Source: Roseivivax sp. GX 12232
Lineage (GTDB): Bacteria; Pseudomonadota; Alphaproteobacteria; Rhodobacterales; Rhodobacteraceae
DNA: 64,000 bases
NCBI RefSeq assembly: GCF_021272185.1
Contig: NZ_JAJSEC010000005.1
Coordinates: forward strand, 124,001 to 188,000
Reading direction: 5' to 3'
Below the pieces are notes generated by a model. It was not told the origin of the DNA and made no database searches. It saw only the letters and a list, made by a program, of their open reading frames with translations. Position 1 is the first letter of the stretch. Each line of letters starts with the position of its first letter. Shown in pieces: positions 1 through 64,000 of this stretch. The position numbers and the translations under genes were made by a program.

Positions 1-1952
1 TGCAGGCTGCGGATGTCGGTCAGCCCGTGCCGGAGCTGGGCGACCTGGCCGATCATATACATGCCCTCGGCCTGCTGGCGGTCGACCGGCACCTCGCGCA
101 GCGCGTCGCCCTGGCGTTCGGTCGCCTTGGAGGCGATGCGCAGCCGGCCGAGCGTCAGGCTCTCCAGCTCCTCGCGCATGTCCTCGGCACCGGTGCCCGC
201 GGCCTCGAGCGCCCGGCGCTTGGCGGCGAATTCCTCGGCAAAGGGCGTGAGCGCGGCACGGCTGGCATGGCCCGCGCCGGTCTCCAGCGTCACCGTCTCG
301 GAGCAGGCGAGCAGCGTGTCCTGGAAGGTCTCGGCGATGGCGCCGTCGCGCACGGCCTCTTCGGTGAAGAGGTAGGCGGTGCCGATCAGCACGCCGACCT
401 TGACCCCGCGCGCGGCCAGCGGCGCGGCGAAGGCGCCGACGATGGCCGCCGAAGCCGCGTCATGGATGCCGCCCGCGAAAAGCACCGAAATCTCGGCGGC
501 GGTCTTCTTGTCGGGCACCTCCTCGAGCAGGGTGCGGACCATGTTGTCCCAGAGCACCAGCGAGGACATCGGCCCAACGTGGCCGCCGCATTCGCGGCCC
601 TCGAAGACGAACCGCCGCGCGCCCTGTTCGAGGAACATCGACAGAAGCCGGGGCGAGGGCACATGCAGGTAGGAGGGGATGCCATCGCCCTCGAGCGCGA
701 TGGCCTGGTCGGGACGCCCGCCCGCGATCAACGCGAAGGCGGGCCCGTGTTTTCGGGCCACCGCCACCTGTTCCTGGACCAGCTGCGAGGGCGCGAAGCC
801 CAGGAGCCCGACGCCCCAGGGCTTGCCCGCGAGCCGCTGGGCCACATCCGCCAGCAGCGTATCGGCCTGGGCCGGGCGCATCAGCGCCAGCGCCACCATC
901 GGCAGGGCGCCGCCCTCGGCCACGGATTGCGCGAAAGGCGCGGTGTCCGAGACCCGCGTCATCGGCCCCTGGACGATGGGAAACTCGGTGCCATGGTCGG
1001 CGGCCAGCGGTGTGCCTGCGCCAAGAATGTCGGTATCGGCGGCGCGGGCCACCGCTTCGGCGGAAAGCCGGTCGAGCGCCGCGCAGAGCCGTCCGAGCCC
1101 GCCGTAGCGCTGTGCGAGGTCCGGCGCGAAGGCCGCGGCCTGGCCCATGGGCGCGAGCTGGCCCGCGGCGAGGTCCCAGCCGAAGGCCACTTCGGCGCGG
1201 GTCGCCTCAGCCCCGGCGCTTTCCGCAGCGGCCAGCGCCGCGCGCAGCCCGGCGGCGGCCTGGCGGCCCGGCGCCTCGACGCCGCGCCAGCGGATGCCCG
1301 CGCGGCCCTCGATCAGCGCGGTCTCGCCGCCGGTCATCCGCGCCAGCACCGGGGCCAGCGCCTCGCCCAGCGCGCATTCGCGCAGCATCAGGCATTGATC
1401 GTCGAGCACCACGCCCGCCGCGCCCCCGGCGCGCACCGCGCCGGCCGAATGCAGCCCGATGCCGCCGCGGGCATAGACCGTCGCGGCCCCCGCCGCGCGG
1501 GCCTGTTGCAGCAGGATGAATGTGGTCGCCTCGCCGACCCGTCCGCCGGCCTCGTGGCCCTTGAGGACGACGCCCTGGGCCGCCGCCGGACCGGCAAGCC
1601 GGTCGTCCCAGGCGATGGCTTCCAGCAGGACCGTGAGCCCCGCCGCGCGCAGGGCGCCCAGCGGCTCGGGCGCCGCCAGCGCCGCCTCGGCGGGCAGGAT
1701 CACCAGCCCCAGCCCGCGCGCCTTGTAGAGCCCGGCAAGCCGCGTCGCCGCGTCGAGGTCGGTGATCTGCAGGCCCCATCCCCCGGGCGCCGCCTCGGCC
1801 AGCCGGTCGAGCCCGGCCTCGAGCGCGCCCTCGGCCAGCGGCAGTTCGGCATTGAAGACCCCGATGCGGCCCGCGCGCTGCGCCGCGATGGCCAGTGACG
1901 GATCGCCGGTCCCGGCGGGGGTCAGAACGAGAATGCCGAAGGGATGGGTCAT
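1..1952 (-). CDS. Large polyketide-synthase-like protein, N-terminal part (tandem nitronate monooxygenase-like domains)
   Basis: An open frame reads from an ATG at 1952 through 650 codons and leaves the window with no stop, so only the N-terminus is seen. Two TIM-barrel domains of the nitronate monooxygenase / PfaD enoyl-reductase family lie in tandem: residues 1-240 carry KGHEAGGRVGE (131-141), and residues 320-560 carry VQGPMTRVSD (327-336), EGRECGGHVG (451-460) and FAGGIHDAAS. Both AGG/CGGH motifs are typical of FMN-binding members. As I remember, such a head is found on very large multidomain PKS/fatty-acid-synthase-like proteins, with ketosynthase and acyltransferase domains further on; those would lie left of position 1, so the PKS name is inference. 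The gene follows the glycine-rich ORF by 38 nt and is probably last in an operon with the TPR and sulfatase genes. A stand-alone double-domain oxidoreductase is the alternative. Confidence 0.7.
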   Translation of the reverse strand, partial: MTHPFGILVLTPAGTGDPSLAIAAQRAGRIGVFNAELPLAEGALEAGLDRLAEAAPGGWGLQITDLDAATRLAGLYKARGLGLVILPAEAALAAPEPLGALRAAGLTVLLEAIAWDDRLAGPAAAQGVVLKGHEAGGRVGEATTFILLQQARAAGAATVYARGGIGLHSAGAVRAGGAAGVVLDDQCLMLRECALGEALAPVLARMTGGETALIEGRAGIRWRGVEAPGRQAAAGLRAALAAAESAGAEATRAEVAFGWDLAAGQLAPMGQAAAFAPDLAQRYGGLGRLCAALDRLSAEAVARAADTDILGAGTPLAADHGTEFPIVQGPMTRVSDTAPFAQSVAEGGALPMVALALMRPAQADTLLADVAQRLAGKPWGVGLLGFAPSQLVQEQVAVARKHGPAFALIAGGRPDQAIALEGDGIPSYLHVPSPRLLSMFLEQGARRFVFEGRECGGHVGPMSSLVLWDNMVRTLLEEVPDKKTAAEISVLFAGGIHDAASAAIVGAFAAPLAARGVKVGVLIGTAYLFTEEAVRDGAIAETFQDTLLACSETVTLETGAGHASRAALTPFAEEFAAKRRALEAAGTGAEDMREELESLTLGRLRIASKATERQGDALREVPVDRQQAEGMYMIGQVAQLRHGLTDIRSL

Positions 1953-1990
1953 GTCGCGTCTCCGGATGCCGCCGAGATATGGCGCTCCTG

Positions 1991-2650
1991 TCAGGTTTTC
2001 TTGGCCGCGGCCGGGGGCGGGGTGGTCTCCGTCACCTCCGCGTCGGGAATGTCGCTGTCCTGGGACTGGGCGCCCTCGAGTGCGTCGAGCCGGGCCTGGA
2101 GCTTGGCGATGCGCTCTTCCAGCGCCTCGCGCAGCTGGCCGGGGGCCGGAGCCGCACCGCCACCGCCCGCAGCCCCTGCGCCCGCGCCGCCGGCCTTCTC
2201 GGCCAGGAGCCGCCGGAGAAGCGGCCGGTCCTGGCCGCCGCCCGCGCCGCCGGCAGCCCCGGCACCGCCGCCCGCGAGCCGGGCCCCAAGCCCGCCGCCG
2301 AGACCGCCGCCGCCAAGCCCGGCGCCACCGCCAAGCCCGCCGCCGCCCGCCGCGCGGGCCTTCAGACGTTCACGCAGACCGCCGCCGCCGAGGCCACCGC
2401 CGCCCAGACCGCCGCCGCCAAGCGCGCCGCCGCCACCGAGGCCACCACCCGCGGCACCGCCGCCGCCGGCCTGGCGTTCGGCCAGCATCTTGCGCAGGAA
2501 GGCGCCGCGCTCTCCGCCCGGGCCCGCCGCGCCGCCGCCGCCGCCGACACCCTGGTTGTTCAGAAAGGGCCGCTGCGCCGCCCCGGGACCGCGCCGTTCG
2601 CGCAGCCGTTCCAGCGCCGCCCGGCGCTTGTCGTCGTCGTCATGTGCCAT
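1991..2650 (-). CDS. Glycine-rich low-complexity protein with spaced Leu/Arg motifs and C-terminal coiled coil
   Basis: 219 residues with no family I recognise. The N-terminus is acidic then basic (MAHDDDDKRRAALERLRERR). Long Gly/Ala/Leu linkers (GGGGL units) follow, interrupted by short amphipathic segments: FLRKMLAER (51-59), LRERLKAR (92-99) and PLLRRLLAEK (143-152). Residues 171-193 look like a short coiled coil, and the tail is Pro/Thr/Lys rich. The start is supported by AGGGGAGCGG upstream of ATG. A long plus-strand frame overlaps it but lacks a ribosome binding site and sensible composition. It lies between the sulfatase gene and the PKS-like gene on the same strand. The repeated short helices on flexible linkers suggest a scaffold or docking protein for the large enzyme; this is inference only. 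Confidence 0.7.
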   Translation of the reverse strand: MAHDDDDKRRAALERLRERRGPGAAQRPFLNNQGVGGGGGAAGPGGERGAFLRKMLAERQAGGGGAAGGGLGGGGALGGGGLGGGGLGGGGLRERLKARAAGGGGLGGGAGLGGGGLGGGLGARLAGGGAGAAGGAGGGQDRPLLRRLLAEKAGGAGAGAAGGGGAAPAPGQLREALEERIAKLQARLDALEGAQSQDSDIPDAEVTETTPPPAAAKKT

Positions 2651-2713
2651 CGTTCCGCTCCCCTATGACACACCGGACGCGGCCCCGACGGGGCGACGGC
2701 CCGTGCTAATACA

Positions 2714-3574
2714 TCACATCAAACTGGCCTTTCTCGGCCGTGCCCCCTCCACGAAGGGGACCTCGAATACCTTGTCGTGCATGACCGGCCCGTGCCCGAA
2801 ATAGCCCCCTTCCCCGAAGGCCTCGCCGTGGTCGCCCATGATCATAAACCAGGTGTTGGACGGCGCCTTGTCGAAAAGCGCCCCCAGAAGTTCGTCGAGG
2901 TAGTCGACGCAGCGGATCTGCTGCTGGTGCAGACCGCGCATCACCTCGTCCGAGAAGAATTCATCAAGGCTCATCGCCTTGCCGGGACAGACCCGCCCGC
3001 CCGCGTCGCCGCCCTGCGCGAGGGTCTTGGCCACCCCGTGCAGCCCCGAGATATGCGGCAGGGCCTCGTCCTTGAGCATATAGGGGTAATGGGTCTCTCC
3101 AAGGTTCAGGAAATGGAAGCTCGGATGGTCCCGGGAAAAGCTGATTTCCTCGATCATGCCGGCGAAATCATTGTGGTTCGACATGAGCTTGTAGTCGTCA
3201 AAGGCGTTCGAGATCACCGTCTGCGGGTTCAAGACCGGCATCGAGACCCGCGCCACGGTGCGGTAGCCGTATTGCCGCAGCATGCCCGGCAGCGAGAGCT
3301 GCGGCAGGAAGGTCTCGAAGGCGAGATCGGGGATCTCGAGCCGGTCGGACCACTTGGCGAAATCCTCCTTGTAGACCTCGGAGGCATAGACCTTGGCGGG
3401 CGCGAGATGCGGCACCAGCCCCATCATGAAGGTGTAATGCGAGGGCGCCGTCCAGGAGGCATAGGCATGGCGCTGCTCGATCTCGCCCAGACGCCGCAGG
3501 TTCGGCGCCGCAGCGGCCATGACGCTGTCATACCGGCAGGAATCGTAGGTGATGAGGACGAGGTTGCGAGGCAT
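2714..3574 (-). CDS. Sulfatase / alkaline phosphatase superfamily hydrolase
   Basis: 286 residues. The N-terminus LVLITYDSCRYD supplies the metal-binding Asp and a Ser/Cys where the sulfatase nucleophile is expected. The C-terminal GDHGEAFGE...GHG motif is the second metal site of the superfamily. The standard sulfatase C/S-x-P-x-R signature is not present, so the substrate may be a phosphate, phosphoglycerol or phosphopantetheine-type ester as well as a sulfate. The longer upstream start is rejected because it would overlap the TPR gene; ATG at 3574 has GAGGAGGGG and lies 13 nt after the TPR stop, so the two genes are probably translationally coupled. No signal peptide is seen, so it is likely cytoplasmic. 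Co-location with a PKS-like gene suggests it works on that product or its carrier, which is inference. Confidence 0.8.
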   Translation of the reverse strand: MPRNLVLITYDSCRYDSVMAAAAPNLRRLGEIEQRHAYASWTAPSHYTFMMGLVPHLAPAKVYASEVYKEDFAKWSDRLEIPDLAFETFLPQLSLPGMLRQYGYRTVARVSMPVLNPQTVISNAFDDYKLMSNHNDFAGMIEEISFSRDHPSFHFLNLGETHYPYMLKDEALPHISGLHGVAKTLAQGGDAGGRVCPGKAMSLDEFFSDEVMRGLHQQQIRCVDYLDELLGALFDKAPSNTWFMIMGDHGEAFGEGGYFGHGPVMHDKVFEVPFVEGARPRKASLM

Positions 3575-3587
3575 CCCGCGCCCCTCC

Positions 3588-4733
3588 TCAGCCGGCGGCC
3601 GCTTCGCGGCGGGCCGCGAGCCGCGCCCGGAGCGCGTCGCGCCGGTCACCGCCCCGCTCCTGCCGGGCCGAAAGCTTCTGCGCGATGCTGTCGCGCAGAA
3701 GAACGGCATGGGCGGCGGCATCCTCGGGCACCTCGGCCTCGGCCAGGGTCTTGAGCTCGGGATGCGCCTCGCAGAGCTGCGCGGAGTTCAGGATCGCGGC
3801 GCGGTAGCAATCCACCGCGTCGCGGTTGCGCTCCATCGCCAGGTAGACGTCGCCCAGCGCCTTCTGCACGAAGCCCGAGCGCCGCGCCTTCGGGCCAAGC
3901 TTGGTCAGCATGGCCAGCGCGTCGCGGTGGCGCCCGGTCTGGGCGCGGGCCTGGGCGGCGCGGATCGTGGCGCGCAGGTTGTTGGGCTTGAGCGAGATGG
4001 CGCGGTCGAAGCTCTTGAGCGCCTGGGCGTGATCCTCGAGCTCGCTTTGCACCTGGCCCAAGGCCTGGTGCACCGGCACCCGGTCGGGCGCCAGCGCCGC
4101 GGCGCGGTCGAGCGCCTCGCGGGCGGCGGAAAGATCGCCCTCTTCGCGGTAGATCCGGCCGAGCTGGAAATGCGGCATCCAGAGGTCGGGGTTGATCTCG
4201 GAGACGCGGCGCAGCTCCTCGGCGGCGGCCGAGGTCTCGCCGGCCTTGGCGAGATGCGTCGCCAGCGCCATGCGCAGCCGGACCTCCTGGGGATTGTGCA
4301 GCACCGCGTCGCGCAGGAGCGCCAGCGCCTCTTCAGGGCGGCCCTTCTGCTGCAGCAGCCGCGACTTGCGCAGGTAGGCCGCCGAGGCGGTGGGATCGAG
4401 GTGAATGGCGGTTTCCAGCTCGGCCATGGCCTCGTCGGTGTCGCCGAGCTTGCCCAGCATGCCCGCGCTCAGGATTTGCGCCGGCACGAGGTCGGGCTTC
4501 AGCGCCTGGGCCTCCTGGAAGTGCTCGAGCGCGCGCTGGGGGTCGTCGAGCTTTTCGAAGACCCGGCCAAGGCCCAGGTGGGCGACCGCAAGATCGGGCT
4601 GCGCCTCGAGAAGGTCGGTGAAAATGTCCCGGGCGCTGTCGATGTCGCCCTCTTTCAGGGCGGCCATGCCGTCTTTCACGCGTTCGCGCAGAAGCGCCTG
4701 ACTTTCCCGACCAAAACGACGGTCCGACATCAT
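3588..4733 (-). CDS. Tetratricopeptide repeat protein
   Basis: 381 residues, almost entirely TPR units of about 34 residues with the usual alternation (for example ALEHFQEAQALKPDLVPAQ, ALKSFDRAISLKPNN, AVDCYRAAILNSAQ). TPR superhelices bind partner proteins. The basic C-terminal tail (RRDALRARLAARREAAAG) resembles the LRxRLxxR segments scattered through the glycine-rich protein two genes downstream. The ATG-ATG start has GGGAG upstream. It is the first gene of the likely TPR, sulfatase, Gly-rich, PKS-like operon. No signal peptide or membrane segment is seen. The role is unknown; an assembly or docking function for the PKS-like enzyme fits the context but is not shown. Confidence 0.85.
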   Translation of the reverse strand: MMSDRRFGRESQALLRERVKDGMAALKEGDIDSARDIFTDLLEAQPDLAVAHLGLGRVFEKLDDPQRALEHFQEAQALKPDLVPAQILSAGMLGKLGDTDEAMAELETAIHLDPTASAAYLRKSRLLQQKGRPEEALALLRDAVLHNPQEVRLRMALATHLAKAGETSAAAEELRRVSEINPDLWMPHFQLGRIYREEGDLSAAREALDRAAALAPDRVPVHQALGQVQSELEDHAQALKSFDRAISLKPNNLRATIRAAQARAQTGRHRDALAMLTKLGPKARRSGFVQKALGDVYLAMERNRDAVDCYRAAILNSAQLCEAHPELKTLAEAEVPEDAAAHAVLLRDSIAQKLSARQERGGDRRDALRARLAARREAAAG

Positions 4734-5212
4734 AAAAACTCCCGGCAGCAGGGGCAGCCCCTGGGTCCGCCTCGTCCAATTTCAAGAGCCGTTGACGAGG
4801 CGTAATCGGTATAAAAGCTGCCGGGTTGTCCGTCTACTCCGGTAAGCCTGACCTTGACCGGGATCCGGCCCTCGGAGAGAGCCGGAAAAACCGTGGCAGA
4901 TTTGCCCAAGCCCTTGAAACATTGGTGAATGCGGTCGGTCCCGGCGGGCGGGAAGCCGTGTTCGCGCTGCAAGCAAAACGTGAATATGACACGAACTGTG
5001 ACCCATGCGCCGCAGCATCTGCCGCGGAAACGGGCAGTGGTCGCGGAAACGAATCACCCCGCTGCGAGGTGACTATCGCGCGAATCAAGGCGAAGCGGCT
5101 GATTCCAGAGGGATTCGGCAGAGGATTGCCGACGGGGCGTTTTCAGCCCGCGATGGGCGGGCGCGGGGCGTGCCTCCGCCGCCCGATCGGGCGCTTCATC
5201 GGCCCCCCCAGC
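4734..5212. other. Intergenic region between the TPR operon and kynU
   Basis: About 480 bases with no credible gene. It holds the candidate TPR-operon promoter and, just past the kynU stop, a 12-bp palindrome GCCCGATCGGGC (5181-5192) of unknown meaning. Short frames on both strands have no ribosome binding sites and no recognisable product. It is less GC-rich than the genes around it. Confidence 0.6.
4808..4836 (-). promoter_or_regulatory. Possible sigma-70 promoter of the TPR operon
   Basis: Read on the minus strand, TAGACG (4836-4831) and TATACC (4813-4808) are separated by 17 nt and lie about 75 nt upstream of the TPR start. Each hexamer matches the consensus at four of six positions, so this is only a candidate. 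Confidence 0.3.
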
Positions 5213-6403
5213 TCAGGTCACCCGCGCGCGGCTCTGGTATTCCTCGGCGCGCCAGAGCTCCTCGCCGATCACCTCGGCGATGACCTCGACCGCCGCGTCG
5301 ATGTCGCCGGCGTCGAGGTAAAGCGGGGTGAAGCCGAAGCGCATGATGTCGGGCGCGCGGAAATCGCCGATTACCCCGCGGGCGATCAGCGCCTGCATGG
5401 CGGCGTAGCCCTCGGGGAAGCGGAAGGAGACCTGGCTGCCGCGCTGCGCCGGGTCACGCGGGCTGGCAAGCTCCAGCCCGGGGCAGCGCGCCTCGACGCC
5501 GGAGATGAAGCGCTCCATCAGCGCCACGGCCTCGGCGCGGACATCCTCCATGGAGACCGAGTCCCAGACCCGCAGCGCCTCTTCCAGCGCGGTCATCTGC
5601 AGCACCGGGGGCGTGCCGACGCGCATCCGCTCGATCCCCGGCGCGGGGCGGTAGTCGAGGTCGAAGGCGAAGGGCGCGTCATGGCCGAGCCAGCCCTGCA
5701 GCGCGGGCTGCGCCTCTTCGGCGAGATCGGGGCGCACGTAGATGAAGGCCGGGGCCCCGGGGCCGCCGTTGAGATACTTGTAGGTGCAGCCTACCGCGAA
5801 CTCCGCGCCCGAGGCGGTCAGATCCACCGGCAGCGCCCCGGCGCTATGGGCGAGGTCCCAGATCATCACCGCGCCGGCGTCCTGCGCGGCGCGGGTCAGC
5901 GCCGCCATGTCGTGCCGCCGCCCGGTGCGGTAGTCGACCTCGGTCAGCATGACGGCGGCGACCTCGGGGCCCATGGCCTCGGTCACCTCCTCGGGGGCGA
6001 CCACGCGCAGCTCGTGGCCCCGCCCCAGGGTCCGCAAGAGCCCCTCGGCCATGTAAAGATCGGTCGGGAAGTTGCCGCTGTCCGAGATCACCACCCGCCG
6101 GTCGGGCCGCATCGCCAGCGCCGCGGCCAGCGCCTGGTAGACCTTGATCGAGAGCGTGTCGCCCATGACCACCGAGCCCTGTGGCGCGCCGATCAGCCCC
6201 GCCACCCGGTCGCCGACGCGGGCGGGCTGGCCCATCCAGTCAGCCGCGTTCCAGCCCCGGATCAGCATCTCGCCCCATTCCTCGCGCATCATCGTCGCGG
6301 TGCGCTGCGCCACGGCGCGCGGCAGGGGGCCGAGCGAATTGCCGTCGAGATAGATCACGCCCTCGGGCAGGTGGAACATCTCCTTGCGGGTCACGGTGGG
6401 CAT
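5213..6403 (-). CDS. kynU: Kynureninase
   Basis: 396 residues, the usual length for this fold-type I PLP enzyme, which cleaves L-kynurenine to anthranilate and alanine (or 3-hydroxykynurenine to 3-hydroxyanthranilate). Seen: LDGNSLGPLP near the N-terminus, VVISDSGNFPTDLY, the cofactor Asp/His in WDLAHSAGALPVD, the Schiff-base lysine in CTYKYLNGGPGAP, and GTPPVLQMTALEEAL. It starts 3 nt after the kynA stop, so the two genes are one transcription unit. No kynurenine formamidase gene (kynB) is in the window, so that step must be supplied from elsewhere. Its product, anthranilate, is the expected substrate of the CoA-ligase route encoded at 8376-22529. Confidence 0.95.
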   Translation of the reverse strand: MPTVTRKEMFHLPEGVIYLDGNSLGPLPRAVAQRTATMMREEWGEMLIRGWNAADWMGQPARVGDRVAGLIGAPQGSVVMGDTLSIKVYQALAAALAMRPDRRVVISDSGNFPTDLYMAEGLLRTLGRGHELRVVAPEEVTEAMGPEVAAVMLTEVDYRTGRRHDMAALTRAAQDAGAVMIWDLAHSAGALPVDLTASGAEFAVGCTYKYLNGGPGAPAFIYVRPDLAEEAQPALQGWLGHDAPFAFDLDYRPAPGIERMRVGTPPVLQMTALEEALRVWDSVSMEDVRAEAVALMERFISGVEARCPGLELASPRDPAQRGSQVSFRFPEGYAAMQALIARGVIGDFRAPDIMRFGFTPLYLDAGDIDAAVEVIAEVIGEELWRAEEYQSRARVT

Positions 6404-6406
6404 GTC

Positions 6407-7240
6407 TCAAAGTCCTCCTCGGACGCTCCAGAGCTCGGGAAAAAGCTCCACGTCCAGCATCTTGCGCAGATACACCACGCCGCTCGTCCCGCCGGTGCCG
6501 CGCTTGAAACCGATCACGCGTTCGACGGTGGTGACATGGTTGAACCGCCAGCGGCGGAAGTAATCCTCCAGGTCCACCAGCTTCTCGGCCAGCTCGTAGA
6601 GCGTCCAGTAGCGGGTGGTGTCAAGGTAGACCTCGCGCCAGGCGGCCTCGACCTCGGGCACATGGGCGTGCGGCGCGCGGCGCTGGTAGGCCGCGTCCGG
6701 CAGGCTGTGGCCGGTCGCTCCGGCCAGCGCCTCGAGCGTGACGTGGTAGAGCGAGGGCCGCGCCAGCTCGCCCTCGAGCAGCGCCAGCACGTCGGGGCGG
6801 TGGTCGTGCACCTTCATCAGGTTCAGGTTGCGGTTGCCCAGCACGTATTCGATCAGCCGGTATTGATGCGACTGGAAGCCCGAGGACTTGCCGAGGCTCT
6901 CGCGGAAGGTCGTGTAGTCGCTGGGCGTCATGGTGCGCAGCACGTCCCAGGCCGAGTTGAGCTGATCGAAGATCCGCGCCACCCGCGAGAGCACCTTGAA
7001 GGCGGGCTGGAAGGCCCCCGCCGCGATGGCCTCGCGCGCGGCGTTCAACTCGTGCAGCGCCAGCTTCATCCAGAGCTCGCTGGTCTGGTGCTGGATGATG
7101 AAGAGCATCTCGTCATGCGCCGTCGACAGGGGCGCCTGGGCGGTAAGGATGCGGTCGAGCCCGAGGTAATCGCCGTAGCTCATGTCCCGGTCGAAGGACA
7201 TTTGCGCGCCGTCGTCTTCGGGGTTGTAGGGATCGGACAT
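6407..7240 (-). CDS. kynA: Tryptophan 2,3-dioxygenase
   Basis: 277 residues. This haem enzyme opens the indole ring of L-tryptophan to N-formylkynurenine. The distal-pocket motif [13 protein letters not shown] is near residue 48. The proximal haem-ligand histidine is expected in [19 protein letters not shown], and the C-terminus has the typical YLRKMLD...FPELW. It is the first gene of a kynA-kynU pair. The 108-nt leader separating it from the RidA gene is very GC-rich with an inverted repeat (GGGCGCC around 7268) but has no obvious U-tract, so continuation of the upstream thioesterase-ridA transcript into kynA is possible. No copy of the aromatic-module palindrome lies directly upstream. Confidence 0.96.
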
Positions 7241-7348
7241 GGGCGGGCTCCGGGGCGGGCGTGGCGGGCGCCGCTCGGGCGCCCGGGGGCAGGATGTCGG
7301 GCCTAGGCGCGGCCGGGGCCGGACCCAGCCGGTCCGGCGGCGCGGCGC

Positions 7349-7747
7349 TCAGGCGGGCAGGACGGCGGTGGCCTCGATCTCGACCAGCGCCTCGTCCTCG
7401 ATCAGGGCGGCGACCACGACCATGGTCATGGCCGGGAAATGATAGCCCATGACCGCGCGATAGGCCGCGCCGATCTCCTTCTGGCGGGCGAGGTATTCCG
7501 TCTTGTCGGTCACATACCAGGTCAGCCGGGTGACATGCTCCACGCTGCCGCCGGCCTCTTCGACCACGGCGGCGATGTTGCGCAGCGCCTGGGACATCTG
7601 CCCGATGAAGTCATGGGTCTCGAAGACCTGCTGGGCGTTCCAGCCGATCTGCCCGCCGACATAGAGCGTGCGGCCCTCGGCCAGGATGCCGTTGGCGTAG
7701 CCCTTGGCGGGCTTCCAGCCCTCGGGATGGATGGGGATCAGGGCCAC
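7349..7747 (-). CDS. RidA family (YjgF/YER057c/UK114) protein
   Basis: 132 residues, the normal length of the small trimeric RidA fold. Members hydrolyse reactive enamines and imines to ketones plus ammonia. Motifs seen: ANGILAEGRTLYVGGQIGWN, the central RLTWYVTDK segment, and FPAMTMVVVAALIEDEALVEIEA at the C-terminus. The start is a GTG at 7747, with AAGGAGGAG inside the end of the thioesterase gene; the two genes are 4 nt apart and probably coupled. Because 2-aminobenzoyl-CoA monooxygenase/reductase releases an enamine product, a RidA enzyme next to it could catalyse or speed its deamination. That assignment is inference from context. Confidence 0.9.
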   Translation of the reverse strand: MALIPIHPEGWKPAKGYANGILAEGRTLYVGGQIGWNAQQVFETHDFIGQMSQALRNIAAVVEEAGGSVEHVTRLTWYVTDKTEYLARQKEIGAAYRAVMGYHFPAMTMVVVAALIEDEALVEIEATAVLPA

Positions 7748-7751
7748 GGCC

Positions 7752-8165
7752 TCACTCCTCCTTGTAGGTTTCCAGTATCGAGCGGCGCGGCTCGGGCCAG
7801 CGGCGCGAGGTCATATGGTCGAGGTCGACCAGGATCAGCGTCACCCGGGCGGTCAGCCGCGGCTCGCCCTCGGCGCTGGCCGCGATCTCGAGATCGAGGC
7901 TCGCCCCGCCGATGCGCTGCACCGTGAGGCGCCAGTCGAGCACGTCGCCCAGCCGCGAGGGGGCGTGGAAGTCGGTCTCCATCTTGCCCGCCGGCACGCC
8001 GACGCGCTCGGCCACATGCATCTGGCCGAAGGACCAGCCCACGGCCTCGGCGAAGAAGGTCTCGACCGTGGCGTTGATCATCTCGAAATAGCGCGGGTAG
8101 AAGACGATCCCCGCGGGGTCGCAATGCTGGAACATCACCGGGATGCGGTGCTCGAAGGCGGCCAT
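7752..8165 (-). CDS. Acyl-CoA thioesterase, 4-hydroxybenzoyl-CoA thioesterase (hotdog) family
   Basis: 137 residues, the typical single-hotdog size. The signature RIPVMFQHCDPAGIVFYPRY contains the catalytic Asp of the 4HBT family (D-x-x-x-x-V-x-x-x-x-Y). These enzymes hydrolyse aromatic or ring-derived acyl-CoA thioesters. It is transcribed divergently from the monooxygenase/reductase gene, across an intergenic region that contains the 30-bp palindrome, and heads a transcript with the RidA gene. A role in releasing trapped CoA from aromatic intermediates is likely. The exact substrate cannot be read from the sequence. Confidence 0.88.
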   Translation of the reverse strand: MAAFEHRIPVMFQHCDPAGIVFYPRYFEMINATVETFFAEAVGWSFGQMHVAERVGVPAGKMETDFHAPSRLGDVLDWRLTVQRIGGASLDLEIAASAEGEPRLTARVTLILVDLDHMTSRRWPEPRRSILETYKEE

Positions 8166-8294
8166 GGCTCAGCTCCCTGTCGCGGCAGTTCGAAGCATCG
8201 GGCGGTCCTTTCCGGCAAAGCGCGCTAGGTCCTGCCACGCATGGGCGCGCGGATCCCGCGCGTGACCCTGTCAATGTCCCCGCCCGGGCTAAAA

Positions 8295-8324
8295 ATTTCA
8301 AGCCTAAAGTTTTAGGCTTGAAAT
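8295..8324. promoter_or_regulatory. 30-bp palindromic operator, copy 1 (aromatic module)
   Basis: Two perfect 14-bp arms, ATTTCAAGCCTAAA and TTTAGGCTTGAAAT, surround a 2-bp centre. The site lies in the divergent gap between the thioesterase gene and the monooxygenase/reductase gene. A close relative sits at 18320-18350 beside the MarR gene. It is probably the binding site of that MarR regulator and overlaps the core promoters, since the flanks are GC-rich and this is the only AT-rich stretch in the gap. Confidence 0.8.
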
Positions 8325-8375
8325 GATTGCCCGGGTTTGGGAGTGTCGAAGACAGTCTACTGGGAGGACAAGGCG

Positions 8376-10664
8376 ATGAAGACCGTCTGTCTGGGCGGCG
8401 GCCCCGCCGGCCTGTATTTCGCCATCAGCCTGAAGCTGCGCCAGCCCGAGGCCGAGGTCGTGGTGATCGAGCGCAACCGCGCCGACGACACCTTCGGCTG
8501 GGGCGTGGTGCTCTCGGACGAGACCCTCGACAACCTCGAGAAGAACGACCCCAAGAGCGCCGCCGCGATCCGCGGCCATTTCGCCTATTGGGACGACATC
8601 AAGGTGGTCAAGGAAGACACGGCCATCACCTCCACCGGCCACGGTTTCTGCGGGCTCGGGCGCAAGACCATGCTGCTCCTGCTGCAGGACCGCGCCCGCG
8701 AGCTCGGCGTCGAGATGCGCTTCGAGACCGAAGTGGAGGACATCGAGGCCCTGCGCCGCGAGTATGACCTGGTGGTCGCCGCCGATGGGGTGAACTCCAA
8801 GACCCGCAAGGCCTACGAAGACGCCTTCCGCCCCGAGATCGACACCCGCGCCTGCAAGTTCGTCTGGCTCGGCACCCACGCCAAGTTCGACGACGCCTTC
8901 ACCTTCATCTTCAAGAAGACCGACGCGGGCTGGATCTGGGCCCATGCCTACCAGTTCGACGCGGACACGGCGACCTTCATCGTCGAATGCGCCGAGGACA
9001 CCTGGCGCGGGCTCGGCTTCGACCAGATGGACCAAGACCAGATGATCGCCCGCTGCGAGGAGATCTTCGCCGATCACCTCGGCGGCCATGCGCTGATCTC
9101 CAACATGAAGCACCTGCGCGGCTCGGCCTGGCTGAACTTCAACCGGGTGCTCTGCGAGACCTGGCACCACGAGAACGTGGTGCTTCTGGGCGACGCCTCG
9201 GCGACGGCGCATTTCTCCATCGGCTCGGGCACCAAGCTGGCGCTCGAAAGCGCCATCGCGCTGGCCGAACTGGTGACCGAGAAACCCACGCTGGAGGCCG
9301 CCTTCACCACCTACCAAGAGGACCGCCGCCTCGACGTGCTGCGCCTGCAGTCCGCCGCGCGCAACTCCACCGAATGGTTCGAGGAGGTCGAGCGCTACCT
9401 GCATCTCGACCCGGTGCAGTTCAACTATTCACTGCTGACCCGCTCGCAGCGCATCAGCCACGAGAACCTGCGCCTGCGCGACGCCAAGTGGCTGCGCGAG
9501 GCCGAGGAATGGTTCCAGGCCCAGGCCGGGGCCAACGGCGTGCACCGCGCGCCGATGTTCGCGCCGTTCCAACTGCGCGACATGCGGCTGAAAAACCGCG
9601 TCGTGGTCTCGCCCATGGCGCAATACAAGGCCAAGGACGGCTGCCCGACCGACTGGCATTTCGCCCATTACGCCGAACGCGCCAAGGGCGGTGCGGGCCT
9701 TGTCTACGTCGAGATGACCTGCGTCTCCCCCGAAGGCCGGATCACCCCGGGCTGCCCCGGCCTCTACGCGCCGGAACACGAGGCCGCCTGGCGGCGCCTG
9801 ACCGGTTTCGTGCATGCCGAGACCGACGCCAAGCTCTGCATGCAGATCGGCCACTCGGGCCGGAAGGGCTCGACCCAGCTCGGTTGGGAGGAGATGGACG
9901 CGCCGCTGCCCGAGGGCAACTGGCCCACCATGTCCGCCTCGCCGATCCCCTGGGACGAGGGCCATGCCGCGCCGAAGGAGATGGACCGCGCCGACATGGA
10001 CCGGGTGCGCGACGAGTTCGTCGCCGCGGCACAGATGGCCGACCGCGCCGGCTTCGACATGATCGAGCTGCACGCCGCCCATGGCTACCTGATCTCCTCC
10101 TTCATCTCGCCGATCTCCAACCGTCGCGAGGACGACTACGGCGGCTCCCTCGAGAACCGCATGCGCTACCCGCTCGAGGTCTTCCGCGCCATGCGCGCCG
10201 CCTGGCCCGAGGCCAAGCCGATGTCGGTCCGCATCTCCGCCACCGACTGGGTCGGCGACCGCGGCGTCGAGGGCGAGGAAGCCGTGGAGATCGCCGCCAT
10301 GTTCCGCGATGCCGGCGTCGACATCGTCGACGTCTCGGCGGGCCAGACCAGCGTCGAGGCCAGGCCGGTCTACGGGCGGATGTTCCAGACGCCCTTCTCC
10401 GACCGCATCCGCAACGAGCGCGGCATCCCGACCATGGCGGTCGGCAACATCTACGAACCCGACCACGTCAACTCGATCCTGATGGCGGGCCGCGCCGACC
10501 TCGTCTGCCTCGCCCGCCCGCATCTCGCCGATCCCTACTGGACGCTGCATGCCGCCGCCGCCCTGCAGGACGAGGAGAGCGCCTGGCCCCTGCCCTATCT
10601 GCCCGGCCGCGACCAGATGCGTCGCCTCGCCGAGCGCGGCGAGGGCCTGGGGATCCGGGTATGA
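8376..10664 (+). CDS. 2-aminobenzoyl-CoA monooxygenase/reductase-type fusion (also annotated salicylyl-CoA 5-hydroxylase)
   Basis: 762 residues in two parts. Residues 1-390 are a class A flavoprotein hydroxylase: the FAD GxGxxG-like site [15 protein letters not shown], then [24 protein letters not shown]. Residues 395-762 are an old yellow enzyme/NADH:flavin oxidoreductase barrel: [39 protein letters not shown] and [14 protein letters not shown]. In Azoarcus evansii this architecture hydroxylates 2-aminobenzoyl-CoA and then reduces and dearomatises the ring using NADH. ATG at 8376 is chosen because GGGAGGA lies 8 nt before it and the FAD motif begins immediately; an in-frame start 13 codons upstream has no such site. 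It overlaps the SDR gene by 4 nt. The neighbouring kyn genes and CoA ligase favour anthraniloyl-CoA over salicylyl-CoA. Confidence 0.9.
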
Positions 10665-11413
10665 GCGATCTCAGTGGCAAGACCGCGCTGGTCACCGGCG
10701 GCGGCACCGGGCTCGGCGCCGACCTCGCCCGGCGCTTCGCCGAGGCCGGGGCCCGGGTCTGGGTCGCCGGTCGCCGCGCCGCGCCGCTCGAAGCCCTGGC
10801 CGCCAGCCACCCCGGCATCAGCGCCGTCCCCGCCGATGTGACCGACGCGGCCTCGGTCGCGGCGCTGTTCGACAGGACCGGCCCCTGCGAGATCGTCCTG
10901 GCCAATGCCGGCAGCTCGCTCAGCGCGCCCTTCACCCGCACCAGCGCCGAGGACTGGCGGCAGATGGTCGAGGTCAATCTGACCGGCGCCTTCCTGACCC
11001 TCAGCGAGGCCGCCCGCCGCCTCGGCAAAGAGGCCCCCTGGGGCCGGCTGATCGCCGTGGCCTCCTCGGCCGGGCTCAAGGGCTATCCTTATGTCTCCGC
11101 CTATGCCGCCTCGAAACACGGGGTGATCGGCATGGTGAAATCCGCCGCGCTGGAGTTCGCCCGGACCGGCGTGACGGTGAACGCGCTCTGCCCCGGCTTT
11201 CTCGACACCGAGATGACCGAGCGCTCGATCGCCAATATCACCGAGAAGACCGGCATGAGCCCCGAGGCCGCCCGCGAGAGCCTGGAGAAGATGAGCCCCC
11301 AGCGCCGCCTGATCCGCCCCGAAGAGGTCAGCCGCGCCGCCCTCTGGCTCTGCGGCCCCGGCTCCGAAGGCGTGACCGGCCAGGCCATCGCCATCGCTGG
11401 CGGCGAGGTCTGA
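10661..11413 (+). CDS. SDR family NAD(P)-dependent oxidoreductase (3-hydroxyacyl-CoA dehydrogenase-like)
   Basis: 250 residues of classical short-chain dehydrogenase. Seen: the TGGGTGLG cofactor motif at residues 12-19, the NAG motif (ANAGSS), the catalytic Ser in AVASSAG, and Y-A-A-S-K (SAYAASKHG). It overlaps the monooxygenase/reductase stop by ATGA, so the two are made together. In the anthraniloyl-CoA pathway the dearomatised ring is processed by beta-oxidation-like steps, and this enzyme probably oxidises the ring hydroxyacyl-CoA. The exact substrate is inferred from context. Confidence 0.9.
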
Positions 11414-11527
11414 GACCAGCCCCGCCCCGAAGCGCAACCGCCCTTCCCCCCCTCACATTCCGCGCGCCAACCGCGACCCCGGCGCGCCACCCCCAGCCCT
11501 TCAGCTGGTGCAAATACCTCGGAGAGC

Positions 11528-11548
11528 GCGAGAGGCAGCGCCTCTCGC
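11528..11548. terminator. Hairpin between convergent genes (AGC-loop type)
   Basis: GCGAGAGGC and GCCTCTCGC form a 9-bp stem around an AGC loop in the gap between the convergent SDR and FAD-monooxygenase genes. A second GC-rich inverted repeat follows at once. There is no long T-tract, but the position suits a bidirectional terminator. A hairpin of the same design occurs at 60802-60820. Confidence 0.5.
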
Positions 11549-11567
11549 CCGGCCCAGGGGGCCGGAC

Positions 11568-12806
11568 CTAGCGCCGCGCGCGAACCGCAGAGAACCCCGC
11601 CATGGCCGCGTAGCCGCCGACGATGGCGCGGCGCTCGGCCTCGGTCAGCACCCTCTCGATGTCGCGGAACCCGGCCGGGGCCAGCTTCTCGACCACGTCG
11701 ATCACCCGCTCGGGCCCGCCGGCGCGGTTGGTGCGCACGATGTCGGCGGTCTTCGGCAGGCGCTCCTTCTCGTAGTCCCAGAGCGCCGCGCGGGGGTGTT
11801 CGGCGCGGGCCAGCGCATCGGCGAGGCAGCGCGCGTCGAGCACCGCCTGGCTCGCGCCGTTGGAGCCCACGGGATACATCGGATGCGCCGCATCGCCCAG
11901 AAGCGTCACCCGCCCGAAGGTCCAGCGCGGCAGCGGGTCGCGGTCGGCCATCGGGTATTCGTAGATCGCCGGGGCGGCCTGGACGAGCGCGCCGATGTCC
12001 ATGCCGGGCACCGAGAAGCGCAGCGCATGCGGCAGCACCCGCGCGAGCGGCGCCTGCCGCGACCAGTTGTCGGGCGGCGGGGTCGCCACGGCGGGATCCT
12101 TCACCCGGACGTTGACCACGAAGTTCATCAGCTGCCGGTCGCCCTCGGGCGGGGCGATCGGATAGAGCACCACCTTGCCGCCGAGCCCGCCGCCGATGGC
12201 CATGCTCTCGCCGTCCTGCCAGATCGGCCAGTCGGCGGCGCCGCGCCACATCACCACGCCCTGCCAGGAGGGCGCGCCCTCGCCCGGGTAGAAGGTCCGG
12301 CGCCCGGCGGAATGGATGCCGTCGGCGCAGATCAAGACCTCAGAGCGGGTGGTCTCGGCGGCTCCGCCCGCCACCGCGTCGGTGAACTGCGCGGTGACCC
12401 CGGCCTCGGTCTGCACGAAGCCCGAGAGCCGCCGCCCGGTGCGGACCGCCTCGGGGCCGAGGCGCTCGATCACCGCGTCGTGCAGCACCTTCTGCAGCCG
12501 TCCGCGGTGGATCGAGAACTGCGGCACCTCGTGGCCCGCGTGCATGCCGCGCAGCTCGGACCAGACCTCCTGGCCGTGTTTGGTCAGATAGGTCAGCCGC
12601 CGGGTCCGCACGCCGACCCGGTCGAGCGCGGGCAGCAGCCCCAGCGCGGCGAACTCGGCGATGGCATGGGGCAGCACGTTGATCCCGACGCCGACCTCAC
12701 GGACCTCGCGGGCGGCCTCGTAGAGCACGCAGGGCACCCCGCGCGCATGCAGCATCAGCGCCGTGGTGAGCCCGCCGATGCCCGCCCCCGCGATCAGGAC
12801 CCGCAT
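11568..12806 (-). CDS. FAD-dependent aromatic monooxygenase (salicylate / 3-hydroxybenzoate hydroxylase-like)
   Basis: 412 residues of class A flavoprotein hydroxylase. The FAD Rossmann motif IAGAGIGGLTTALMLHARG begins at residue 5, the middle DG motif is in ICADGIHS, and the pyrophosphate/ribityl motif is in LLGDAAHPMYPVGSNGASQAVLDA. ATG at 12806 is chosen because the FAD motif follows directly; it lies 4 nt after the cupin stop. It probably hydroxylates a free aromatic acid related to the module (anthranilate, a hydroxyanthranilate or salicylate). It is not part of the CoA-thioester chemistry in an obvious way, so it may open a side route. It is convergent with the SDR gene. Confidence 0.85.
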   Translation of the reverse strand: MRVLIAGAGIGGLTTALMLHARGVPCVLYEAAREVREVGVGINVLPHAIAEFAALGLLPALDRVGVRTRRLTYLTKHGQEVWSELRGMHAGHEVPQFSIHRGRLQKVLHDAVIERLGPEAVRTGRRLSGFVQTEAGVTAQFTDAVAGGAAETTRSEVLICADGIHSAGRRTFYPGEGAPSWQGVVMWRGAADWPIWQDGESMAIGGGLGGKVVLYPIAPPEGDRQLMNFVVNVRVKDPAVATPPPDNWSRQAPLARVLPHALRFSVPGMDIGALVQAAPAIYEYPMADRDPLPRWTFGRVTLLGDAAHPMYPVGSNGASQAVLDARCLADALARAEHPRAALWDYEKERLPKTADIVRTNRAGGPERVIDVVEKLAPAGFRDIERVLTEAERRAIVGGYAAMAGFSAVRARR

Positions 12807-12810
12807 GGGT

Positions 12811-13266
12811 TCAGTCCTCGTCGTCGGGCGGCAGGAAGTCGACCTCGTGTTCCGCCGAGACCGCGACCACATCCGCCGGGTTGGCCTCGGGGCCGAGGTT
12901 GTGCAGCGCCCAGAACAGGTCGTAGAGCCGCCGCGAGGGCGCCACCCAGAACAGCGATTTGATCGTGCTGTCGGTCTTGTTGAAGATCCCGTGCGGGATG
13001 CCGCGCGGCAGGCGGATCAGGTCGCCCGGCTCGGCATAGGCCTCGACCCCGTTCAGGAGCAGGTTGAAGCGCCCCTCGAGGACATAGATGAACTCGTCCT
13101 GCGTGGGGTGGATATGCGGCGGCACGAAGGTGCCCTTGGGCAGGGTGGCGTGCCAGCCGAAGGAGGCGGCGCTTTTCTGCTTCGGCACATAGGTCTGGCC
13201 GAGGATGTTCCAGGAGATGTCGTCGATCCCGGTATGGGAGCGGGTGACGCCGGGCAGCATGGTCAT
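12811..13266 (-). CDS. Cupin domain protein
   Basis: 151 residues with both canonical cupin motifs intact: G-x5-H-x-H-x3-E-x6-G in the segment from GTFVPPHIHP to VLEG, and G-x5-P-x-G-x2-H-x3-N in GDLIRLPRGIPHGIFN. It therefore has a full 3-His/1-Glu metal site and could be an enzyme (dioxygenase or isomerase) and not merely a binding protein. It sits 4 nt ahead of the FAD monooxygenase, so the two probably act in sequence on one aromatic substrate. No specific family name can be given. It follows the livF gene with an 18-nt gap and probably shares the transporter transcript. Confidence 0.85.
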   Translation of the reverse strand: MTMLPGVTRSHTGIDDISWNILGQTYVPKQKSAASFGWHATLPKGTFVPPHIHPTQDEFIYVLEGRFNLLLNGVEAYAEPGDLIRLPRGIPHGIFNKTDSTIKSLFWVAPSRRLYDLFWALHNLGPEANPADVVAVSAEHEVDFLPPDDED

Positions 13267-13284
13267 GGGTGTCTCCTTCTGGGC

Positions 13285-13971
<687 letters not shown>

Positions 13972-14269
13972 GGGCCTCTCCTTTCCGGCAAGTGCCCGTC
14001 CGGCACGCGGCAGGGCCCCGGGCGCGAGTGCGACGCCTTGGGGGCCGCGCCGGGCCGGACGGGCCCCGCGCCGCGCGCCTTGCGGCGGGCGGCAGGGAGG
14101 CCGGGGTGCGGCGCGAGGGACGCGCGCACGGGGATGTGATGTGGCAAGGGGGGCGCCGTGGTGGCGGCGCGGTGGGCGGGGCGGCTGACAGGCCGCAACC
14201 AGGAGACGCGCGCCGGGTGCGGCATGGCCAGAACCACCCCGCGCGGCCCCCTCATGCACTCCGCACGGC
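13972..14269. other. GC-rich spacer between livG and livF
   Basis: Almost 300 bases of very GC-rich sequence inside an otherwise tightly overlapping ABC operon. No frame with a ribosome binding site or recognisable product was found. AAGGAG just upstream of livF marks the end of the spacer. Confidence 0.5.
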
Positions 14270-15025
14270 TCATGCCTCCGCCTCCTCTTCCTCGCCCAGG
14301 TAGGCGGCGCGGACCTGCGGGTCGGAGCGGATCTCCTCGGGCGTGCCGGTGGCGATGATCCGGCCGTAGACCAGGACCGACACCCGGTCGGCGAGGCGGA
14401 AAACCGCGTCCATGTCGTGCTCGATCAGCAGCATGGTGAACCGCCCCTTCATCCCCATGAGCCGGGTGATGAAGGCATCCGCATCCTCGCCGCCGACGCC
14501 CGCGAGCGGCTCGTCGAGCAGCAGCGTCCTGGGATCGGTCGCCAGCGCCATAGCCAGCTCCAGCCGCCGGTGCTCGCCGTGGCTGAGCGCGCTTGCGGGC
14601 AGATCGGCGCGCTCGTCGAGCCCCGCCTCGGCCAGGGCCTTCAGCGCCGCGGTGTTCAGCGCCGTCTCGCCCGCGACCGGCGCGAAGAAGCGGAAGCTCG
14701 AGCCCTCCCGCGCCTGCACCGAGAGGGCGACGTTCTCGAGGACGGTGAAGCTCGGCAGGACCTGGGTGATCTGGAAGCTGCGCGCGAGCCCCAGGTGCAC
14801 CCGCTCGGGCATGGTCGCCCGGGTGATGTCGCGCCCGTCGAGGGTGATCCGCCCGCTGTCCGGCGCGAGCTGCCCCGAGAGCTGCGCCACCAGCGTCGTC
14901 TTGCCCGCGCCGTTCGGCCCGATGATGGCGTGGATCTCGCCCGGCTCGATGGTCAGGCTCACGTCGTCGGTGACCTTGAGCGCGCCGAAGCTCTTGTCGA
15001 GATGGGTCATCTCCAGGCGGCTCAT
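14270..15025 (-). CDS. livG: HAAT-type ABC transporter ATPase (LivG-like)
   Basis: 251 residues, the LivG length. Walker A is IGPNGAGKTTLVAQL, the signature is LSHGEHRRLELAMAL, Walker B is TLLLDEPLAGV, and the His switch is in LLIEHDMDAVF. It also has the family-typical long insertion before the signature (LARSFQITQVLPSFTVLENV). It overlaps livM by ATGA. A second in-frame ATG (MTHLDKS) six codons later is possible, but the coupled first ATG is preferred. It pairs with LivF to energise the LivHM channel. Confidence 0.93.
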   Translation of the reverse strand: MSRLEMTHLDKSFGALKVTDDVSLTIEPGEIHAIIGPNGAGKTTLVAQLSGQLAPDSGRITLDGRDITRATMPERVHLGLARSFQITQVLPSFTVLENVALSVQAREGSSFRFFAPVAGETALNTAALKALAEAGLDERADLPASALSHGEHRRLELAMALATDPRTLLLDEPLAGVGGEDADAFITRLMGMKGRFTMLLIEHDMDAVFRLADRVSVLVYGRIIATGTPEEIRSDPQVRAAYLGEEEEAEA

Positions 15026-16008
15026 CGCTTGCGCCTCCCGATCTGTTCGACGAGCCCAGTGATGCCGCGTGGGCTGAACAGCACCATGAGCACCAGGAAC
15101 AGGCCGAACCAGAGCTGCCAGTGGTCGGTGACCATGCCCAGGAACTCTTCAAGAAGCAGCGCCGCGACTGCCCCGCCGATGGCGCCGGTCAGCGTGCCGA
15201 TGCCGCCCAGGACCACCATGACGATCAGCTCGCCCGAGCGGTGCCAGGACATGAAGGCGGGCGAGACGAACTCGGCCTGGTTGGCCAGGAGCACCCCCGC
15301 GACCGAGGTCATGCAGCCCGAGATCACGAAGGCGGTCAGCTGGTAGCGGAAGGGCGCGTAGCCGATCGCCTCCATCCTGGTGGCGTTCTCGCGGATGCCG
15401 GTCAGCACCCGCCCGAAGCGCGAGCTGACGATGCGGTGGCAGAGCGCAAACAGCGCAATCAGCAGCGCCAGCGTCACGTAGAAGAGCGTCACGTCGTTCT
15501 CCAGCATGTCGCTGCCGAAGATCGTCGAGCGGTTCGACAGCCCGTAGCCGTCGTCCCCGCCATAGGCCGAAAGCGAGATGAAGAAGAAGAAAGCCATCTG
15601 CCCGAAGGCCAGCGTGATCATGATGAAATAGACCCCGCGCGTGCGCAGCGAGATCGCGCCGGTCACGAAGGCGAAGACCGCCGAGACCAGGATCGCGCCC
15701 AGCATCTGCAGGAAGAGGTCGTTGACCCCGTAGCTCGACAGGATCGCCACCGCGTAGGTGCCGAAGCCCAGGTAGGCGGCATGGCCGAAGCTGACCATGG
15801 CGCCGTAGCCCAGGATCAGGTCGAGCGCGAGCGCGGCGATGGCATAGGCCAGGATGCGGGTCGCGACCAGCACCAGGAAGGGATCGCCGAGCGCGGTGAC
15901 GACGGGCGGCACCAGCGCGAAAAGCACGAAGAGGACGGCGGCGGCCTTGACCCTGGGCGCGATGGCCGGGGTCCGGTGCGGGGCGGCGCTGACGGTTGTC
16001 TCGGCCAT
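15022..16008 (-). CDS. livM: HAAT-type ABC transporter permease (LivM-like)
   Basis: 328 residues with about eight to ten hydrophobic segments and the LivM hallmarks GYGAMVSFGHAAYLGFGTY, RTRGVYFIMITLAFGQM, and GEVIV-like SGELIVMVVLGGIGTLTGAIGG near the C-terminus. ATG at 16008 overlaps the livH stop (ATGA). It forms the inner-membrane channel with LivH. Confidence 0.94.
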   Translation of the reverse strand: MAETTVSAAPHRTPAIAPRVKAAAVLFVLFALVPPVVTALGDPFLVLVATRILAYAIAALALDLILGYGAMVSFGHAAYLGFGTYAVAILSSYGVNDLFLQMLGAILVSAVFAFVTGAISLRTRGVYFIMITLAFGQMAFFFFISLSAYGGDDGYGLSNRSTIFGSDMLENDVTLFYVTLALLIALFALCHRIVSSRFGRVLTGIRENATRMEAIGYAPFRYQLTAFVISGCMTSVAGVLLANQAEFVSPAFMSWHRSGELIVMVVLGGIGTLTGAIGGAVAALLLEEFLGMVTDHWQLWFGLFLVLMVLFSPRGITGLVEQIGRRKR

Positions 16009-16925
16009 CAGGCGCGCCCTCCGAAAAGGCCCGCAGGCTTGGCGAAGAGGATCACCGCCATGAGGATGTAGACCAGCATCGGCGCCAGCATCCGGCCCGC
16101 CTGCCCGGCCGCCGCCGGGTCCAGCACCTCGCGCAGGAGGATCGGCCCGAAGACCCCGCCGAGCGTGTCGACCACGGCCACCAGGATGGCGCCGAGGAAG
16201 GCGCCCTTGATCGAGCCGATGCCGCCGATCACCACCACGACGAAGGTCAGGATCAGCACGCTTTCCCCCATGCCCGTGTCGACCGAGAGGATCGGCGCGA
16301 TCAGCGCACCCGCGAGGCAGGCCAGCACCGCGCCCAGGGTGAAGACCACCGCGAAGAGCTTGCCGATGTCGATGCCCAGCGCCGAGACCATGGCCCGGTT
16401 GGTGGCGCCGGCGCGCAGGAGCATCCCGATGCGGGTGTAGTTCACCATCAGGAAGAGCCCTGCCGCGACGCCCAGCCCCGCGACGATGATCGCGATGCGG
16501 TAGACGGGATATTGCAGCGGCCCCATGAGCGGCACCGACCCAGAGAGCAGTTCGGGCATCGGCACCGAGAGCGGCGAGACGCCCCAGACGATCTTCACCG
16601 TCTCGTTGGCCATCATCACCAGCCCGAAGGTCGCCAGCACCTGGTCGAGATGCGAGCGCGTGTACAATCGCCGGATCACCACCAGTTCGAGGATCAGCCC
16701 GACCGCCACCGCTGCGGGCAGCATCAACAGGAGCCCCCACCAGAAGCTGCCGGTCCAGGCCGCGAAGGTGGCGACGAAATAGGCCCCCACCATGTAGAGC
16801 ACCCCGTGGGCGAGGTTGACCACGTCCATGATCCCGAAGACCAGGGTCAGCCCCGCGGCGATCAGGAACAAAAGCACACCGAGCTGAACCCCGTTCAGGA
16901 GTTGAAGCACGAAGAGGTTCGTCAT
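16008..16925 (-). CDS. livH: HAAT-type ABC transporter permease (LivH-like)
   Basis: 305 residues of membrane protein. Typical LivH segments are seen: LLNGVQLGVLLFLIAAGLTL at the N-terminus, FGIMDVVNLAHGVLYMVGAY, and the conserved EAA-like VVVVIGGIGSIKGAFLGAIL. It is followed with a 4-nt overlap by livM and preceded by the binding-protein gene with a gap of only 33 nt. Confidence 0.94.
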   Translation of the reverse strand: MTNLFVLQLLNGVQLGVLLFLIAAGLTLVFGIMDVVNLAHGVLYMVGAYFVATFAAWTGSFWWGLLLMLPAAVAVGLILELVVIRRLYTRSHLDQVLATFGLVMMANETVKIVWGVSPLSVPMPELLSGSVPLMGPLQYPVYRIAIIVAGLGVAAGLFLMVNYTRIGMLLRAGATNRAMVSALGIDIGKLFAVVFTLGAVLACLAGALIAPILSVDTGMGESVLILTFVVVVIGGIGSIKGAFLGAILVAVVDTLGGVFGPILLREVLDPAAAGQAGRMLAPMLVYILMAVILFAKPAGLFGGRA

Positions 16926-16958
16926 GGACGTGGTCTCCTCAGGTCAGGCCCTTGGGGC

Positions 16959-18149
16959 TCACTCCATGCCGCACTGGTCGGCGTAGTTGTCGACGTAATC
17001 GTCGAAGATCTTCTCGACGATCGAGGTCGCGTAGCGGCCGTCGTCGCGCTTCACCGCCTCGACCAGGTAGAAGTCCTGCACCGGGTAGTTGTTCACGCCG
17101 AAGGAGAAGTCGCCGCGCGGGCTGTCGAAGTCGGCCTCTTTCAGGGCCGCGCGCAGGGCGTCGCGGTCGGTGAGCTCACCGCCGATCTTGCCGACCGCCG
17201 AGTTGATCAGCTGCGCCGCGTCATAGGCCTGCATCGCATAGGTGCCGGGCACGTAGTCGTATTTCTCGATGAAGGCCGAGACGAAGGCCTCATTGGCGGC
17301 GTTGTCGAGATCCGGCGCCCAGTTCTGGCCGCCCAGAAGGCCGACCGCGGCGTCCTGCGTCGCGGGCAGGGTGGTCTCGTCGACGGTGAAGGCCGAGAGG
17401 AAGGGGATCGAGGAGAGCCCCGCCTGGTCGTATTGCTTCACCAGGTTCACGCCCATGCCGCCCGGCATGAAGGTGAAAAGCGCGTCGGGCTGGAAGGCCG
17501 CGATCTGCGCCAGCTCCGAGGAGAAGTCGAGCTGCCCGAGCTCGGTGAAGACCTCGCCCGCGACGCCGCCGGTGTAGGAGTTCTTGAAGCCCGCCAGGCT
17601 GTCCTTGCCGGCCTGGTAGTTCGGCGCCATCAGGAAGACGTTCTGGTAGCCCTGCTGCTCGGCATAGGCGCCCATGACCTCGTGGTTCTGGTCGTTCTGG
17701 TAGGAGGTGACGAAGAAGTTCTCGTTGCACTCCGCCCCGGCGAAATTCGAGGTGCCGGCATTGGTCGAGATCAGGATCGTGCCGGTCTCGGTCACCGGCT
17801 GGTGGATCGCCACCAGGATGTTCGAGAAGATCGGCCCGACCACGAAGTCCACGTTCTCGCGCTGGACCAGCTCGCGGGCGTCGTCGGCGGCCTTGTCGGG
17901 GCGCTGCTCGTCGTCGATCACGACGATCTCGGCCTCCATGCCGCCCAGTTCGCCGATCTGCTCGGCGCCCAGCATGAAGCCGTCGCGGGCCTGTTTGCCC
18001 AGCGCGGCGGCGGGGCCGGACAGGGTGTAGACAAGGCCGATCTTCAGCACGTCGTCCTCCGCCGAGGCGGGCACGTCCTGCGCCTGGGCCGTGGTGGCAA
18101 GCCCGGCCGCAAGCGCGGTCGTCAGAAGGAGTCTGGTCGTCAGGGTCAT
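16959..18149 (-). CDS. ABC transporter substrate-binding protein (HAAT family, aromatic or amino acid ligand)
   Basis: 396 residues with a Sec signal peptide (LLLTTALAAGLATTAQAQD, cleavage probably after AQA). The Peripla_BP_6 fold is evident: IGLVYTLSGPAAALGKQARDG, IVVIDDEQRPDKAADDAREL, FVVGPIFSNILVAI and STNAGTSNFAGAEC. ATG at 18149 is chosen because GGGAGA precedes it and the signal peptide follows; the longer frame upstream runs into the operator. It is the first gene of the livJ-H-M-G-F-cupin-monooxygenase transcript and faces the MarR gene across the second palindrome. The ligand is probably tryptophan, kynurenine, anthranilate or a related aromatic acid. Confidence 0.9.
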   Translation of the reverse strand: MTLTTRLLLTTALAAGLATTAQAQDVPASAEDDVLKIGLVYTLSGPAAALGKQARDGFMLGAEQIGELGGMEAEIVVIDDEQRPDKAADDARELVQRENVDFVVGPIFSNILVAIHQPVTETGTILISTNAGTSNFAGAECNENFFVTSYQNDQNHEVMGAYAEQQGYQNVFLMAPNYQAGKDSLAGFKNSYTGGVAGEVFTELGQLDFSSELAQIAAFQPDALFTFMPGGMGVNLVKQYDQAGLSSIPFLSAFTVDETTLPATQDAAVGLLGGQNWAPDLDNAANEAFVSAFIEKYDYVPGTYAMQAYDAAQLINSAVGKIGGELTDRDALRAALKEADFDSPRGDFSFGVNNYPVQDFYLVEAVKRDDGRYATSIVEKIFDDYVDNYADQCGME

Positions 18150-18319
18150 GGATGGTCTCCCGTGTTGGTGAGGTGGCCGCGCCGTCTGTCGGGCGTCGTG
18201 CCAAGGCTTAGTGCCGGTCCATTGAGGGCGCGATCGCCCCGTCCCGCAAGTATTTTTCCATCCGCGCCCCAGCGGTGCGGCGCAGCCCGTAGAAGTGATC
18301 CTGACCAAGGTCGATTAGT

Positions 18320-18350
18320 ATTTCAAGCTCAAACCTTTTTTGCTTGAAAT
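18320..18350. promoter_or_regulatory. Palindromic operator, copy 2 (aromatic module)
   Basis: ATTTCAAGC at 18320-18328 is mirrored by GCTTGAAAT at 18342-18350. The intervening bases keep most of the symmetry of the site at 8295-8324 (arms ATTTCAAGCTCAAA and TTTTTGCTTGAAAT). It lies in the AT-rich gap between the divergent binding-protein and MarR genes, so it is probably an autoregulatory MarR site that also controls the importer. Confidence 0.78.
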
Positions 18351-18406
18351 AATTTTTGCCCCTGCCTAGCCTTTGATCTGCACAGACGGCGAAGGAGGCC
18401 GGAGGC

Positions 18407-18895
18407 GTGACCACACCCGGGATCGACAAGCAGGCGCCGCGCGGCGGAACCGCCGAGGAGCGCGCCAAGGCGCGGCTGCGCCTCTGGCTCAGGATGCTCA
18501 AGAGCACCCGCCGCGTCGAGGCCGTCCTGCGCGACCGGCTGCGCACCGAGTTCGACACCACCCTGCCCCGCTTCGACGTCATGGCCGCGCTCGCGCGCTA
18601 CGAGGAGGGCCTGAAGATGAGCGCGCTTTCGGGCGTCCTTCGGGTCTCCAACGGCAATGTCACCGGCATCGTCGACCGGCTCGCCGAGGACGGGCTGGCG
18701 GTCCGGGTGCAGGTGCCCGGCGACCGCCGCGCCTCGCTGGTGCGGCTGACCCGCAAGGGCCAGGAGGAGTTCGCCCGCCAGGCCGTCGCCCACGAGGGCT
18801 GGGTCTCCGAGCTTCTGCAGGATTTCGACACCGAAGAGGCCGACAGCCTCTCGGACCGCTTCGAGGCCGTCAGCCACCGGGAGGAGACCAGATGA
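18407..18895 (+). CDS. MarR family transcriptional regulator
   Basis: 162 residues. The winged-helix core is clear: [22 protein letters not shown], the recognition helix in [20 protein letters not shown], then the wing [20 protein letters not shown]. The start is GTG at 18407 with GGAGG just upstream. It is translationally coupled by ATGA to the enoyl-CoA hydratase gene, so the regulator heads its own catabolic operon. MarR members in aromatic CoA pathways usually repress until an aromatic acyl-CoA binds; by analogy anthraniloyl-CoA is a likely inducer. Two matching palindromes at 8295 and 18320 are its probable sites. Confidence 0.92.
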
Positions 18896-19692
18896 GAACC
18901 GACACCAGGCATTTCCGCTGCAGCGTGGAGAACGGCGTGGCGACGCTCTGCCTCGACCGGCCCGAGCGCAAGAACCCCCTGACCTTCGACAGCTACGCCG
19001 AGCTGCGCGACTGGTTCCGCGAACTGCATTACGACGACAGCGTGCGCGCGGTGGTCTTCGGCCCGAACGGCGGCAACTTCTGCTCGGGCGGCGACGTGCA
19101 TGAGATCATCGGCCCCCTGACCGAGATGTCGATGAAGGAGCTTCTGGCCTTCACCCGGATGACCGGAGACCTCGTGAAGGCGATGATCAACTGCGGCACC
19201 CCGGTGATCGCCGCGGTCGACGGCATCTGCGCGGGCGCGGGCGCAATCATCGCCATGGCCTCGGACATGCGGATCGCCACGCCCGGCGCCAAGGTCGCCT
19301 TCCTTTTCACCCGCGTCGGCCTGGCGGGCTGCGACATGGGCGCCTGCGCCATGCTGCCCCGGATCATCGGCCAGGGCCGCGCGGCGGAGCTTCTTTATAC
19401 CGGCCGCGCCATGTCGGCCGAGGAAGGCCAGGCCTGGGGCTTCTGGAACCAGGTGGTGCCCGAGGGTGAGCTCTCCGAGGCGGCGCAGAAGCTGGCCGGG
19501 AAAATCGCCGCGGGGCCGAACTTCGGGCATATGATGACCAAGACCATGCTGAACCAGGAATGGTCGATGTCGCTCGACCAGGCGATCGAGGCCGAGGCCC
19601 AGGCCCAGGCGATCTGCATGCAGACCCAGGACTTCACCCGCGCCTACAAGGCCTTCGTGGCCAAGGAAAAACCCGTCTTCGAGGGCGACTGA
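18892..19692 (+). CDS. Enoyl-CoA hydratase/isomerase family protein
   Basis: 266 residues of crotonase fold. CoA-binding and oxyanion segments are visible: [29 protein letters not shown] and [19 protein letters not shown]. The second catalytic-Glu region reads [20 protein letters not shown], where many hydratases have Glu, so the reaction may be hydration, isomerisation or ring cleavage. It overlaps MarR by ATGA and the acyl-CoA dehydrogenase by TGATG. It is probably a beta-oxidation-like step on a ring-derived acyl-CoA from anthranilate. Confidence 0.9.
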
Positions 19693-20846
19693 TGGCCGAC
19701 CGCAGCTACCTTGACTGGCCTTTCCTCGAGCCCCGGCACAAGGCCCGGGCCGGGGCGCTCGACACCTGGATGGCAGGCTACGGGCCCATCGACCACGCCG
19801 AGACCGACGCCGCCTGCCGCGACCTCGTGGCCCGGCTCGGCGCCGACGGCTGGCTCGAGGCCACCGCCGTGGACCCTGCCGATCCGCAGCCCTTGGACGT
19901 GCGCGGGCTCTGCCTCTCGCGCGAGACGCTGGCGCGCCACGACGGGCTGGCGGATTTCGCCTTCGCCATGCAGGGGCTCGGCACCGGGGCGATCTCGCTT
20001 TTCGGCACGCCCGAGCAGCAGGCCGAGTGGCTGCCGCTCACCCGTTCGGGCAAGGCGATCTCGGCCTTCGCGCTGACCGAGCCGCAATCGGGCTCGGATG
20101 TGGCCAATTCGACCATGACCGCGCGCGATGACGGCGACGCCTGGGTGCTCGACGGCGAGAAGACCTGGATCTCGAACGGCGGCATCGCGGATGTCTACAC
20201 GCTCTTCGCCCGCACCGGCGAGGGGCCGGGGGCCAAGGGCCTCTCCGCCTTCGTGGTGCCCGCCGACACGCCCGGCCTCAGCATCGCCGAGCGGCTCGAC
20301 ACCATCGCGCCGCATCCGCTGGCGACCCTGCGCTTCGAGGGCGCGCGGCTGCCCAAGTCGGCGCTGATCGGCCAGCCCGGCCAGGGCTTCAAGATCGCCA
20401 TGTCGGTGCTCGACGTCTTCCGCACCACGGTTGCCGCGGCCGCCCTGGGCTTCGCCCGCCGGGCGCTCGACGCGGCGCTGAACCGGGTCACCACCCGCGA
20501 GGTGCAGGGCCAGCCGCTCTCCGAGCTGCAGATGGTCCAGGGGCATATCGCCGAGATGGCGCTGCGCGTCGATGCGGCGGCGCTCCTGGTCTACCGCGCC
20601 GCCTGGGCCAAGGATCAGGGCGCGCCGCGGGTCAGCCGCGAGGCGGCCATGGCCAAGCTCTATGCCACCGACGAGGCGCAGAAGGTGATCGACGCCGCGG
20701 TCCAGCTGCACGGCGGCGACGGCGTGCGCTCGGGCGAGGTGGTCGAACGGCTCTACCGCGAGATCCGCGCGCTTCGGATCTACGAGGGCGCCTCGGACGT
20801 GCAGAAGGTCATCATCGCGCGGCAGACGCTCGGCGCCGGGGCCTGA
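19692..20846 (+). CDS. Acyl-CoA dehydrogenase
   Basis: 384 residues. ACAD motifs are present: [18 protein letters not shown] (FAD contact), [16 protein letters not shown]-like [25 protein letters not shown], and the catalytic-base segment [19 protein letters not shown]-dependent oxidation of a cyclic or open-chain acyl-CoA in the anthranilate route is likely. It is coupled to the hydratase upstream and followed after 45 nt by the CoA-ligase gene, which has its own ribosome binding site. Confidence 0.94.
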
Positions 20847-20891
20847 GACGGCACGACAGGGCCCCGCGGGGCCGGCACAAGGGAGGGTAGA

Positions 20892-22529
20892 ATGGCGGCA
20901 CAAACGGCGGACGAGCTTCTGGGCCCCTCGGCCCATACCGACACTTTCGCGCGGGACAACCTGCCGCCGGTCGAGCAATGGCCGGACTTCCTGCTGGCGG
21001 GCTTCGACTACCCCGAGCGCATCAACGTCGGCGTCGAGCTGACCGACGCCATGGTCGCCCAGGGCCACGGCGACCGCACGGCGCTGATCGGCAACGGGCG
21101 GCGGCGCACCTACAAGGAGCTGACCGACTGGACCAACCGCCTGGCCCATGCGCTGGTCGAGGACCTGGGCGTGAAGCCCGGCAACCGGGTGCTGATCCGC
21201 TCGGCCAACAACCCCGCCATGGTCGCGGTCTGGCTCGCGGCCACCAAGGCCGGGGCGGTGGTGGTCAACACCATGCCGATGCTGCGCGCGGGCGAGCTCG
21301 CGAAGATCGTCGACAAGGCCGAGGTGACCTTCGCGCTCTGCGACACGAGGCTGATGGACGAGATCGTCACCTGCGCCAAGACCAGCGCGCATCTGAAGAC
21401 CGTGGTGGGCTTCGACGGCACCTCGAACCACGACGCCGAGCTCGACCGCCTGGCGCTTCAGAAACCGGTGCAGTTCGAGGCGGTGCCGACGGGCCGCGAC
21501 GACGTGGCGCTCCTGGGCTTCACCTCGGGCACCACCGGCGCGCCCAAGGCCACCATGCATTTCCACCGCGACATCCTGGCCATCGCCGATGGCTACGCGA
21601 AAGAGGTTCTGGGCGTCACCCCCGAGGACATCTTCGTGGGCTCCCCGCCCCTGGCCTTCACCTTCGGGCTGGGCGGGCTCGCGGTCTTTCCCCTGCGCTT
21701 CGGCGCGGCGGCGACGCTCCTCGAGAACGCCTCGCCGCCGAACATGATCGAGATCATCGAGACCTACCGCGCCACGGTCTCCTTCACCGCGCCCACCGCC
21801 TACCGGGTGATGCTGCGCGCCATGGAGGACGGGGCCGACCTTTCGAGCCTGCGCGCCGCGGTCTCGGCGGGCGAGACCCTGCCCGCGCCGGTCTACGAGG
21901 ACTGGATCGCCAAGACCGGCAAGCCCATGCTCGACGGCATCGGCGCCACCGAGATGCTGCATATCTTCGTCACCAACCGCTTCGACGACCACCGCCCGGC
22001 CTGCACCGGCAGGCCGGTGACGGGCTACGAGGCCAAGGTCATCGACGAGGCGGGCGCCGAGGTGCCGCGCGGCACCGTCGGGCGGCTCGCGGTGCGCGGG
22101 CCCACCGGCTGCCGCTACCTCGCCGATCCGCGCCAGACCGATTACGTCAAGGACGGCTGGAATGTCACCGGAGACGCCTTCGTCATGGACGCCGACGGCT
22201 ACCTGCATTTCGCCGCGCGCAACGACGACATGATCATCTCCTCGGGTTACAACATCGCCGGGCCCGAGGTGGAGGCGGCGCTCCTGTCGCATCCCGCCGT
22301 CGCCGAATGCGCCGTTGTCGGCCAGCCCGACGAGGAGCGCGGCGCTCTCGTCGAGGCCCATGTGGTCCTGGCCGAGGGCACAAGCGGCGACGACGCTCTG
22401 GTCAAGGCCTTGCAGGACCACGTGAAAGCCGAGATCGCGCCTTACAAGTATCCCCGCCGGGTGATCTTCACCGAGGCCCTGCCCAAGACCGAGACCGGCA
22501 AGATCCAGCGCTTCCGCCTGAAGGGTTGA
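20892..22529 (+). CDS. abmG: Benzoate / 2-aminobenzoate-CoA ligase
   Basis: 545 residues of the ANL adenylate-forming superfamily, closest in pattern to benzoate and anthranilate CoA ligases. Motifs: the P-loop LLGFTSGTTGAPKATMHFHR (A3), the substrate-pocket segment PPLAFTFGLGGLAVFPLRFG, A5 DGIGATEMLHIF, A7 in TGDAFVMDADGYLHFAARNDDMIISSGYNIAG (read in parts), and A10 lysine PKTETGKIQR. It activates the aromatic acid with ATP and CoA, forming the substrate of the fused monooxygenase/reductase. GGGAGGGT lies 6 nt before ATG. The neighbouring kynureninase favours anthranilate, but benzoate or salicylate cannot be excluded from sequence alone. Confidence 0.9.
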   Translation: MAAQTADELLGPSAHTDTFARDNLPPVEQWPDFLLAGFDYPERINVGVELTDAMVAQGHGDRTALIGNGRRRTYKELTDWTNRLAHALVEDLGVKPGNRVLIRSANNPAMVAVWLAATKAGAVVVNTMPMLRAGELAKIVDKAEVTFALCDTRLMDEIVTCAKTSAHLKTVVGFDGTSNHDAELDRLALQKPVQFEAVPTGRDDVALLGFTSGTTGAPKATMHFHRDILAIADGYAKEVLGVTPEDIFVGSPPLAFTFGLGGLAVFPLRFGAAATLLENASPPNMIEIIETYRATVSFTAPTAYRVMLRAMEDGADLSSLRAAVSAGETLPAPVYEDWIAKTGKPMLDGIGATEMLHIFVTNRFDDHRPACTGRPVTGYEAKVIDEAGAEVPRGTVGRLAVRGPTGCRYLADPRQTDYVKDGWNVTGDAFVMDADGYLHFAARNDDMIISSGYNIAGPEVEAALLSHPAVAECAVVGQPDEERGALVEAHVVLAEGTSGDDALVKALQDHVKAEIAPYKYPRRVIFTEALPKTETGKIQRFRLKG

Positions 22530-22587
22530 GGCGCTCCTGCCCGCCCCGGCCTTTGACGCGCGGGGGGAAAGCCGCTATCTGAAGGCC

Positions 22588-22710
22588 ATTCTCAGGGCGG
22601 GGTGCAATTCCCCACCGGCGGTGACAGCCCGCGAGCGCCATCCCTCGGGATGGGTCAGCAGATCCGGTGAAACTCCGGGGCCGACGGTGACAGTCCGGAT
22701 GGGAGAGAAT
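22588..22710 (+). ncRNA. FMN riboswitch (RFN element)
   Basis: The conserved RFN core is readable: ATTCTCAGGGCGGGGTG at the 5' side, CCCACCGGCGGT, AGCCCGCGAGCG, GTCAGCAGATCCGGTG, CCGGGGCCGACGGTGACAGT and a closing GGGAGAGAAT that pairs with the 5' ATTCTC. It lies 70 nt upstream of ribH. FMN binding is expected to lower ribH expression, either by hiding the start region or by termination; no clear U-tract follows, so control of translation is more likely. Confidence 0.95.
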
Positions 22711-22779
22711 GACGCGCGCGGCTTTGGCCGTGCGCCTCTGACGCTCTGGGATCTTGTCATGTGGAAAGGAACCAGAGCT

Positions 22780-23256
22780 GTGACAAAATCCCCTACTTTC
22801 GCCTTCATCCGCGCGCGCTGGCACGCAGAGATCGTCGACCGCGCGCTCGTGGGCTTCGAGGCCCGGCTGGCCGCGCTCGACCCCGAGGCCCGGGTCGAGG
22901 TCTTCGACGTGCCCGGCGCCTTCGAGATGCCGCTCCTGGCGCGGAAGCTTGCCGAGACCGGTCGCTATCAGGCCGTGGCCGCCGCCGCGCTGGTGGTCGA
23001 CGGCGGGATCTACCGGCATGATTTCGTGGCCAGCACCGTGGTCTCGGGCCTGATGCAGGCGCAGATGGACACCGGCGTGCCGGTTCTGTCGGTGTCGCTG
23101 ACCCCGCATCACTTCCAGCCGACGGAGGAACACGAGGGCTTCTTCTCCGAGCATTTCGTGAAGAAGGGCGCCGAGGCGGCGGAGGCCGCGGTGTCGATCA
23201 CCCGCCTGCACGCGGGGCTGGAGGCGACTCCGGCGGCGACGTCCGCGGCGGCGTGA
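22780..23256 (+). CDS. ribH: 6,7-dimethyl-8-ribityllumazine synthase, RibH2 type
   Basis: 158 residues. It condenses 5-amino-6-ribitylaminouracil with 3,4-dihydroxybutanone phosphate in riboflavin synthesis. The pattern FAFIRARWHAEIVDRAL, VFDVPGAFEMPLLARKLA, GGIYRHDFVASTVVSGLMQ and VLSVSLTPHHF is that of the decameric RibH2 isozyme of Brucella and Mesorhizobium (the RARWH and YRHDFV segments). GTG at 22780 is chosen because AAGGAA lies just before it; an in-frame ATG at 22759 has no ribosome site. A different frame from 22761 reads MERNQSCDK, resembling the usual RibH2 N-terminus, so a small frameshift near the start is possible. The upstream riboswitch controls it. Confidence 0.9.
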   Translation: MTKSPTFAFIRARWHAEIVDRALVGFEARLAALDPEARVEVFDVPGAFEMPLLARKLAETGRYQAVAAAALVVDGGIYRHDFVASTVVSGLMQAQMDTGVPVLSVSLTPHHFQPTEEHEGFFSEHFVKKGAEAAEAAVSITRLHAGLEATPAATSAAA

Positions 23257-23292
23257 GCGTGGCGCCGTCCGCGGCAGCGTGAGTGTGGCGCG
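23241..23292 (+). repeat. 26-bp imperfect tandem duplication of the ribH 3' end
   Basis: The 26 bases 23241-23266, which include the last codons and the stop of ribH, are repeated at 23267-23292 with about three mismatches (both begin GTCCGCGGC and contain GCGTGAG). The second copy is untranslated. Confidence 0.7.
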
Positions 23293-23464
23293 GGCTGTGG
23301 GGTGAGGCGGGGACGTCTAGCTCCGGCTCCGCTTTGATGACGGGGTGCGGCGGGACCGCCGCGCCCTGCGCGACCGGAATTAAGGCCGGTGGCAGCGCCC
23401 TTTCCCACCGCTCACCGTCTGCAGTGAACCCGTGACGCCTTCCCCGGCTGCAAGCCCGTGCACC

Positions 23465-23632
23465 AGAGGGCGCGGGCCGGACCGGGGGTCGGCGCTGCTG
23501 CCCTCTGAGCGAGGCGCTTTATCCCGGCAAGGTCGGGGCTAGCGAAACGCTAAGCGCGCCACCCGAAGGAGCGCCGGCCCAAGGGGCCGGTCCGGCGCGC
23601 GCCCGGCACCTTCGATGCTATTCGGGCGCAAG
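23465..23632 (+). repeat. 168-bp dispersed repeat, copy 1
   Basis: It starts AGAGGGCGCG and ends ATTCGGGCGCAAG, exactly 168 bases, as in the three other copies. GC-rich segments near the 5' end (CCGGACCGG, GCCGGCGC region) can pair with GCGCCGGCCC...GGGCCGGTCCGGCGC near the 3' end. The final 35 bases form a hairpin GCGCCCG...CGGGCGC with an inner GCACC-TTC-GATGC stem that has one mismatch in this copy. The middle third is AT-richer and contains GAGGCGCTTTATCC and an AGCGAAACGCT hairpin. Confidence 0.9.
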
Positions 23633-23728
23633 AGGAGAGCCGTCCATAGCGGGGGTGCCAGGGAACCGGGTCAGGCAAAGCGCCTCCTGCAAAGACAGCG
23701 CCCTGCCGCCCTGTCGGCTAACACCGAC

Positions 23729-23896
23729 AGAGGGCGCGCGGCGGACCGGGGGCCGGCGCTGCTGCCCTCCGAGCGAGGCGCTTTATCCCGGCAAGGTCGG
23801 GGCTAGCGAAACGCTAAGCGCGCCACCCGAAGGAGCGCCGGCCCATCGGGCCGGTCCGGCGCGCGCCCGGCACCTTCGGTGCTATTCGGGCGCAAG
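23729..23896 (+). repeat. 168-bp dispersed repeat, copy 2
   Basis: Same length and termini as copy 1 and in the same orientation, starting 264 bases after it. It is almost identical to copy 1 in the central part and shares its AGCGAAACGCT hairpin. The inner 3' stem is fully paired here as GCACC-TTC-GGTGC. The near identity in the variable core suggests copies 1 and 2 arose by local duplication or were homogenised. Confidence 0.9.
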
Positions 23897-23984
23897 AAGG
23901 GTGCGGGTGGTGCGTAACGGTCAGGTCAGGCGCAGCGGGGCTGCTGCGAACACCTAAGGCGCCACCCCATAGCCCCACCCCCCC

Positions 23985-25025
23985 TCACGCCGCATACCGC
24001 CGCGCCATCTCCCGCACCGGCGTGCTGCGGATCGCGGCGGCGTGGCCGGCGGTGCCGAAGCCTGCGAAGCGGTCCTCGCAGAGCGCCCGCACCCCGGCCA
24101 TGGCCGGCGCCATGTATTTCCGGGGATCGAACTCGCCCGGGGTCTCGCTCAGCGTCCGGCGCACCGCGGCGGTGATCGCCAGCCGGATGTCGGTGTCGAT
24201 GTTCACCTTGCGCACCCCGTGGCGGATGCCGCGGCGGATCTCCTCGAGCGGCACCCCCCAGGTCGGGCGGATCTCGCCGCCATGGGCGTTGATCTCGGCG
24301 CAAAGGTCCTGCGGCACCGAGGACGAGCCATGCATCACCAGGTGGGTGTTCGGCAGCCGCTTGTGGATCGCCTCGATCACATCCATCGCCAGCACCTCGC
24401 CGTCGGGCGCGCGGGTGAACTTGTAGGCGCCGTGGCTGGTGCCCATGGCCACCGCCAGGGCATCCACCCCGGTGTCGGCGACGAAACGCGCCGCCTCGTC
24501 GGGGTCGGTCAGCAGCTGCTCCCGCTCGAGCTTCTCGGTCGCGCCATGGCCGTCCTCCTGGTCGCCCATCCCGGTCTCGAGCGAGCCGAGGACGCCCAGT
24601 TCCCCCTCGACCGAGACCCCGGCGGCATGGGCGATGCGCACCGCCTCGGCGGTGATCCGGGCGTTATAGGCGTAATCCGCGGGCGTCGTGCCGTCGGCCT
24701 TGAGCGAGCCGTCCATCATCACCGAGGTGAAGCCGTGCTGGATCGCGGTCACGCAGGTGGCGATGTCGTTGCCGTGGTCGAGATGCACGCAGACGGGGAT
24801 ATGCGGATACATCTCGGTCAGCCCGTCCAGGAGCTTCGACAGGATCAGGTCGTTGGCATAGGCGCGCGCGCCACGGCTCATCTGCAGGATCACCGGCGCG
24901 TCACAGGCATCCGCGGCGGCCATGATCGCCAGCCCCTGTTCCATGTTGGAGATGTTGAAGGCGGGCACGCCGTAGTCGTTCTCGGCGGCGTGATCGAGCA
25001 GTTGGCGCAGGGTGATGCGGGACAT
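23985..25025 (-). CDS. fba: Class II fructose-bisphosphate aldolase
   Basis: 346 residues, the length of the Rhodobacter/Xanthobacter-type class II enzyme. Zinc and active-site motifs: VCVHLDHGND, GFTSVMMDGS, VSVEGELGVLGSLE, VAMGTSHGAYKF, VMHGSSSVPQD and VRKVNIDTDIR. It interconverts fructose-1,6-bisphosphate with DHAP and glyceraldehyde-3-P, and many members also make sedoheptulose-1,7-bisphosphate from erythrose-4-P and DHAP. The start at 25025 has AGGAG upstream and lies 10 nt after the fructose-bisphosphatase stop. Placement inside an erythritol module, whose product is erythrose-4-P, makes the sedoheptulose reaction attractive (inference). It could also be a Calvin-cycle relic. Confidence 0.95.
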   Translation of the reverse strand: MSRITLRQLLDHAAENDYGVPAFNISNMEQGLAIMAAADACDAPVILQMSRGARAYANDLILSKLLDGLTEMYPHIPVCVHLDHGNDIATCVTAIQHGFTSVMMDGSLKADGTTPADYAYNARITAEAVRIAHAAGVSVEGELGVLGSLETGMGDQEDGHGATEKLEREQLLTDPDEAARFVADTGVDALAVAMGTSHGAYKFTRAPDGEVLAMDVIEAIHKRLPNTHLVMHGSSSVPQDLCAEINAHGGEIRPTWGVPLEEIRRGIRHGVRKVNIDTDIRLAITAAVRRTLSETPGEFDPRKYMAPAMAGVRALCEDRFAGFGTAGHAAAIRSTPVREMARRYAA

Positions 25026-25035
25026 GAGGGTCTCC

Positions 25036-26025
25036 TTACTCGGTGAGATGGGCGTGCAGACGGGCAAGCTCGTCTCTCGCGCCGAAGAAAAGCGGGGTCT
25101 TGTCGTGGATCTCGGCGGGGCTGCGGTCGAGGATCGGCCCGGCACCGTCTGAGGCCGCACCCCCGGCCTGCTCCATCAGGAAGGCGATGGGGAAGGCCTC
25201 GTAGAGAAGCCGCAGGTGGCCCCGCTCATAGCCGGGGCGCGCGTCGGCGGGATAGAGGAAGACCCCGCCCTGGATCAGGATGCGGTGCAGGTCGCCCACC
25301 GCCGCCGCGATCCAGCGCATGTTCGTGTCACCCCCGCGCGGGCCCGTGACCCCGGCCCGGGCCTCATCCAGGTAGGCGCGCAGGCCGGGTGCCAGGTGAC
25401 GCTCGTTCGAGGCGTTGTAGGCCAGCATCTTCGTTGTGGGCGGCACCTCGGCGCGGGAGCGGGTGAGCCGGAAGACCCCGTCGCGCGGATCGAGCGTGGC
25501 GAGGCTCACGCCGGCGCCGAGGCTCACGCCCAGGTCGGTGCTGTGCCCGAAGGAGACATAGCCCGCCGCGGCCATCTCGCGGCCCGGACGCAGGACGCTC
25601 TCGCCCTTGGGGAAGATGCCGAAGAGAAGGCCCAGCGGCGCGCCAATGCCGATGCTGCCGGAGCCGTCGATCGGGTCGATGACCACGTCCCATTCACCTG
25701 CCTCGTTGAGGGTGATCGGGGCTTCCGCCTCCTCCGAGACCACCCGCACGACGGAGGTGCGGGCAAGCGCGGCGATCATGTGGTCATGCGCGGCGAGGTC
25801 GAGCGCCTTCTGGCTGTCGCCACTGGCGTTCTGCCCGGTCTTGGCCGCCGGATCACCCGGCAGGCCCGCGAGCGCGAGGCGCAGCGCGATGGGCCGGGCG
25901 GCCTCGGCGATGGCCTGGACGATCTCGGCGAGGCCCGGCGCGCCCTGCCCTTCGAGGTGATCGGAAAGCGCGGGCGCGCGGGCCTCGGGGTCGTCGGTCG
26001 GGGTGAAGAGCGGGCCTTGGGTCAT
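25036..26025 (-). CDS. fbp: Class I fructose-1,6-bisphosphatase
   Basis: 329 residues. Metal and phosphate motifs are SEEAEAP, the hallmark DPIDGSGSIGIG, YNASNE, and NMRWIAAAVGDLHRIL followed by GGVFLYPADARPGYERGHLRLLYEAFPIAFLMEQAGG. It hydrolyses C1 phosphate of fructose-1,6-bisphosphate, and related enzymes also accept sedoheptulose-1,7-bisphosphate. ATG at 26025 is chosen although its own ribosome site is weak, because it overlaps by ATGA the stop of a 47-codon ORF that has a strong site; translation is therefore probably coupled. The downstream partner is fba. Confidence 0.93.
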   Translation of the reverse strand: MTQGPLFTPTDDPEARAPALSDHLEGQGAPGLAEIVQAIAEAARPIALRLALAGLPGDPAAKTGQNASGDSQKALDLAAHDHMIAALARTSVVRVVSEEAEAPITLNEAGEWDVVIDPIDGSGSIGIGAPLGLLFGIFPKGESVLRPGREMAAAGYVSFGHSTDLGVSLGAGVSLATLDPRDGVFRLTRSRAEVPPTTKMLAYNASNERHLAPGLRAYLDEARAGVTGPRGGDTNMRWIAAAVGDLHRILIQGGVFLYPADARPGYERGHLRLLYEAFPIAFLMEQAGGAASDGAGPILDRSPAEIHDKTPLFFGARDELARLHAHLTE

Positions 26026-26165
26026 GCGGGCACCGTTTGGGGTGCTGCGGTGGTGAAGGTGGCGTGGCACGCGCAGTGCGCGCGGGTCGCTGCGGCCACG
26101 GGGGCCACGCGGAAGGCGCGGCCTTCCGGGGTCCGGCTGGGCAGCGCCCGGCGGTCAATGGGCAT
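26022..26165 (-). CDS. 47-residue leader ORF translationally coupled to fbp
   Basis: A short frame from ATG at 26165 (preceded by GGAGGG with good spacing) to TGA at 26024-26022, whose stop overlaps the fbp start as ATGA. The peptide begins MPIDRRALPSRTPEGRAFRV and contains a His-Cys-Ala-Cys-His cluster near residue 32. It has no recognised family, no signal peptide and a basic, Ala/Pro-rich composition. Its ribosome site is much better than that of fbp, so it is probably real as a translated element, either a small protein or a leader that tunes fbp translation. Confidence 0.6.
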   Translation of the reverse strand: MPIDRRALPSRTPEGRAFRVAPVAAATRAHCACHATFTTAAPQTVPA

Positions 26166-26194
26166 GGTGAGTCCCTCCTCGATCTCGGTGCAAT

Positions 26195-26234
26195 GTTATA
26201 TATCGCGTTATAAATCACAAGTTAAAATCACAAA
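26195..26234 (-). promoter_or_regulatory. Promoter and probable operator of the fbp-fba operon
   Basis: On the minus strand TTTGTG (26234-26229) and TATAAC (26212-26207) are 16 nt apart. A second TATAAC lies at 26200-26195. The spacer contains TGTGATTTTAACTTGTGA. Nearly the same element, TGTGAATTTAAC, lies downstream of the -35 box of the ABC importer operon at 38196-38213, which suggests a common regulator. This gap is also the upstream region of the divergent DeoR gene. Confidence 0.55.
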
Positions 26235-26308
26235 GTCACATAAATTATGTTGCATCACACAGATTCGATGTTATCTTCAGAAACAACGCAGTAGCAGGAG
26301 GGCGCGCG

Positions 26309-27076
26309 GTGAAGCCTGAAGACCGCCGGCAGGAAATCGTGGAACTGCTTGTCGACCTGGGCTCGGCGAGCCTCGACGACCTGTCGCGCCAGTTCGGCGT
26401 CTCGAAGATGACCATCCACCGCGACCTCGACGAGCTCGAACAGGAGGGGCTGTTGCGCAAGATGCGCGGCGGCGCCACCATCGAGGCCTCGGGCCAGTTC
26501 GAGAGCGACTTCCGCTACCGCATGCGCAGCGCCGGCGAGGAGAAGCGCCAGATCGCCGAACGCGCGGCGCGCTTCCTCGAGCCGGGCATGAGCGTCATGG
26601 TCGACGACGGCTCGACCTCGCAGCAGATCCTTTCGGCGCTGATCGAGCTGCGCCCGCTCACGGTGATCACCAACAATCACGCCCTGATCGAGGGGCTGGC
26701 CGGCACCTCGGGCATCGAGCTGGTGGCGCTCGGCGGCACCTATTCGCGCAAGTTCAACGGCTTCTTCGGCGTGGTCACCCTGACCGCGCTGACCAACCTG
26801 CGGGCCGACGTGGCGCTTCTGTCGACCTCGGCCATCGACGGGCACACCGCCTTTCACCAGGACCAGGAGGTGCTCGAGGTCAAACGCCGGATGATCGCCT
26901 GTTCGGCGCGGAGCTACCTCATGGCCGATCACGGCAAGTTCGGGCGCACCGCGCTGCATTACGTCACCGACCTCGACGCCTTCGACGGCGTCGTCACCAG
27001 CAGCGCCCTGCCCGAGCCGCGCGCGGCGGCGCTGCGCGACCGCGGCATCGCGCTGCATTTCCACGAGGAGGGCTGA
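26309..27076 (+). CDS. DeoR family transcriptional regulator of the tpiA-rpiB (eryHI) operon
   Basis: 255 residues. The N-terminal DeoR helix-turn-helix is RRQEIVELLVDLGSASLDDLS followed by FGVSKMTIHRDLDELEQEGL. The C-terminal sugar-phosphate sensor (DeoRC) carries VDDGSTSQQIL, VITNNHALIEGL and LMADHGKFGR. The start is GTG at 26309 with GGAGG. It is followed 2 nt later by tpiA, an order found also in the Brucella erythritol locus as I recall it. It probably responds to a tetrose or triose phosphate and may bind the TGTGA-type sites at 26213-26235 and 38196-38213. Confidence 0.92.
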   Translation: MKPEDRRQEIVELLVDLGSASLDDLSRQFGVSKMTIHRDLDELEQEGLLRKMRGGATIEASGQFESDFRYRMRSAGEEKRQIAERAARFLEPGMSVMVDDGSTSQQILSALIELRPLTVITNNHALIEGLAGTSGIELVALGGTYSRKFNGFFGVVTLTALTNLRADVALLSTSAIDGHTAFHQDQEVLEVKRRMIACSARSYLMADHGKFGRTALHYVTDLDAFDGVVTSSALPEPRAAALRDRGIALHFHEEG

Positions 27077-27078
27077 AG

Positions 27079-27843
27079 ATGGCCGAAGCCGCAGGCCGCT
27101 GGATCGGCACGAGCTGGAAGATGAACAAGACCCTGGGCGAGGCGCTGCGCTTCGCCGAGGGGCTGCGCGGCGCGGCGCCTAACCCACGCATCCAGCGCTT
27201 CGTGATCCCGCCCTTCACCGCCCTGCGCGAGGTCAAATCGGCGCTGACCGAGACCGACGTCGCCGTCGGCGCGCAGAACATGCATTGGGACGACGCGGGT
27301 GCCTGGACCGGCGAGGTCTCGCCGCTCATGCTGACCGACTGCGGGCTCGACCTGGTGGAGCTGGGCCATTCCGAGCGCCGCACCCATTTCGGCGAGACCG
27401 ACGAGACCGTCGGGCTGAAGACCGCCGCGGCACTGCGCCATGGCCTCACGCCGCTCATCTGCATCGGCGAGACCGCCGAGGAGAAAGCCGCCGGCGAGGC
27501 CGACGCGGTGCTGACCCGCCAGGTGGAAAGCTGCCTCGCCGGGCTGCCGCCCGAGCTGGCCGCGCGCCCGATCCTTCTGGCCTACGAGCCGGTCTGGGCC
27601 ATCGGCGCCGGCGGCACGCCCGCGACGCCGGACTACGCCGAGGCCCGCCACGCCCATATCGCCGGGGTCGCCCGCGCCGCGCTCGGCCGCCATGTGCCCT
27701 GCCTCTACGGCGGCAGCGTGAACCCCGGCAATTGCGCCGAACTCATCGTCCGCGACCATGTCGACGGGCTCTTCATCGGGCGCTCGGCCTGGGAGGTCGA
27801 GGGCTACCTCGACATTCTCGACCGCTGCGCCCGCGTCATCTGA
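27079..27843 (+). CDS. eryH: Triosephosphate isomerase-like tetrulose-phosphate isomerase (EryH / TpiA2)
   Basis: 254 residues of TIM family. The N-terminal lysine is in GTSWKMNKT, the electrophilic His in ELGHSERRTHFGETDETV, the catalytic Glu in LLAYEPVWAIGAGG, and the phosphate loop in LYGGSVNPGN. The position between a DeoR gene and rpiB, within an erythritol locus, matches tpiA2/eryH of Brucella. There it takes part in the isomerisation of tetrulose-4-P toward D-erythrose-4-P and is not the housekeeping TIM. A housekeeping role cannot be excluded from sequence alone. Confidence 0.88.
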   Translation: MAEAAGRWIGTSWKMNKTLGEALRFAEGLRGAAPNPRIQRFVIPPFTALREVKSALTETDVAVGAQNMHWDDAGAWTGEVSPLMLTDCGLDLVELGHSERRTHFGETDETVGLKTAAALRHGLTPLICIGETAEEKAAGEADAVLTRQVESCLAGLPPELAARPILLAYEPVWAIGAGGTPATPDYAEARHAHIAGVARAALGRHVPCLYGGSVNPGNCAELIVRDHVDGLFIGRSAWEVEGYLDILDRCARVI

Positions 27844-27858
27844 GGAAAGGACCCCACC

Positions 27859-28317
27859 ATGAAACTCGCCATCGCAGGAGACAGCGCCGGCGCCCCGCTG
27901 GCCAAGGTTCTGGCCGAGCACCTGGGCGCCAAACAGGGCTTCGAGGTCGCCGAGCTTTCCGATCCGCCCGCGGGCGGCGAATATTACGCCAATCTCGCCG
28001 ACCGGGTCTGCGCGCAGGTGCTCGACGGCACCTATGACCGCGCGATCCTCTGCTGCGGCACCGGGATCGGCGTCTGCCTCTCGGCCAACAAGGTGCCGGG
28101 CATCCGCGCCGCCCAGACCCATGACACCTATTCCGCCGGCAAGGCCGCGACCTCGAACAACGCGCAGGTGATCACCATGGGCTCGCGCGTCGTGGGGGCG
28201 GAACTGGCGAAGGACATCGCCGAGGCCTTCCTCGGCGCGGTCTTCGACCCCGAGGGCAAATCGGCCGGCAACGTCCAGGCGATCGACGCGCTCGACCGGA
28301 AGTATCACACGGCCTGA
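27859..28317 (+). CDS. eryI: RpiB/LacA/LacB family sugar-phosphate isomerase (EryI)
   Basis: 152 residues, the size of ribose-5-phosphate isomerase B. Motifs: [16 protein letters not shown] at the N-terminus, the active-site [21 protein letters not shown] (given here in order; Cys and the anion hole), and THDTYSA. In Brucella the orthologous EryI makes D-erythrose-4-phosphate, the last step of erythritol breakdown. It lies 15 nt after eryH with AGGAAAGG as its ribosome site and is followed by a strong terminator. Confidence 0.9.
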
Positions 28318-28374
28318 GCGGAGCGGCACGCGGGGCTTTGGCCGCGCGTGGCTGTCTTGGAGGAGAGTGAGAGA

Positions 28375-28413
28375 CCCGGGGCGTTCGAGAGAGCGCCCCG
28401 GGTTTTCTTTTTT
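28375..28413 (+). terminator. Rho-independent terminator after eryI
   Basis: CCCGGGGCG (28375-28383) and CGCCCCGGG (28394-28402) form a 9-bp GC stem, directly followed by TTTTCTTTTTT. It closes the deoR-eryH-eryI operon before the convergent dehydrogenase gene. Confidence 0.95.
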
Positions 28414-28513
28414 CACGTCATGGGGCGGGTTCGGAGCCTTACGTTGAGGCTTGCCGAGAGGGCTGAGCCCTAGAGCCCGCCGATCAGTCCGCCACCCGGC
28501 GCGAGCCCCCTCG

Positions 28514-30178
28514 TCAAAGCCGCACCCCGTGCCGCTCCTCCAACAGCCGCCGCGTCTCGGAGAGCTCGCCCTCCCGCCGTGCATCGTCCCAGCCCAGCGC
28601 CTCGCCCAGGATCCCGGCGATGGCCTCCAGGTCGCGCCCGGTGAGCCGCCCGGTGATCGCCAGCGTCGTCCGCCGCAGCACCACGTCGGCGAGGTGCACG
28701 ACCTGTTCGTGCCGCGCGATCCAGTCGATCTCGCCCCGGGTGTAACCCGGGGCATCGGCCAGCGGCGCGGCCCCCGGCCCTTCGTGGCCCGCGATCCGCG
28801 CTGCCGTGGTGCCGTAGCGGTCGAGCAGCACCGCAAGGCGCGCCTCTTCGACACCGCTTTCCCGCGCGGCCTCGGCCAGCCAGGACGCCCGCGCCGCAGC
28901 GCCTTTCGGAAAGTCCCGCCCGCCGCCGATCGGCAGCTCGCGGGTGGAGCGCTCGCGCCCGCGCCCGAGGCGGGCCAGCACCGTGTCCGCGACCTCCTCC
29001 GAGAAGCCCCGGAAGGTCGTCCATTTGCCGCCCACCATGGAGAGGATCGGGAAGCGCCGCGCGCCCTCGGGTTCGGCCACCGGGGCGGAGTGATCGCGGC
29101 TGATCAGCCCCGGCGCGGTCCCGTCCGAGGCCGGCAACGGCCGGATGCCGCTGTAGCGCGCGACGATCTGACCCGCGTCGAAGCTGAGCCCCGGCAGGAG
29201 CCCCCGCAGGCTCTCGAGGAAATAGGCGGTCTCGGTCTCCTCGCAGCGCACCGCGTCGGGGTCCTCGGCGGGAATGTCGGTGGAGCCGACCAGCGCCCGC
29301 CCGAGGTAGTCGAAGACCAGGCAGATGCGCCCGTCGTCGGCCTCGAAATAGATCATCCGGCCCGCGAGCTGGCGCACCAGCTCGGGGTGGTCGAGCAGGA
29401 TATGCGAGCCCTTGGTGCCGCCGATCAGCTTCGAGGGGGCGCCCATCAGCGCGTTGACCTTGTCGATCCAGGGGCCCGCGGCATTGACCACCACGCGCGG
29501 GCGGGTGGTCAGGCTGCCGCCGTCCGGCAGATCGAAGCTCAGCGCCGCGCCGTCGCCGGGGCGCAGCGCGGTGGCGTTCAGCGCCCTTGAGCGGGGGTTG
29601 GCGGCGGAGCCCTCGGCCACAAGCTCCCAGACCAGCCGCTCGGGCGCGGTCACGGAGGCGTCGTAATAGGTGCCGGCGGCGACGATCCGGGGCGTCAGCG
29701 CGGGCAGCTTCTCCAGCGCCCGGCCCCGGCGCCAGAGCGCGTGGCGCGGCATGACCCGGGCGCGACGGCCGTAGAAGTCGTAGAGCGCGAGGCCGATCTT
29801 CACCAGGAGCGCGCCCCGGCTGCGCGGCGCCTGCTTGGCCCCGAAAAAGGTCCGGAGCGCCGCGCCGATGCCGCGCGTCCAGGAGAAGATCGGGATCACC
29901 GTGGGCAGCGGATGCACCAGGTGCGGGGCGTTGCGCAGCAGCAGGTTCCGCTCCAGCGTCGATTGCGCCACCAGGCCGAACTCGCCGGTCTCGAGGTATT
30001 TCAGCCCGCCGTGGATCAGCCGCGAAGGCGCGGCGCTGCTGCCCGAGCCGAAGTCGCCCTTGTCGACCAGCAGGCAGTCGACGCCCTGGGCGCAGAGGTC
30101 GCGGTAAAGCCCCGCGCCATTCACCCCGGCCCCGAGGATCACCACCTCGTAGTCGCCTGTCTCCGGCGTCGCGCTCAT
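28514..30178 (-). CDS. GlpD/EryB-like FAD-dependent polyol-phosphate dehydrogenase (second set)
   Basis: 554 residues of the glycerol-3-phosphate dehydrogenase family. The FAD motif VVILGAGVNGAGLYRDL is near residue 11, followed by the GlpD signature SGSSAAPSRLIHGGLKYLE and later VVVNAAGPWIDKV and MVGGKWTTFRGF. A C-terminal domain matching DAO_C follows. It overlaps the kinase stop by ATGA, so kinase and dehydrogenase form a pair like eryA-eryB at 39612-42756 but are clearly diverged from it. The substrate is probably a different polyol phosphate (a tetritol, pentitol or glycerol). It is the last gene of the importer, DeoR, kinase, dehydrogenase operon. Confidence 0.9.
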   Translation of the reverse strand: MSATPETGDYEVVILGAGVNGAGLYRDLCAQGVDCLLVDKGDFGSGSSAAPSRLIHGGLKYLETGEFGLVAQSTLERNLLLRNAPHLVHPLPTVIPIFSWTRGIGAALRTFFGAKQAPRSRGALLVKIGLALYDFYGRRARVMPRHALWRRGRALEKLPALTPRIVAAGTYYDASVTAPERLVWELVAEGSAANPRSRALNATALRPGDGAALSFDLPDGGSLTTRPRVVVNAAGPWIDKVNALMGAPSKLIGGTKGSHILLDHPELVRQLAGRMIYFEADDGRICLVFDYLGRALVGSTDIPAEDPDAVRCEETETAYFLESLRGLLPGLSFDAGQIVARYSGIRPLPASDGTAPGLISRDHSAPVAEPEGARRFPILSMVGGKWTTFRGFSEEVADTVLARLGRGRERSTRELPIGGGRDFPKGAAARASWLAEAARESGVEEARLAVLLDRYGTTAARIAGHEGPGAAPLADAPGYTRGEIDWIARHEQVVHLADVVLRRTTLAITGRLTGRDLEAIAGILGEALGWDDARREGELSETRRLLEERHGVRL

Positions 30179-31686
30179 GTCTTGTCCTCATGCTCGCTCA
30201 GGGCTTCGATCTTCTCCCAGACCGGGGTCAGCGCCGCTGCGGCCTCGGTGTAGAGCGCGTAGCGCGCGGCATAGGCCGCGACGCGGTCGGGGTCTGGGGT
30301 ATGCGCGGTCTCCAGCGCGGAAAGGTCGCGCGGGTCGTCGAAGGGGCTCTCCCAAAGCCCCGCCGCCGCGCCCGCGCAGAGCGCCGCCCCCCAGGCCGCC
30401 GCCTCGCCGGTGGCCGAGGTCAGGACCGGCAGGCCGGTCACATCGGCCATGAGCTGGGCGAAATCGGGATTGCGCGAGACGCCGCCGGTGAGCCTCAGGC
30501 GGTCGAAGGCGAACCCCTCGCCCAGGGCGTCGATATGATGGCGGTGGTTGAAGGCGATGCCTTCGAGCACCGCGCGCAGAAGGTCGCCGCGCCCGTGCCA
30601 GCCGCGCAGGCCCAGGAACCCGCCGCTCGGCCCGCCGCCCTGCGGGCTGCCGTAGAGATAGGGATGGAAGATCGGCCCGCCGGGCGTCGGCGCCGTGGTC
30701 CGCATCTCGGCGGCCAGCGCGGCGTGATCCGGTGCGGCCTCCCCGTCGCGGCAGAGCGTCTCGGCGAACCAGTCGTAATTGGTGGTCGAGGCCGGAGAGA
30801 TCGACATGGCGTTCCAGGTGCCCGGCGCGATGCCGTTGCGGCAGAACCAGCGCGCGTCCCGGTGCGGGCTGTCGCAGATCACCTGGTTGATCGAATAGGT
30901 CCCGGCGACCACATCCGCGGCGCCCGCCCGCTGCCCGCCGATGCCCAGCGCCGAGGCGGTCACGTCGTGCAGCCCCGCCGCGACCGGCGTGCCCGGACGC
31001 AATCCGCAGCGCCGGGCGGCGGCCTCGGTCACATGGCCGACCACCGCGTCGACGGGGCTCGCGGGCGGCAGCGCGGACCAGAGCGCCTCGAGCCCGTAAA
31101 GCGCCAGCGCCTCGGGGGTGTAGTCCTGGGTCTCGAGCGCGGTGAAGGCGGTGCTGGCCTCGGTCCGGTCGGTGCCGATCTCACCGGTCAGGCAGAAGCG
31201 CAGCCAGTCCTTGCAGGAGAGGATATGCCCGATGCGGGCGAAGCGGTCGGGCTCCTCCCGGGCGATCCAGGCCAGGAGCGCCGAGGGGGCCGAGGCATGC
31301 GGCACCTGCCCGGTCAGCGCCAGCGCGCGGTCGGAGATGCCCTCGGCGCGCCAGGCCGCGACCTGCGGCTCGGCGCGGCTGTCGAGGGAGAGGATCGCGG
31401 GGCCGAGCGGGGCCTTGTCGCGGTCGAGAAGGTAGAGCCCGTCGCCATGGGCGGTGGCGGCGATGGCCGCGACCTCGCCGGGGTCGATGCGGGCCTCGGC
31501 GATCACCTCCGAGATGGCCTCGGCGGTGGCCGCCCAGAGCGCGTCCATGTCGCGTTCGACGTGGCGCGGGCGCGGCACGTCGCGGGGCACGCGGCGGCGG
31601 GCGACCGCCAGCTCGCGGCCGTCATCCGAGAACAGCACCGCCTTGGTGACGGTCAGGCCGCTGTCGAGGCCGATCAGGCAGGCCAT
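30175..31686 (-). CDS. FGGY family carbohydrate kinase (second set)
   Basis: 503 residues. FGGY kinases phosphorylate polyols or ketoses with ATP. Seen: the N-terminal phosphate-1 loop LIGLDSGLTVTKAVLF, AATAHGDGLYLLD, the catalytic region GLHDVTASALGIG, the nucleotide part GGVSRNPDFAQLMADV, and WGAALCAGAAAG. It resembles the XylB/LyxK side of the family and differs from the EryA-like kinase at 39612. It is coupled to the dehydrogenase downstream and lies 115 nt after the DeoR gene. It probably starts breakdown of the ligand imported by the ABC system upstream. Confidence 0.92.
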   Translation of the reverse strand: MACLIGLDSGLTVTKAVLFSDDGRELAVARRRVPRDVPRPRHVERDMDALWAATAEAISEVIAEARIDPGEVAAIAATAHGDGLYLLDRDKAPLGPAILSLDSRAEPQVAAWRAEGISDRALALTGQVPHASAPSALLAWIAREEPDRFARIGHILSCKDWLRFCLTGEIGTDRTEASTAFTALETQDYTPEALALYGLEALWSALPPASPVDAVVGHVTEAAARRCGLRPGTPVAAGLHDVTASALGIGGQRAGAADVVAGTYSINQVICDSPHRDARWFCRNGIAPGTWNAMSISPASTTNYDWFAETLCRDGEAAPDHAALAAEMRTTAPTPGGPIFHPYLYGSPQGGGPSGGFLGLRGWHGRGDLLRAVLEGIAFNHRHHIDALGEGFAFDRLRLTGGVSRNPDFAQLMADVTGLPVLTSATGEAAAWGAALCAGAAAGLWESPFDDPRDLSALETAHTPDPDRVAAYAARYALYTEAAAALTPVWEKIEALSEHEDKT

Positions 31687-31801
31687 GGCGCGCCCTTTCG
31701 CGGTTGGGGGTCGGTTGGGGATCTGCGGGACGGCTCGGGACGGGCGAGCCCCACGCGGCCAGCCTCAACCGTCCTCTCGCCCCGCCCGGGCGTGGCGCGG
31801 C

Positions 31802-32647
31802 TCATGCCCGGCGCAGCGGGGCGACGACCACCTCGGCCCCGCCGGCGCGGATGCGCTCGAGGTGGAAGGCCGGGGTCTTCTCGTCGACGATCACCGCGTC
31901 GAAGTCGCGCAGCGCCACCAGCCCGTGCAGGGCGCGGCGCTCGAACTTGGTGTGATCGGCCAGGAGGATCCGCCGCTTGGCCGAGTCGAACATCGCGCGC
32001 TTGGTGTCGACCATCTCGGGCGACTGGTGAAAGACGATGTCGTCGATGATCGCCGAGATCGACATGAAAAGCGTATCGGCCCGAAGCCGCCCGATCTCGT
32101 TGGTGGTCATCCGCCCCATGAAGGCGTGGCACCACTTGTGAAACTGCCCACCGAGCCCCAGGAGCGTCACGTCCCGCACATCGCTGAGCTCGGTCATCAA
32201 GCGCAGCGAATTGGTGATCACCGTGAGCGGCGTCTTCGCCGCCAGCAGCGGCGCCATCTGGCCCACGGTGGTGCTGTCGTCCATGAAGATTGCCTGCCCC
32301 GGCTCCACGAACTCGAGCGCGGCGGCGGCGATGGCGGCCTTCTCCTCGGACTGGCGCACGGCGCGGTAGACGTCGCTGGCCTCGATCAGGCTGGTCGGCG
32401 CCGCCGAGACGATGCCGCGGGTCTTCCGCAGGAGCCCGCGCTCGGCCAGGTCGTCGAGGTCGCGGTGGGCGGTCATCAGGGAAATGTCGTAGCGCGCCGC
32501 AAGATCCTCGATGCGCATGGTGCCGGCCTCCATCACCGCCTCGGCGATCATCTGGCGGCGGGCGAGCTGGCGCGCCTGGCGGCTGTCGCCGGGCACCTCC
32601 TCGGCCATCAGCTGGTCGATCGCTGCGGGATCTTTTCGGTCGGTCAT
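31802..32647 (-). CDS. DeoR family transcriptional regulator
   Basis: 281 residues (a GTG one codon upstream is an alternative start). The helix-turn-helix spans ARRQMIAEAVMEAGTMRIEDL and YDISLMTAHRDLDDLAERGLL; the DeoRC sensor contains MDDSTTVGQMAPLL, VITNSLRLM and LLADHTKFERRALHG. It is encoded within the same minus-strand run as the importer and the kinase/dehydrogenase pair, so it probably controls that operon. It differs substantially from the DeoR at 26309, so two sugar-phosphate signals may be read in this module. Confidence 0.92.
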   Translation of the reverse strand: MTDRKDPAAIDQLMAEEVPGDSRQARQLARRQMIAEAVMEAGTMRIEDLAARYDISLMTAHRDLDDLAERGLLRKTRGIVSAAPTSLIEASDVYRAVRQSEEKAAIAAAALEFVEPGQAIFMDDSTTVGQMAPLLAAKTPLTVITNSLRLMTELSDVRDVTLLGLGGQFHKWCHAFMGRMTTNEIGRLRADTLFMSISAIIDDIVFHQSPEMVDTKRAMFDSAKRRILLADHTKFERRALHGLVALRDFDAVIVDEKTPAFHLERIRAGGAEVVVAPLRRA

Positions 32648-32732
32648 CACATGCTCGGGTCCAAGCGGTGCGGAGGGGGGGATCCGGCGGGCCCGGGAGA
32701 GAGGGCCCGCCGGTGCCAGCGCTAGGGCGCGC

Positions 32733-33698
32733 TTAGCCCGCCATGCCTTCCAGGGTGAAGGGGGCGGTGTATTGATCGACGTTGTCCGGGGTGATCAGCA
32801 CGCAGTCGAAGAGCTGCTTCTCGGTGTCGACCATCGGCTCGCCGTTCTTGATGTAGTAATCGGCCTGCTTGACCGCCTCGGCGGAGAAGACCGCCACCGG
32901 CTGCAGCACCGAATAGGCCATCTCGCCGGCCTTGATCGCCTCGACCGCGTCGGGCGAGCCGTCGAAGCCGCCGACGGTGACATTCTCGAGCTTGCCGGCT
33001 TCCTTGAGCGCCGCGATCGCGCCCAGCGCCATCTCGTCGTTGCCCGAGATCACCGCGTCGATGTCGGGGTTGGCCTGCAGCATGGACTGCATCTTGTTGT
33101 AGCCCTGGGTGCGGTCCCAGTTGGCCACTTCCTCGGCCACCTTCTCGAGGTCGGGATACTGGCTCAGCACGGTCTCATAACCGTTCGAGCGGGTCGCGGC
33201 GTTGTTGTCGGCGGGGTTGCCGAAGAACTCCACGTAGGTGGCGCTGTCGCCCACCGTCTGCACCCACTGCTGCGCGCCGAGTGCGGCACCCTGGGCGTTG
33301 TTCGACACGAGCTGCGCGATGGCGATGCCGCTTTCGTTGATCTCGGCGTTGACGAGGAACACCGGGATGTCGGCGGCCACGGCCTTCTTCACCGCGCCGA
33401 TCGAGCCGTCGGCATTGGCGGGATCGAGGATGATCGCCTTGGCCTGGTTGGTGATCGCCGTGTCGATCAGGTTCGACTCGGTGTTGGTGTCGCCCTTGTG
33501 GGCCGAGACATTGGCCTTGTAGCCCAGCTCTTCGGCGGTGGCCTTGGCGACCTCGCCCTCGGTGAACCAATAGGGGTTCGAGGGATCGGTGACGATGATC
33601 GAGATCAGCCCCTGGTCCTGCGCGAAGGCGGCGCCGGAGAACAGCGGGGCCGCGGCCAGGGCGGCGCCCATCAAGAGGCTCTTTCTGCGGGTAAACAT
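32733..33698 (-). CDS. Sugar ABC transporter substrate-binding protein (ribose-type)
   Basis: 321 residues with a signal peptide (SLLMGAALAAAPLFSGAAFAQ, with Arg-rich start; cleavage after AFA is likely) and a Peripla_BP_4 fold: IIVTDPSNPYWFTEGE, KGDTNTESNLIDTAI, AIILDPANADGSIGAVKKA, GNDEMALGAIAALKEAG and VGGFDGSPDAVEAIKAGEM. It delivers a polyol or sugar to the permease encoded upstream. The 121-nt gap before it contains inverted repeats (for example around GCCGGTCCGCCGGC), which could separate its expression level from that of the membrane components. By context the ligand is erythritol or a related alditol. Confidence 0.93.
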   Translation of the reverse strand: MFTRRKSLLMGAALAAAPLFSGAAFAQDQGLISIIVTDPSNPYWFTEGEVAKATAEELGYKANVSAHKGDTNTESNLIDTAITNQAKAIILDPANADGSIGAVKKAVAADIPVFLVNAEINESGIAIAQLVSNNAQGAALGAQQWVQTVGDSATYVEFFGNPADNNAATRSNGYETVLSQYPDLEKVAEEVANWDRTQGYNKMQSMLQANPDIDAVISGNDEMALGAIAALKEAGKLENVTVGGFDGSPDAVEAIKAGEMAYSVLQPVAVFSAEAVKQADYYIKNGEPMVDTEKQLFDCVLITPDNVDQYTAPFTLEGMAG

Positions 33699-33819
33699 GT
33701 GGTCTCACTCCCTTGGTCTTATGTGCCGGTAGGGCACGGTTGGTGCCGGGTCCCCGGCGGTGGTGAAGCTGCCGGCGGACCGGCTTCGTGGACGCGGCGC
33801 GGTGGCCGGGGGGCGGGCC

Positions 33820-34911
33820 TCAGGCCTTGCCCCCGGCGCGCGGCGCGCTCTTGGCGGCGGCGGGCTTCTTTTTCTTGCCGCCGCTGTACTGGATCGAGTT
33901 CAGAAGCACGGCGAGGACGATGACCGCGCCGGTGAAGACGGTCTGCCAGTAGGAAGACACGCCGATGATCACGAGCCCGTCCGAGAGGAAGCCGATCACG
34001 AAGGCCCCGAGCAGCGTGCCGCGCACGCCCCCGCGCCCGCCGGTCAGCGCCGCCCCGCCGATCACCACCGTGGCGATGGCGGTCAGCTCGTAGGTGGTGC
34101 CCGCGGTCGGCCCGGCCGAGGTGAGCTGCGAACTCAGCACGAGCCCCGCGATGGCCGCGCAGATGCCCGAGAGGACATAGACCGTGACCTGCACCCGCTT
34201 GACCGGCACGCCCGAGAGCTCCGCCGCGCGGGCGTTGCCGCCGGTCGAATAGATCCAGCGCCCCAGCGCCGAGCGGTTCAGCATCAGGCTGCAGAGGATC
34301 GCCACCAGCACCATGACGATGACGCCGATCGGCACGCCCCAGAGCCGGTTGAAGCCCAGCCAGTCGAAGCCGGTGTTGCCCAGCGCGGGCTCGCCCGCGA
34401 GGTCGTTCATGGTCAGGCCGTTGGTCAGAAGCAGCGCCACGCCGCGGGCGACGTAGAGAAGGCCCAGGGTCGCGACGAAGGCCGGCACCTTGAAGAAGGC
34501 GATCAGCACGCCGTTGATCAGCCCCACGAAGGCGCCCACCGCGCAGGTCATGATCACCACGACCCAGACCGGCGGATAGAGGATCACCCCCGCCCATTCG
34601 ATGGTGATGCCCTGCATCAGGAAGCCCGCGCAGACGCCCGCGAGCGCCAGGGTCGAGCCGACCGAGAGGTCGATGCCCCCGGTCAGGATCACCAGCATCA
34701 TGCCGATGCCGAGGATCCCGAAGATCGCCACGTGGCTCGACATGATCAGGAAGTTGTTGGTCGAGAAATAGACCGGCGACAGGATCGAGAAGACGATGAT
34801 GATCGCCACGAGCGCGAAGAAGGCGCGGCCTTCGAGCAGGGCGCGGCCGAGGCTGAAGTCCTCTCCGAAGAGGCCGCCGCGTTTCGCCGTGGATGCGGGC
34901 ATGTCGGTCAT
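33820..34911 (-). CDS. Sugar ABC transporter permease (ribose-type)
   Basis: 363 residues with about ten hydrophobic segments. RbsC-type motifs: ILTGGIDLSVGSTLALAGVCAGF, GLINGVLIAFFKVPAFVATLG, GGNARAAELSGVPV and GGAALTGGRGGVRGTLLGAFVIG. The lysine/proline-rich C-terminus (GGKKKKPAAAKSAPRAGG) is a basic cytoplasmic tail. It is coupled to the ATPase-SorC fusion upstream by a 70-nt gap. Confidence 0.94.
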   Translation of the reverse strand: MTDMPASTAKRGGLFGEDFSLGRALLEGRAFFALVAIIIVFSILSPVYFSTNNFLIMSSHVAIFGILGIGMMLVILTGGIDLSVGSTLALAGVCAGFLMQGITIEWAGVILYPPVWVVVIMTCAVGAFVGLINGVLIAFFKVPAFVATLGLLYVARGVALLLTNGLTMNDLAGEPALGNTGFDWLGFNRLWGVPIGVIVMVLVAILCSLMLNRSALGRWIYSTGGNARAAELSGVPVKRVQVTVYVLSGICAAIAGLVLSSQLTSAGPTAGTTYELTAIATVVIGGAALTGGRGGVRGTLLGAFVIGFLSDGLVIIGVSSYWQTVFTGAVIVLAVLLNSIQYSGGKKKKPAAAKSAPRAGGKA

Positions 34912-34981
34912 GAGGGTCGTCCCCTTGCTGGTGTCTTGCCGCCGGGCCGGGCCGGGGCGCTATGGGTCATGCGGGGGTGGC

Positions 34982-37288
34982 TCATCGCGGCCCCGCGCCG
35001 CCGCGCAGCGCATCGGTGATCTCGCGCGCGGTGTGTTCGTCGGTGATCAGGCCCGAGAGCATCCCGCTGGCCAGGACGGCGCGGACGGCGCCGACCTTCA
35101 TGCGGCCGCCGGCCACGGCGACCACCCGCGCGCGGTCGAGATCGGCGCGCGGCAGGGTCAGGATGCGTTCGGTCAGCTCGGTCTCGACCGGGCGGCCCGC
35201 GGCGTCGAAGAAATGGCCCATGGCCTCGCCGACGGCGCCGGCCTCGGCCAGGGCGGCCATTTCCTCGGGCGTGACCATGCCGGTCTTCACCAGTTCCGCC
35301 TCGGCGTCGACGCCGCCGATGCCCACCACCAGAAGGTCCGCGGCGCGGGCCTGGTCCTGGGCGGTGGCGGCCTCCTTCTGGCCCAGAAGCACCGCGCGGT
35401 CGGCCGCGGAATTGGCCATGAAGGGCACCGGCATCAGCGTGGCGGTGCCGCCGGTCGCCTCGGCCAGTCGGTTGACCACCTGGTGGGGGTTGGCCTCGGA
35501 CTGGCGGGTCAGCCCGCCCATGAGCGCCTGCACCCGGACCTCGGGCGCGGCAAGCGCGGGCAGCGCCTCGGCGCAGGCCAGGAGCGTCCGGCCGTGGCTC
35601 ACCCCCAGCGACAGGTCGGGCTTGCGCCCGATCTCGCCGGCCAGGAAGGCTGCGCCCGCGGCACCCAGGGGCGCCAGCGGCAGGTCGTCCTGGTGCAGGT
35701 CGCTGACCACCTCGCAGAGGTCGAGCCCGTAGGCCTCGGCCAGGTTCTGCTCGAGGTCGACCTCGCCCGAGGCCGCCATGATCTGTTCCTTGGTGGCATC
35801 GGGGCCGAACTCGGCGGAAATCTTGCCCTTGTGCATGACGATGATGCGATGCGCGATCGACAGGCACTCGGTCACTTCCGAGGTCGAATAGATCACCGCG
35901 AGCCCGCGCTCCGCCCCTTCCGAGAGCAGCCGGAAGACCTCGGCCTTGGCGCCAATGTCGATGCCGCGCGAAGGTTCGTCGAGCAGCACCACCTCGGGCC
36001 CGGTGGCGAGCATCTTGCCGATCACCACCTTCTGCTGGTTGCCGCCCGAGAGCGAGCCGATGGCCGCGTCGCCGCCGTCGGTCTTGATGGTCACGTCGCG
36101 GATCGCCTCGTCGACCAGCGCCTTCTCGGCGCGCTTGGAGGTAAAGAGCCCGCGGGTGAAGGCCCCGATCGAGGCCAGCGAGAGGTTCTGCCCGACGCTC
36201 ATGGTCTGCACCAGCCCGTCGCGCTGCCGGTCCTCGGGGGTCAGCACCAGCCCGCGCGCGATGCGCTCGGCGATGGAAAGCCCGGCCACGTCCTGGCCGT
36301 GCAGCAGGATCCGCCCGCCCGAGGGCTTCAGCCGCCCGGCGACACATTCCATGGTCTCGGTGCGGCCGGCGCCCATCAGCCCGTAAAGGCAGACGATCTC
36401 GCCCTTGCGGACGCTCAGCGACAGCCGGTCGACGAGGTCGTACCCCTTGTTGCCGGGCGCCGGCACCGAGAGGTTGTCGATCTCGAGCGCGGTCTCGCCG
36501 AAGTCGTAGCCGGTGGGCGGCGCGCCCAGGTCGAAATGGTCGCCGACCATGTGCCGCACGATCCATTCGAGGTCGATCTCGGCGCGCGGGGCGAAGGCGG
36601 TCATATTGCCGTCGCGCAGGACCACCGCGTGATCGGTGATCTCCAACGCCTCCTCGAGGTGGTGCGAGATGTAGACGATCGAGACACCGCGCGCGGTCAG
36701 GTCGCGGATCACCTTGAAGAGCACCTCGACCTCCGAGGCCGACAGCGCCGAGGTCGGCTCGTCCATGATCAGGATGCGCGAATTGACCGACAGGGCGCGG
36801 GCGATCTCGACCACCTGCTGCTGGCCCAGGCGCAGGTCCTCGACCGGGGTCAGCGGGTCGATGTCCTCTTCGAGCTCCTCCATCAGCGCGCGGGCCTGGC
36901 GGGCCTCCTCGGCATAGTCGACGCCCGCCGGGCCGATGATCTCGCGGCCCATGAAGATATTGTCGCGCACGTTCATGTTGGGCGCGAGGCTCAGCTCCTG
37001 GTGGATGATCGAGATGCCCAGGTCGCGGGCCTCGGCGGCGGAGCCGAAGCTGACCGGCTGACCGTCCAGCACGATGTCGCCCGAGGTCGGCCGGATCACC
37101 CCCGAGAGGATCTTCATCAAGGTCGACTTGCCCGCGCCGTTCTCGCCGAAGAGCGTCGTCACCTGGCCCTTGTGGACGTCGAAGTTCACGCCCTTCAGCG
37201 CGTGCACGCTGCCGTAGGACTTGGCGACGTTCTGGGCCGAGAGGACGACCGCGCCGGTCTGCGCCTCGATGGGGTCGTGGCGGGTCAT
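34982..37288 (-). CDS. Sugar ABC transporter ATPase fused to a SorC-type effector-binding domain
   Basis: 768 residues. Residues 1-510 are a normal RbsA/MglA-type double ATPase: Walker A FGENGAGKST and signature LGQQQVVEIARAL in the first half; LMGAGRTETM, LSGGNQQKVVIGKML and LLDEPSRGID in the second. Residues about 515-768 match the sugar-binding (effector) half of SorC regulators, closest to EryD at 38608: shared blocks include SHGRTL/GHGRTL, LMGGLTRQSEANPHQV versus LLGGLTRNYAANPHDV, MPVPFMANSAADRAVL versus MPVPFFANTPADREVL, GHFFDAAG, and SGMLSGLITDE. The SorC DNA-binding part is missing. RbsA-type proteins are usually near 500 residues, so about 255 residues are added. A transporter gated or sensed through an intracellular sugar phosphate is the obvious hypothesis. 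It starts by ATGA overlap with the DUF2291 gene. Confidence 0.95.
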   Translation of the reverse strand: MTRHDPIEAQTGAVVLSAQNVAKSYGSVHALKGVNFDVHKGQVTTLFGENGAGKSTLMKILSGVIRPTSGDIVLDGQPVSFGSAAEARDLGISIIHQELSLAPNMNVRDNIFMGREIIGPAGVDYAEEARQARALMEELEEDIDPLTPVEDLRLGQQQVVEIARALSVNSRILIMDEPTSALSASEVEVLFKVIRDLTARGVSIVYISHHLEEALEITDHAVVLRDGNMTAFAPRAEIDLEWIVRHMVGDHFDLGAPPTGYDFGETALEIDNLSVPAPGNKGYDLVDRLSLSVRKGEIVCLYGLMGAGRTETMECVAGRLKPSGGRILLHGQDVAGLSIAERIARGLVLTPEDRQRDGLVQTMSVGQNLSLASIGAFTRGLFTSKRAEKALVDEAIRDVTIKTDGGDAAIGSLSGGNQQKVVIGKMLATGPEVVLLDEPSRGIDIGAKAEVFRLLSEGAERGLAVIYSTSEVTECLSIAHRIIVMHKGKISAEFGPDATKEQIMAASGEVDLEQNLAEAYGLDLCEVVSDLHQDDLPLAPLGAAGAAFLAGEIGRKPDLSLGVSHGRTLLACAEALPALAAPEVRVQALMGGLTRQSEANPHQVVNRLAEATGGTATLMPVPFMANSAADRAVLLGQKEAATAQDQARAADLLVVGIGGVDAEAELVKTGMVTPEEMAALAEAGAVGEAMGHFFDAAGRPVETELTERILTLPRADLDRARVVAVAGGRMKVGAVRAVLASGMLSGLITDEHTAREITDALRGGAGPR

Positions 37289-37941
37289 TCGACCGACAGC
37301 TCCACCGGCGTGACCAGCCAGTTCTTCGGGTTGATCAGCTTGAAGGCCCCGGTGACGGTGATCGTCTTGCCGGTCAGATTGGCGGTGTCGACCCCGGCCA
37401 GGACCTCTTCCTTCATGGCGTTGTTGATCGCCGCGCCGGCGTCCTGATACTCGATCTGGTTGGTGAACTGGCCGAACTCGATGTCGCCGGTGGCGTCGCG
37501 CAGCTCGGTGCCGTTGATCGCCGGGCCGGTCTGGACGCGGATGCCCATGCCCTCGGGCAGGCCCTCGACGTCGACGGTGTAAATGCCGGATTTCGCCTCG
37601 CCCGCGGTGCCGGTGAAGGTGACCGGGACGACCGGGCCGAAGCCCTCGCCGACGCCATATTCCTGGCCCGCGGCGGTGGCGTCCTCGGCGACGGCGGCGG
37701 CCAGCTCGGGGGCCGGGACGGCGCGCTCGAGGATGCTGTCGCGGATGCGCGGGAACTGCGCCTGGCCGTAGCTGGCCGGGTCGAAGACCTCGTCCTGCAC
37801 GTCCTCCTCGGAGCCGATCACCACCACCTTGGTGTCGAGCGCCATGGCGGCGAGGATCGCCACCAGCGCGGCGCCGCCGAGCAGCGTCTTGAGGGAGAGG
37901 CGGGCCGCGCCGGGGCGGCCGGGATCGGCGGGAGTGCTCAT
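37285..37941 (-). CDS. DUF2291-like membrane-anchored protein of the sugar importer operon
   Basis: 218 residues. One hydrophobic segment near the N-terminus (LLGGAALVAILAAMALDTKV) is followed by a soluble, presumably periplasmic domain with GPAINGTELRDATGDIEFGQFTNQIEYQD and KTITVTGAFKLINPKNWLVTPVEL. The pattern agrees with DUF2291, a family found beside ribose-type ABC importers for polyols; its function is unknown. There is no lipobox cysteine. ATG at 37941 is chosen because the frame upstream is implausible. It is the first gene of the importer operon and overlaps the ATPase by ATGA. Confidence 0.8.
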   Translation of the reverse strand: MSTPADPGRPGAARLSLKTLLGGAALVAILAAMALDTKVVVIGSEEDVQDEVFDPASYGQAQFPRIRDSILERAVPAPELAAAVAEDATAAGQEYGVGEGFGPVVPVTFTGTAGEAKSGIYTVDVEGLPEGMGIRVQTGPAINGTELRDATGDIEFGQFTNQIEYQDAGAAINNAMKEEVLAGVDTANLTGKTITVTGAFKLINPKNWLVTPVELSVE

Positions 37942-38195
37942 GGCTCGGACCTTTCCTCCGTCGGTCGAGGCGCGCAGGCCCGGGACAGGCCGGACCGGCG
38001 CGGAAATTCTGTTGTCAGGGGGTCTTGGCCGGCGCGACCCCTTCCGGGTGCCCGCGCGTCCTGGCGCCGATGCGGGACGCCGCCGCCTCCTCCCCCGGAC
38101 CCATGGTGCCGCGCCCTCCTCGCGCCGGCATCGGGGCCCATGACCGGGGTTTCGGAGGGGATGCGCCCCACCTCGGCCCGCGGCATTGTGAGATA

Positions 38196-38224
38196 ACAAT
38201 GTTAAATTCACAGCGGCCTGTCAA
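38196..38224 (-). promoter_or_regulatory. Importer operon promoter with TGTGA-type operator
   Basis: On the minus strand a perfect TTGACA (38224-38219) is followed by TGTGAATTTAAC (38213-38202), then ATTGTTATCTCACAA. The TGTGAATTTAAC box differs at one base from TGTGATTTTAAC upstream of fbp (26213-26235). The -10 box is not clear (CATTGT at 17 nt). Confidence 0.5.
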
Positions 38225-38489
38225 TTGATTCTTGTGATCGGCGGGAGGGGCTGGTGTGAAGAAGATGGGGTGGCGCGGGTTGATGAGGGCTGATGGAAGG
38301 CCGGACAAAGAGGGCTGGGCGGGCGGGAGGCATGCGCCCGAAAACCCACCCTAACCTATGTTTTTATGAGCTTTTATGGACACCCCTGAGGTTCGGACCA
38401 CCCGCCCCACCCCGCACAGCGCCACAGCACCACACCCCAGGCGACCACCCACAAAAGAATCCAACCCAAGCGTTAGCCCACCTGAGAAC

Positions 38490-38541
38490 ATCACACCGCT
38501 TATGTGATTTTCTTGACCGATCCGCCCGCATGAAGTATTTT
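38490..38541 (+). promoter_or_regulatory. eryD operon promoter and inverted repeat
   Basis: TTGACC (38513-38518) and TATTTT (38536-38541) are separated by 17 nt, about 65 nt before the eryD start. The inverted repeat ATCACA (38490-38495) / TGTGAT (38503-38508) ends 4 nt upstream of the -35 box and may bind EryD or a DeoR protein. Confidence 0.55.
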
Positions 38542-38607
38542 TCGTAACATGAAATTTCTTGCGACTCACCAAAGCGAGTCGCCAGGACACCACTTCGGGA
38601 GAGCCGC

Positions 38608-39585
38608 ATGGGCGCAGAGGGACGACAGCCGGGACAGCGCAGCGCCGCCGAGCAGAGCCTCGCCGTCCGCGCCGCCTGGCTGCATTACGCCGGCGGGCTG
38701 ACCCAGGCCGAGGTCGCCGCAAGGCTCGGTGTCTCTGCGGTCAAGGCGCATCGCCTCGTGCAGCTCGCCAACCAGATCGGCGCGGTGCGCGTCTCGGTCG
38801 AGGGCGACGTGGTCGAATGCCTCGAGCTCGAGGCCCAGCTCTCCGCCCGCCACGGGCTCACCGACTGCCGCGTGGTCCCGGACCTCGGCGAGGAGGGCCT
38901 GCCGCTGCGCGCCCTCGGCCCCGCCGGGGCGCAGCTTCTCGAACGGGCGGTGCATGACCCCGCGGTCGGGCTGATCGGGCTTGGCCACGGGCGCACCCTG
39001 GCCGCCGCCATCGCCGCCCTGCCCCGGCTCGAGGCGCGCGACACGCGCTTCGTCTCGCTCCTGGGCGGGCTGACCCGGAACTACGCCGCCAACCCGCATG
39101 ACGTGATGCACCAGCTTTCCGCCAAGACCCGGGCCGAAGCCTATGTCATGCCGGTGCCCTTCTTCGCCAATACCCCCGCCGACCGCGAGGTGCTCATGGC
39201 GCAGCACGGCGTCGCCGAGGTGGCGGCGCTGGCGCGGCAGGCGGCGCTCTATCTCGTGGGCATCGGCACGGTCCGGGCCGACACCCAGCTTGTCGCCTCG
39301 CGCATGGTCAACCCCGAGGAGATCCACGCCGTCGCCGCGCGCGGCGGCTGCGGCGAGATGCTGGGGCATTTCTTCGACGCGACGGGCGCGGTAGTCGACA
39401 CCCCGCTCAGCGCCCGCACCGTGGCGCCGCCGCTCTCCGAGCTGGGCGGCCGCCGCGTGGTCGCCATCGCCGGCGGGCCGGACAAGACCGAGGCCATCGC
39501 CGCGGTCCTGAAAAGCGGCCATCTGAGCGGGCTGATCACCGACGAGGCCAGTGCCCGCGCGCTTCTGGCCCGCGACGCGGCCTGA
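38608..39585 (+). CDS. eryD: SorC family transcriptional regulator of erythritol catabolism (EryD)
   Basis: 325 residues. The helix-turn-helix is RAAWLHYAGGLTQAEVAARL plus GVSAVKAHRLVQLANQIG; the remaining 240 residues are the SorC sugar-binding domain (LGHGRTLAAAIAALPRLEA, LLGGLTRNYAANPHDV, MPVPFFANTPADREVL, VGIGTVRADTQLV, GEMLGHFFDATG). It heads the eryD-eryA-eryB-eryC transcript with GGGAGAG as ribosome site. In Brucella EryD represses the ery operon and is relieved by erythritol. Its effector domain is the clear relative of the C-terminal domain of the importer ATPase on the opposite strand. Confidence 0.92.
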   Translation: MGAEGRQPGQRSAAEQSLAVRAAWLHYAGGLTQAEVAARLGVSAVKAHRLVQLANQIGAVRVSVEGDVVECLELEAQLSARHGLTDCRVVPDLGEEGLPLRALGPAGAQLLERAVHDPAVGLIGLGHGRTLAAAIAALPRLEARDTRFVSLLGGLTRNYAANPHDVMHQLSAKTRAEAYVMPVPFFANTPADREVLMAQHGVAEVAALARQAALYLVGIGTVRADTQLVASRMVNPEEIHAVAARGGCGEMLGHFFDATGAVVDTPLSARTVAPPLSELGGRRVVAIAGGPDKTEAIAAVLKSGHLSGLITDEASARALLARDAA

Positions 39586-39611
39586 GGGGCCGCCAGGAGG
39601 AGGAGCACGAC

Positions 39612-41231
39612 ATGGCAGAGAGGGATCTTCTGATCGGGCTCGACGCCGGAACCTCGGTGGTCAAGGCGGTGGCCTTCGACCTCGAGGGCAGCCAGGTGGC
39701 CGATGCCTCGGTCCTGAACCACTACCGCAGCGGTGCCGACGGCGCGGCGGTGCAATCGCTCGACCAGACCTGGGCCGACGCGAGCGCCGCGCTGCGCCGC
39801 TTGGGCGAGACGGTGCCGGACCTCGCCCGCCGCTGCGCCGCGCTGGCGGTCACCGCCCAGGGCGACGGCACCTGGCTGGTCGATGCCGACAACCGCCCGG
39901 TCGATGACGCCTGGCTCTGGCTCGACGCCCGCGCCGCACCGACCGTGCGCCGGTTGGCCTCGGGCGCGGAGGACCGCGCGCGCTTCGAGGCCACGGGCAC
40001 CGGGCTCAACACCTGCCAGCAGGGCGCGCAGATGGCGCATATGGACGCCAATCACCCTGCGCTTCTGGACCGCGCCGAGGTGGCGCTGCACTGCAAGGAC
40101 TGGCTCTATCTCAACCTCACCGGGGTGCGGGCGACCGACCCTTCCGAGGCCAGCTTCACCTTCGGCAACTTCCGCAGCCGGGCCTATGACGACACGGTCA
40201 TCGCCGCGCTGGGGCTCGGGCATAGGCGACACCTCTTGCCGGAAATCCTCGACGGGACCGAGGTGACGCATCCGCTGACCGAGGAGGCCGCGCGCGAGAC
40301 CGGGCTTCTGCCCGGCACGCCGGTCAGCCTGGGTTATGTCGACATGATGATGACAGCGCTCGGCGCGGGCGTGCACACCGGCGACGCGGGCGCGGCCTGT
40401 TCGACCATCGGCTCGACCGGGGTGCACATGCGCGCGGTCACCGCCGAGGAGGTGCATCTGAACGCCGAGGGCACCGGCTACGTGATCTGCGCGCCGGTGC
40501 CGGGGCTGGTCACCCAGGTGCAGACCAACATGGCCGCCGCGCTCAACATCGACTGGGCGCTGCGCGTCGCCGCCGACCTGATGAGCGAGACCGGCCACCC
40601 GCATGACTACGCCGACCTCGTGGGCCGGATCGACGGCTGGATGGCCCGCGCCCAGCCCGGGGCGCTGATCTACCACCCCTATATCTCCGAGGCCGGCGAA
40701 CGCGGCCCCTTCGTCAACGCCGAGGCGCGGGCGGGCTTCATCGGGCTCTCGGCGCATCACCGCTTCGCCGACATGATGCGCGGCGTGGTCGAGGGGCTCG
40801 GGCTCGCGGCGCGGGACTGCTATTCCGCCATGGGCGGCATGCCGCGCGAGCTGCGCCTGACCGGCGGGGCCGCGCGTTCGGCGGCGCTGCGCGGGGTGCT
40901 GGCGGCGGCCACCGAGGCGCCGGTGCGGGTCTCGGCCCGCGAAGAGGCCGGGGCCGCGGGCGCGGCGATGATGGCCGCCGTGGCGATCGGCGCCTATCCC
41001 GACATGGACGCCTGCATCGCCCGCTGGGTGACGCCGCTTCTCGGCGCGCCCGAGGCCCCCGACCCTGAGCTGGTCGAGACCTACCGCGGCATCTTCCCCG
41101 CCTATGTCGCCGCGCGCGAGACCCTGCCGCCGGTCTGGGACCGGCTGGCCGAGGCCCGCGCCGGCGCCAATGCCCCGGCCCGGGGCGAAGCCACTGACAT
41201 GACGCTCGACGCGACCGCGCGGGCCACTTGA
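39612..41231 (+). CDS. eryA: Erythritol kinase (EryA-like FGGY kinase)
   Basis: 539 residues. FGGY signatures: the N-terminal LLIGLDAGTSVVKAVAFDL, AVTAQGDGTWLVDADNRPV, the ACSTIGSTGVHM adenosine-region segment, LRLTGGAARSAALRGVLAAA and EEAGAAGAAMMAAVA. It phosphorylates erythritol to L-erythritol-4-phosphate with ATP in the Brucella pathway. It lies 26 nt after eryD with GGAGGAGGAG, and 13 nt before eryB. The assignment rests on the complete eryD-A-B-C context as well as the family; the C-terminal 25 residues are an Ala/Thr-rich extension. Confidence 0.9.
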   Translation: MAERDLLIGLDAGTSVVKAVAFDLEGSQVADASVLNHYRSGADGAAVQSLDQTWADASAALRRLGETVPDLARRCAALAVTAQGDGTWLVDADNRPVDDAWLWLDARAAPTVRRLASGAEDRARFEATGTGLNTCQQGAQMAHMDANHPALLDRAEVALHCKDWLYLNLTGVRATDPSEASFTFGNFRSRAYDDTVIAALGLGHRRHLLPEILDGTEVTHPLTEEAARETGLLPGTPVSLGYVDMMMTALGAGVHTGDAGAACSTIGSTGVHMRAVTAEEVHLNAEGTGYVICAPVPGLVTQVQTNMAAALNIDWALRVAADLMSETGHPHDYADLVGRIDGWMARAQPGALIYHPYISEAGERGPFVNAEARAGFIGLSAHHRFADMMRGVVEGLGLAARDCYSAMGGMPRELRLTGGAARSAALRGVLAAATEAPVRVSAREEAGAAGAAMMAAVAIGAYPDMDACIARWVTPLLGAPEAPDPELVETYRGIFPAYVAARETLPPVWDRLAEARAGANAPARGEATDMTLDATARAT

Positions 41232-41244
41232 CCGGAGTGAGACC

Positions 41245-42756
41245 ATGACCCAATCCCAAGACGTCGACCTGTTCGTCATCGGCGGCGGCATCAACGGCGC
41301 GGGCATCGCCCGGGACGCCGCGGGCCGCGGCCTGAGCGTGGTGCTCTGCGAGAAGGACGACCTGGCCGAGGGCACCTCCTCGCGGTCGGGCAAGCTGGTG
41401 CACGGCGGGCTGCGCTACCTCGAGTATTACGAGTTCCGGCTGGTGCGCGAGGCGCTGATCGAACGCGAGGTGCTGATGAACGCCGCGCCGCATATCATCT
41501 GGCCGCTGCGCTTCGTGCTGCCGCATTCGCCCGACGACCGCCCGGCCTGGCTGGTGCGGCTGGGGCTCTTTCTCTACGACCACCTGGGCGGGCGGAAGAA
41601 GCTGCCCGGCACCCGCACGCTGAACCTGCGCCGCGACCCCGAGGGCGCTCCGATCCTCGACCGCTACACCCGCGGCTTCGAATATTCCGACTGCTGGGTC
41701 GACGACGCCCGGCTGGTGGTGCTGAACGCCGTCGATGCCGCCGAGCGCGGCGCGACGGTGCTGACCCGCAGCCCCTGCGTCTCGGCCCGCCGCGAGGACG
41801 GCGCCTGGACCTGCGTGACCCGCGACAGCCTGACCGGAGAGGAGCGCAGCTACCGCGCCCGCGTGGTGGTCAATGCCGCCGGCCCCTGGGTCTCGGACGT
41901 GATCCAGCGGGTCGCCGGGGCGAACTCAAGCCGCAACGTCCGGCTGGTGAAGGGCAGCCACATCATCGTGCCGAAGTTCTGGGAGGGGCCGAACTCCTAC
42001 CTGGTGCAGAACCACGACAAGCGGGTGATCTTCATCAACCCCTACGAGGGCGACAAGGCGCTGATCGGCACCACGGACGTGCCCTACGAAGGCGACGCCG
42101 CCGACCCCGAGATCTCCGACGACGAGATCGAGTATCTGCTCGCCGCGGTGAACCGCTACTTCAAGGAGAAGCTGCGCCGCGAGGACATCCTCGAGACCTT
42201 CTCGGGGGTGCGGGCGCTCTTCGACGACGGCCAGGGCAACCCCTCGGCGGTGACCCGCGACTATGTCTTCGACCTCGAGGAACGCGACGGCGCGCCGCTG
42301 CTGAACGTCTTTGGCGGTAAGATCACCACCTTCCGCGAGCTCTCCGAGCACGGGCTGCAGAAGCTCGCCCATGTCTTCCCGAAGATGGGCGGAGACTGGA
42401 CCCATGACGCCCCCCTGCCCGGCGGCGACATGGAGGCGGCCGATTACGATCTCTTCCGCGAACGGCTGAAGGCCGACTACCCCTGGATGCCGCGTGAGCT
42501 GCGCCAGCACTACGGGCGGCTCTACGGCACGCGCACGGCGCTGATCGCGGGGGGCGCGACGGGGCTCGAGGGGCTCGGCAGGCATTTCGGCGGCCAGCTC
42601 TACGAGGCCGAGGCGCGCTATCTCATGGTGCATGAATGGGCCCGGCGGCCCGAGGACGTGCTCTGGCGCCGGACCAAGCACCGGCTCGACCTGAGCGCCG
42701 CAGAACAGGCCGCCTTCGCCGATTGGTTCGCGGCCCAGGCGCAGGAGGCCGCCTGA
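41245..42756 (+). CDS. eryB: Erythritol-phosphate dehydrogenase (EryB, GlpD family)
   Basis: 503 residues, FAD-dependent. Motifs: VIGGGINGAGIARDAAGRGL near residue 11, EGTSSRSGKLVHGGLRYLEY, VVVNAAGPWVSDV, ALIGTTDVPYEG and NVFGGKITTFRELSEHG. In the Brucella pathway EryB oxidises erythritol-4-phosphate to a tetrulose phosphate, passing electrons to the quinone pool. Typical GlpD enzymes share all these motifs, so the polyol is assigned from context. It overlaps eryC by TGATG. Confidence 0.9.
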   Translation: MTQSQDVDLFVIGGGINGAGIARDAAGRGLSVVLCEKDDLAEGTSSRSGKLVHGGLRYLEYYEFRLVREALIEREVLMNAAPHIIWPLRFVLPHSPDDRPAWLVRLGLFLYDHLGGRKKLPGTRTLNLRRDPEGAPILDRYTRGFEYSDCWVDDARLVVLNAVDAAERGATVLTRSPCVSARREDGAWTCVTRDSLTGEERSYRARVVVNAAGPWVSDVIQRVAGANSSRNVRLVKGSHIIVPKFWEGPNSYLVQNHDKRVIFINPYEGDKALIGTTDVPYEGDAADPEISDDEIEYLLAAVNRYFKEKLRREDILETFSGVRALFDDGQGNPSAVTRDYVFDLEERDGAPLLNVFGGKITTFRELSEHGLQKLAHVFPKMGGDWTHDAPLPGGDMEAADYDLFRERLKADYPWMPRELRQHYGRLYGTRTALIAGGATGLEGLGRHFGGQLYEAEARYLMVHEWARRPEDVLWRRTKHRLDLSAAEQAAFADWFAAQAQEAA

Positions 42757-43688
42757 TGCCGCTGACGCTTTCGCTCAACACCAACCCGCTGGTGAACCGT
42801 TTCGCCGAGCCCGCCGACCTGATCGAGACCACCGCGCGCGATCTGCGGCTGCGCGACTTGCAGCTCACCCATGAGTTCATCAATCCCTCCTGGCCGGCCG
42901 CGACCCTGCGCCGGCTGACCCGCGAGATGGACCGCGCCTGCCAGCGCACCGGGGTGCGGGTGACCTCGGGGATGACCGGGCCTTACGGGCGGCTCAACCA
43001 CTTCGGCCATCCCGACCCGGAGGTGCGGCGCTATTACGTCGAGTGGTTCAAGACCTTCGCCGACATCATCGGCGATCTCGGCGGTGCCTCGGTCGGCACG
43101 CAGTTCGCGATCTTCACCTTCCGCGATTACGACGATCCGGCGCGCCGCGAGGAGCTGATCCGCATCGCCATCGACTGCTGGGCCGAGGTGGCCGACCACG
43201 CGCGCGCCGCGGGACTGGACTATGTCTTCTGGGAGCCGATGAGCGTCGGCCGCGAGTTCGGCGAGACGATCGAGAGCTGCCTGGCGCTGCAGGACCGTCT
43301 GAGCGCCGCCGAGATGGCCGTGCCGATGTGGATGATGGCCGACATCGACCACGGTGATGTCACGAGCGCCAACCCCGCCGATTATGACCCCTACGCCTGG
43401 GCGCGGGCGGTGCCGAAGGTCTCGCCGATCATCCACATCAAGCAGTCGCTGATGGACAAGGGCGGGCACCGGCCCTTCACCGCGGAGTTCAACGCCAAGG
43501 GCGCGATCCAGCCCGCGCCGCTGCTCGAAGCCTTCGCCGAGGGCGGGGCCGAGGACAACGAGATCTGCCTGGAGCTCTCCTTCAAGGAGCGCGAGCCCAA
43601 CGACCGCGAGGTGATCCCGCAGATCGCCGAAAGCGTGGCCTTCTGGGCGCCGCATATCGACAGCGGGGCGGGGGATTTGAAGGTGTGA
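42756..43688 (+). CDS. eryC: Tetrulose-phosphate epimerase/isomerase (EryC, AP-endonuclease 2-type TIM barrel)
   Basis: 310 residues, close to the length of Brucella EryC. The xylose-isomerase-like TIM barrel is seen in LQLTHEFINPSWPAATLRRL, VTSGMTGPYGRLNHFGHPD, DYVFWEPMSVGREFGET, MMADIDHGDV and IIHIKQSLMDKGGHRP, with acidic/His metal ligands (Glu in FWEPMS, Asp in DIDHGD). EryC acts on the tetrulose phosphate made by EryB, before EryH and EryI. ATG at 42756 overlaps the eryB stop; a longer upstream frame is rejected for that reason. An uninterrupted run of 11 G follows the stop codon. Confidence 0.9.
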   Translation: MPLTLSLNTNPLVNRFAEPADLIETTARDLRLRDLQLTHEFINPSWPAATLRRLTREMDRACQRTGVRVTSGMTGPYGRLNHFGHPDPEVRRYYVEWFKTFADIIGDLGGASVGTQFAIFTFRDYDDPARREELIRIAIDCWAEVADHARAAGLDYVFWEPMSVGREFGETIESCLALQDRLSAAEMAVPMWMMADIDHGDVTSANPADYDPYAWARAVPKVSPIIHIKQSLMDKGGHRPFTAEFNAKGAIQPAPLLEAFAEGGAEDNEICLELSFKEREPNDREVIPQIAESVAFWAPHIDSGAGDLKV

Positions 43689-43876
43689 GGGGGGGGGGGC
43701 TTCTGGTAGGTGGCCCTCGCACGCGGGCAGCACCTGAAGCGTTGTGCGCTAATCCTAGACGCCGGGCGCCAGTGGCGGGCAGAGAGCCCAGCCTCTGCAA
43801 ACGCCCCGTCAGACCGTGAACGTGGCCCGTCACACCGCCATCTTCACTAAAGCACCCCGATGCAACCAACCCCCCG

Positions 43877-44044
43877 CTTGCGCCCGAATAGCATCGAAGA
43901 TGCCGGGCGCGCGCCGGACCGGCCCCTTGGGCCGGCGCTCTTGTGGGCGTTGCGCTTAGTTCATCTTTTGTCCTGACCTTGCGTGGATAAAGCGCCTCGC
44001 TCGGAGGTCAGCAGCGCCGGCCCCCGGTCCGGTGCGCGCCCTCT
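43877..44044 (-). repeat. 168-bp dispersed repeat, copy 3 (inverted)
   Basis: The reverse complement starts AGAGGGCGCG and ends ATTCGGGCGCAAG, 168 bases. The central part (GGTCAGGACAAAAGATGAAC) is unlike copies 1 and 2, but both GC-rich ends are nearly unchanged. The inner 3' hairpin is GCATC-TTC-GATGC, with changes on both sides of the stem compared with GCACC-TTC-GGTGC in copies 2 and 4, so pairing is kept. Confidence 0.9.
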
Positions 44045-44125
44045 GTTGCGCTGGTTTTCAGGTTTGAGGGTCGCAGGTGGCGAGGGGCACGCGTCGAACG
44101 CCTGGAGGCACGTTGCCCCCCAAAC

Positions 44126-44152
44126 AAGAAAACCGGGCGGCGGACCGCCCGG
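44126..44152 (-). terminator. Rho-independent terminator of the second ABC operon
   Basis: On the minus strand CCGGGCGG (44152-44145) and CCGCCCGG (44140-44133) form an 8-bp stem with a 4-nt loop, followed by TTTTCTT (44132-44126), about 60 nt after the binding-protein stop. Confidence 0.85.
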
Positions 44153-44211
44153 CTCTCGACCGTTCGGAGGTCCCGGCCGGAGGGCGCACCCGCCGCCCGG
44201 CCGGGGACCGA

Positions 44212-45162
44212 TCAGAACGGGCTGTCGGGGTAGTAGAAGTCTTCCGCGTTCTCCTCGGTGATCAGCACCGAGCCGATGGTGAAGGTGCCCGAGACCGGCG
44301 CGTTGGAGACCATGCCGACCGCGGTCATCTCGATCGCCGTGGCGATCATCGCGGGCGGATAGGTGACATTGGCGGGGATCATCTCGTCGCCCTCCATCAC
44401 CCGCTGGACCATCTCCTTCATGCCGGCGCCGCCCAGGACGAACTGCACGTCCTCGCGGCCCGCCGCCTCGATCGCGGCCAGGACACCCACGGCCATGTCG
44501 TCATCCGAGGCCCAGACCGCGTCGATCTGCTCGTGCTTCTGTAGGAAGTCCTGCATCACGTTGAAGCTGTCGTCGCGGTTCCAGTTGCCGTGTTCCATGT
44601 CGATGATGGTGATGCCGGAGCCCTCGATCGCCGCCTCGAAGCCCGCAACGCGCTCGTTGTCGATGGTGGTGGGGATGCCGCGCAGCACGACGATGTCGCC
44701 GCCCTCGGGCATCTTCTCGGCCATGTATTCCCCCGCGACGCGGCCGAAGCCGGGGTTGTCGCCGGCGACGTAAAGATCCTCGACCCCCTCGACCGAAAGG
44801 CCGCGGTCGACCACCGTGACCCAGGTGCCATTGGCCGCCACCGACTGGATCGGCGGGGTGAGCGGGTCGCTCTCGAAGGGCAGGACCACCAGCGCGTCGA
44901 TGTCGCGGGTGGCGACCATGTCCTCGATGTCGTTGACCTGGGCGCCCGCGTCCGAGGCCGCCGCCAGCACGAAGTCGAGCTGCGGATAGGCCTCCTCGAG
45001 ACGCTTCACCGTCTCCTGGGCGTGGAAGTTCATGCCCCCGGCCCAGCCGTGGGTCGCAGCCGGGATCGACACGCCGATCACCGTGGTGTCGTCCTGCGCC
45101 CAGGCCGGGCCCGCGAGCGCCAGCGCCGTGCATCCGGCGAGAACCGTCTTCATGTAGCTCAT
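44212..45162 (-). CDS. Sugar ABC transporter substrate-binding protein
   Basis: 316 residues with a signal peptide (TVLAGCTALALAGPAWAQD, cleavage after AWA). It has the Peripla_BP_4 fold: GVSIPAATHGWAGGMNFHAQ, DALVVLPFESDPLTPPIQSV, VDRGLSVEGVEDLYVAGDNPG (in part) and VWASDDDMAVGVLAAIEAAG. It is the last gene of a five-gene operon (isomerase, dehydrogenase, ATPase, permease, binding protein). The ligand is unknown; the Gfo/Idh enzyme suggests a sugar or cyclitol degraded by oxidation. Confidence 0.92.
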   Translation of the reverse strand: MSYMKTVLAGCTALALAGPAWAQDDTTVIGVSIPAATHGWAGGMNFHAQETVKRLEEAYPQLDFVLAAASDAGAQVNDIEDMVATRDIDALVVLPFESDPLTPPIQSVAANGTWVTVVDRGLSVEGVEDLYVAGDNPGFGRVAGEYMAEKMPEGGDIVVLRGIPTTIDNERVAGFEAAIEGSGITIIDMEHGNWNRDDSFNVMQDFLQKHEQIDAVWASDDDMAVGVLAAIEAAGREDVQFVLGGAGMKEMVQRVMEGDEMIPANVTYPPAMIATAIEMTAVGMVSNAPVSGTFTIGSVLITEENAEDFYYPDSPF

Positions 45163-45192
45163 GTGGTTTCCTCCCTTTGGATCGGCCGGGGC

Positions 45193-46191
45193 TCAGCCCT
45201 TGGCCTTGGCTTCCCGCTGCAGAATGACCGCGAGAATGATGATGACCCCCTGGATGGCGCCGTTGAGATAAGGCGACACGAGGTCGGTCAGATTCAGGAT
45301 GTTGTCGATCAGGCTCAGGATCAGCACGCCGATCACCGTGCCCCAGACCCGGCCGAAGCCGCCCTTGAGCACCGTGCCGCCGATGATCACCGCGGCGATG
45401 GCCTCGAGCTCCCAAAGAAGCCCGGTCGAGGCCGAGGCCGAGCCCAGGCGCGGCACATACATGATGGTCGCGATGCCCACGAGCAGGCCCAGCATGGCGT
45501 AGGTCAGAAGCCGCGTGCGGTTCACGTCGACATTGGAATAATGCGCCACATCGGCGTTGGAGCCGGTCGCCGCGCAATGCCGGCCGAAGCGCGCGCGGCT
45601 CATCAGGAGCTCGCCCAGGATCACCACCAGCGCGAAGACGATGATCGGCCAGGAGATGCCCAGGATGCCCTCGAAGTAGACCGGCCGGTAGAAGGTGCGC
45701 AGCCCGAAATCGAGGCTCAGCGTGCCGCCGTCGGCAAGCCAGGTCACGAGGCTGCGGTAGATGCCCATGGTGCCGAGCGTGACGATGAAGGCCTCGATCC
45801 CGACGGTGGTGATGAGAAAGCCGTTCAGAAGCCCCGCCGCGATGCCCGCGACGATGGCGACCGCCATGCCGAGCAGGATGATCGGCACGCCCACCCCGAG
45901 GGTCGGCAGCGCGGCGTTCATCACCAGGATCATCAGCCCCGCGATGAAGGCCGCCATGGAGCCCACCGACAGGTCGAGCCCGCCGGCGGTGATCACGAAG
46001 GTCATACCGACCGCGATGATGCCGATGAAGGCCGAGCGCGCGAGCACATTGGTGATATTCGCCGCGCCCAGGAAGTTCGAGTTCAGCGCCGCGCCGATGG
46101 CGATCAGCACGATCAGCGCGAGGATCGGGCCCAGGACGCTCATCGAGGGCAGCGTCCAGCGCGGCGCGCTATTGGTGGTTTCCGTGGTCAT
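45193..46191 (-). CDS. Sugar ABC transporter permease (ribose-type)
   Basis: 332 residues, about ten membrane segments, with RbsC-type motifs FVITAGGLDLSVGSMAAFIAG, GLLNGFLITTVGIEAFIVTLG and GGTVLKGGFGRVWGTVIGVLI. It starts within the ATPase stop (1-nt overlap). It forms the channel for the importer of the LacI-controlled module. Confidence 0.94.
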   Translation of the reverse strand: MTTETTNSAPRWTLPSMSVLGPILALIVLIAIGAALNSNFLGAANITNVLARSAFIGIIAVGMTFVITAGGLDLSVGSMAAFIAGLMILVMNAALPTLGVGVPIILLGMAVAIVAGIAAGLLNGFLITTVGIEAFIVTLGTMGIYRSLVTWLADGGTLSLDFGLRTFYRPVYFEGILGISWPIIVFALVVILGELLMSRARFGRHCAATGSNADVAHYSNVDVNRTRLLTYAMLGLLVGIATIMYVPRLGSASASTGLLWELEAIAAVIIGGTVLKGGFGRVWGTVIGVLILSLIDNILNLTDLVSPYLNGAIQGVIIILAVILQREAKAKG

Positions 46192-47702
46192 CAGGCGACC
46201 CTCCCTGTCTCCTCGGCCCCGAGCCCCATGGCCAGGCGCACGATCGCGTCCTCGGTGATCCGGTCCCCGGACAGCTCGCCCGCGACCCGGCCGGTGCGCA
46301 TCACCAGCACCCGGTCGGCCAGGCCGATGACCTCCTGCATCTCGGAGGAGATCATCACCACGCCGTGGCCCCGCGCCGCGAAGGCGCGCAGGAAGGCGTA
46401 GATCTGCTGCTTGGTGCCGATGTCGATGCCGCGCGTCGGCTCGTCGACGATCAGGATGCGGGGCTCGGACTGCATGATCTTGGCCAGCAGGAGCTTCTGC
46501 TGGTTGCCGCCGGACAGGTTGCCCACCGCCATGTCGCGGCGTCCGGCGCGGATGTCGAACTCGGAGATCGCGCCGTCGAGCGCGCGCTCCTCGGCGGCGC
46601 GGTCGATGATCAGCCCGCCGAAGCGCGCCAGCGCCTGCAGCGTCAGGTTCACCCGCATGGTCTTTTCCAGCAGGAGCCCGCGCAGCTTGCGGTCCTCGGT
46701 CAGGTAGCAGAGCCCACGCGCCAGGGCGTCGGCGGGCCGGGTGATCGTCACGGTCTCGCCCTCGACGGTGATCTCAGTGGCGCGGGCGGGGCGCAGCCCG
46801 CAAAGGCCCTCCATGGCCTCGGTCCGGCCCGAGCCGATCAGCCCGGCGACGCCCAGGATCTCGCCGTGGCGCAGCTCGAAGCCGACGCCCTCGGCATGGC
46901 CGGGCACATCGAGGCCCGCGACCCGCAGCATGACCGCGCCGGGCTGTCCGTCCTTCTCGGGATAGAGGTCCGAGACGTCGCGCCCGACCATTGCGGTCGC
47001 CATGGCGTCCTCAGTGATCGCCTCGGCGCGGGTGTCGCGCACCACCGCGCCGTCGCGCAGCACCGTGACATGATCCGCGATCTCGGAGACCTCGCCCAGC
47101 TTGTGCGAGGTGAAGAGCACCGCCGTGCCCGCCGCGGTCATGGCGCGCACCTGCTGGAACAGGATCTCGGTCTCGGCCCCGGTCAGGACGGCGGTCGGCT
47201 CGTCCATGATCAGCACCCGCGCGTCCCGGCTGAGCGCCTTGGCGATCTCGACCATCTGCTTGTCCGAATTGGAAAGCTGCGCCACCCGCGTGTCGGGATG
47301 GGCGCGGCAGTTCACCCGGTCGAGGTATTGCCGCGTCAGCGCCCGCATCCGCGCCTTGTCGAGGAAGGGCCCGCGCCGCAGCTCGCGGCCAAGGAAGATG
47401 TTCTGCTCCACGGTGAGCTGTTCGGCGAGGTTGAACTCCTGGTGGATCATCACGATCCCCGCCTCCTCGCCGTCGTGCAGCGAGCCGAAACTGACCTCCT
47501 GCCCGTCGAGCAGGATGCGCCCGGCGCTGGCGGGCTGGTAGCCCGCGAGGATCTTCATGGTGGTCGACTTGCCCGCCCCGTTCTCGCCGATCAGCGCCAG
47601 CACCTCGCCGGCGCGCAGATCGAGGTCGACGCCGTGCAGCACCTCGACCGGGCCGAAGCTCTTGCGGACCTCGCGCAGGCTCAGGACGGGCTCGCCGGTC
47701 AT
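46191..47702 (-). CDS. Sugar ABC transporter ATPase (RbsA-type)
   Basis: 503 residues, the usual length of double-ATPase sugar importers and without the extra domain present in the protein at 34982. First half: Walker A IGENGAGKSTTMKIL, signature LSNSDKQMVEIAKAL, Walker B RVLIMDEPTAVL. Second half: GLIGSGRTEAMEGL, LSGGNQQKLLLAKIM and ILIVDEPTRGIDIGTK. It overlaps the dehydrogenase gene by ATGA and the permease gene by one base. Confidence 0.95.
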   Translation of the reverse strand: MTGEPVLSLREVRKSFGPVEVLHGVDLDLRAGEVLALIGENGAGKSTTMKILAGYQPASAGRILLDGQEVSFGSLHDGEEAGIVMIHQEFNLAEQLTVEQNIFLGRELRRGPFLDKARMRALTRQYLDRVNCRAHPDTRVAQLSNSDKQMVEIAKALSRDARVLIMDEPTAVLTGAETEILFQQVRAMTAAGTAVLFTSHKLGEVSEIADHVTVLRDGAVVRDTRAEAITEDAMATAMVGRDVSDLYPEKDGQPGAVMLRVAGLDVPGHAEGVGFELRHGEILGVAGLIGSGRTEAMEGLCGLRPARATEITVEGETVTITRPADALARGLCYLTEDRKLRGLLLEKTMRVNLTLQALARFGGLIIDRAAEERALDGAISEFDIRAGRRDMAVGNLSGGNQQKLLLAKIMQSEPRILIVDEPTRGIDIGTKQQIYAFLRAFAARGHGVVMISSEMQEVIGLADRVLVMRTGRVAGELSGDRITEDAIVRLAMGLGAEETGRVA

Positions 47703-48841
47703 AGCGCCACCCAGCCCGCGTCCTCGCGCGCCGAGGCGACGCAGGCGCGGATGAAGGCCATGCCCTCCTGCCCGGCGGCGAGGCCCGGCAGCTTGCCCAT
47801 GACCTCGGCGCGGGGGGCGCCGTCCTGGACCGCACGGATCGCCCCGGCGGCCTCGGTGTAGAGATTGGCGAAGGCCTCGAGGTAGCCCTCGGGGTGGCCG
47901 GGCGGAATGCGGCTGACCGCGACCCCGGCCTCATGGGCGCCCGCGCCGTTGCGGGTGATGCGGCGGCTCGGCTCCCCATGCGGGGTGAACCAGAGGTGGT
48001 TGGGGTTCTCCTGCCCCCATTCGAGCCCGCCCGCATCGCCGAAGAGCCGCAGCCGCAGCCCGTTCTCGCAGCCCGGCGCGACCTGGCTGCACCAGAGCAT
48101 GCCGCGCGCGCCGCTGGCGTAGCGCAGCATCACATGGGCGTTGTCGTCGAGCTGCCGCCCGGCGCCGAAGCTCTGCAGGTCGGCGGCGAGCCGCTCGGGC
48201 CGTTCGCCGGTCACGAAGGCGGCGAGGTTGTAGGCATGGGTGCCGATGTCGCCGATCGAACCGCCCGCGCCCGAGCGCGCCGGGTCGGTGCGCCATTCGG
48301 CCTGTTTGACGCCCTCGGTCTCGACCGCGCCGGTCATCCAGTCCTGGGGATATTCCACCTGCACCACGCGCAGCCGCCCCAGCGCGCCCTCGGCGACCAT
48401 GGCCTGGGCCTGCCGGACCATCGGGTAGCCGGTGTAATTGTGGGTGAGGATGAAAAGCGCGGGGCTTGCGGCCACCGCCTCGGCCATGGCCTCGGCATCC
48501 TCGAAGGTGGCGGTCAGGGGCTTGTCGCAGATGACGTGGATGCCGCGTTCGAGAAAGGGTTTCGCCGCTGCGAAATGCAGGTGGTTCGGGGTGACGATGG
48601 CCACCGCCTCGATGCCGTCGGGGCGGGCGGCCTCGGCCTCGGCCATCTCCTCGAAACTGCCGTAGCTGCGCGCGGGGTCGAGGCCCAGCGCCTTGCCGCT
48701 GGCGCGCGCCTTCTCGGGCGTGGAGCTCAACGCCCCCGCCACCAGCGTGTAATCCCCGTCGATGCGGCTTGCGATGCGGTGCACGCCGCCGATGAATGCG
48801 TCGGCGCCGCCGCCGACCATGCCCAGTCGGATCGGTGTCAT
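47699..48841 (-). CDS. Gfo/Idh/MocA family oxidoreductase
   Basis: 380 residues. The N-terminal NAD(P)-binding domain has LGMVGGGADAFIGGVHRIA and the family motif VICDKPLTATFEDAEAMAEA (the EKP-type motif, here DKP). The catalytic region is DIGTHAYNLAAFVTGE, with the expected Asp-x-x-x-His. Such enzymes oxidise sugars, sugar acids or cyclitols. ATG at 48841 is set by ATGA overlap with the isomerase gene. The substrate is unknown. Confidence 0.92.
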   Translation of the reverse strand: MTPIRLGMVGGGADAFIGGVHRIASRIDGDYTLVAGALSSTPEKARASGKALGLDPARSYGSFEEMAEAEAARPDGIEAVAIVTPNHLHFAAAKPFLERGIHVICDKPLTATFEDAEAMAEAVAASPALFILTHNYTGYPMVRQAQAMVAEGALGRLRVVQVEYPQDWMTGAVETEGVKQAEWRTDPARSGAGGSIGDIGTHAYNLAAFVTGERPERLAADLQSFGAGRQLDDNAHVMLRYASGARGMLWCSQVAPGCENGLRLRLFGDAGGLEWGQENPNHLWFTPHGEPSRRITRNGAGAHEAGVAVSRIPPGHPEGYLEAFANLYTEAAGAIRAVQDGAPRAEVMGKLPGLAAGQEGMAFIRACVASAREDAGWVAL

Positions 48842-49896
48842 CGGTCCAGTCCCAGAAGCTTGCGGTTGGTCTCGGCGTCGACCTCGCCGCCGGCGAAATC
48901 GTCGAAGGCATGCGGGGTCACGCGGATGATCTGGTCGCGCACGAAGGCGGCCCCTTCGCGGGCGCCGTCCTCGGGGTGCTTGAGGCAGCATTCCCATTCC
49001 ACGACCGCCCAGCCGTCGAAATCATTGGCCGCCATCTTCGAGAAGACCGCCCCGAAATCGACCTGCCCGTCGCCCGGCGAGCGGAAGCGCCCGGCGCGGT
49101 TCACCCAGGACTGGTAGCCGCCGTAGACGCCCTGCCGCCCGGTCGGATTGAACTCCGCGTCCTTGACGTGGAACATCTTGATGCGCTCGGCATAGATGTC
49201 GATGTTGTCGAGGTAATCGAGGCACTGCAGCACGTAGTGCGAGGGGTCGTAGAGCATGTTGCAGCGCGCGTGCCCGTCGAGCTTCTCGAGGAACATCTCG
49301 AAGCTGATGCCGTCGTGCAAATCCTCCATCGGGTGGATCTCGTAGCAGAGGTCGACGCCGCAGTCCTCGGCGTGGTCGAGGATCGGCCGCCAGCGCGCGG
49401 CGAGCTCGTCGAAGGCGGTCTCGACCAGGCCCTCGGGGCGCTGCGGGAAGGGATAGACGAAGGGCCAGGCGAGCCCGCCCGAGAAGGTCACATGCTGGCC
49501 GATGCCTAGCGCCTTCGAGGCGGTGAGCGCCTTTTTCACCCGGTCGACCGCCCAGTCGGTGCGCGCCTTGGGCTTGCCCTGCACTTCCGGGGCGGCGAAG
49601 CCGTCGACCCAGGCGTCATAGGCGGGATGCACGGCGACGAGCTGGCCGAGGATATGGCTCGAGAGGTCGCTGACCTCGACGCCATTGGCCCGCGCGGTGC
49701 CGATCCATTCGTCGCGGTAGTCCTGCGACACCGCCAGTTGGTCGAGGTCGACCAGCCGCGTGTCCCAGACCGGAACCTGCACGCCGGCATAGCCGCAATC
49801 GGCCGCCCAGCGGGTGATGCCGTCCCAGGAATTGAACGGGGCCGCATCCCCGGCGAATTGCGCCAGGAACAGGCCGGGGCCCTTGATGGTCTTCAT
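48838..49896 (-). CDS. Sugar phosphate isomerase/epimerase (xylose-isomerase-like TIM barrel)
   Basis: 352 residues. Barrel motifs with likely metal ligands: CGYAGVQVPVWDTRL, VDLCYEIHPMEDLHDG (Glu), NMLYDPSHYVLQCLDYLD (Asp/His), IKMFHVKDAEFNPTG (His/Asp) and WAVVEWECCL (Glu). It is the first gene of the LacI-controlled operon, 55 nt from a 16-bp palindrome. ATG at 49896 has GGGAGG before it. Together with the Gfo/Idh enzyme it probably acts on a keto sugar or cyclitol derivative, as in inositol-type pathways; the exact compound cannot be told. Confidence 0.9.
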   Translation of the reverse strand: MKTIKGPGLFLAQFAGDAAPFNSWDGITRWAADCGYAGVQVPVWDTRLVDLDQLAVSQDYRDEWIGTARANGVEVSDLSSHILGQLVAVHPAYDAWVDGFAAPEVQGKPKARTDWAVDRVKKALTASKALGIGQHVTFSGGLAWPFVYPFPQRPEGLVETAFDELAARWRPILDHAEDCGVDLCYEIHPMEDLHDGISFEMFLEKLDGHARCNMLYDPSHYVLQCLDYLDNIDIYAERIKMFHVKDAEFNPTGRQGVYGGYQSWVNRAGRFRSPGDGQVDFGAVFSKMAANDFDGWAVVEWECCLKHPEDGAREGAAFVRDQIIRVTPHAFDDFAGGEVDAETNRKLLGLDR

Positions 49897-49951
49897 ATGT
49901 CCTCCCTTTGCCGGGCCGGCCCCGCTCCTCCGGGGTGGTCGACTCGGCGCA

Positions 49952-49967
49952 ATGTAATCGATTACAT
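49952..49967. promoter_or_regulatory. 16-bp perfect palindrome, probable LacI-family operator
   Basis: ATGTAATCGATTACAT is a perfect palindrome with the central CG typical of LacI-family sites. It lies between the divergent isomerase operon and the lacI gene, about 65 nt upstream of the latter start, so it can control both. Confidence 0.85.
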
Positions 49968-50030
49968 CACCCTTGAGGCTTGCAGGCAAGCCCCCGCTTC
50001 GCCTTAACCGCCGAAAAACCCGGAGACCCC

Positions 50031-51017
50031 ATGGCCCCGAAAACCCGCATCGCCGATGTCGCCGCCGCCGCGGGCGTCTCCACCGCCACGGTGAGCCGCG
50101 CGCTCTCGGCGCCCGGGGTGGTGGGGCCCGAGACCCTGAAGAAGGTCATGGCCGCGGTCGAGGCCACCGGCTACCGGGTCAATGCCGCCGCACGCGACCT
50201 GCGGCGGCAGCGGGCGCGCTCGATCCTGGTGCTGGCGCCGAACCTCGCCAATACCTTCTTCAGCCGCATCATCGCCGCGATCCAGGAGGTCGCGGGCCAG
50301 GCCGGGCTGGCGGTGCAGATCTCCGACAGCCGCGCCGGCCCCGAGGTGCTGCAGAGCCTTGGCCATGACGGCCGCGCCGACGGGATCATCCTGCTCGACG
50401 GGGCGCTGCCGCCCGAGGTGGTGCGCGGCTGGCGGCTGCCGGTGGTGCAGCTCTGCGAATGGAACGACGCATATGCGCTGCCCGCGCTCGGCATCGACAA
50501 TGCCGCCGCGGCGGGGCTGGCGGTGACGCATCTGGCCGATCTCGGCCATGGTGCGATCCTGCATGTGGCCGGCCCGCCCGAGAACGTGTTGAGCCGCACC
50601 CGCGAGGCGGGTTTTCTTGCCGCCGCCCGGGCGCGCGGCGTCGCGGCGCGGGTGCTGCCCGGCGATTTCACCATGGCCTCGGGCGCCCAGGCGGCGCGCG
50701 ACTGGCAGGCCATGGCGGACCGCCCGAGCGCGGTCTTCACGGCCTCCGACGAATGTGCCTTCGGCTTCATCTCCGAATGCGCCCGGATGGGCATCGCGGT
50801 ACCAAGCGAGGTCAGCGTGGTGGGCTTCGACGACGTGGAGTTCGCGGGCCATTTCATCCCGCCGCTGACGACGATCCACCAGCCCCGCGCCAAGCTCGGC
50901 CGCGCCGCGGCGGAGCGGCTGGTGGCGGCGCTCGAGGAGGGGGTGCCGCTTAAGTCCGGGCACGAGACCATCGCGCCGCACCTGGTGGTGCGCGGGACGA
51001 CGGCGGCGGCGGGGTGA
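50031..51017 (+). CDS. LacI family transcriptional regulator
   Basis: 328 residues. The N-terminal LacI helix-turn-helix and hinge are clear: RIADVAAAAGVSTATVSRAL, then GYRVNAAARDLRRQRA. The sensor domain has ARSILVLAPNLANTFFSRII, ADGIILLDG, LGIDNAAAAGLAVTHLADLG and VSVVGFDDVEFAGHFIPPLT with the C-terminal TTIHQPRAKLGRAAAERLV. It is transcribed away from the sugar ABC operon, and the palindrome at 49952-49967 is its likely site. The inducer should be the imported sugar or an early intermediate. Confidence 0.94.
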   Translation: MAPKTRIADVAAAAGVSTATVSRALSAPGVVGPETLKKVMAAVEATGYRVNAAARDLRRQRARSILVLAPNLANTFFSRIIAAIQEVAGQAGLAVQISDSRAGPEVLQSLGHDGRADGIILLDGALPPEVVRGWRLPVVQLCEWNDAYALPALGIDNAAAAGLAVTHLADLGHGAILHVAGPPENVLSRTREAGFLAAARARGVAARVLPGDFTMASGAQAARDWQAMADRPSAVFTASDECAFGFISECARMGIAVPSEVSVVGFDDVEFAGHFIPPLTTIHQPRAKLGRAAAERLVAALEEGVPLKSGHETIAPHLVVRGTTAAAG

Positions 51018-51237
51018 GTGAGGTGGGGGGCTTTGGTGGGGCGTTGTTGGGACGCTTCGCTCAAGACTGGGCGTCAGCGCACGGTGACTGGTAGGGGGCA
51101 GTTTGAGACCAGGAGCCGCGCTGCCTCTCTGCACTGATCCTTGAAAGGGGCGCCCTAAGCCGCTCAAGCCCCCAAACCCCTCAAACGCTTCTCCCGCCGC
51201 AAAAGCCTGACCAAACACCCCTCACAACCAGCCCAAC

Positions 51238-51405
51238 AGAGGGCGCGCACCGGACCGGGGGCCGGCGCTGCTGCCCTCCGAGCGAGGCGCTTTATCCCAA
51301 CAAGGTCAGGACTAGCGGAGAGCTATGCACGCCACCCACAAGAGCGCCGGCCCATAGGGCCGGTCCGGCGCGCGCCCGGCACCTTCGGTGCTATTCGGGC
51401 GCAAG
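51238..51405 (+). repeat. 168-bp dispersed repeat, copy 4
   Basis: Same 168-base length and termini as the other copies, in the orientation of copies 1 and 2. Its middle (CAACAAGGTCAGGACTAGCG) is intermediate between copies 1/2 and copy 3. The inner 3' stem is GCACC-TTC-GGTGC, fully paired. Confidence 0.9.
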
Positions 51406-51630
51406 GGGCGCTGGCTGCTCCGGTGTGCTTGCGCGCAGACGCCGGTTCAAGCGCGCCCGACAAGAAGTCGAGCCCGCCGCCCTCGCAAGAAGCGAATCTG
51501 AGGACGCTGGCTGCGCCGGGGTGCCATTGTTCTTGCACCTGCTTTCTGGGTCCACCCCCACCTCACCCAGCGTAACCCCGCTCGAAATAAGGCAATTCTT
51601 TGACATTTCCTGCCCCGCGGTTGCGTCTTT

Positions 51631-51646
51631 TGAACCGATCGGTTCA
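51631..51646. promoter_or_regulatory. 16-bp perfect palindrome upstream of the DUF11 operon (TetR-like site)
   Basis: TGAACCGATCGGTTCA is a perfect palindrome 30 nt before the first start of the surface-protein operon. Its form (GAAC...GTTC around a CG centre) resembles TetR-family operators. No tetR gene lies in the window, so the regulator must be encoded elsewhere. Confidence 0.6.
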
Positions 51647-51676
51647 GCTCAGGGCAAATTATCGACGGAGACGCCC

Positions 51677-52147
51677 ATGCCCCTCCCCCGCTTCCTGACC
51701 GCCGCGCTGACGCTTGCGGCGCTGGCCGCCCCGAGCTTCGCGAGCGCCGAGACCTCCGTGGCCATGGAGGTTGTCCGCCCGGTCGCCACCGAGACCGGCG
51801 AGACCGCCTTCGAGCCGGTCGAGACCGCCCTGCCGGGCGAGCCGCTGGTCTACCGCATCGCGCTCAGCAACACCGATCCGGTGCCCGCGACATCGGTCGG
51901 GCTCTCGCTGCCGCTCGACGGCAACCTCGCCATCGACCCGGCCTCGGTCAGCGCAGAGACGCCGCTCACCGTGCGCTTCTCGGCCGACGGGGGCGCGAGC
52001 TACGCGCCCTTCTCCGAGCTCACGGTCGAGGAGAACGGCGAGACCCGGCAGGCCCAGCCGACGGACCTCACGCATCTGCAGATCGAGATCGCCGAGATCG
52101 CCGCCGAGAGCCAGGTCGCCGTGACCTATGACGCCGTCGTCCGCTAA
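51677..52147 (+). CDS. Secreted DUF11-like protein, small
   Basis: 156 residues. Signal peptide LTAALTLAALAAPSFASAE with cleavage after ASA; then one beta-sandwich domain of the DUF11 / conserved-repeat type: GEPLVYRIALSNTDPVPATS, VGLSLPLDGNLAIDP and VRFSADGGASYAPFSEL. ATG at 51677 has GACGGAGAC before it and the signal peptide directly after. It is the first gene of a five-gene plus-strand series of secreted proteins. A 27-bp tandem repeat begins inside its last codons and carries its TAA stop. The function is unknown; a periplasmic or surface partner of the barrel protein is likely. Confidence 0.8.
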   Translation: MPLPRFLTAALTLAALAAPSFASAETSVAMEVVRPVATETGETAFEPVETALPGEPLVYRIALSNTDPVPATSVGLSLPLDGNLAIDPASVSAETPLTVRFSADGGASYAPFSELTVEENGETRQAQPTDLTHLQIEIAEIAAESQVAVTYDAVVR

Positions 52148-52267
52148 GACGGACGCTTAGGCCATGTCCGCTGAGACGGACGCGCTGGCCTTGTCCGCTG
52201 AGGCGGACGCGCTGGCCAAATCCGCCAAGTCGAACGCCCCGGCCAAGTCCGCGAAGACGGACGCCCC
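52133..52267 (+). repeat. 27-bp imperfect tandem repeat, five units
   Basis: Units start at 52133, 52160, 52187, 52214 and 52241; a unit reads GGCCTTGTCCGCTGAGGCGG plus ACGCGCT. Each contains a small inverted repeat (GTCCG...CGGAC in the best units). Unit 1 holds the stop of the upstream gene. The later units are open in the frame of the next gene and would encode nine-residue repeats of the type SAETDALAL. Confidence 0.85.
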
Positions 52268-52295
52268 GGCCCTTCATCCAACCAGGAGACAGACC

Positions 52296-53327
52296 ATGCC
52301 CCATCGCGCCCTGCGCCGATCGCTTCTCTGCGCCCTGTCCTCGACCGCGCTGGCCGGTGCGGCCCAGGCCGCCGGCACCGCGCCCGGCACCTCGGTGTCG
52401 AGCTCGGTCAGCATTTCCTACTCGAGCGGCGGCACCACGATCACCCAGGAGGACGCCGCCAGCGTCGCCTTCGTCGTCGACCGCAAGGTCGACTTCAGCT
52501 TCCAGGGCCAGGCCGCGGGCGACGCAGTGCTGGCCGCCCAGGGCGCCGAGGGCCAGACCATGGTCTTCCGGCTCGAGAACGAGGGCAACGACGCCTCGGG
52601 CTACGACATCGACATCGCCACCTCGGGCGAGATCGGGCTCGACTTCGACGCCGCGGGCGGCGGCGCGCCGGGCAGCTACTCGGTCTACGTGGGCGACAGC
52701 CCCGAGGTCGCACCCGAAGACGCGCTCTACGATATCGCGGGCACGGCGAACCTCGGCGACCTGGCCGCCGACGCGGTGCGCTTCGTGAAGGTGGTGGCGC
52801 ATATCCCCGGCAGCGCCGCCGATGGCGCCACGGATGCCTTCGACGTGACCGCAACGGCGCTCGATCCCGGCACCGACACGGTGACCACCGAAATCCGCGG
52901 CCAGGGCCTGCAGGGCATCGACACCATCCTGACCGACCCCGGCGAGGACGGGCTCGAGCTGCAAAGCGAACGCTACGTGGTCCAGGCCCCGCAGCTCTCG
53001 GCGCTGAAGGAGGCGGCGGTGATCTCGGAGAACCTCGACGGCGGTTTCGACTGCGGCAGCGATCCCGCCGATCCCGCCGCCGAGGCCGCGGTGCCCGGGG
53101 CCTGCGTGGAATACACCATCTCGGTCACCAATGCCGCCGAGGCCAGCTCGGACGCGGTCAATGTGACCATCACCGACGCCCTGCCCGAGGGCATCACTTA
53201 TGCCGGCACCGCCGCCACCACCGGCTTCGACCGGGTGAACGAGGCCGGCGGCACGGTGACCGCCGAGCTTGCCGCCCTGGCGCCCGGCGCCACCGCCAGC
53301 TTCCGCATCCGCGCGGTGGTCGACTGA
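52296..53327 (+). CDS. Secreted DUF11 domain protein A
   Basis: 343 residues. Signal peptide SLLCALSSTALAGAAQAAG. An N-terminal domain (SSSVSISYSSGGTTITQEDA) is followed by a DUF11 domain at about 225-343: QAPQLSALKEAAVISENLDG, a cysteine pair in GGFDCGS and VPGACVEYTISVTNAA, then ITDALPEGITYAGTAATTGF. ATG at 52296 has GGAGAC upstream. The frame is open a further 44 codons upstream through the 27-bp repeats, which would hide the signal peptide, so that start is rejected. It is a close paralogue of the next gene. Its likely location is periplasmic or cell surface. Confidence 0.82.
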   Translation: MPHRALRRSLLCALSSTALAGAAQAAGTAPGTSVSSSVSISYSSGGTTITQEDAASVAFVVDRKVDFSFQGQAAGDAVLAAQGAEGQTMVFRLENEGNDASGYDIDIATSGEIGLDFDAAGGGAPGSYSVYVGDSPEVAPEDALYDIAGTANLGDLAADAVRFVKVVAHIPGSAADGATDAFDVTATALDPGTDTVTTEIRGQGLQGIDTILTDPGEDGLELQSERYVVQAPQLSALKEAAVISENLDGGFDCGSDPADPAAEAAVPGACVEYTISVTNAAEASSDAVNVTITDALPEGITYAGTAATTGFDRVNEAGGTVTAELAALAPGATASFRIRAVVD

Positions 53328-53365
53328 TGCCCGCCAGAGAGACGACAGCAGCACCGGAAAGAGCC

Positions 53366-54391
53366 ATGACCCAAGCCCGCATCCTTTCGCTGACCACCTG
53401 TTGCGCCGGGGCGCTCGCCGCGCCCATGGCCATGGCCGGGGGCCAGGCGCCCGGCACGCCGATCTCCAACGCGGTGACGGTGAGCTATGCCTCGGGCGGC
53501 GACGTGATCACCCTGCCCGAGACCCCGGCGGCCAGTTTCTCGGTCGACCAGCGGCTCTCCTTCACCTTCGCGCCGCTCGACGATCCGGCCAGCGTGAACG
53601 TGGAGCCCGGCGCCGCCACGCAGGAGATCCGCTTCCTGCTGACCAACACCGGCAATGCCGCGGCGCCCTTCGACATCGACCTCTCCGCGATCGAGGACCA
53701 GCTCGGCCTAAGCTACGACGCCGAGGCCAGCGGCGCCGAGGGCACCTATTCGGTGGTCCTGCGCTCGGCCGAAGGCGCCGAGGGCACGCCCTATGACCCG
53801 ACCGGCACCCAGGCGACCCCGGCGCTTGCCGCCGACGGTTCGCTGATCGTGGTGCTGCGCGCCTCGATCCCGCGCAGCGCCAGCGACGGCCAGGTCAGCG
53901 CCTTCGAGGCCAGCGCTGTGCCGCTTGCACCGGGCGGCGGCGAACGCCAGCCCGAGGTCACCGGCCAGGGGCTCGAGGCGGTGGACATCGTCTACGGCGA
54001 CCCCGGCGGCGACGGCCGCGAGGCGGGCTCGGCCAGCTACCGGGTGCTGGCCCCGCAGCTCTCGGCGGTGAAGGACGTGGTGGTCATCTCGGAGAACCGC
54101 GCCGGGGGCTTCGACTGCGCCAGCGGAGCGCCCGAGGTCGGGGCCGAGGCCTTCGTGCCCGGCGCCTGCGTGGAATACACGATCACCCTGTCGAACGCCG
54201 AGGCCGCGAGCAGCGCCGCCACGCTCCTGGCCTTCAACGACGCCCTGCCCGAGACGGTGAGCTATACTGCCATCGCCGGGAACAACGGCTTCGACGAGGT
54301 CGCGGTCCGCGACGGCGTGATCCGCGGCGAGGTCGGCAGCCTGGCGCCCGGGGCCTCGGCCACGGTGCGGGTGCGGGCGACGGTCGATTGA
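53366..54391 (+). CDS. Secreted DUF11 domain protein B
   Basis: 341 residues. Signal peptide ILSLTTCCAGALAAPMAMAG; the N-terminal domain (GTPISNAVTVSYASGGDVIT) and C-terminal DUF11 domain (APQLSAVKDVVVISENRAGG, cysteines in GGFDCAS and VPGACVEYTITLSNAE, then FNDALPETVSYTAIAG) align with protein A along their whole length, so the pair arose by duplication. ATG at 53366 with GGAAAG is preferred. An ATG at 53327 overlapping the previous stop (TGATG) is in frame 13 codons earlier and could provide coupling. Confidence 0.82.
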   Translation: MTQARILSLTTCCAGALAAPMAMAGGQAPGTPISNAVTVSYASGGDVITLPETPAASFSVDQRLSFTFAPLDDPASVNVEPGAATQEIRFLLTNTGNAAAPFDIDLSAIEDQLGLSYDAEASGAEGTYSVVLRSAEGAEGTPYDPTGTQATPALAADGSLIVVLRASIPRSASDGQVSAFEASAVPLAPGGGERQPEVTGQGLEAVDIVYGDPGGDGREAGSASYRVLAPQLSAVKDVVVISENRAGGFDCASGAPEVGAEAFVPGACVEYTITLSNAEAASSAATLLAFNDALPETVSYTAIAGNNGFDEVAVRDGVIRGEVGSLAPGASATVRVRATVD

Positions 54392-54395
54392 CCGG

Positions 54396-57300
54396 ATGCG
54401 CCGATCTGATGCGATTGCCCGCTGGCGCCGGCTCGTCCCGGCGCTGGCCCTGGCCGCCGCGGCGCCCGCGGGCGCGCAGGACCGCCTGCCCGGCGGCGCG
54501 CCGGAGCCCTCCCCCGCGGGAGAAGAGATCACCAACCGGGTGATCATCGAGTTCGGCCCCGAGGGCAGCGCCCTGCCCCCGATCGAGGCCGAGAGCACGA
54601 TCACCGTCCTCGCCCCGGAGCTGCCGGGCGAGCTGACCGCCTTCCGCGTCGCGGGCCAAAGCGCCGAGGCGCTCCGGACCGAGATCGCCCCGGCGGATTA
54701 CAGCGTCAGCGGCAGCCCCTCGGGGCCCTTCGACCGGGTGCCGCGCGCCGCGCCCGCGCCCATGGCCGCGCGCATCGCTCCGGCCGAACGGGTGCGCCCG
54801 GATGAAGACGTGATCTTCCTGCTCGAAGACCCGCTCGAGAACACCGACCCCGAGGTGCGCGACGCCGCGACCCTGCGGATCACCGATTCGGTCAGCGGCG
54901 ACAGCGAGCTGTTGCGGATCTACGAGACCGGCAAGAACACCGCGACCTTCGCGGGAGCGATCTGCGCCTGCAGCGACAGCCCGCGCGGCCCCGACGGGGT
55001 GCTCGCGACCGAGGCCAACTCCCGGGTCATGGCCCGGGCCGCCAGCGCCCGCGCGCCCGACCGGGTCTTCGAGGACAGCGTGACCGTCGGCCCGGTCACC
55101 CCGCGCGGACGGGTCTTCGACAGCCGCAGCGGCACGCCGCTCAACGGCGCGCGGATCACCATCATCGACGCCGAGACCGGCGCCCCGGCCGAGGTCTTCG
55201 GCGAGGACCTCGAGGCCCCCTTCCCCGCCACGGTGACCAGCGGTGGCCAGGTCAGCGACGCCTCGGGCGAGACCTATGACTTCGCCCCGGGCAGCTACCG
55301 CTTTCCCTATGTCGAACCCGGCTCCTACGTCTTCGTGATGACCCCGCCCGAGGGTTACCTGGCGCCCAGCTCGCGCCGCCCCGAAGAGGTCGCGCCCCCG
55401 CCCGGCGGCGCCCCCGAGGTGACCGGCGCCTCCTATCTCAAACCCTTCGACATCTCCCCCGGCGAGGTGCTGGTCTACGACATCCCGCTGGACGGCGCGG
55501 CGCTGGTCGACGTGAGCCGCAGCGGCTCGGCCGAGCGGCTGACCGCGGGCGAGGCGATCCGCTACACCGCCACTGTCGGCGGCTCGGTGCCCGGCGAGAC
55601 GCGGGTCGATGTGACCGACCTTCTGCCCGAGGGGCTGAAGCGGGTGCCGGGCTCGCTCAGGATCGACGGCGCCCGCCCCGAGGCCGAGGTCACCCGCTCC
55701 CGCGATGGCCGGCAGCTGGTGATCTCGGACATGGTCCTGCCCGAGGGCCGCCGCCGCAGCATCACCTATACCGCCCGGGTGACCGTCGCCGCGCCCGACC
55801 GCGGCACGCTGACCTCGCGCACCAGCGTCTCGGGAGAGAGCTTCAACACCGCCTCGGCGCAGCACCGGCTCGAGGTCGGCCCCGCCTTCGCGCGCGACGA
55901 AAGCGCGGTGCTGGGCGAGGTGGTCCTGGGCTGCGGCCCCGCCGCGGGCCCGCCCGAGCGCGACCTCTCGGGCATCCGCATCATGCTGGAGAACGGCCGC
56001 TTCGCCGAGACCGACGCCCGCGGGCGCTTCACCCTGCGCCGGGTGCCGCGCGGCGGCCATGTGCTGGCGCTCGACCGCTTCACCCTGCCGCGCGGGCTGG
56101 AGCCGGTGCTCTGCCGCAACAACACCCGCCGCGCCGGGGCGGCGGGCTCGGTCTTCCTCGAGACCCGCGACGGCTTCGCCCGGCGCATCCGCTTCCACCT
56201 GACCGAGGTGCCCCCGCGCGAAGCACCCGACCCCGAGGTGCCCGCGCCGCCGCGCATCACCAGCTATGACGCGGGTTGGCTCGACGCCGCGCCGCGCCGC
56301 GCGGGCCTGCATTTCCCGCCCGAGGGCTTCCTGCCGCCGGTGCGCAGCCTCTCCGCCGCGGTGGTCCGGCAGAAGGGCCAGACCGCGCGGCTGTTCCTGA
56401 ACGGCACGCCGGTGCCCGAGATCTACCGCCGCCCCGCCGTCGCCGCCGAGGGCGGGGGCCGCTTCCTCGACATCTGGCGCGGGGCCGAGCTGGACTTCGG
56501 GGTCAACGACCTCCGGCTCGAGATCCGCGACGCCAGCGGCACCCTGGTCCGCCAGGAGACCCGGCAGCTGCGCTTCACCGACCGCGCCGCCCGGCTCGAG
56601 GTGCTCGAGGAGATGTCGGACCTCTCCACCGATGGCCGCGCCCGCCCGCTGGTCGTCTTTCGCGCCACCGATGCCGAGGGCACGCCGCTGCACCCCGGTG
56701 CCATCGTCGCGATCACTGTCGAGCGGCCCTTCGCCTTCGCCCCGGGCGAGCGGCTGAACGGCGCGCGCCAGGGCGCCGAGCCGATCCAGCGCACCACCGC
56801 CAGCGTCGATGCCGACGGCCGCTTCCGGATGCGTCTCGCGCCCAGCCGCCGCTCGGGCCTCGCGCGGTTCACCCTGCGCGACGGCGAGCGCGAGCTGACC
56901 GCCAGCGCGCCGATCTCGGCGGCGGACCGTGACTGGACGGCGGCGGGCCTCGTCGAGGCGCGGCTCGCCGGCCGCGATGTCGCCCGCGCGCTGAAGACCC
57001 CCGGCGACCGGCGGCTCCTGAGCTTCGGCGACGCCGCGCTCGACGGTCATGCCGCGCTCTTTCTCGAGGGCATCGCCCCGGGCGGTTGGCACCTGACCCT
57101 GCGCTACGACAGCGCCATCGACCCCGACGAACGCGACTTCTTCGCCGAGGACCCCGAGCGCGACTACCTGGTCTATGGCGACGAAAGCACCGAGGGCGAC
57201 GCCGCCAGCAGCCGCTCGCCGCTTTACCTGCGGCTCGAACGCGGCGGCACCGATCTGCTCTGGGGCGATTTCGACACCGCGATCGGCCGCGAGAGGCTGG

Positions 57301-59405
57301 CCGAATACGACCGCCGCCTGACCGGCGCGCGGGCCAGCTTCACCGGCGAGACCCAGGCCCTGCGGCTCTTCGCCGCCGAGACGAGCCTCGCCTATGCCGA
57401 GGACCGCTTTCCCGCCGATGGCACCACCGGGCCTTTCGATCTGAAGCGCAGCGACATCCTGCCCAATTCCGAAAGCCTGACGGTCGAGACCACCGCGCGC
57501 GACGATCCCACCCGGGTCATCGCCCGCCGCGAGCTGACCGCCGGGCGCGACTACAGCATCGACTACGTGGACGGGCGGATCTTCCTGGCCCGCCCGCTGC
57601 GGGCACGCACGCCCGATCTCGACCGCAACACGCTGGTGGTCCGCTACGAGACCGAGACCGCGCGCCGGAGCGGGGTGATCCTCGGCGCCCGCTACGAGGT
57701 CGCCCCGACCGAGGACCTGAGCGCCGGGGTGACGCTGGTGCACGAGGACGACGTCGGCGGCACGACCGGGGCGGGCCAGCTCGGCGCGGTCGATGCGCGC
57801 TACCGTTTCTCCGAGACGCTGACCGCCCATGGCGAGCTGGCGCTCTCGCGGCAGGGCGCCTCGAACCTGCTTTCCGATCCGCGCGTGACCCATGCCGCCG
57901 AACTGGGCTTCCGCTTCGACGATGGCAGCACCACCGCCGAGGGCTACCTGCGCTCGCAAAGCACCGGCTTCGGCATCGCCAATCTCACCCCCGATCCCCA
58001 GCGCATCGACATCGCGCATCTCAGCGCCGACCTCCTGCTCTCCGAGGAGGTGACCGAGGCCCCGGACGGCACCGAGACCCGCCGCAGCCTGCGCTTCCAG
58101 GGCCAGGCCCGGCTCGAGCGCAACGCCGAGACCGGCGAGACGCTGGAGATGGCCGAGGCCAGCCTCATCCGCAGCCGCGACCGCCTGACCCGCAGCGCCG
58201 GGCTGCGCTACGCCGGCCGCCGGGGCGCGCCGGACCGTGACGACGGGCAGGTGCTCAAGGGTTTTCTCGGCAGCGAATATGAAAGCGCCGACGGAAGGCT
58301 GCGCCTCGCCTTCACCCAGGAGCTGACGCTCTGGAACGAGGGCGCGCGGGCCGAGGCCGACCTCGGCGCGCTCTCCGTAGATTACGCCCTGACCGAGCGG
58401 CTGCGGCTCACCGCCAGCAACGAGGTCGCCTGGGGCGAGGATTTCCGCGTCGACATCCTGGCCATCGGGGCCGAGCTGACCCTCTGGGAGGGCGCGCGGC
58501 TCTCGGGCGGGCTGGTCAATGCCTCGGGCCGGGACCAGAGCCAGACAGTGGGCCACCTGGGCTTCGACCAGGCGCTGCCCCTGACCGACCGGCTGAGCGG
58601 TTACTTCGGCCTAGAGGCCCAGGACGCGCTGGCGGGCGACCTGGCCGAGACCGGCCCCGCGGCGCGCGGCGGGCTGACCAACCCGCGGCTCTCCGAAGGC
58701 TTCGTCAGCGCCAGCGCCGGGCTCGAACACGCCGGGCCCGACTGGCGCGGCGCGGTCGACGCCGAGCTCGGCTTCACCACCGAAAGCGATCACGCAAGGC
58801 TGCAGCTCGAGGCGACGACGCCGCTCTCCGAGGCGCTGTCGCTCGGGGCCCATGCCAGCTTCTTCTGGTCCGAGGGCGCCGAGGGGGCGCTCGAACGCGA
58901 CCACGAGATCAAGCTCAGCGCCGCCTGGCGCCCCTTCGATCGGCCTTTCGTGCTGCTCAACCAGTTCAGCGCCCGGCGCGAGGTCGCGGGCGAGACCGAC
59001 GAGACGCGGCTGATGAACGAGCTCTTCCACACCCGCGAGCTGTCCGACCGGAGCGAGCTCTCCCTGCGCCACGGGCTGAAACATGTCTCCCAGTCGCTCG
59101 GCGGCGGCGAGACGGCAGAAGAGGTGCTGACGCTGGTCGGCGCGGAATACCGCCGCGACCTGACCGACTGGCTCGATCTGGGCCTGCACGGCGCCAGCCT
59201 CTGGGCGATGGAGGATGGCAGCCAGCAGGGCTCGGCCGGGGTCTCGCTGGGCTTCACCCCCTTCGAGAACGGCTGGATCGCGCTCGGCTACAACGTCGAG
59301 GGTTTCGCCGACCCGGACTTCAGCGAGGCGGGCTACACCGACAAGGGCGCCTTCCTGCAGTTCCGCTTCAAGATCGACCAGGACAATTTCAACGAGGTCT
59401 TCTGA
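54396..59405 (+). CDS. Giant secreted DUF11 protein with C-terminal outer-membrane beta-barrel-like region
   Basis: 1669 residues. The signal peptide is LVPALALAAAAPAGAQD. Residues 40-90 resemble the N-terminal domain of proteins A and B (EEITNRVIIEFGPEGS). About 240-320 is a carboxypeptidase-regulatory-like fold (GRVFDSRSGTPLNGARITII). About 370-480 is a DUF11 domain (RLTAGEAIRYTATVGG, VTDLLPEGLKRVPGS). About 520-560 is an SdrD-B-like segment (GIRIMLENGRFAETDARGRF). From about 1000 to the end, alternating strands rich in Leu, Glu, Arg and aromatic residues end in DNFNEVF; a terminal Phe is the usual signal for BAM-inserted barrels. It starts 4 nt after protein B. No family name is offered. 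It could anchor or export the DUF11 proteins, or be a single surface protein of unknown role. Confidence 0.8.
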   Translation: MRRSDAIARWRRLVPALALAAAAPAGAQDRLPGGAPEPSPAGEEITNRVIIEFGPEGSALPPIEAESTITVLAPELPGELTAFRVAGQSAEALRTEIAPADYSVSGSPSGPFDRVPRAAPAPMAARIAPAERVRPDEDVIFLLEDPLENTDPEVRDAATLRITDSVSGDSELLRIYETGKNTATFAGAICACSDSPRGPDGVLATEANSRVMARAASARAPDRVFEDSVTVGPVTPRGRVFDSRSGTPLNGARITIIDAETGAPAEVFGEDLEAPFPATVTSGGQVSDASGETYDFAPGSYRFPYVEPGSYVFVMTPPEGYLAPSSRRPEEVAPPPGGAPEVTGASYLKPFDISPGEVLVYDIPLDGAALVDVSRSGSAERLTAGEAIRYTATVGGSVPGETRVDVTDLLPEGLKRVPGSLRIDGARPEAEVTRSRDGRQLVISDMVLPEGRRRSITYTARVTVAAPDRGTLTSRTSVSGESFNTASAQHRLEVGPAFARDESAVLGEVVLGCGPAAGPPERDLSGIRIMLENGRFAETDARGRFTLRRVPRGGHVLALDRFTLPRGLEPVLCRNNTRRAGAAGSVFLETRDGFARRIRFHLTEVPPREAPDPEVPAPPRITSYDAGWLDAAPRRAGLHFPPEGFLPPVRSLSAAVVRQKGQTARLFLNGTPVPEIYRRPAVAAEGGGRFLDIWRGAELDFGVNDLRLEIRDASGTLVRQETRQLRFTDRAARLEVLEEMSDLSTDGRARPLVVFRATDAEGTPLHPGAIVAITVERPFAFAPGERLNGARQGAEPIQRTTASVDADGRFRMRLAPSRRSGLARFTLRDGERELTASAPISAADRDWTAAGLVEARLAGRDVARALKTPGDRRLLSFGDAALDGHAALFLEGIAPGGWHLTLRYDSAIDPDERDFFAEDPERDYLVYGDESTEGDAASSRSPLYLRLERGGTDLLWGDFDTAIGRERLAEYDRRLTGARASFTGETQALRLFAAETSLAYAEDRFPADGTTGPFDLKRSDILPNSESLTVETTARDDPTRVIARRELTAGRDYSIDYVDGRIFLARPLRARTPDLDRNTLVVRYETETARRSGVILGARYEVAPTEDLSAGVTLVHEDDVGGTTGAGQLGAVDARYRFSETLTAHGELALSRQGASNLLSDPRVTHAAELGFRFDDGSTTAEGYLRSQSTGFGIANLTPDPQRIDIAHLSADLLLSEEVTEAPDGTETRRSLRFQGQARLERNAETGETLEMAEASLIRSRDRLTRSAGLRYAGRRGAPDRDDGQVLKGFLGSEYESADGRLRLAFTQELTLWNEGARAEADLGALSVDYALTERLRLTASNEVAWGEDFRVDILAIGAELTLWEGARLSGGLVNASGRDQSQTVGHLGFDQALPLTDRLSGYFGLEAQDALAGDLAETGPAARGGLTNPRLSEGFVSASAGLEHAGPDWRGAVDAELGFTTESDHARLQLEATTPLSEALSLGAHASFFWSEGAEGALERDHEIKLSAAWRPFDRPFVLLNQFSARREVAGETDETRLMNELFHTRELSDRSELSLRHGLKHVSQSLGGGETAEEVLTLVGAEYRRDLTDWLDLGLHGASLWAMEDGSQQGSAGVSLGFTPFENGWIALGYNVEGFADPDFSEAGYTDKGAFLQFRFKIDQDNFNEVF

Positions 59406-59406
59406 G

Positions 59407-60582
59407 ATGCGCCCCGGCCCCTTCCCCCACGCGCCCCGGGCGGCGCTGATCCCCCTGGCTTGCGCGCTAAGCCTCGCCGCGGGTGGCGCCGGGGCCGCGA
59501 CCTGCGCCAGCCCCGAGGCCGAGATGCTGCTCGACTGGTCCGGGGCCGGCTGGAAATCCGGCGCCCGGAGCGCGACCCTTTCCGCCGAGCGCCGCGCCGG
59601 GCCCGAGGCGGGCCCCGCCGATGCCGTGGGCCTCGATCTCTCGGGTGCCACCACGCGCATCCGCCCGGGCTACCCCGAGGCCAGCTCGGAATTCACCGGC
59701 GGGCGCGGCGCGGGCACCGACAGCCTCGCGCTCCTGATGGATTTCGCCAACAACAGCGAGGCGCTGACCCTGCGCTTCGACTTCCCGCGCGCGGTCGAGG
59801 GCCTCTCCTTCGCGATCTTTGACATCGACTACCTGCCCTATCGGACCTCGCGCGGCCGGGTGACCCAGCGCGGCTTCCGCGACGGGGTGGAGATCACCGG
59901 CTGGACCGCCGAGGGGGCGCCCGTCACGCCGCAGCTCTCCTCGCCGCATATCCCGCCCGGCGCGCGCAGCGCCTCCGGCGCCTCGATCTACCTCGGCTCC
60001 CCCCTGACCGACCGCCAGGCGGTGGGCTATGAGCGCAACGCCGCCCCCGCCGACGACATGGGCAACCTCGAGGTGCGCTTCGCAGAGCCCGTCGCGGCGC
60101 TGAGCGTGCGCTATACCAACGGGCTCTACCCGCCCTCCTCGAACCCCCAGGCCCAGGCCATCGCGCTTTCGGACCTGAGCTATTGCGCCCCGCTCGGCGC
60201 AGAGCTCTCGGTCAGCAAGAGCCAGCGGGTGATCTCCGAGGACGGCGCGGCCTGCGCGAGCCTGCCAGCCGATGACAGCCCGGCCCCCGGCGCGCCCGGC
60301 GGCGCCGCGATCCCCGGCGCCTGCATCGAATACCGCATCGCGGTCACCAACGAGGGCGACGCCCCCGCCCGAAAAATCGCGCTCAGCGACAGGCTCGACG
60401 CGGCGCTGATCTTCCAGGCCGCCCGCGCCACGGGGTTCGCCGGCGGCACATCCGCCGAGCTTGTCAGCCACCCCGCCAAGGGCACCCGCTGCGCCGCCGG
60501 CGCCTGCACCGTGGCCCTCGACGGCGCCGAGCTCTCCGCCGGCGCCAGCGGCGCCCTCCTGATCCGCGCCAAGGTCCGCTGA
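59407..60582 (+). CDS. Secreted DUF11 domain protein C
   Basis: 391 residues. Signal peptide ALIPLACALSLAAGGAGAAT. Residues 30-270 form a distinct domain (MLLDWSGAGWKSGARSATL, LLMDFANNSEALTLRFDFPR, VEGLSFAIFDIDYLPY) that looks like a secreted carbohydrate- or matrix-binding sandwich but was not identified. Residues 275-391 are a DUF11 domain with the cysteine arrangement of proteins A and B (SKSQRVISEDGAACASL, IPGACIEYRIAVTNEGDAPA). The start is one base after the barrel gene stop. It is the last gene of the operon; a hairpin pair follows at 60782-60820. Confidence 0.8.
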   Translation: MRPGPFPHAPRAALIPLACALSLAAGGAGAATCASPEAEMLLDWSGAGWKSGARSATLSAERRAGPEAGPADAVGLDLSGATTRIRPGYPEASSEFTGGRGAGTDSLALLMDFANNSEALTLRFDFPRAVEGLSFAIFDIDYLPYRTSRGRVTQRGFRDGVEITGWTAEGAPVTPQLSSPHIPPGARSASGASIYLGSPLTDRQAVGYERNAAPADDMGNLEVRFAEPVAALSVRYTNGLYPPSSNPQAQAIALSDLSYCAPLGAELSVSKSQRVISEDGAACASLPADDSPAPGAPGGAAIPGACIEYRIAVTNEGDAPARKIALSDRLDAALIFQAARATGFAGGTSAELVSHPAKGTRCAAGACTVALDGAELSAGASGALLIRAKVR

Positions 60583-60886
60583 CCCCGGTCCCAAAGCGCG
60601 CCCCCGCACCACAAGCGCCCAGCCTCGCCACGCGAAGCCCACCACCAGCCAGGATCCCACAACCGCCGCCGCGCAAGATCCCCGCCCCGCAAAACCCGGC
60701 ACACCCGCCCCGGAACCAGACAACGCCCGCAACCAATCCCCCTTCCAGGCCTGACCGGGCCCAAAATACTCCGGGGGTGAATGCGGGCCGAAAGGCCCGC
60801 AGAGGGGGCAGCGCCCCCTCCCCCGGGTCCGGGACGCCGCAGGCGGACCGGACCCCAACAAACATGCCAAAATAAACCGCGAAGCC
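60583..60886. other. Gene-free region between the DUF11 operon and the amidohydrolase gene
   Basis: About 300 bases, C-rich in its first half, followed by AAAATACTCCGGGGG and two strong hairpins. The two flanking genes converge on it. No gene was found. Confidence 0.65.
60782..60820. terminator. Double hairpin between convergent operons
   Basis: TGCGGGCC-GAAA-GGCCCGCA (60782-60801) is an 8-bp stem with a GNRA loop. GAGGGGGC-AGC-GCCCCCTC (60802-60820) follows directly and shares the AGC loop and GGC/GCC closing pairs with the hairpin at 11528-11548. There is no T-tract, but the convergent position suits termination from both sides. Confidence 0.55.
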
Positions 60887-62047
60887 CTACCCCGCCCAGA
60901 CCTCCGCCGCCGCCGCGAGGAAGACCCGCGCCACCGGCCCGATCAGCGCGTCGGGGTAGTCGTAGTCCTGGTCGTGCAGCGCCGGGTGGTCGCTGCCCGC
61001 GCCGGTGAAGATCATCGCCAGCGGCCCGAGCCGGGCGAACTGGCCGAAGTCCTCCGAGGGGCGCCAGGGCTGGCCGCGCCCGGAATGGGTGATGCCCGAG
61101 CGGTCGAGCGCGGCGCGCAGCGGCACCACCGCGTGGGGGTCGTTGACCACCGCGTCGAAGACATCGGCGTAATCCATCTCGACCTCGAGCCCGTGGCGCG
61201 CGGCGATCTCGCGCACCAGCGCCTCGGCGCGTTCGCGCATCCGCGCCATGGCGCGGTCCTCGAGGCAGCGCAGCGTGGCGCAGACCTCGGCCTCGCCCGG
61301 CGCGATGCCGAAGGCGCGCTCGCCCATGCGGCAATGGGTGATCGTCGCCATGGCGAACTCGGGGTGATCGAGCGGATGCGCTGCGCTCAAGCCTTCGAGC
61401 GCCACCAGGATCTCGGCCAGCGCGCCGCGCGGCGAGACCCCGGTTTCGGGCTGCGAGGCATGGGCGGTGCGCCCGGTCAGCCGGATCGTCAGCCCGCAGG
61501 AGGCGCAGGCGATCGGCCCCTCGCGCAGCGCCACCTGGCCAAGCGGCAGCCCCGGCAGGTTGTGCTGGGCGAAGATCGCCGCGGGGCGCAGCTCGGCCAG
61601 CCGCGGGTCCTCGAGCATGGCGCGGGCGCCCGCGCCGGTCTCCTCGGCGGGCTGGAAGACCAGCGCCAGGCGCCCGCGTTCGGGCCGCACCCGGGACAGC
61701 GCCCGCCCGACACCCAGGAGCGTGACCATATGGCCGTCGTGGCCGCACAGATGCCCCCAGCCCGGCCGCACCGAGACATGGGCGCTTTTCCCGGTCTCGG
61801 GGATCGGAAGCGCGTCGAGCTCGGCGCGCAGCATCACCATGGGGCCCTCGGCCTTGCCCTCGATCACCCCCATGACGCCATGGCCGCCGATCCCGGTCTC
61901 GACCCGGTCGACGCCGATCTCGCGCAGGAGCCCGGCGATCCGCGCGGCGGTGCGCTCCTCCTGCCCCGAGATCTCGGGATGGCGGTGCAGGTCCCAGCGC
62001 AGGGCGGTCAGCGCGGCGATATCGTCTTCGTTGAGCTCGGGCGTCAT
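60887..62047 (-). CDS. M20 family amidohydrolase (hippurate / IAA-amino acid hydrolase-like)
   Basis: 386 residues. Metal ligands are in HLCGHDGHMVTLL and VFQPAEETGAGARAM, later HNLPGLPLGQV, with SEDFGQF near the C-terminus and the dimerisation domain in between (LTIRLTGRTAHASQPETGVS). Such enzymes hydrolyse N-acyl or N-aroyl amino acids and similar amides, usually in the cytoplasm. It starts 1 nt after the TRAP large-subunit stop, so it is probably the last gene of a dctPQM-amidohydrolase operon and acts on the imported compound. The specific amide is unknown. Confidence 0.9.
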   Translation of the reverse strand: MTPELNEDDIAALTALRWDLHRHPEISGQEERTAARIAGLLREIGVDRVETGIGGHGVMGVIEGKAEGPMVMLRAELDALPIPETGKSAHVSVRPGWGHLCGHDGHMVTLLGVGRALSRVRPERGRLALVFQPAEETGAGARAMLEDPRLAELRPAAIFAQHNLPGLPLGQVALREGPIACASCGLTIRLTGRTAHASQPETGVSPRGALAEILVALEGLSAAHPLDHPEFAMATITHCRMGERAFGIAPGEAEVCATLRCLEDRAMARMRERAEALVREIAARHGLEVEMDYADVFDAVVNDPHAVVPLRAALDRSGITHSGRGQPWRPSEDFGQFARLGPLAMIFTGAGSDHPALHDQDYDYPDALIGPVARVFLAAAAEVWAG

Positions 62048-62048
62048 G

Positions 62049-63335
62049 TCACCCGAATATCAGGTTCGGCAGCCAAAGCGCCACCTCGGGAATGAAGGTG
62101 GTGATCAAAAGCGTCGGCAGCCAGGCGAAGCCGATCATGATGAAGGTGGGCTTCAGCATCTCGGTCACCGGCGTGTCGGTCACCTTGGCGCCGAGGTACA
62201 GCAGCGGCGCGGTCGGCGGGGTGATATTGGCCATGCCGAGGTTCACGCCCAGGACGGCGGCGAAATGCACCGGGTCCATGCCCACCGACTGCACGATCGG
62301 CAGAAGCAGCGGCGCCGAAAGCAGGAGCCCCGAGATGTCGTCCATCAGCATGCCGATCAGGATCATCACCAGGTTCACCATCAGCAGGATCACCACCGGA
62401 TTCTCGGAGATCGAGTAGATCAGGTCCTCGGCCATGCCGGGGATGTCCTCGAAGACCAGGAAGCGGCTGACGATGACCACCATGAAGACCATGAGCATCA
62501 CAACCCCGATGGTGATGCCGGCGTAGCGCAGGGTCGGCAGGAAGTTCTCCACGGTGATGCCGCGGTAGATGAAGAAGCCCACCGGGATGGCGTAGACCAC
62601 CGCGACGCCGGCGGCCTCGGTCGGGGTCATGATGCCGCCGTAGATACCCCCGAGGATGATCGCCGGCATCAGGAGCGCGGGCAGCGCGTAGCCGCCGCGC
62701 CGGGCCAGCTCGCGCGGGAGGTTGTCGGGCCGGGGCGGCAGCTTCAGCTCGGCCTTGCGCATCAGAACCGCGTTCACGAGGCACAGAAGCGCGATCAGGA
62801 TCAGCCCCGGCACCACGGTCGAGAGGAAGCAGCGCAGCACCGACTGCTGGGCAACCCAGGCATAGAGGATCTGCGACGACGACGGCGGGATCAGCAGCCC
62901 CAGAGGGCAGGCGCTGACGATGATCGCCGCGGCGGGACCGCGGGGGTAATTGGCCTCTTTCAGATGCGGCATCATGATCGAGCCGATGCAGGTCAGCGTC
63001 GCCGCCGCCGAGCCCGAGATCGAGCCGAAGATGCCCGAGGCGATGACCGCCGCTCCGCTCAGCCCGCCGCGCAGCCGACCGATCAGAAGCTCGGCGATGG
63101 CGACAAGCGGCGCGGCGATGCGGCCGCGCTCCATGATCGCGCCGGCCAGGATGAAAAGCGGGATCGCCAGCAGCACGACGGAGTTCATCTTCCAGTGCCC
63201 GGTGGGCAGGAAGCCGGTCACGTCGTGCCCGCCGAAGACGCCGATGAAGACCAGCACCCCGCCGAAGGCCATGGGCACGCTGACCCCGATCACGAGGAGC
63301 GCGCAGATGATGAAGAGCGAGCCGAGAATGATCAT
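62049..63335 (-). CDS. dctM: TRAP transporter large permease subunit (DctM)
   Basis: 428 residues with about twelve hydrophobic segments, the usual DctM length. Typical parts: PLFILAGAIMERGRIAAPLV, SGIFGSISGSAAATLTCIGS, IIVSACPLGLLIPPSSSQIL, GGIMTPTEAAGVAVVYAI and NLGMANITPPTAPLLYLGA. It starts by ATGA overlap with dctQ; the longer frame upstream is rejected. It is the sodium-coupled transport channel of the TRAP system. Confidence 0.94.
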   Translation of the reverse strand: MIILGSLFIICALLVIGVSVPMAFGGVLVFIGVFGGHDVTGFLPTGHWKMNSVVLLAIPLFILAGAIMERGRIAAPLVAIAELLIGRLRGGLSGAAVIASGIFGSISGSAAATLTCIGSIMMPHLKEANYPRGPAAAIIVSACPLGLLIPPSSSQILYAWVAQQSVLRCFLSTVVPGLILIALLCLVNAVLMRKAELKLPPRPDNLPRELARRGGYALPALLMPAIILGGIYGGIMTPTEAAGVAVVYAIPVGFFIYRGITVENFLPTLRYAGITIGVVMLMVFMVVIVSRFLVFEDIPGMAEDLIYSISENPVVILLMVNLVMILIGMLMDDISGLLLSAPLLLPIVQSVGMDPVHFAAVLGVNLGMANITPPTAPLLYLGAKVTDTPVTEMLKPTFIMIGFAWLPTLLITTFIPEVALWLPNLIFG

Positions 63336-63913
63336 CGCGCGGCCTCCTCGGCCTGGGCTTGCACCGGGTCGTCGCCGACCTCGGGGGAAAAGGCCTGAAG
63401 CGGCAGGCGCAGCATGATCCAGAGCCGGAGCGCGCTGTAGAAGGCCATGAGCGAGAAGCCCGCGAAGATCGCCGCGCGGGGCACCAGGAAGGGAATGCGC
63501 AGGGCGATGGTGGTCTGCCAGCGCGGGTAGTCGCCGACCTCCTCGATCATCATCAGCACCGCCCAGTAGACCAGCGCCAGAAGCACCACGAGCTCGATCG
63601 CGGTGATCGTCACCGCCCGGATGCGGCGCTTTCGCGGGTCGCTCAGCGCGAAGTTCAGCAGGTCGGCGTTGACGTGCTTGTCCTCCCAGGTGCCGAGGCC
63701 CGCGGCCAGGAAGTAGAGCCAGAAGCAGACGATCAGCAGCCATTCCTCGTAGGCGAAGAGATCCGCCTCGAAGCCGTAGCGGAACAGCACGACGAAGAAG
63801 AACGTCAGCGCCATGATCAGGCAGCCAAGACAGACGTAGATCGTCTGGAGCCGGAGCAGCCCGCGCACCAGCCGCGCGAGCCCGGGGGAGAGGTGGTCCG
63901 CTGGATCGGCCAT
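63332..63913 (-). CDS. dctQ: TRAP transporter small permease subunit (DctQ)
   Basis: 193 residues with four hydrophobic segments and the DctQ pattern LFAYEEWLLIVCFWLYFLAAG followed by HVNADLL. Its ribosome site, AGGAAGGAGG, is strong. A long tail of about 25 hydrophilic residues follows the last membrane segment. It is encoded between a hairpin terminator and dctM. Confidence 0.9.
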   Translation of the reverse strand: MADPADHLSPGLARLVRGLLRLQTIYVCLGCLIMALTFFFVVLFRYGFEADLFAYEEWLLIVCFWLYFLAAGLGTWEDKHVNADLLNFALSDPRKRRIRAVTITAIELVVLLALVYWAVLMMIEEVGDYPRWQTTIALRIPFLVPRAAIFAGFSLMAFYSALRLWIMLRLPLQAFSPEVGDDPVQAQAEEAAR

Positions 63914-63947
63914 CGGCGCCTCCTTCCTGGTCGGTTGGGAACGAAAA

Positions 63948-63974
63948 GGGCCGCGCGATGACGCCGCGCGGCCC
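63948..63974 (-). terminator. Hairpin with T-tract between dctP (presumed) and dctQ
   Basis: On the minus strand GGGCCGCGCG (63974-63965) and CGCGCGGCCC (63957-63948) make a 10-bp stem followed by TTTTC. It lies 14 nt past the stop of the upstream gene and before dctQ, so it may give strong expression of the binding protein and weaker expression of the membrane subunits. Confidence 0.8.
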
Positions 63975-63987
63975 CGGGATCAGCGGC

Positions 63988-64000
63988 TCAGTTGGTCGCC
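63988..64000 (-). CDS. Presumed TRAP binding protein (DctP), last three codons
   Basis: Only Ala-Thr-Asn and a TGA stop (63990-63988) are inside the window. The assignment to DctP comes from the position just before a hairpin and dctQ-dctM on the same strand. The sequence itself proves nothing further. Confidence 0.35.

Follow-up and report, generated by a model that had tools for sequence, protein, structure and literature searches.

Genes that end inside DUF11 domains suggest a head-to-tail chain of secreted Ig-like proteins on a predicted outer-membrane barrel

What might be built by an operon of secreted proteins, several of which stop before their last domain is complete? The question is raised by five consecutive, co-directional genes (P0001 to P0005) that form an operon on the plus strand at positions 51677-60582 of the window, i.e. 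the whole 64,000-nucleotide stretch of DNA that was analysed; the genome carrying it (Roseivivax sp. GX 12232) is 4.12 Mb in size. Gaps of 4 bases and 1 base separate P0003 from P0004 and P0004 from P0005, respectively. The original prediction had described five plus-strand genes with signal peptides, and both points held: the genes are real, and on visual inspection each of the five N-termini looks like a signal peptide. It had also assigned DUF11-type domains (Pfam PF01345) to four of the proteins. The assignment stood for P0002 (46.9 bits) and P0003 (29.9 bits), while P0005 (23.3 bits) and P0004 (18.0 bits) remained below the Pfam cut-off of 24.6. P0001 had no Pfam match; its TIGR01451 score (23.4) was just under the cut-off of 24. 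The cysteine pair and the PGAC(V/I)EY motif attributed to three members were found in P0002, P0003 and P0005. For the giant protein P0004, the proposed CarboxypepD_reg part was sub-threshold (29.2, cut-off 32.3), and SdrD_B was not among its Pfam matches, being clear in two relatives (46.7 in L057 and 47.5 in L162). Its C-terminal Phe is real, but most of the relatives listed end differently. The original prediction missed that gene ends cut through the DUF11 domains and that these might be completed between chains.

The five proteins differ in what they carry at their two ends. P0001 (51677..52147) is a secreted S-type protein of ~156 aa with an acceptor-like C-terminus (VTYDAVVR at its end); it has no N-terminal donor hairpin, and not a single Lys was found in the whole chain. 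P0002, whose likelier start gives 52296..53327 (52164 being the start listed), is an M-type middle subunit composed of an N-terminal hairpin, an Ig-like domain and a truncated DUF11 domain with FRIRAVVD as its end. Its donor hairpin (52371..52481) contains no Asn, since Ser80 (52401-52403) occupies the usual Asn site; its acceptor domain includes a putative isopeptide Lys (Lys282, 53007..53009) and a putative catalytic Asp (Asp338, 53175..53177). A 27-base unit repeated 4.9 times was observed at 52139-52271, in the interval that separates P0001 from the start favoured for P0002; the longer ORF of P0002 reads through it, but the repeat is probably not coding. P0003 (likely 53366..54391, with an alternative start at 53327) is a second middle subunit whose truncated DUF11 domain ends in VRVRATVD. 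Its donor hairpin (53438..53548) contains Asn48 (53468-53470), and its candidate isopeptide Lys and catalytic Asp are Lys249 (54071..54073) and Asp305 (54239..54241). The giant P0004 (54396..59405) has a donor hairpin at 54519..54611 with Asn47 (54534-54536), an arm of DUF11- and CarboxypepD_reg-like domains, and a C-terminal barrel. The DUF11 domain of its arm (55518..55814) is not cut; it shows Arg375 at the Lys site and Thr473 at the Asn site, and keeps Asp408. Finally, P0005 (59407..60582) has an extra N-terminal domain with no Pfam match followed by an acceptor DUF11 domain (Lys274, Asp331) that terminates in LIRAKVR; it lacks the donor hairpin.

In P0002, P0003 and P0005 the DUF11 domain is not complete within one chain: the Pfam matches stop at position 84 of the 114 of the model because the protein chains end there. 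The relatives described below show the same arrangement. In 80 of 89 giants, a model built on their complete DUF11 domains extended to positions 126-128 of 128, while the same model, when applied to the C-termini of the subunits, matched 97 of 273 and ended at 85-91 in 70 of those 97. The C-terminal strand pattern was present in 269 of the 273 unique subunit ORFs, as compared with 157 of 684 background genes; a stricter version of the pattern was found in 259 subunits and 60 background genes. Sequence comparison therefore gives good support to the idea that the DUF11 domains are interrupted where the genes end.

A motif, GxxIxNxAxV, is common to middle subunits and giants and follows their signal peptide directly; the second strand of the hairpin to which it belongs often ends in SNxVxxxV. 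The hairpin profiles of subunits and giants matched each other (hhalign probability 97.2, E 4e-11). A donor model trained on M-type proteins detected the hairpin in 83 of 85 M-type ORFs, in 56 of 79 A-type ORFs (the 23 missed include some in which the A-type alignment does show the motif), and in none of the 109 ORFs of the S-, R- and P5-types. In a structure model of mature P0002 (pLDDT 93.2, pTM 0.79), the two strands of the hairpin (residues 8-19 and 22-35) were confidently placed and the chain ended with a strand at 308-317; its structural neighbours were general Ig-like proteins (integrin alpha, AP-4 mu, RbmA, WxLIP). Judged by sequence, the two elements expected of a donor-strand-type arrangement, namely an Ig domain at the C-terminus that is incomplete at its end and a donor segment at the N-terminus, thus both appear to be present.

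Does the hairpin resemble the end that the acceptors lack? When real hairpins were joined to acceptors, the complete-domain score increased by 2.75 bits on average (n = 125), as against 0.29 bits for 2500 shuffled hairpins and -0.03 bits for 1250 internal 40-mers, although 12.4% of the shuffles reached the real median. The effect was weaker in the Pfam scores: that of P0002 was 46.9 bits alone, 48.6-52.8 joined and 49.0 with a shuffled tail, that of P0003 29.9, 35.6-36.9 and 32.0, and that of P0005 23.3, 32.2-32.3 and 31.2, respectively; this test is too weak when taken alone, given that one shuffled tail scored above a real one (49.0 versus 48.6) and another came near (31.2 versus 32.3). Direct comparison of the hairpin profiles with the terminal hairpin of the uncut DUF11 domain in giants gave no significant match (P 0.06-0.2), and a coevolution analysis of 90 sequences (effective number 57) revealed no enrichment for hairpin pairs. 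Six middle subunits of 870 residues contain the strand, a hairpin and the next domain in one chain (VTFKATVAD-GVPAGIIPNTATQSVDGTAFPDSNTAQITVD). No internal stretch matched the giants' donor profile better than this junction, though the match was not significant over 340 comparisons, and the subunit donor profile preferred another place. For tandem DUF11 proteins, a seed search gave nothing and a further search produced weak matches. Altogether, the likeness of the hairpin to the absent end of DUF11 is moderately supported by these comparisons.

The strongest evidence comes from the conserved residues of a putative isopeptide triad. DUF11 was renamed CLIPPER in 2025, and the solved CLIPPER domain (PDB 9IFR) contains an intramolecular Lys715-Asn806 bond for which Asp748 is the presumed catalyst (PMC12617251, in excerpt). 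Residues were assigned to those of 9IFR by spacing and motif, not by alignment. Both the corresponding Lys and the corresponding Asp were present in every cut acceptor aligned (84 of 84 M-type and 71 of 71 A-type rows, 155 of 155 in all), and the hairpin Asn was present in 79 of 84 M-type and 70 of 70 A-type rows, one more A-type row being gapped (149 of 154 together); these counts cover 84 of the 85 M-type, 71 of the 79 A-type and, for the R-type mentioned below, 20 of the 21 ORFs, those of 650 residues or more having been left out. The giants' hairpins contained the Asn in 75 of 76 cases. After clustering at 60% identity, Lys and Asp were found in all 57 clusters and Asn in 54. When 22 M-type acceptors were joined to donors, invariance was confined to the columns of the Lys, the PGA motif, a mid-acceptor Asn, the Asp and the Asn of the hairpin. 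The spacing also agrees: Asp and Asn are 55-66 residues apart in the giants' uncut DUF11 domains and 58 in 9IFR by its numbering, while the acceptor chains end ~60 (A-type mean) or ~70 (M-type mean) residues past the Asp, about where the Asn would come. The giants' uncut domain acts as an internal control. It has Lys, Asp and Asn in 74 of 76 giants, and Arg, Asp and Thr in the window and its Tranquillimonas orthologue; Lys and Asn have been lost together in one lineage.

The putative triad is not universal. S-type acceptors show no conserved Lys, and in 69 of 82 the Asp site is occupied by Asn; some joints, accordingly, cannot be covalent. The Lys was present in 17 of 20 R-type acceptors and was absent from one of the eight P5-type rows shown (L073). 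In the window, the Asn is found in the hairpins of P0003 and P0004, and Lys and Asp in the acceptors of P0002, P0003 and P0005. With Lys absent from P0001 and Asn from the P0002 hairpin, a P0001-P0002 joint, if it forms, would be non-covalent.

The gene set recurs in other genomes. The nearest relative of the giant found was in Tranquillimonas rosea (Rhodobacterales; 70% identity), of the same family as the genome carrying the window. Matches to P0004 were detected in 10 of 289 genomes of a class sample and in 61 of 292 of an order sample, the latter mostly over part of the barrel only. A profile covering the 1000 C-terminal residues of the giants matched in at least 56 of 398 genomes of a phylum sample, other classes included, and a middle-subunit profile in at least three of the 289 class-sample genomes, the same three whose giants match the whole profile; both tallies are lower bounds, two candidates (seven in one search) having been scored per genome. 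One genome with a divergent giant (G169) had no middle-subunit profile match, and a 978-residue gene occupies that place. A single-protein scan of genome contigs confirmed no relative, but an alignment-based scan did find relatives. Those analysed were the best 80 of 488 in named genomes, with titles mostly of sphingomonads, and distant relatives are under-represented as a consequence of this selection.

The neighbourhoods are built from a recurring set of parts: the giant, an S-type gene resembling P0001 (~160 residues), between one and three middle genes of the P0002/P0003 kind (mostly 290-480 residues, although some reach ~870-980) and, in some cases, an additional acceptor that is either R-type (~170 residues) or P0005-like. 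An S-type gene and at least one middle gene accompanied 80 of 80 giants with enough flanking sequence, and R- or P5-type genes 25 of them; this count leaves aside 13 of the 93 giants (short flanks or short ORFs), it rests, as do the subunit counts, on family models trained on the same loci, and independent loci are slightly fewer, at least two being duplicated (the L052 = L072 and L056 = L122 contigs). Outside the training set (L162-L173, ten loci from other classes and two from the same class), an S-type gene was found in 9 of 12 loci, and in 7 of the 10 from other classes; it was missing at L168, L170 and L173, the first and last of which are cut by contig ends. The order A-S-M-giant was observed in 64 of 80 loci; chain order cannot, therefore, simply be read from gene order.

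Some loci depart from this layout. In four (L064, L065, L066 and L067) the barrel is encoded alone (~1150-1190 aa, ending in FI/FLNxIAKF or close to it) and adjoins a separate tandem-DUF11 protein (open frame of up to 4251 aa), a split-gene variant of arm and barrel. In L071 an arm (740 aa) and a barrel (1432 aa) are separate adjoining genes, and two more genes end in acceptor-like strands. Similar response-regulator-like genes, ending in IARDAGF(V/I), lie beside the operon in L057, L059, L062 and L063; so named by eye, they are possible regulators.

The barrel-like region announced for the C-terminus of P0004 was recovered as a large barrel in an AlphaFold2 model of the last 1029 residues (pLDDT 81.0, pTM 0.71). 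The predicted outer-membrane barrel spans 56937..59375 and has ~40 strands, a DSSP count over model residues 208-1020 minus an insertion (367-436) that is uncertain by several, residues 220-300 being poorly modelled. The insertion between barrel strands (57414..57623, ~70 residues) carries a DYxIDxxxGxI motif and is plug-like by position only. In structural comparisons the model aligned with FimD (VIA Z 15.2, rmsd 7.3, 315 residues aligned) and PapC (VIA Z 14.9, rmsd 7.3, 335 aligned), followed by Deinococcus SlpA (Z 14.2) and the porin OmpU (Z 13.6). Since porins score close behind, the likeness to ushers was not read as homology. Foldseek placed SlpA entries (8ae1, 8agd, 7zgx) on top and also returned SprA complexes, all with low TM-scores; the direct comparison with SprA gave a VIA Z of 10.4 and an rmsd of 25.8, and Pfam found no SprA match for P0004. 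PDB sequence searches with P0004, A2, A3 and A4 yielded only weak matches, and the absence of 9IFR among them carries no weight as evidence. In the giants of two relatives, the barrel is immediately preceded by an OmpA-type domain, recognised by Pfam in L162 and from its motif in L168. This points to a periplasmic location for that part of the arm and makes surface exposure less certain. The original prediction of a secreted structure, which hinged on a barrel being there and on the gene set recurring across genomes, withstood both tests: the model contains a barrel and the gene set was consistent (80/80 flanked giants). Its idea of a structure with an outer-membrane barrel of its own is supported by the conserved gene set, the co-occurrence in the class sample and the barrel model.

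These features are best accommodated by a head-to-tail chain of secreted Ig-like subunits, with domains completed in trans, probably covalently, on an outer-membrane barrel; we consider the balance to tip slightly in favour of this reading. Trans completion, the bond, chain order, the length of the fibre, passage through the barrel and surface location are what we infer, and the course of events would be as follows. Signal peptides would take the subunits across the inner membrane, and their loss would free the hairpin. Acceptor subunits would present a DUF11 (CLIPPER) domain without its last hairpin, and the gap would be filled, in a manner similar to donor-strand complementation, by the hairpin at the N-terminus of the giant or of a different subunit. 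With Lys and the putative catalytic Asp in the acceptor, and Asn in the hairpin, completion should give a spontaneous Lys-Asn bond between chains. The acceptor-only P0001 and P0005 would sit at chain ends away from the giant, P0002 and P0003 would be middle pieces, and the giant, a donor only, would be the base at the membrane. The P0002-P0003 and P0003-P0004 joints would have complete triads. A covalent tip, if there is one, would most likely be P0005, which has the reactive residues plus an extra domain; the S-type protein could serve as a non-covalent tip or, instead, shield hairpins as a chaperone. The chain may exit through the barrel or span the envelope. A bolder version, to which we give somewhat less than an even chance, is that of a natural tag/catcher fibre in which split CLIPPER domains weld a chain ordered by complementary ends, with its base welded to a ~40-strand barrel that gives the chain passage to the cell surface, with no chaperone, usher or sortase involved.

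Other readings were weighed against the covalent head-to-tail chain. Domains might be completed in trans without any bond, as in chaperone-usher or type V pili, the triad being kept for packing. The persistence of S-type acceptors and some donors that lack the reactive residues would fit this, as would the reported existence of many DUF11 domains with no bond (PMC12617251, in excerpt); however, Lys and Asp are kept in all 155 aligned acceptors even though their own chain has no Asn at that site, and Lys and Asn disappear together from the giants' uncut domain, which renders the reading unlikely, if one to be taken seriously. Alternatively, each hairpin could complete the C-terminal domain of the chain to which it belongs, so that every subunit would be covalently closed by itself and would not polymerise. 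The confident hairpin in the lone P0002 model (pLDDT ~90) fits self-closure and a partner's groove equally. Self-closure, improbable in our judgement, would not account for a giant with a donor and a barrel as its C-terminus, for P0001-, R- and P5-type acceptors in which no donor was detected, or for P0002, which has the Lys but no Asn in its own hairpin.

That the barrel is an export pore or an uptake channel, with the DUF11 proteins as periplasmic partners or cargo and no fibre at all, appears about as improbable as self-closure. Its best structural matches are indeed usher pores (FimD and PapC), SprA was returned by Foldseek, and the OmpA-type domain precedes the barrel in two relatives; even so, the closeness of porins (Z 13.6) makes the usher likeness partly generic, and the giant shares the hairpin of the subunits, which suits a base. 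Finally, the hairpin could be part of the N-terminal Ig domain and the C-terminal DUF11 merely a short variant, with no strand exchange. That hairpins and complete DUF11 ends match weakly when their profiles are compared directly would agree with this, but acceptors that keep Lys and Asp without the Asn, hairpins that keep the Asn, and subunits that end at the same strand make it very improbable.

A literature search, made mostly without subscription journals and preprints, found no description of this operon or of a natural split DUF11 domain. If true, the covalent head-to-tail chain would represent a new way of building a Gram-negative surface fibre, one that is spontaneous, directional and covalent, and whose assembly is written into where genes start and stop. 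It would provide a natural counterpart of a popular laboratory protein glue, would suggest what a widespread DUF11 gene set does, and might be a source of new tag/catcher pairs.

Chaperone-usher pili combine an incomplete C-terminal Ig domain, an N-terminal donor, an acceptor-only end protein and an outer-membrane barrel. The operon described here resembles them in the first three features and in its predicted barrel; it differs in that the donor is a hairpin and not one strand, in the triad suited to forming a bond, and in that the barrel protein itself carries a donor. Neither a PapD-type chaperone (PF00345, at E 0.001) nor an usher (PF00577) was matched in the genome, with positive E. coli controls for both; a search of the genome for Sortase (PF04203) was also negative, with positive controls in three Gram-positive genomes. 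A classical autotransporter is not indicated either: Pfam found no autotransporter family in P0004, and ~40 strands were modelled as opposed to 12. In SpyTag/SpyCatcher and other engineered split CnaB domains, the parts of an isopeptide domain join in trans; those pairs were engineered from complete CnaB domains, whereas the domains here are CnaA-like and apparently natural. The split domains resemble the CLIPPER domain of 9IFR in their Pfam family and in the Lys, Asp and Asn kept, and the giants' uncut domain has a similar Asp-Asn spacing. The CLIPPER domains of fibrillar adhesins, however, are complete in one chain and their bond is intramolecular (for both comparisons, PMC12617251, in excerpt), while here gene ends cut the domain and the Asn would lie, by the pairing we infer, on another chain.

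As for large barrels, SprA, the type IX translocon, is a single-chain barrel of 36 strands, the largest known according to the part of a 2020 review drawn on here, which also describes the type IX system as specific to Bacteroidetes (PMC7463736). P0004 resembles it, by its model and with a weak structural match, in being a very large single-chain outer-membrane barrel, and the predicted ~40 strands would exceed those of SprA. The SlpA outer-membrane protein of Deinococcus was, at low TM-scores, the top Foldseek match to the barrel. Type V pili are made from lipidated precursors whose acceptor groove is released by a protease, and the Saci_0406 thread of Sulfolobus consists of donor-strand-linked subunits with a proposed inter-subunit isopeptide bond (PMC9715654, in excerpt). 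In that archaeal thread, according to the same excerpt, the bond is between Asn57 and the N-terminal amine of Asp24, two subunits further on, and there is neither an outer membrane nor a barrel. Strand donation and isopeptide bonds thus each have precedents; their combination, the gene set and the donor-bearing barrel fitted none of the classes compared, and the nearest published counterparts found were the archaeal threads and the engineered split CnaB domains.
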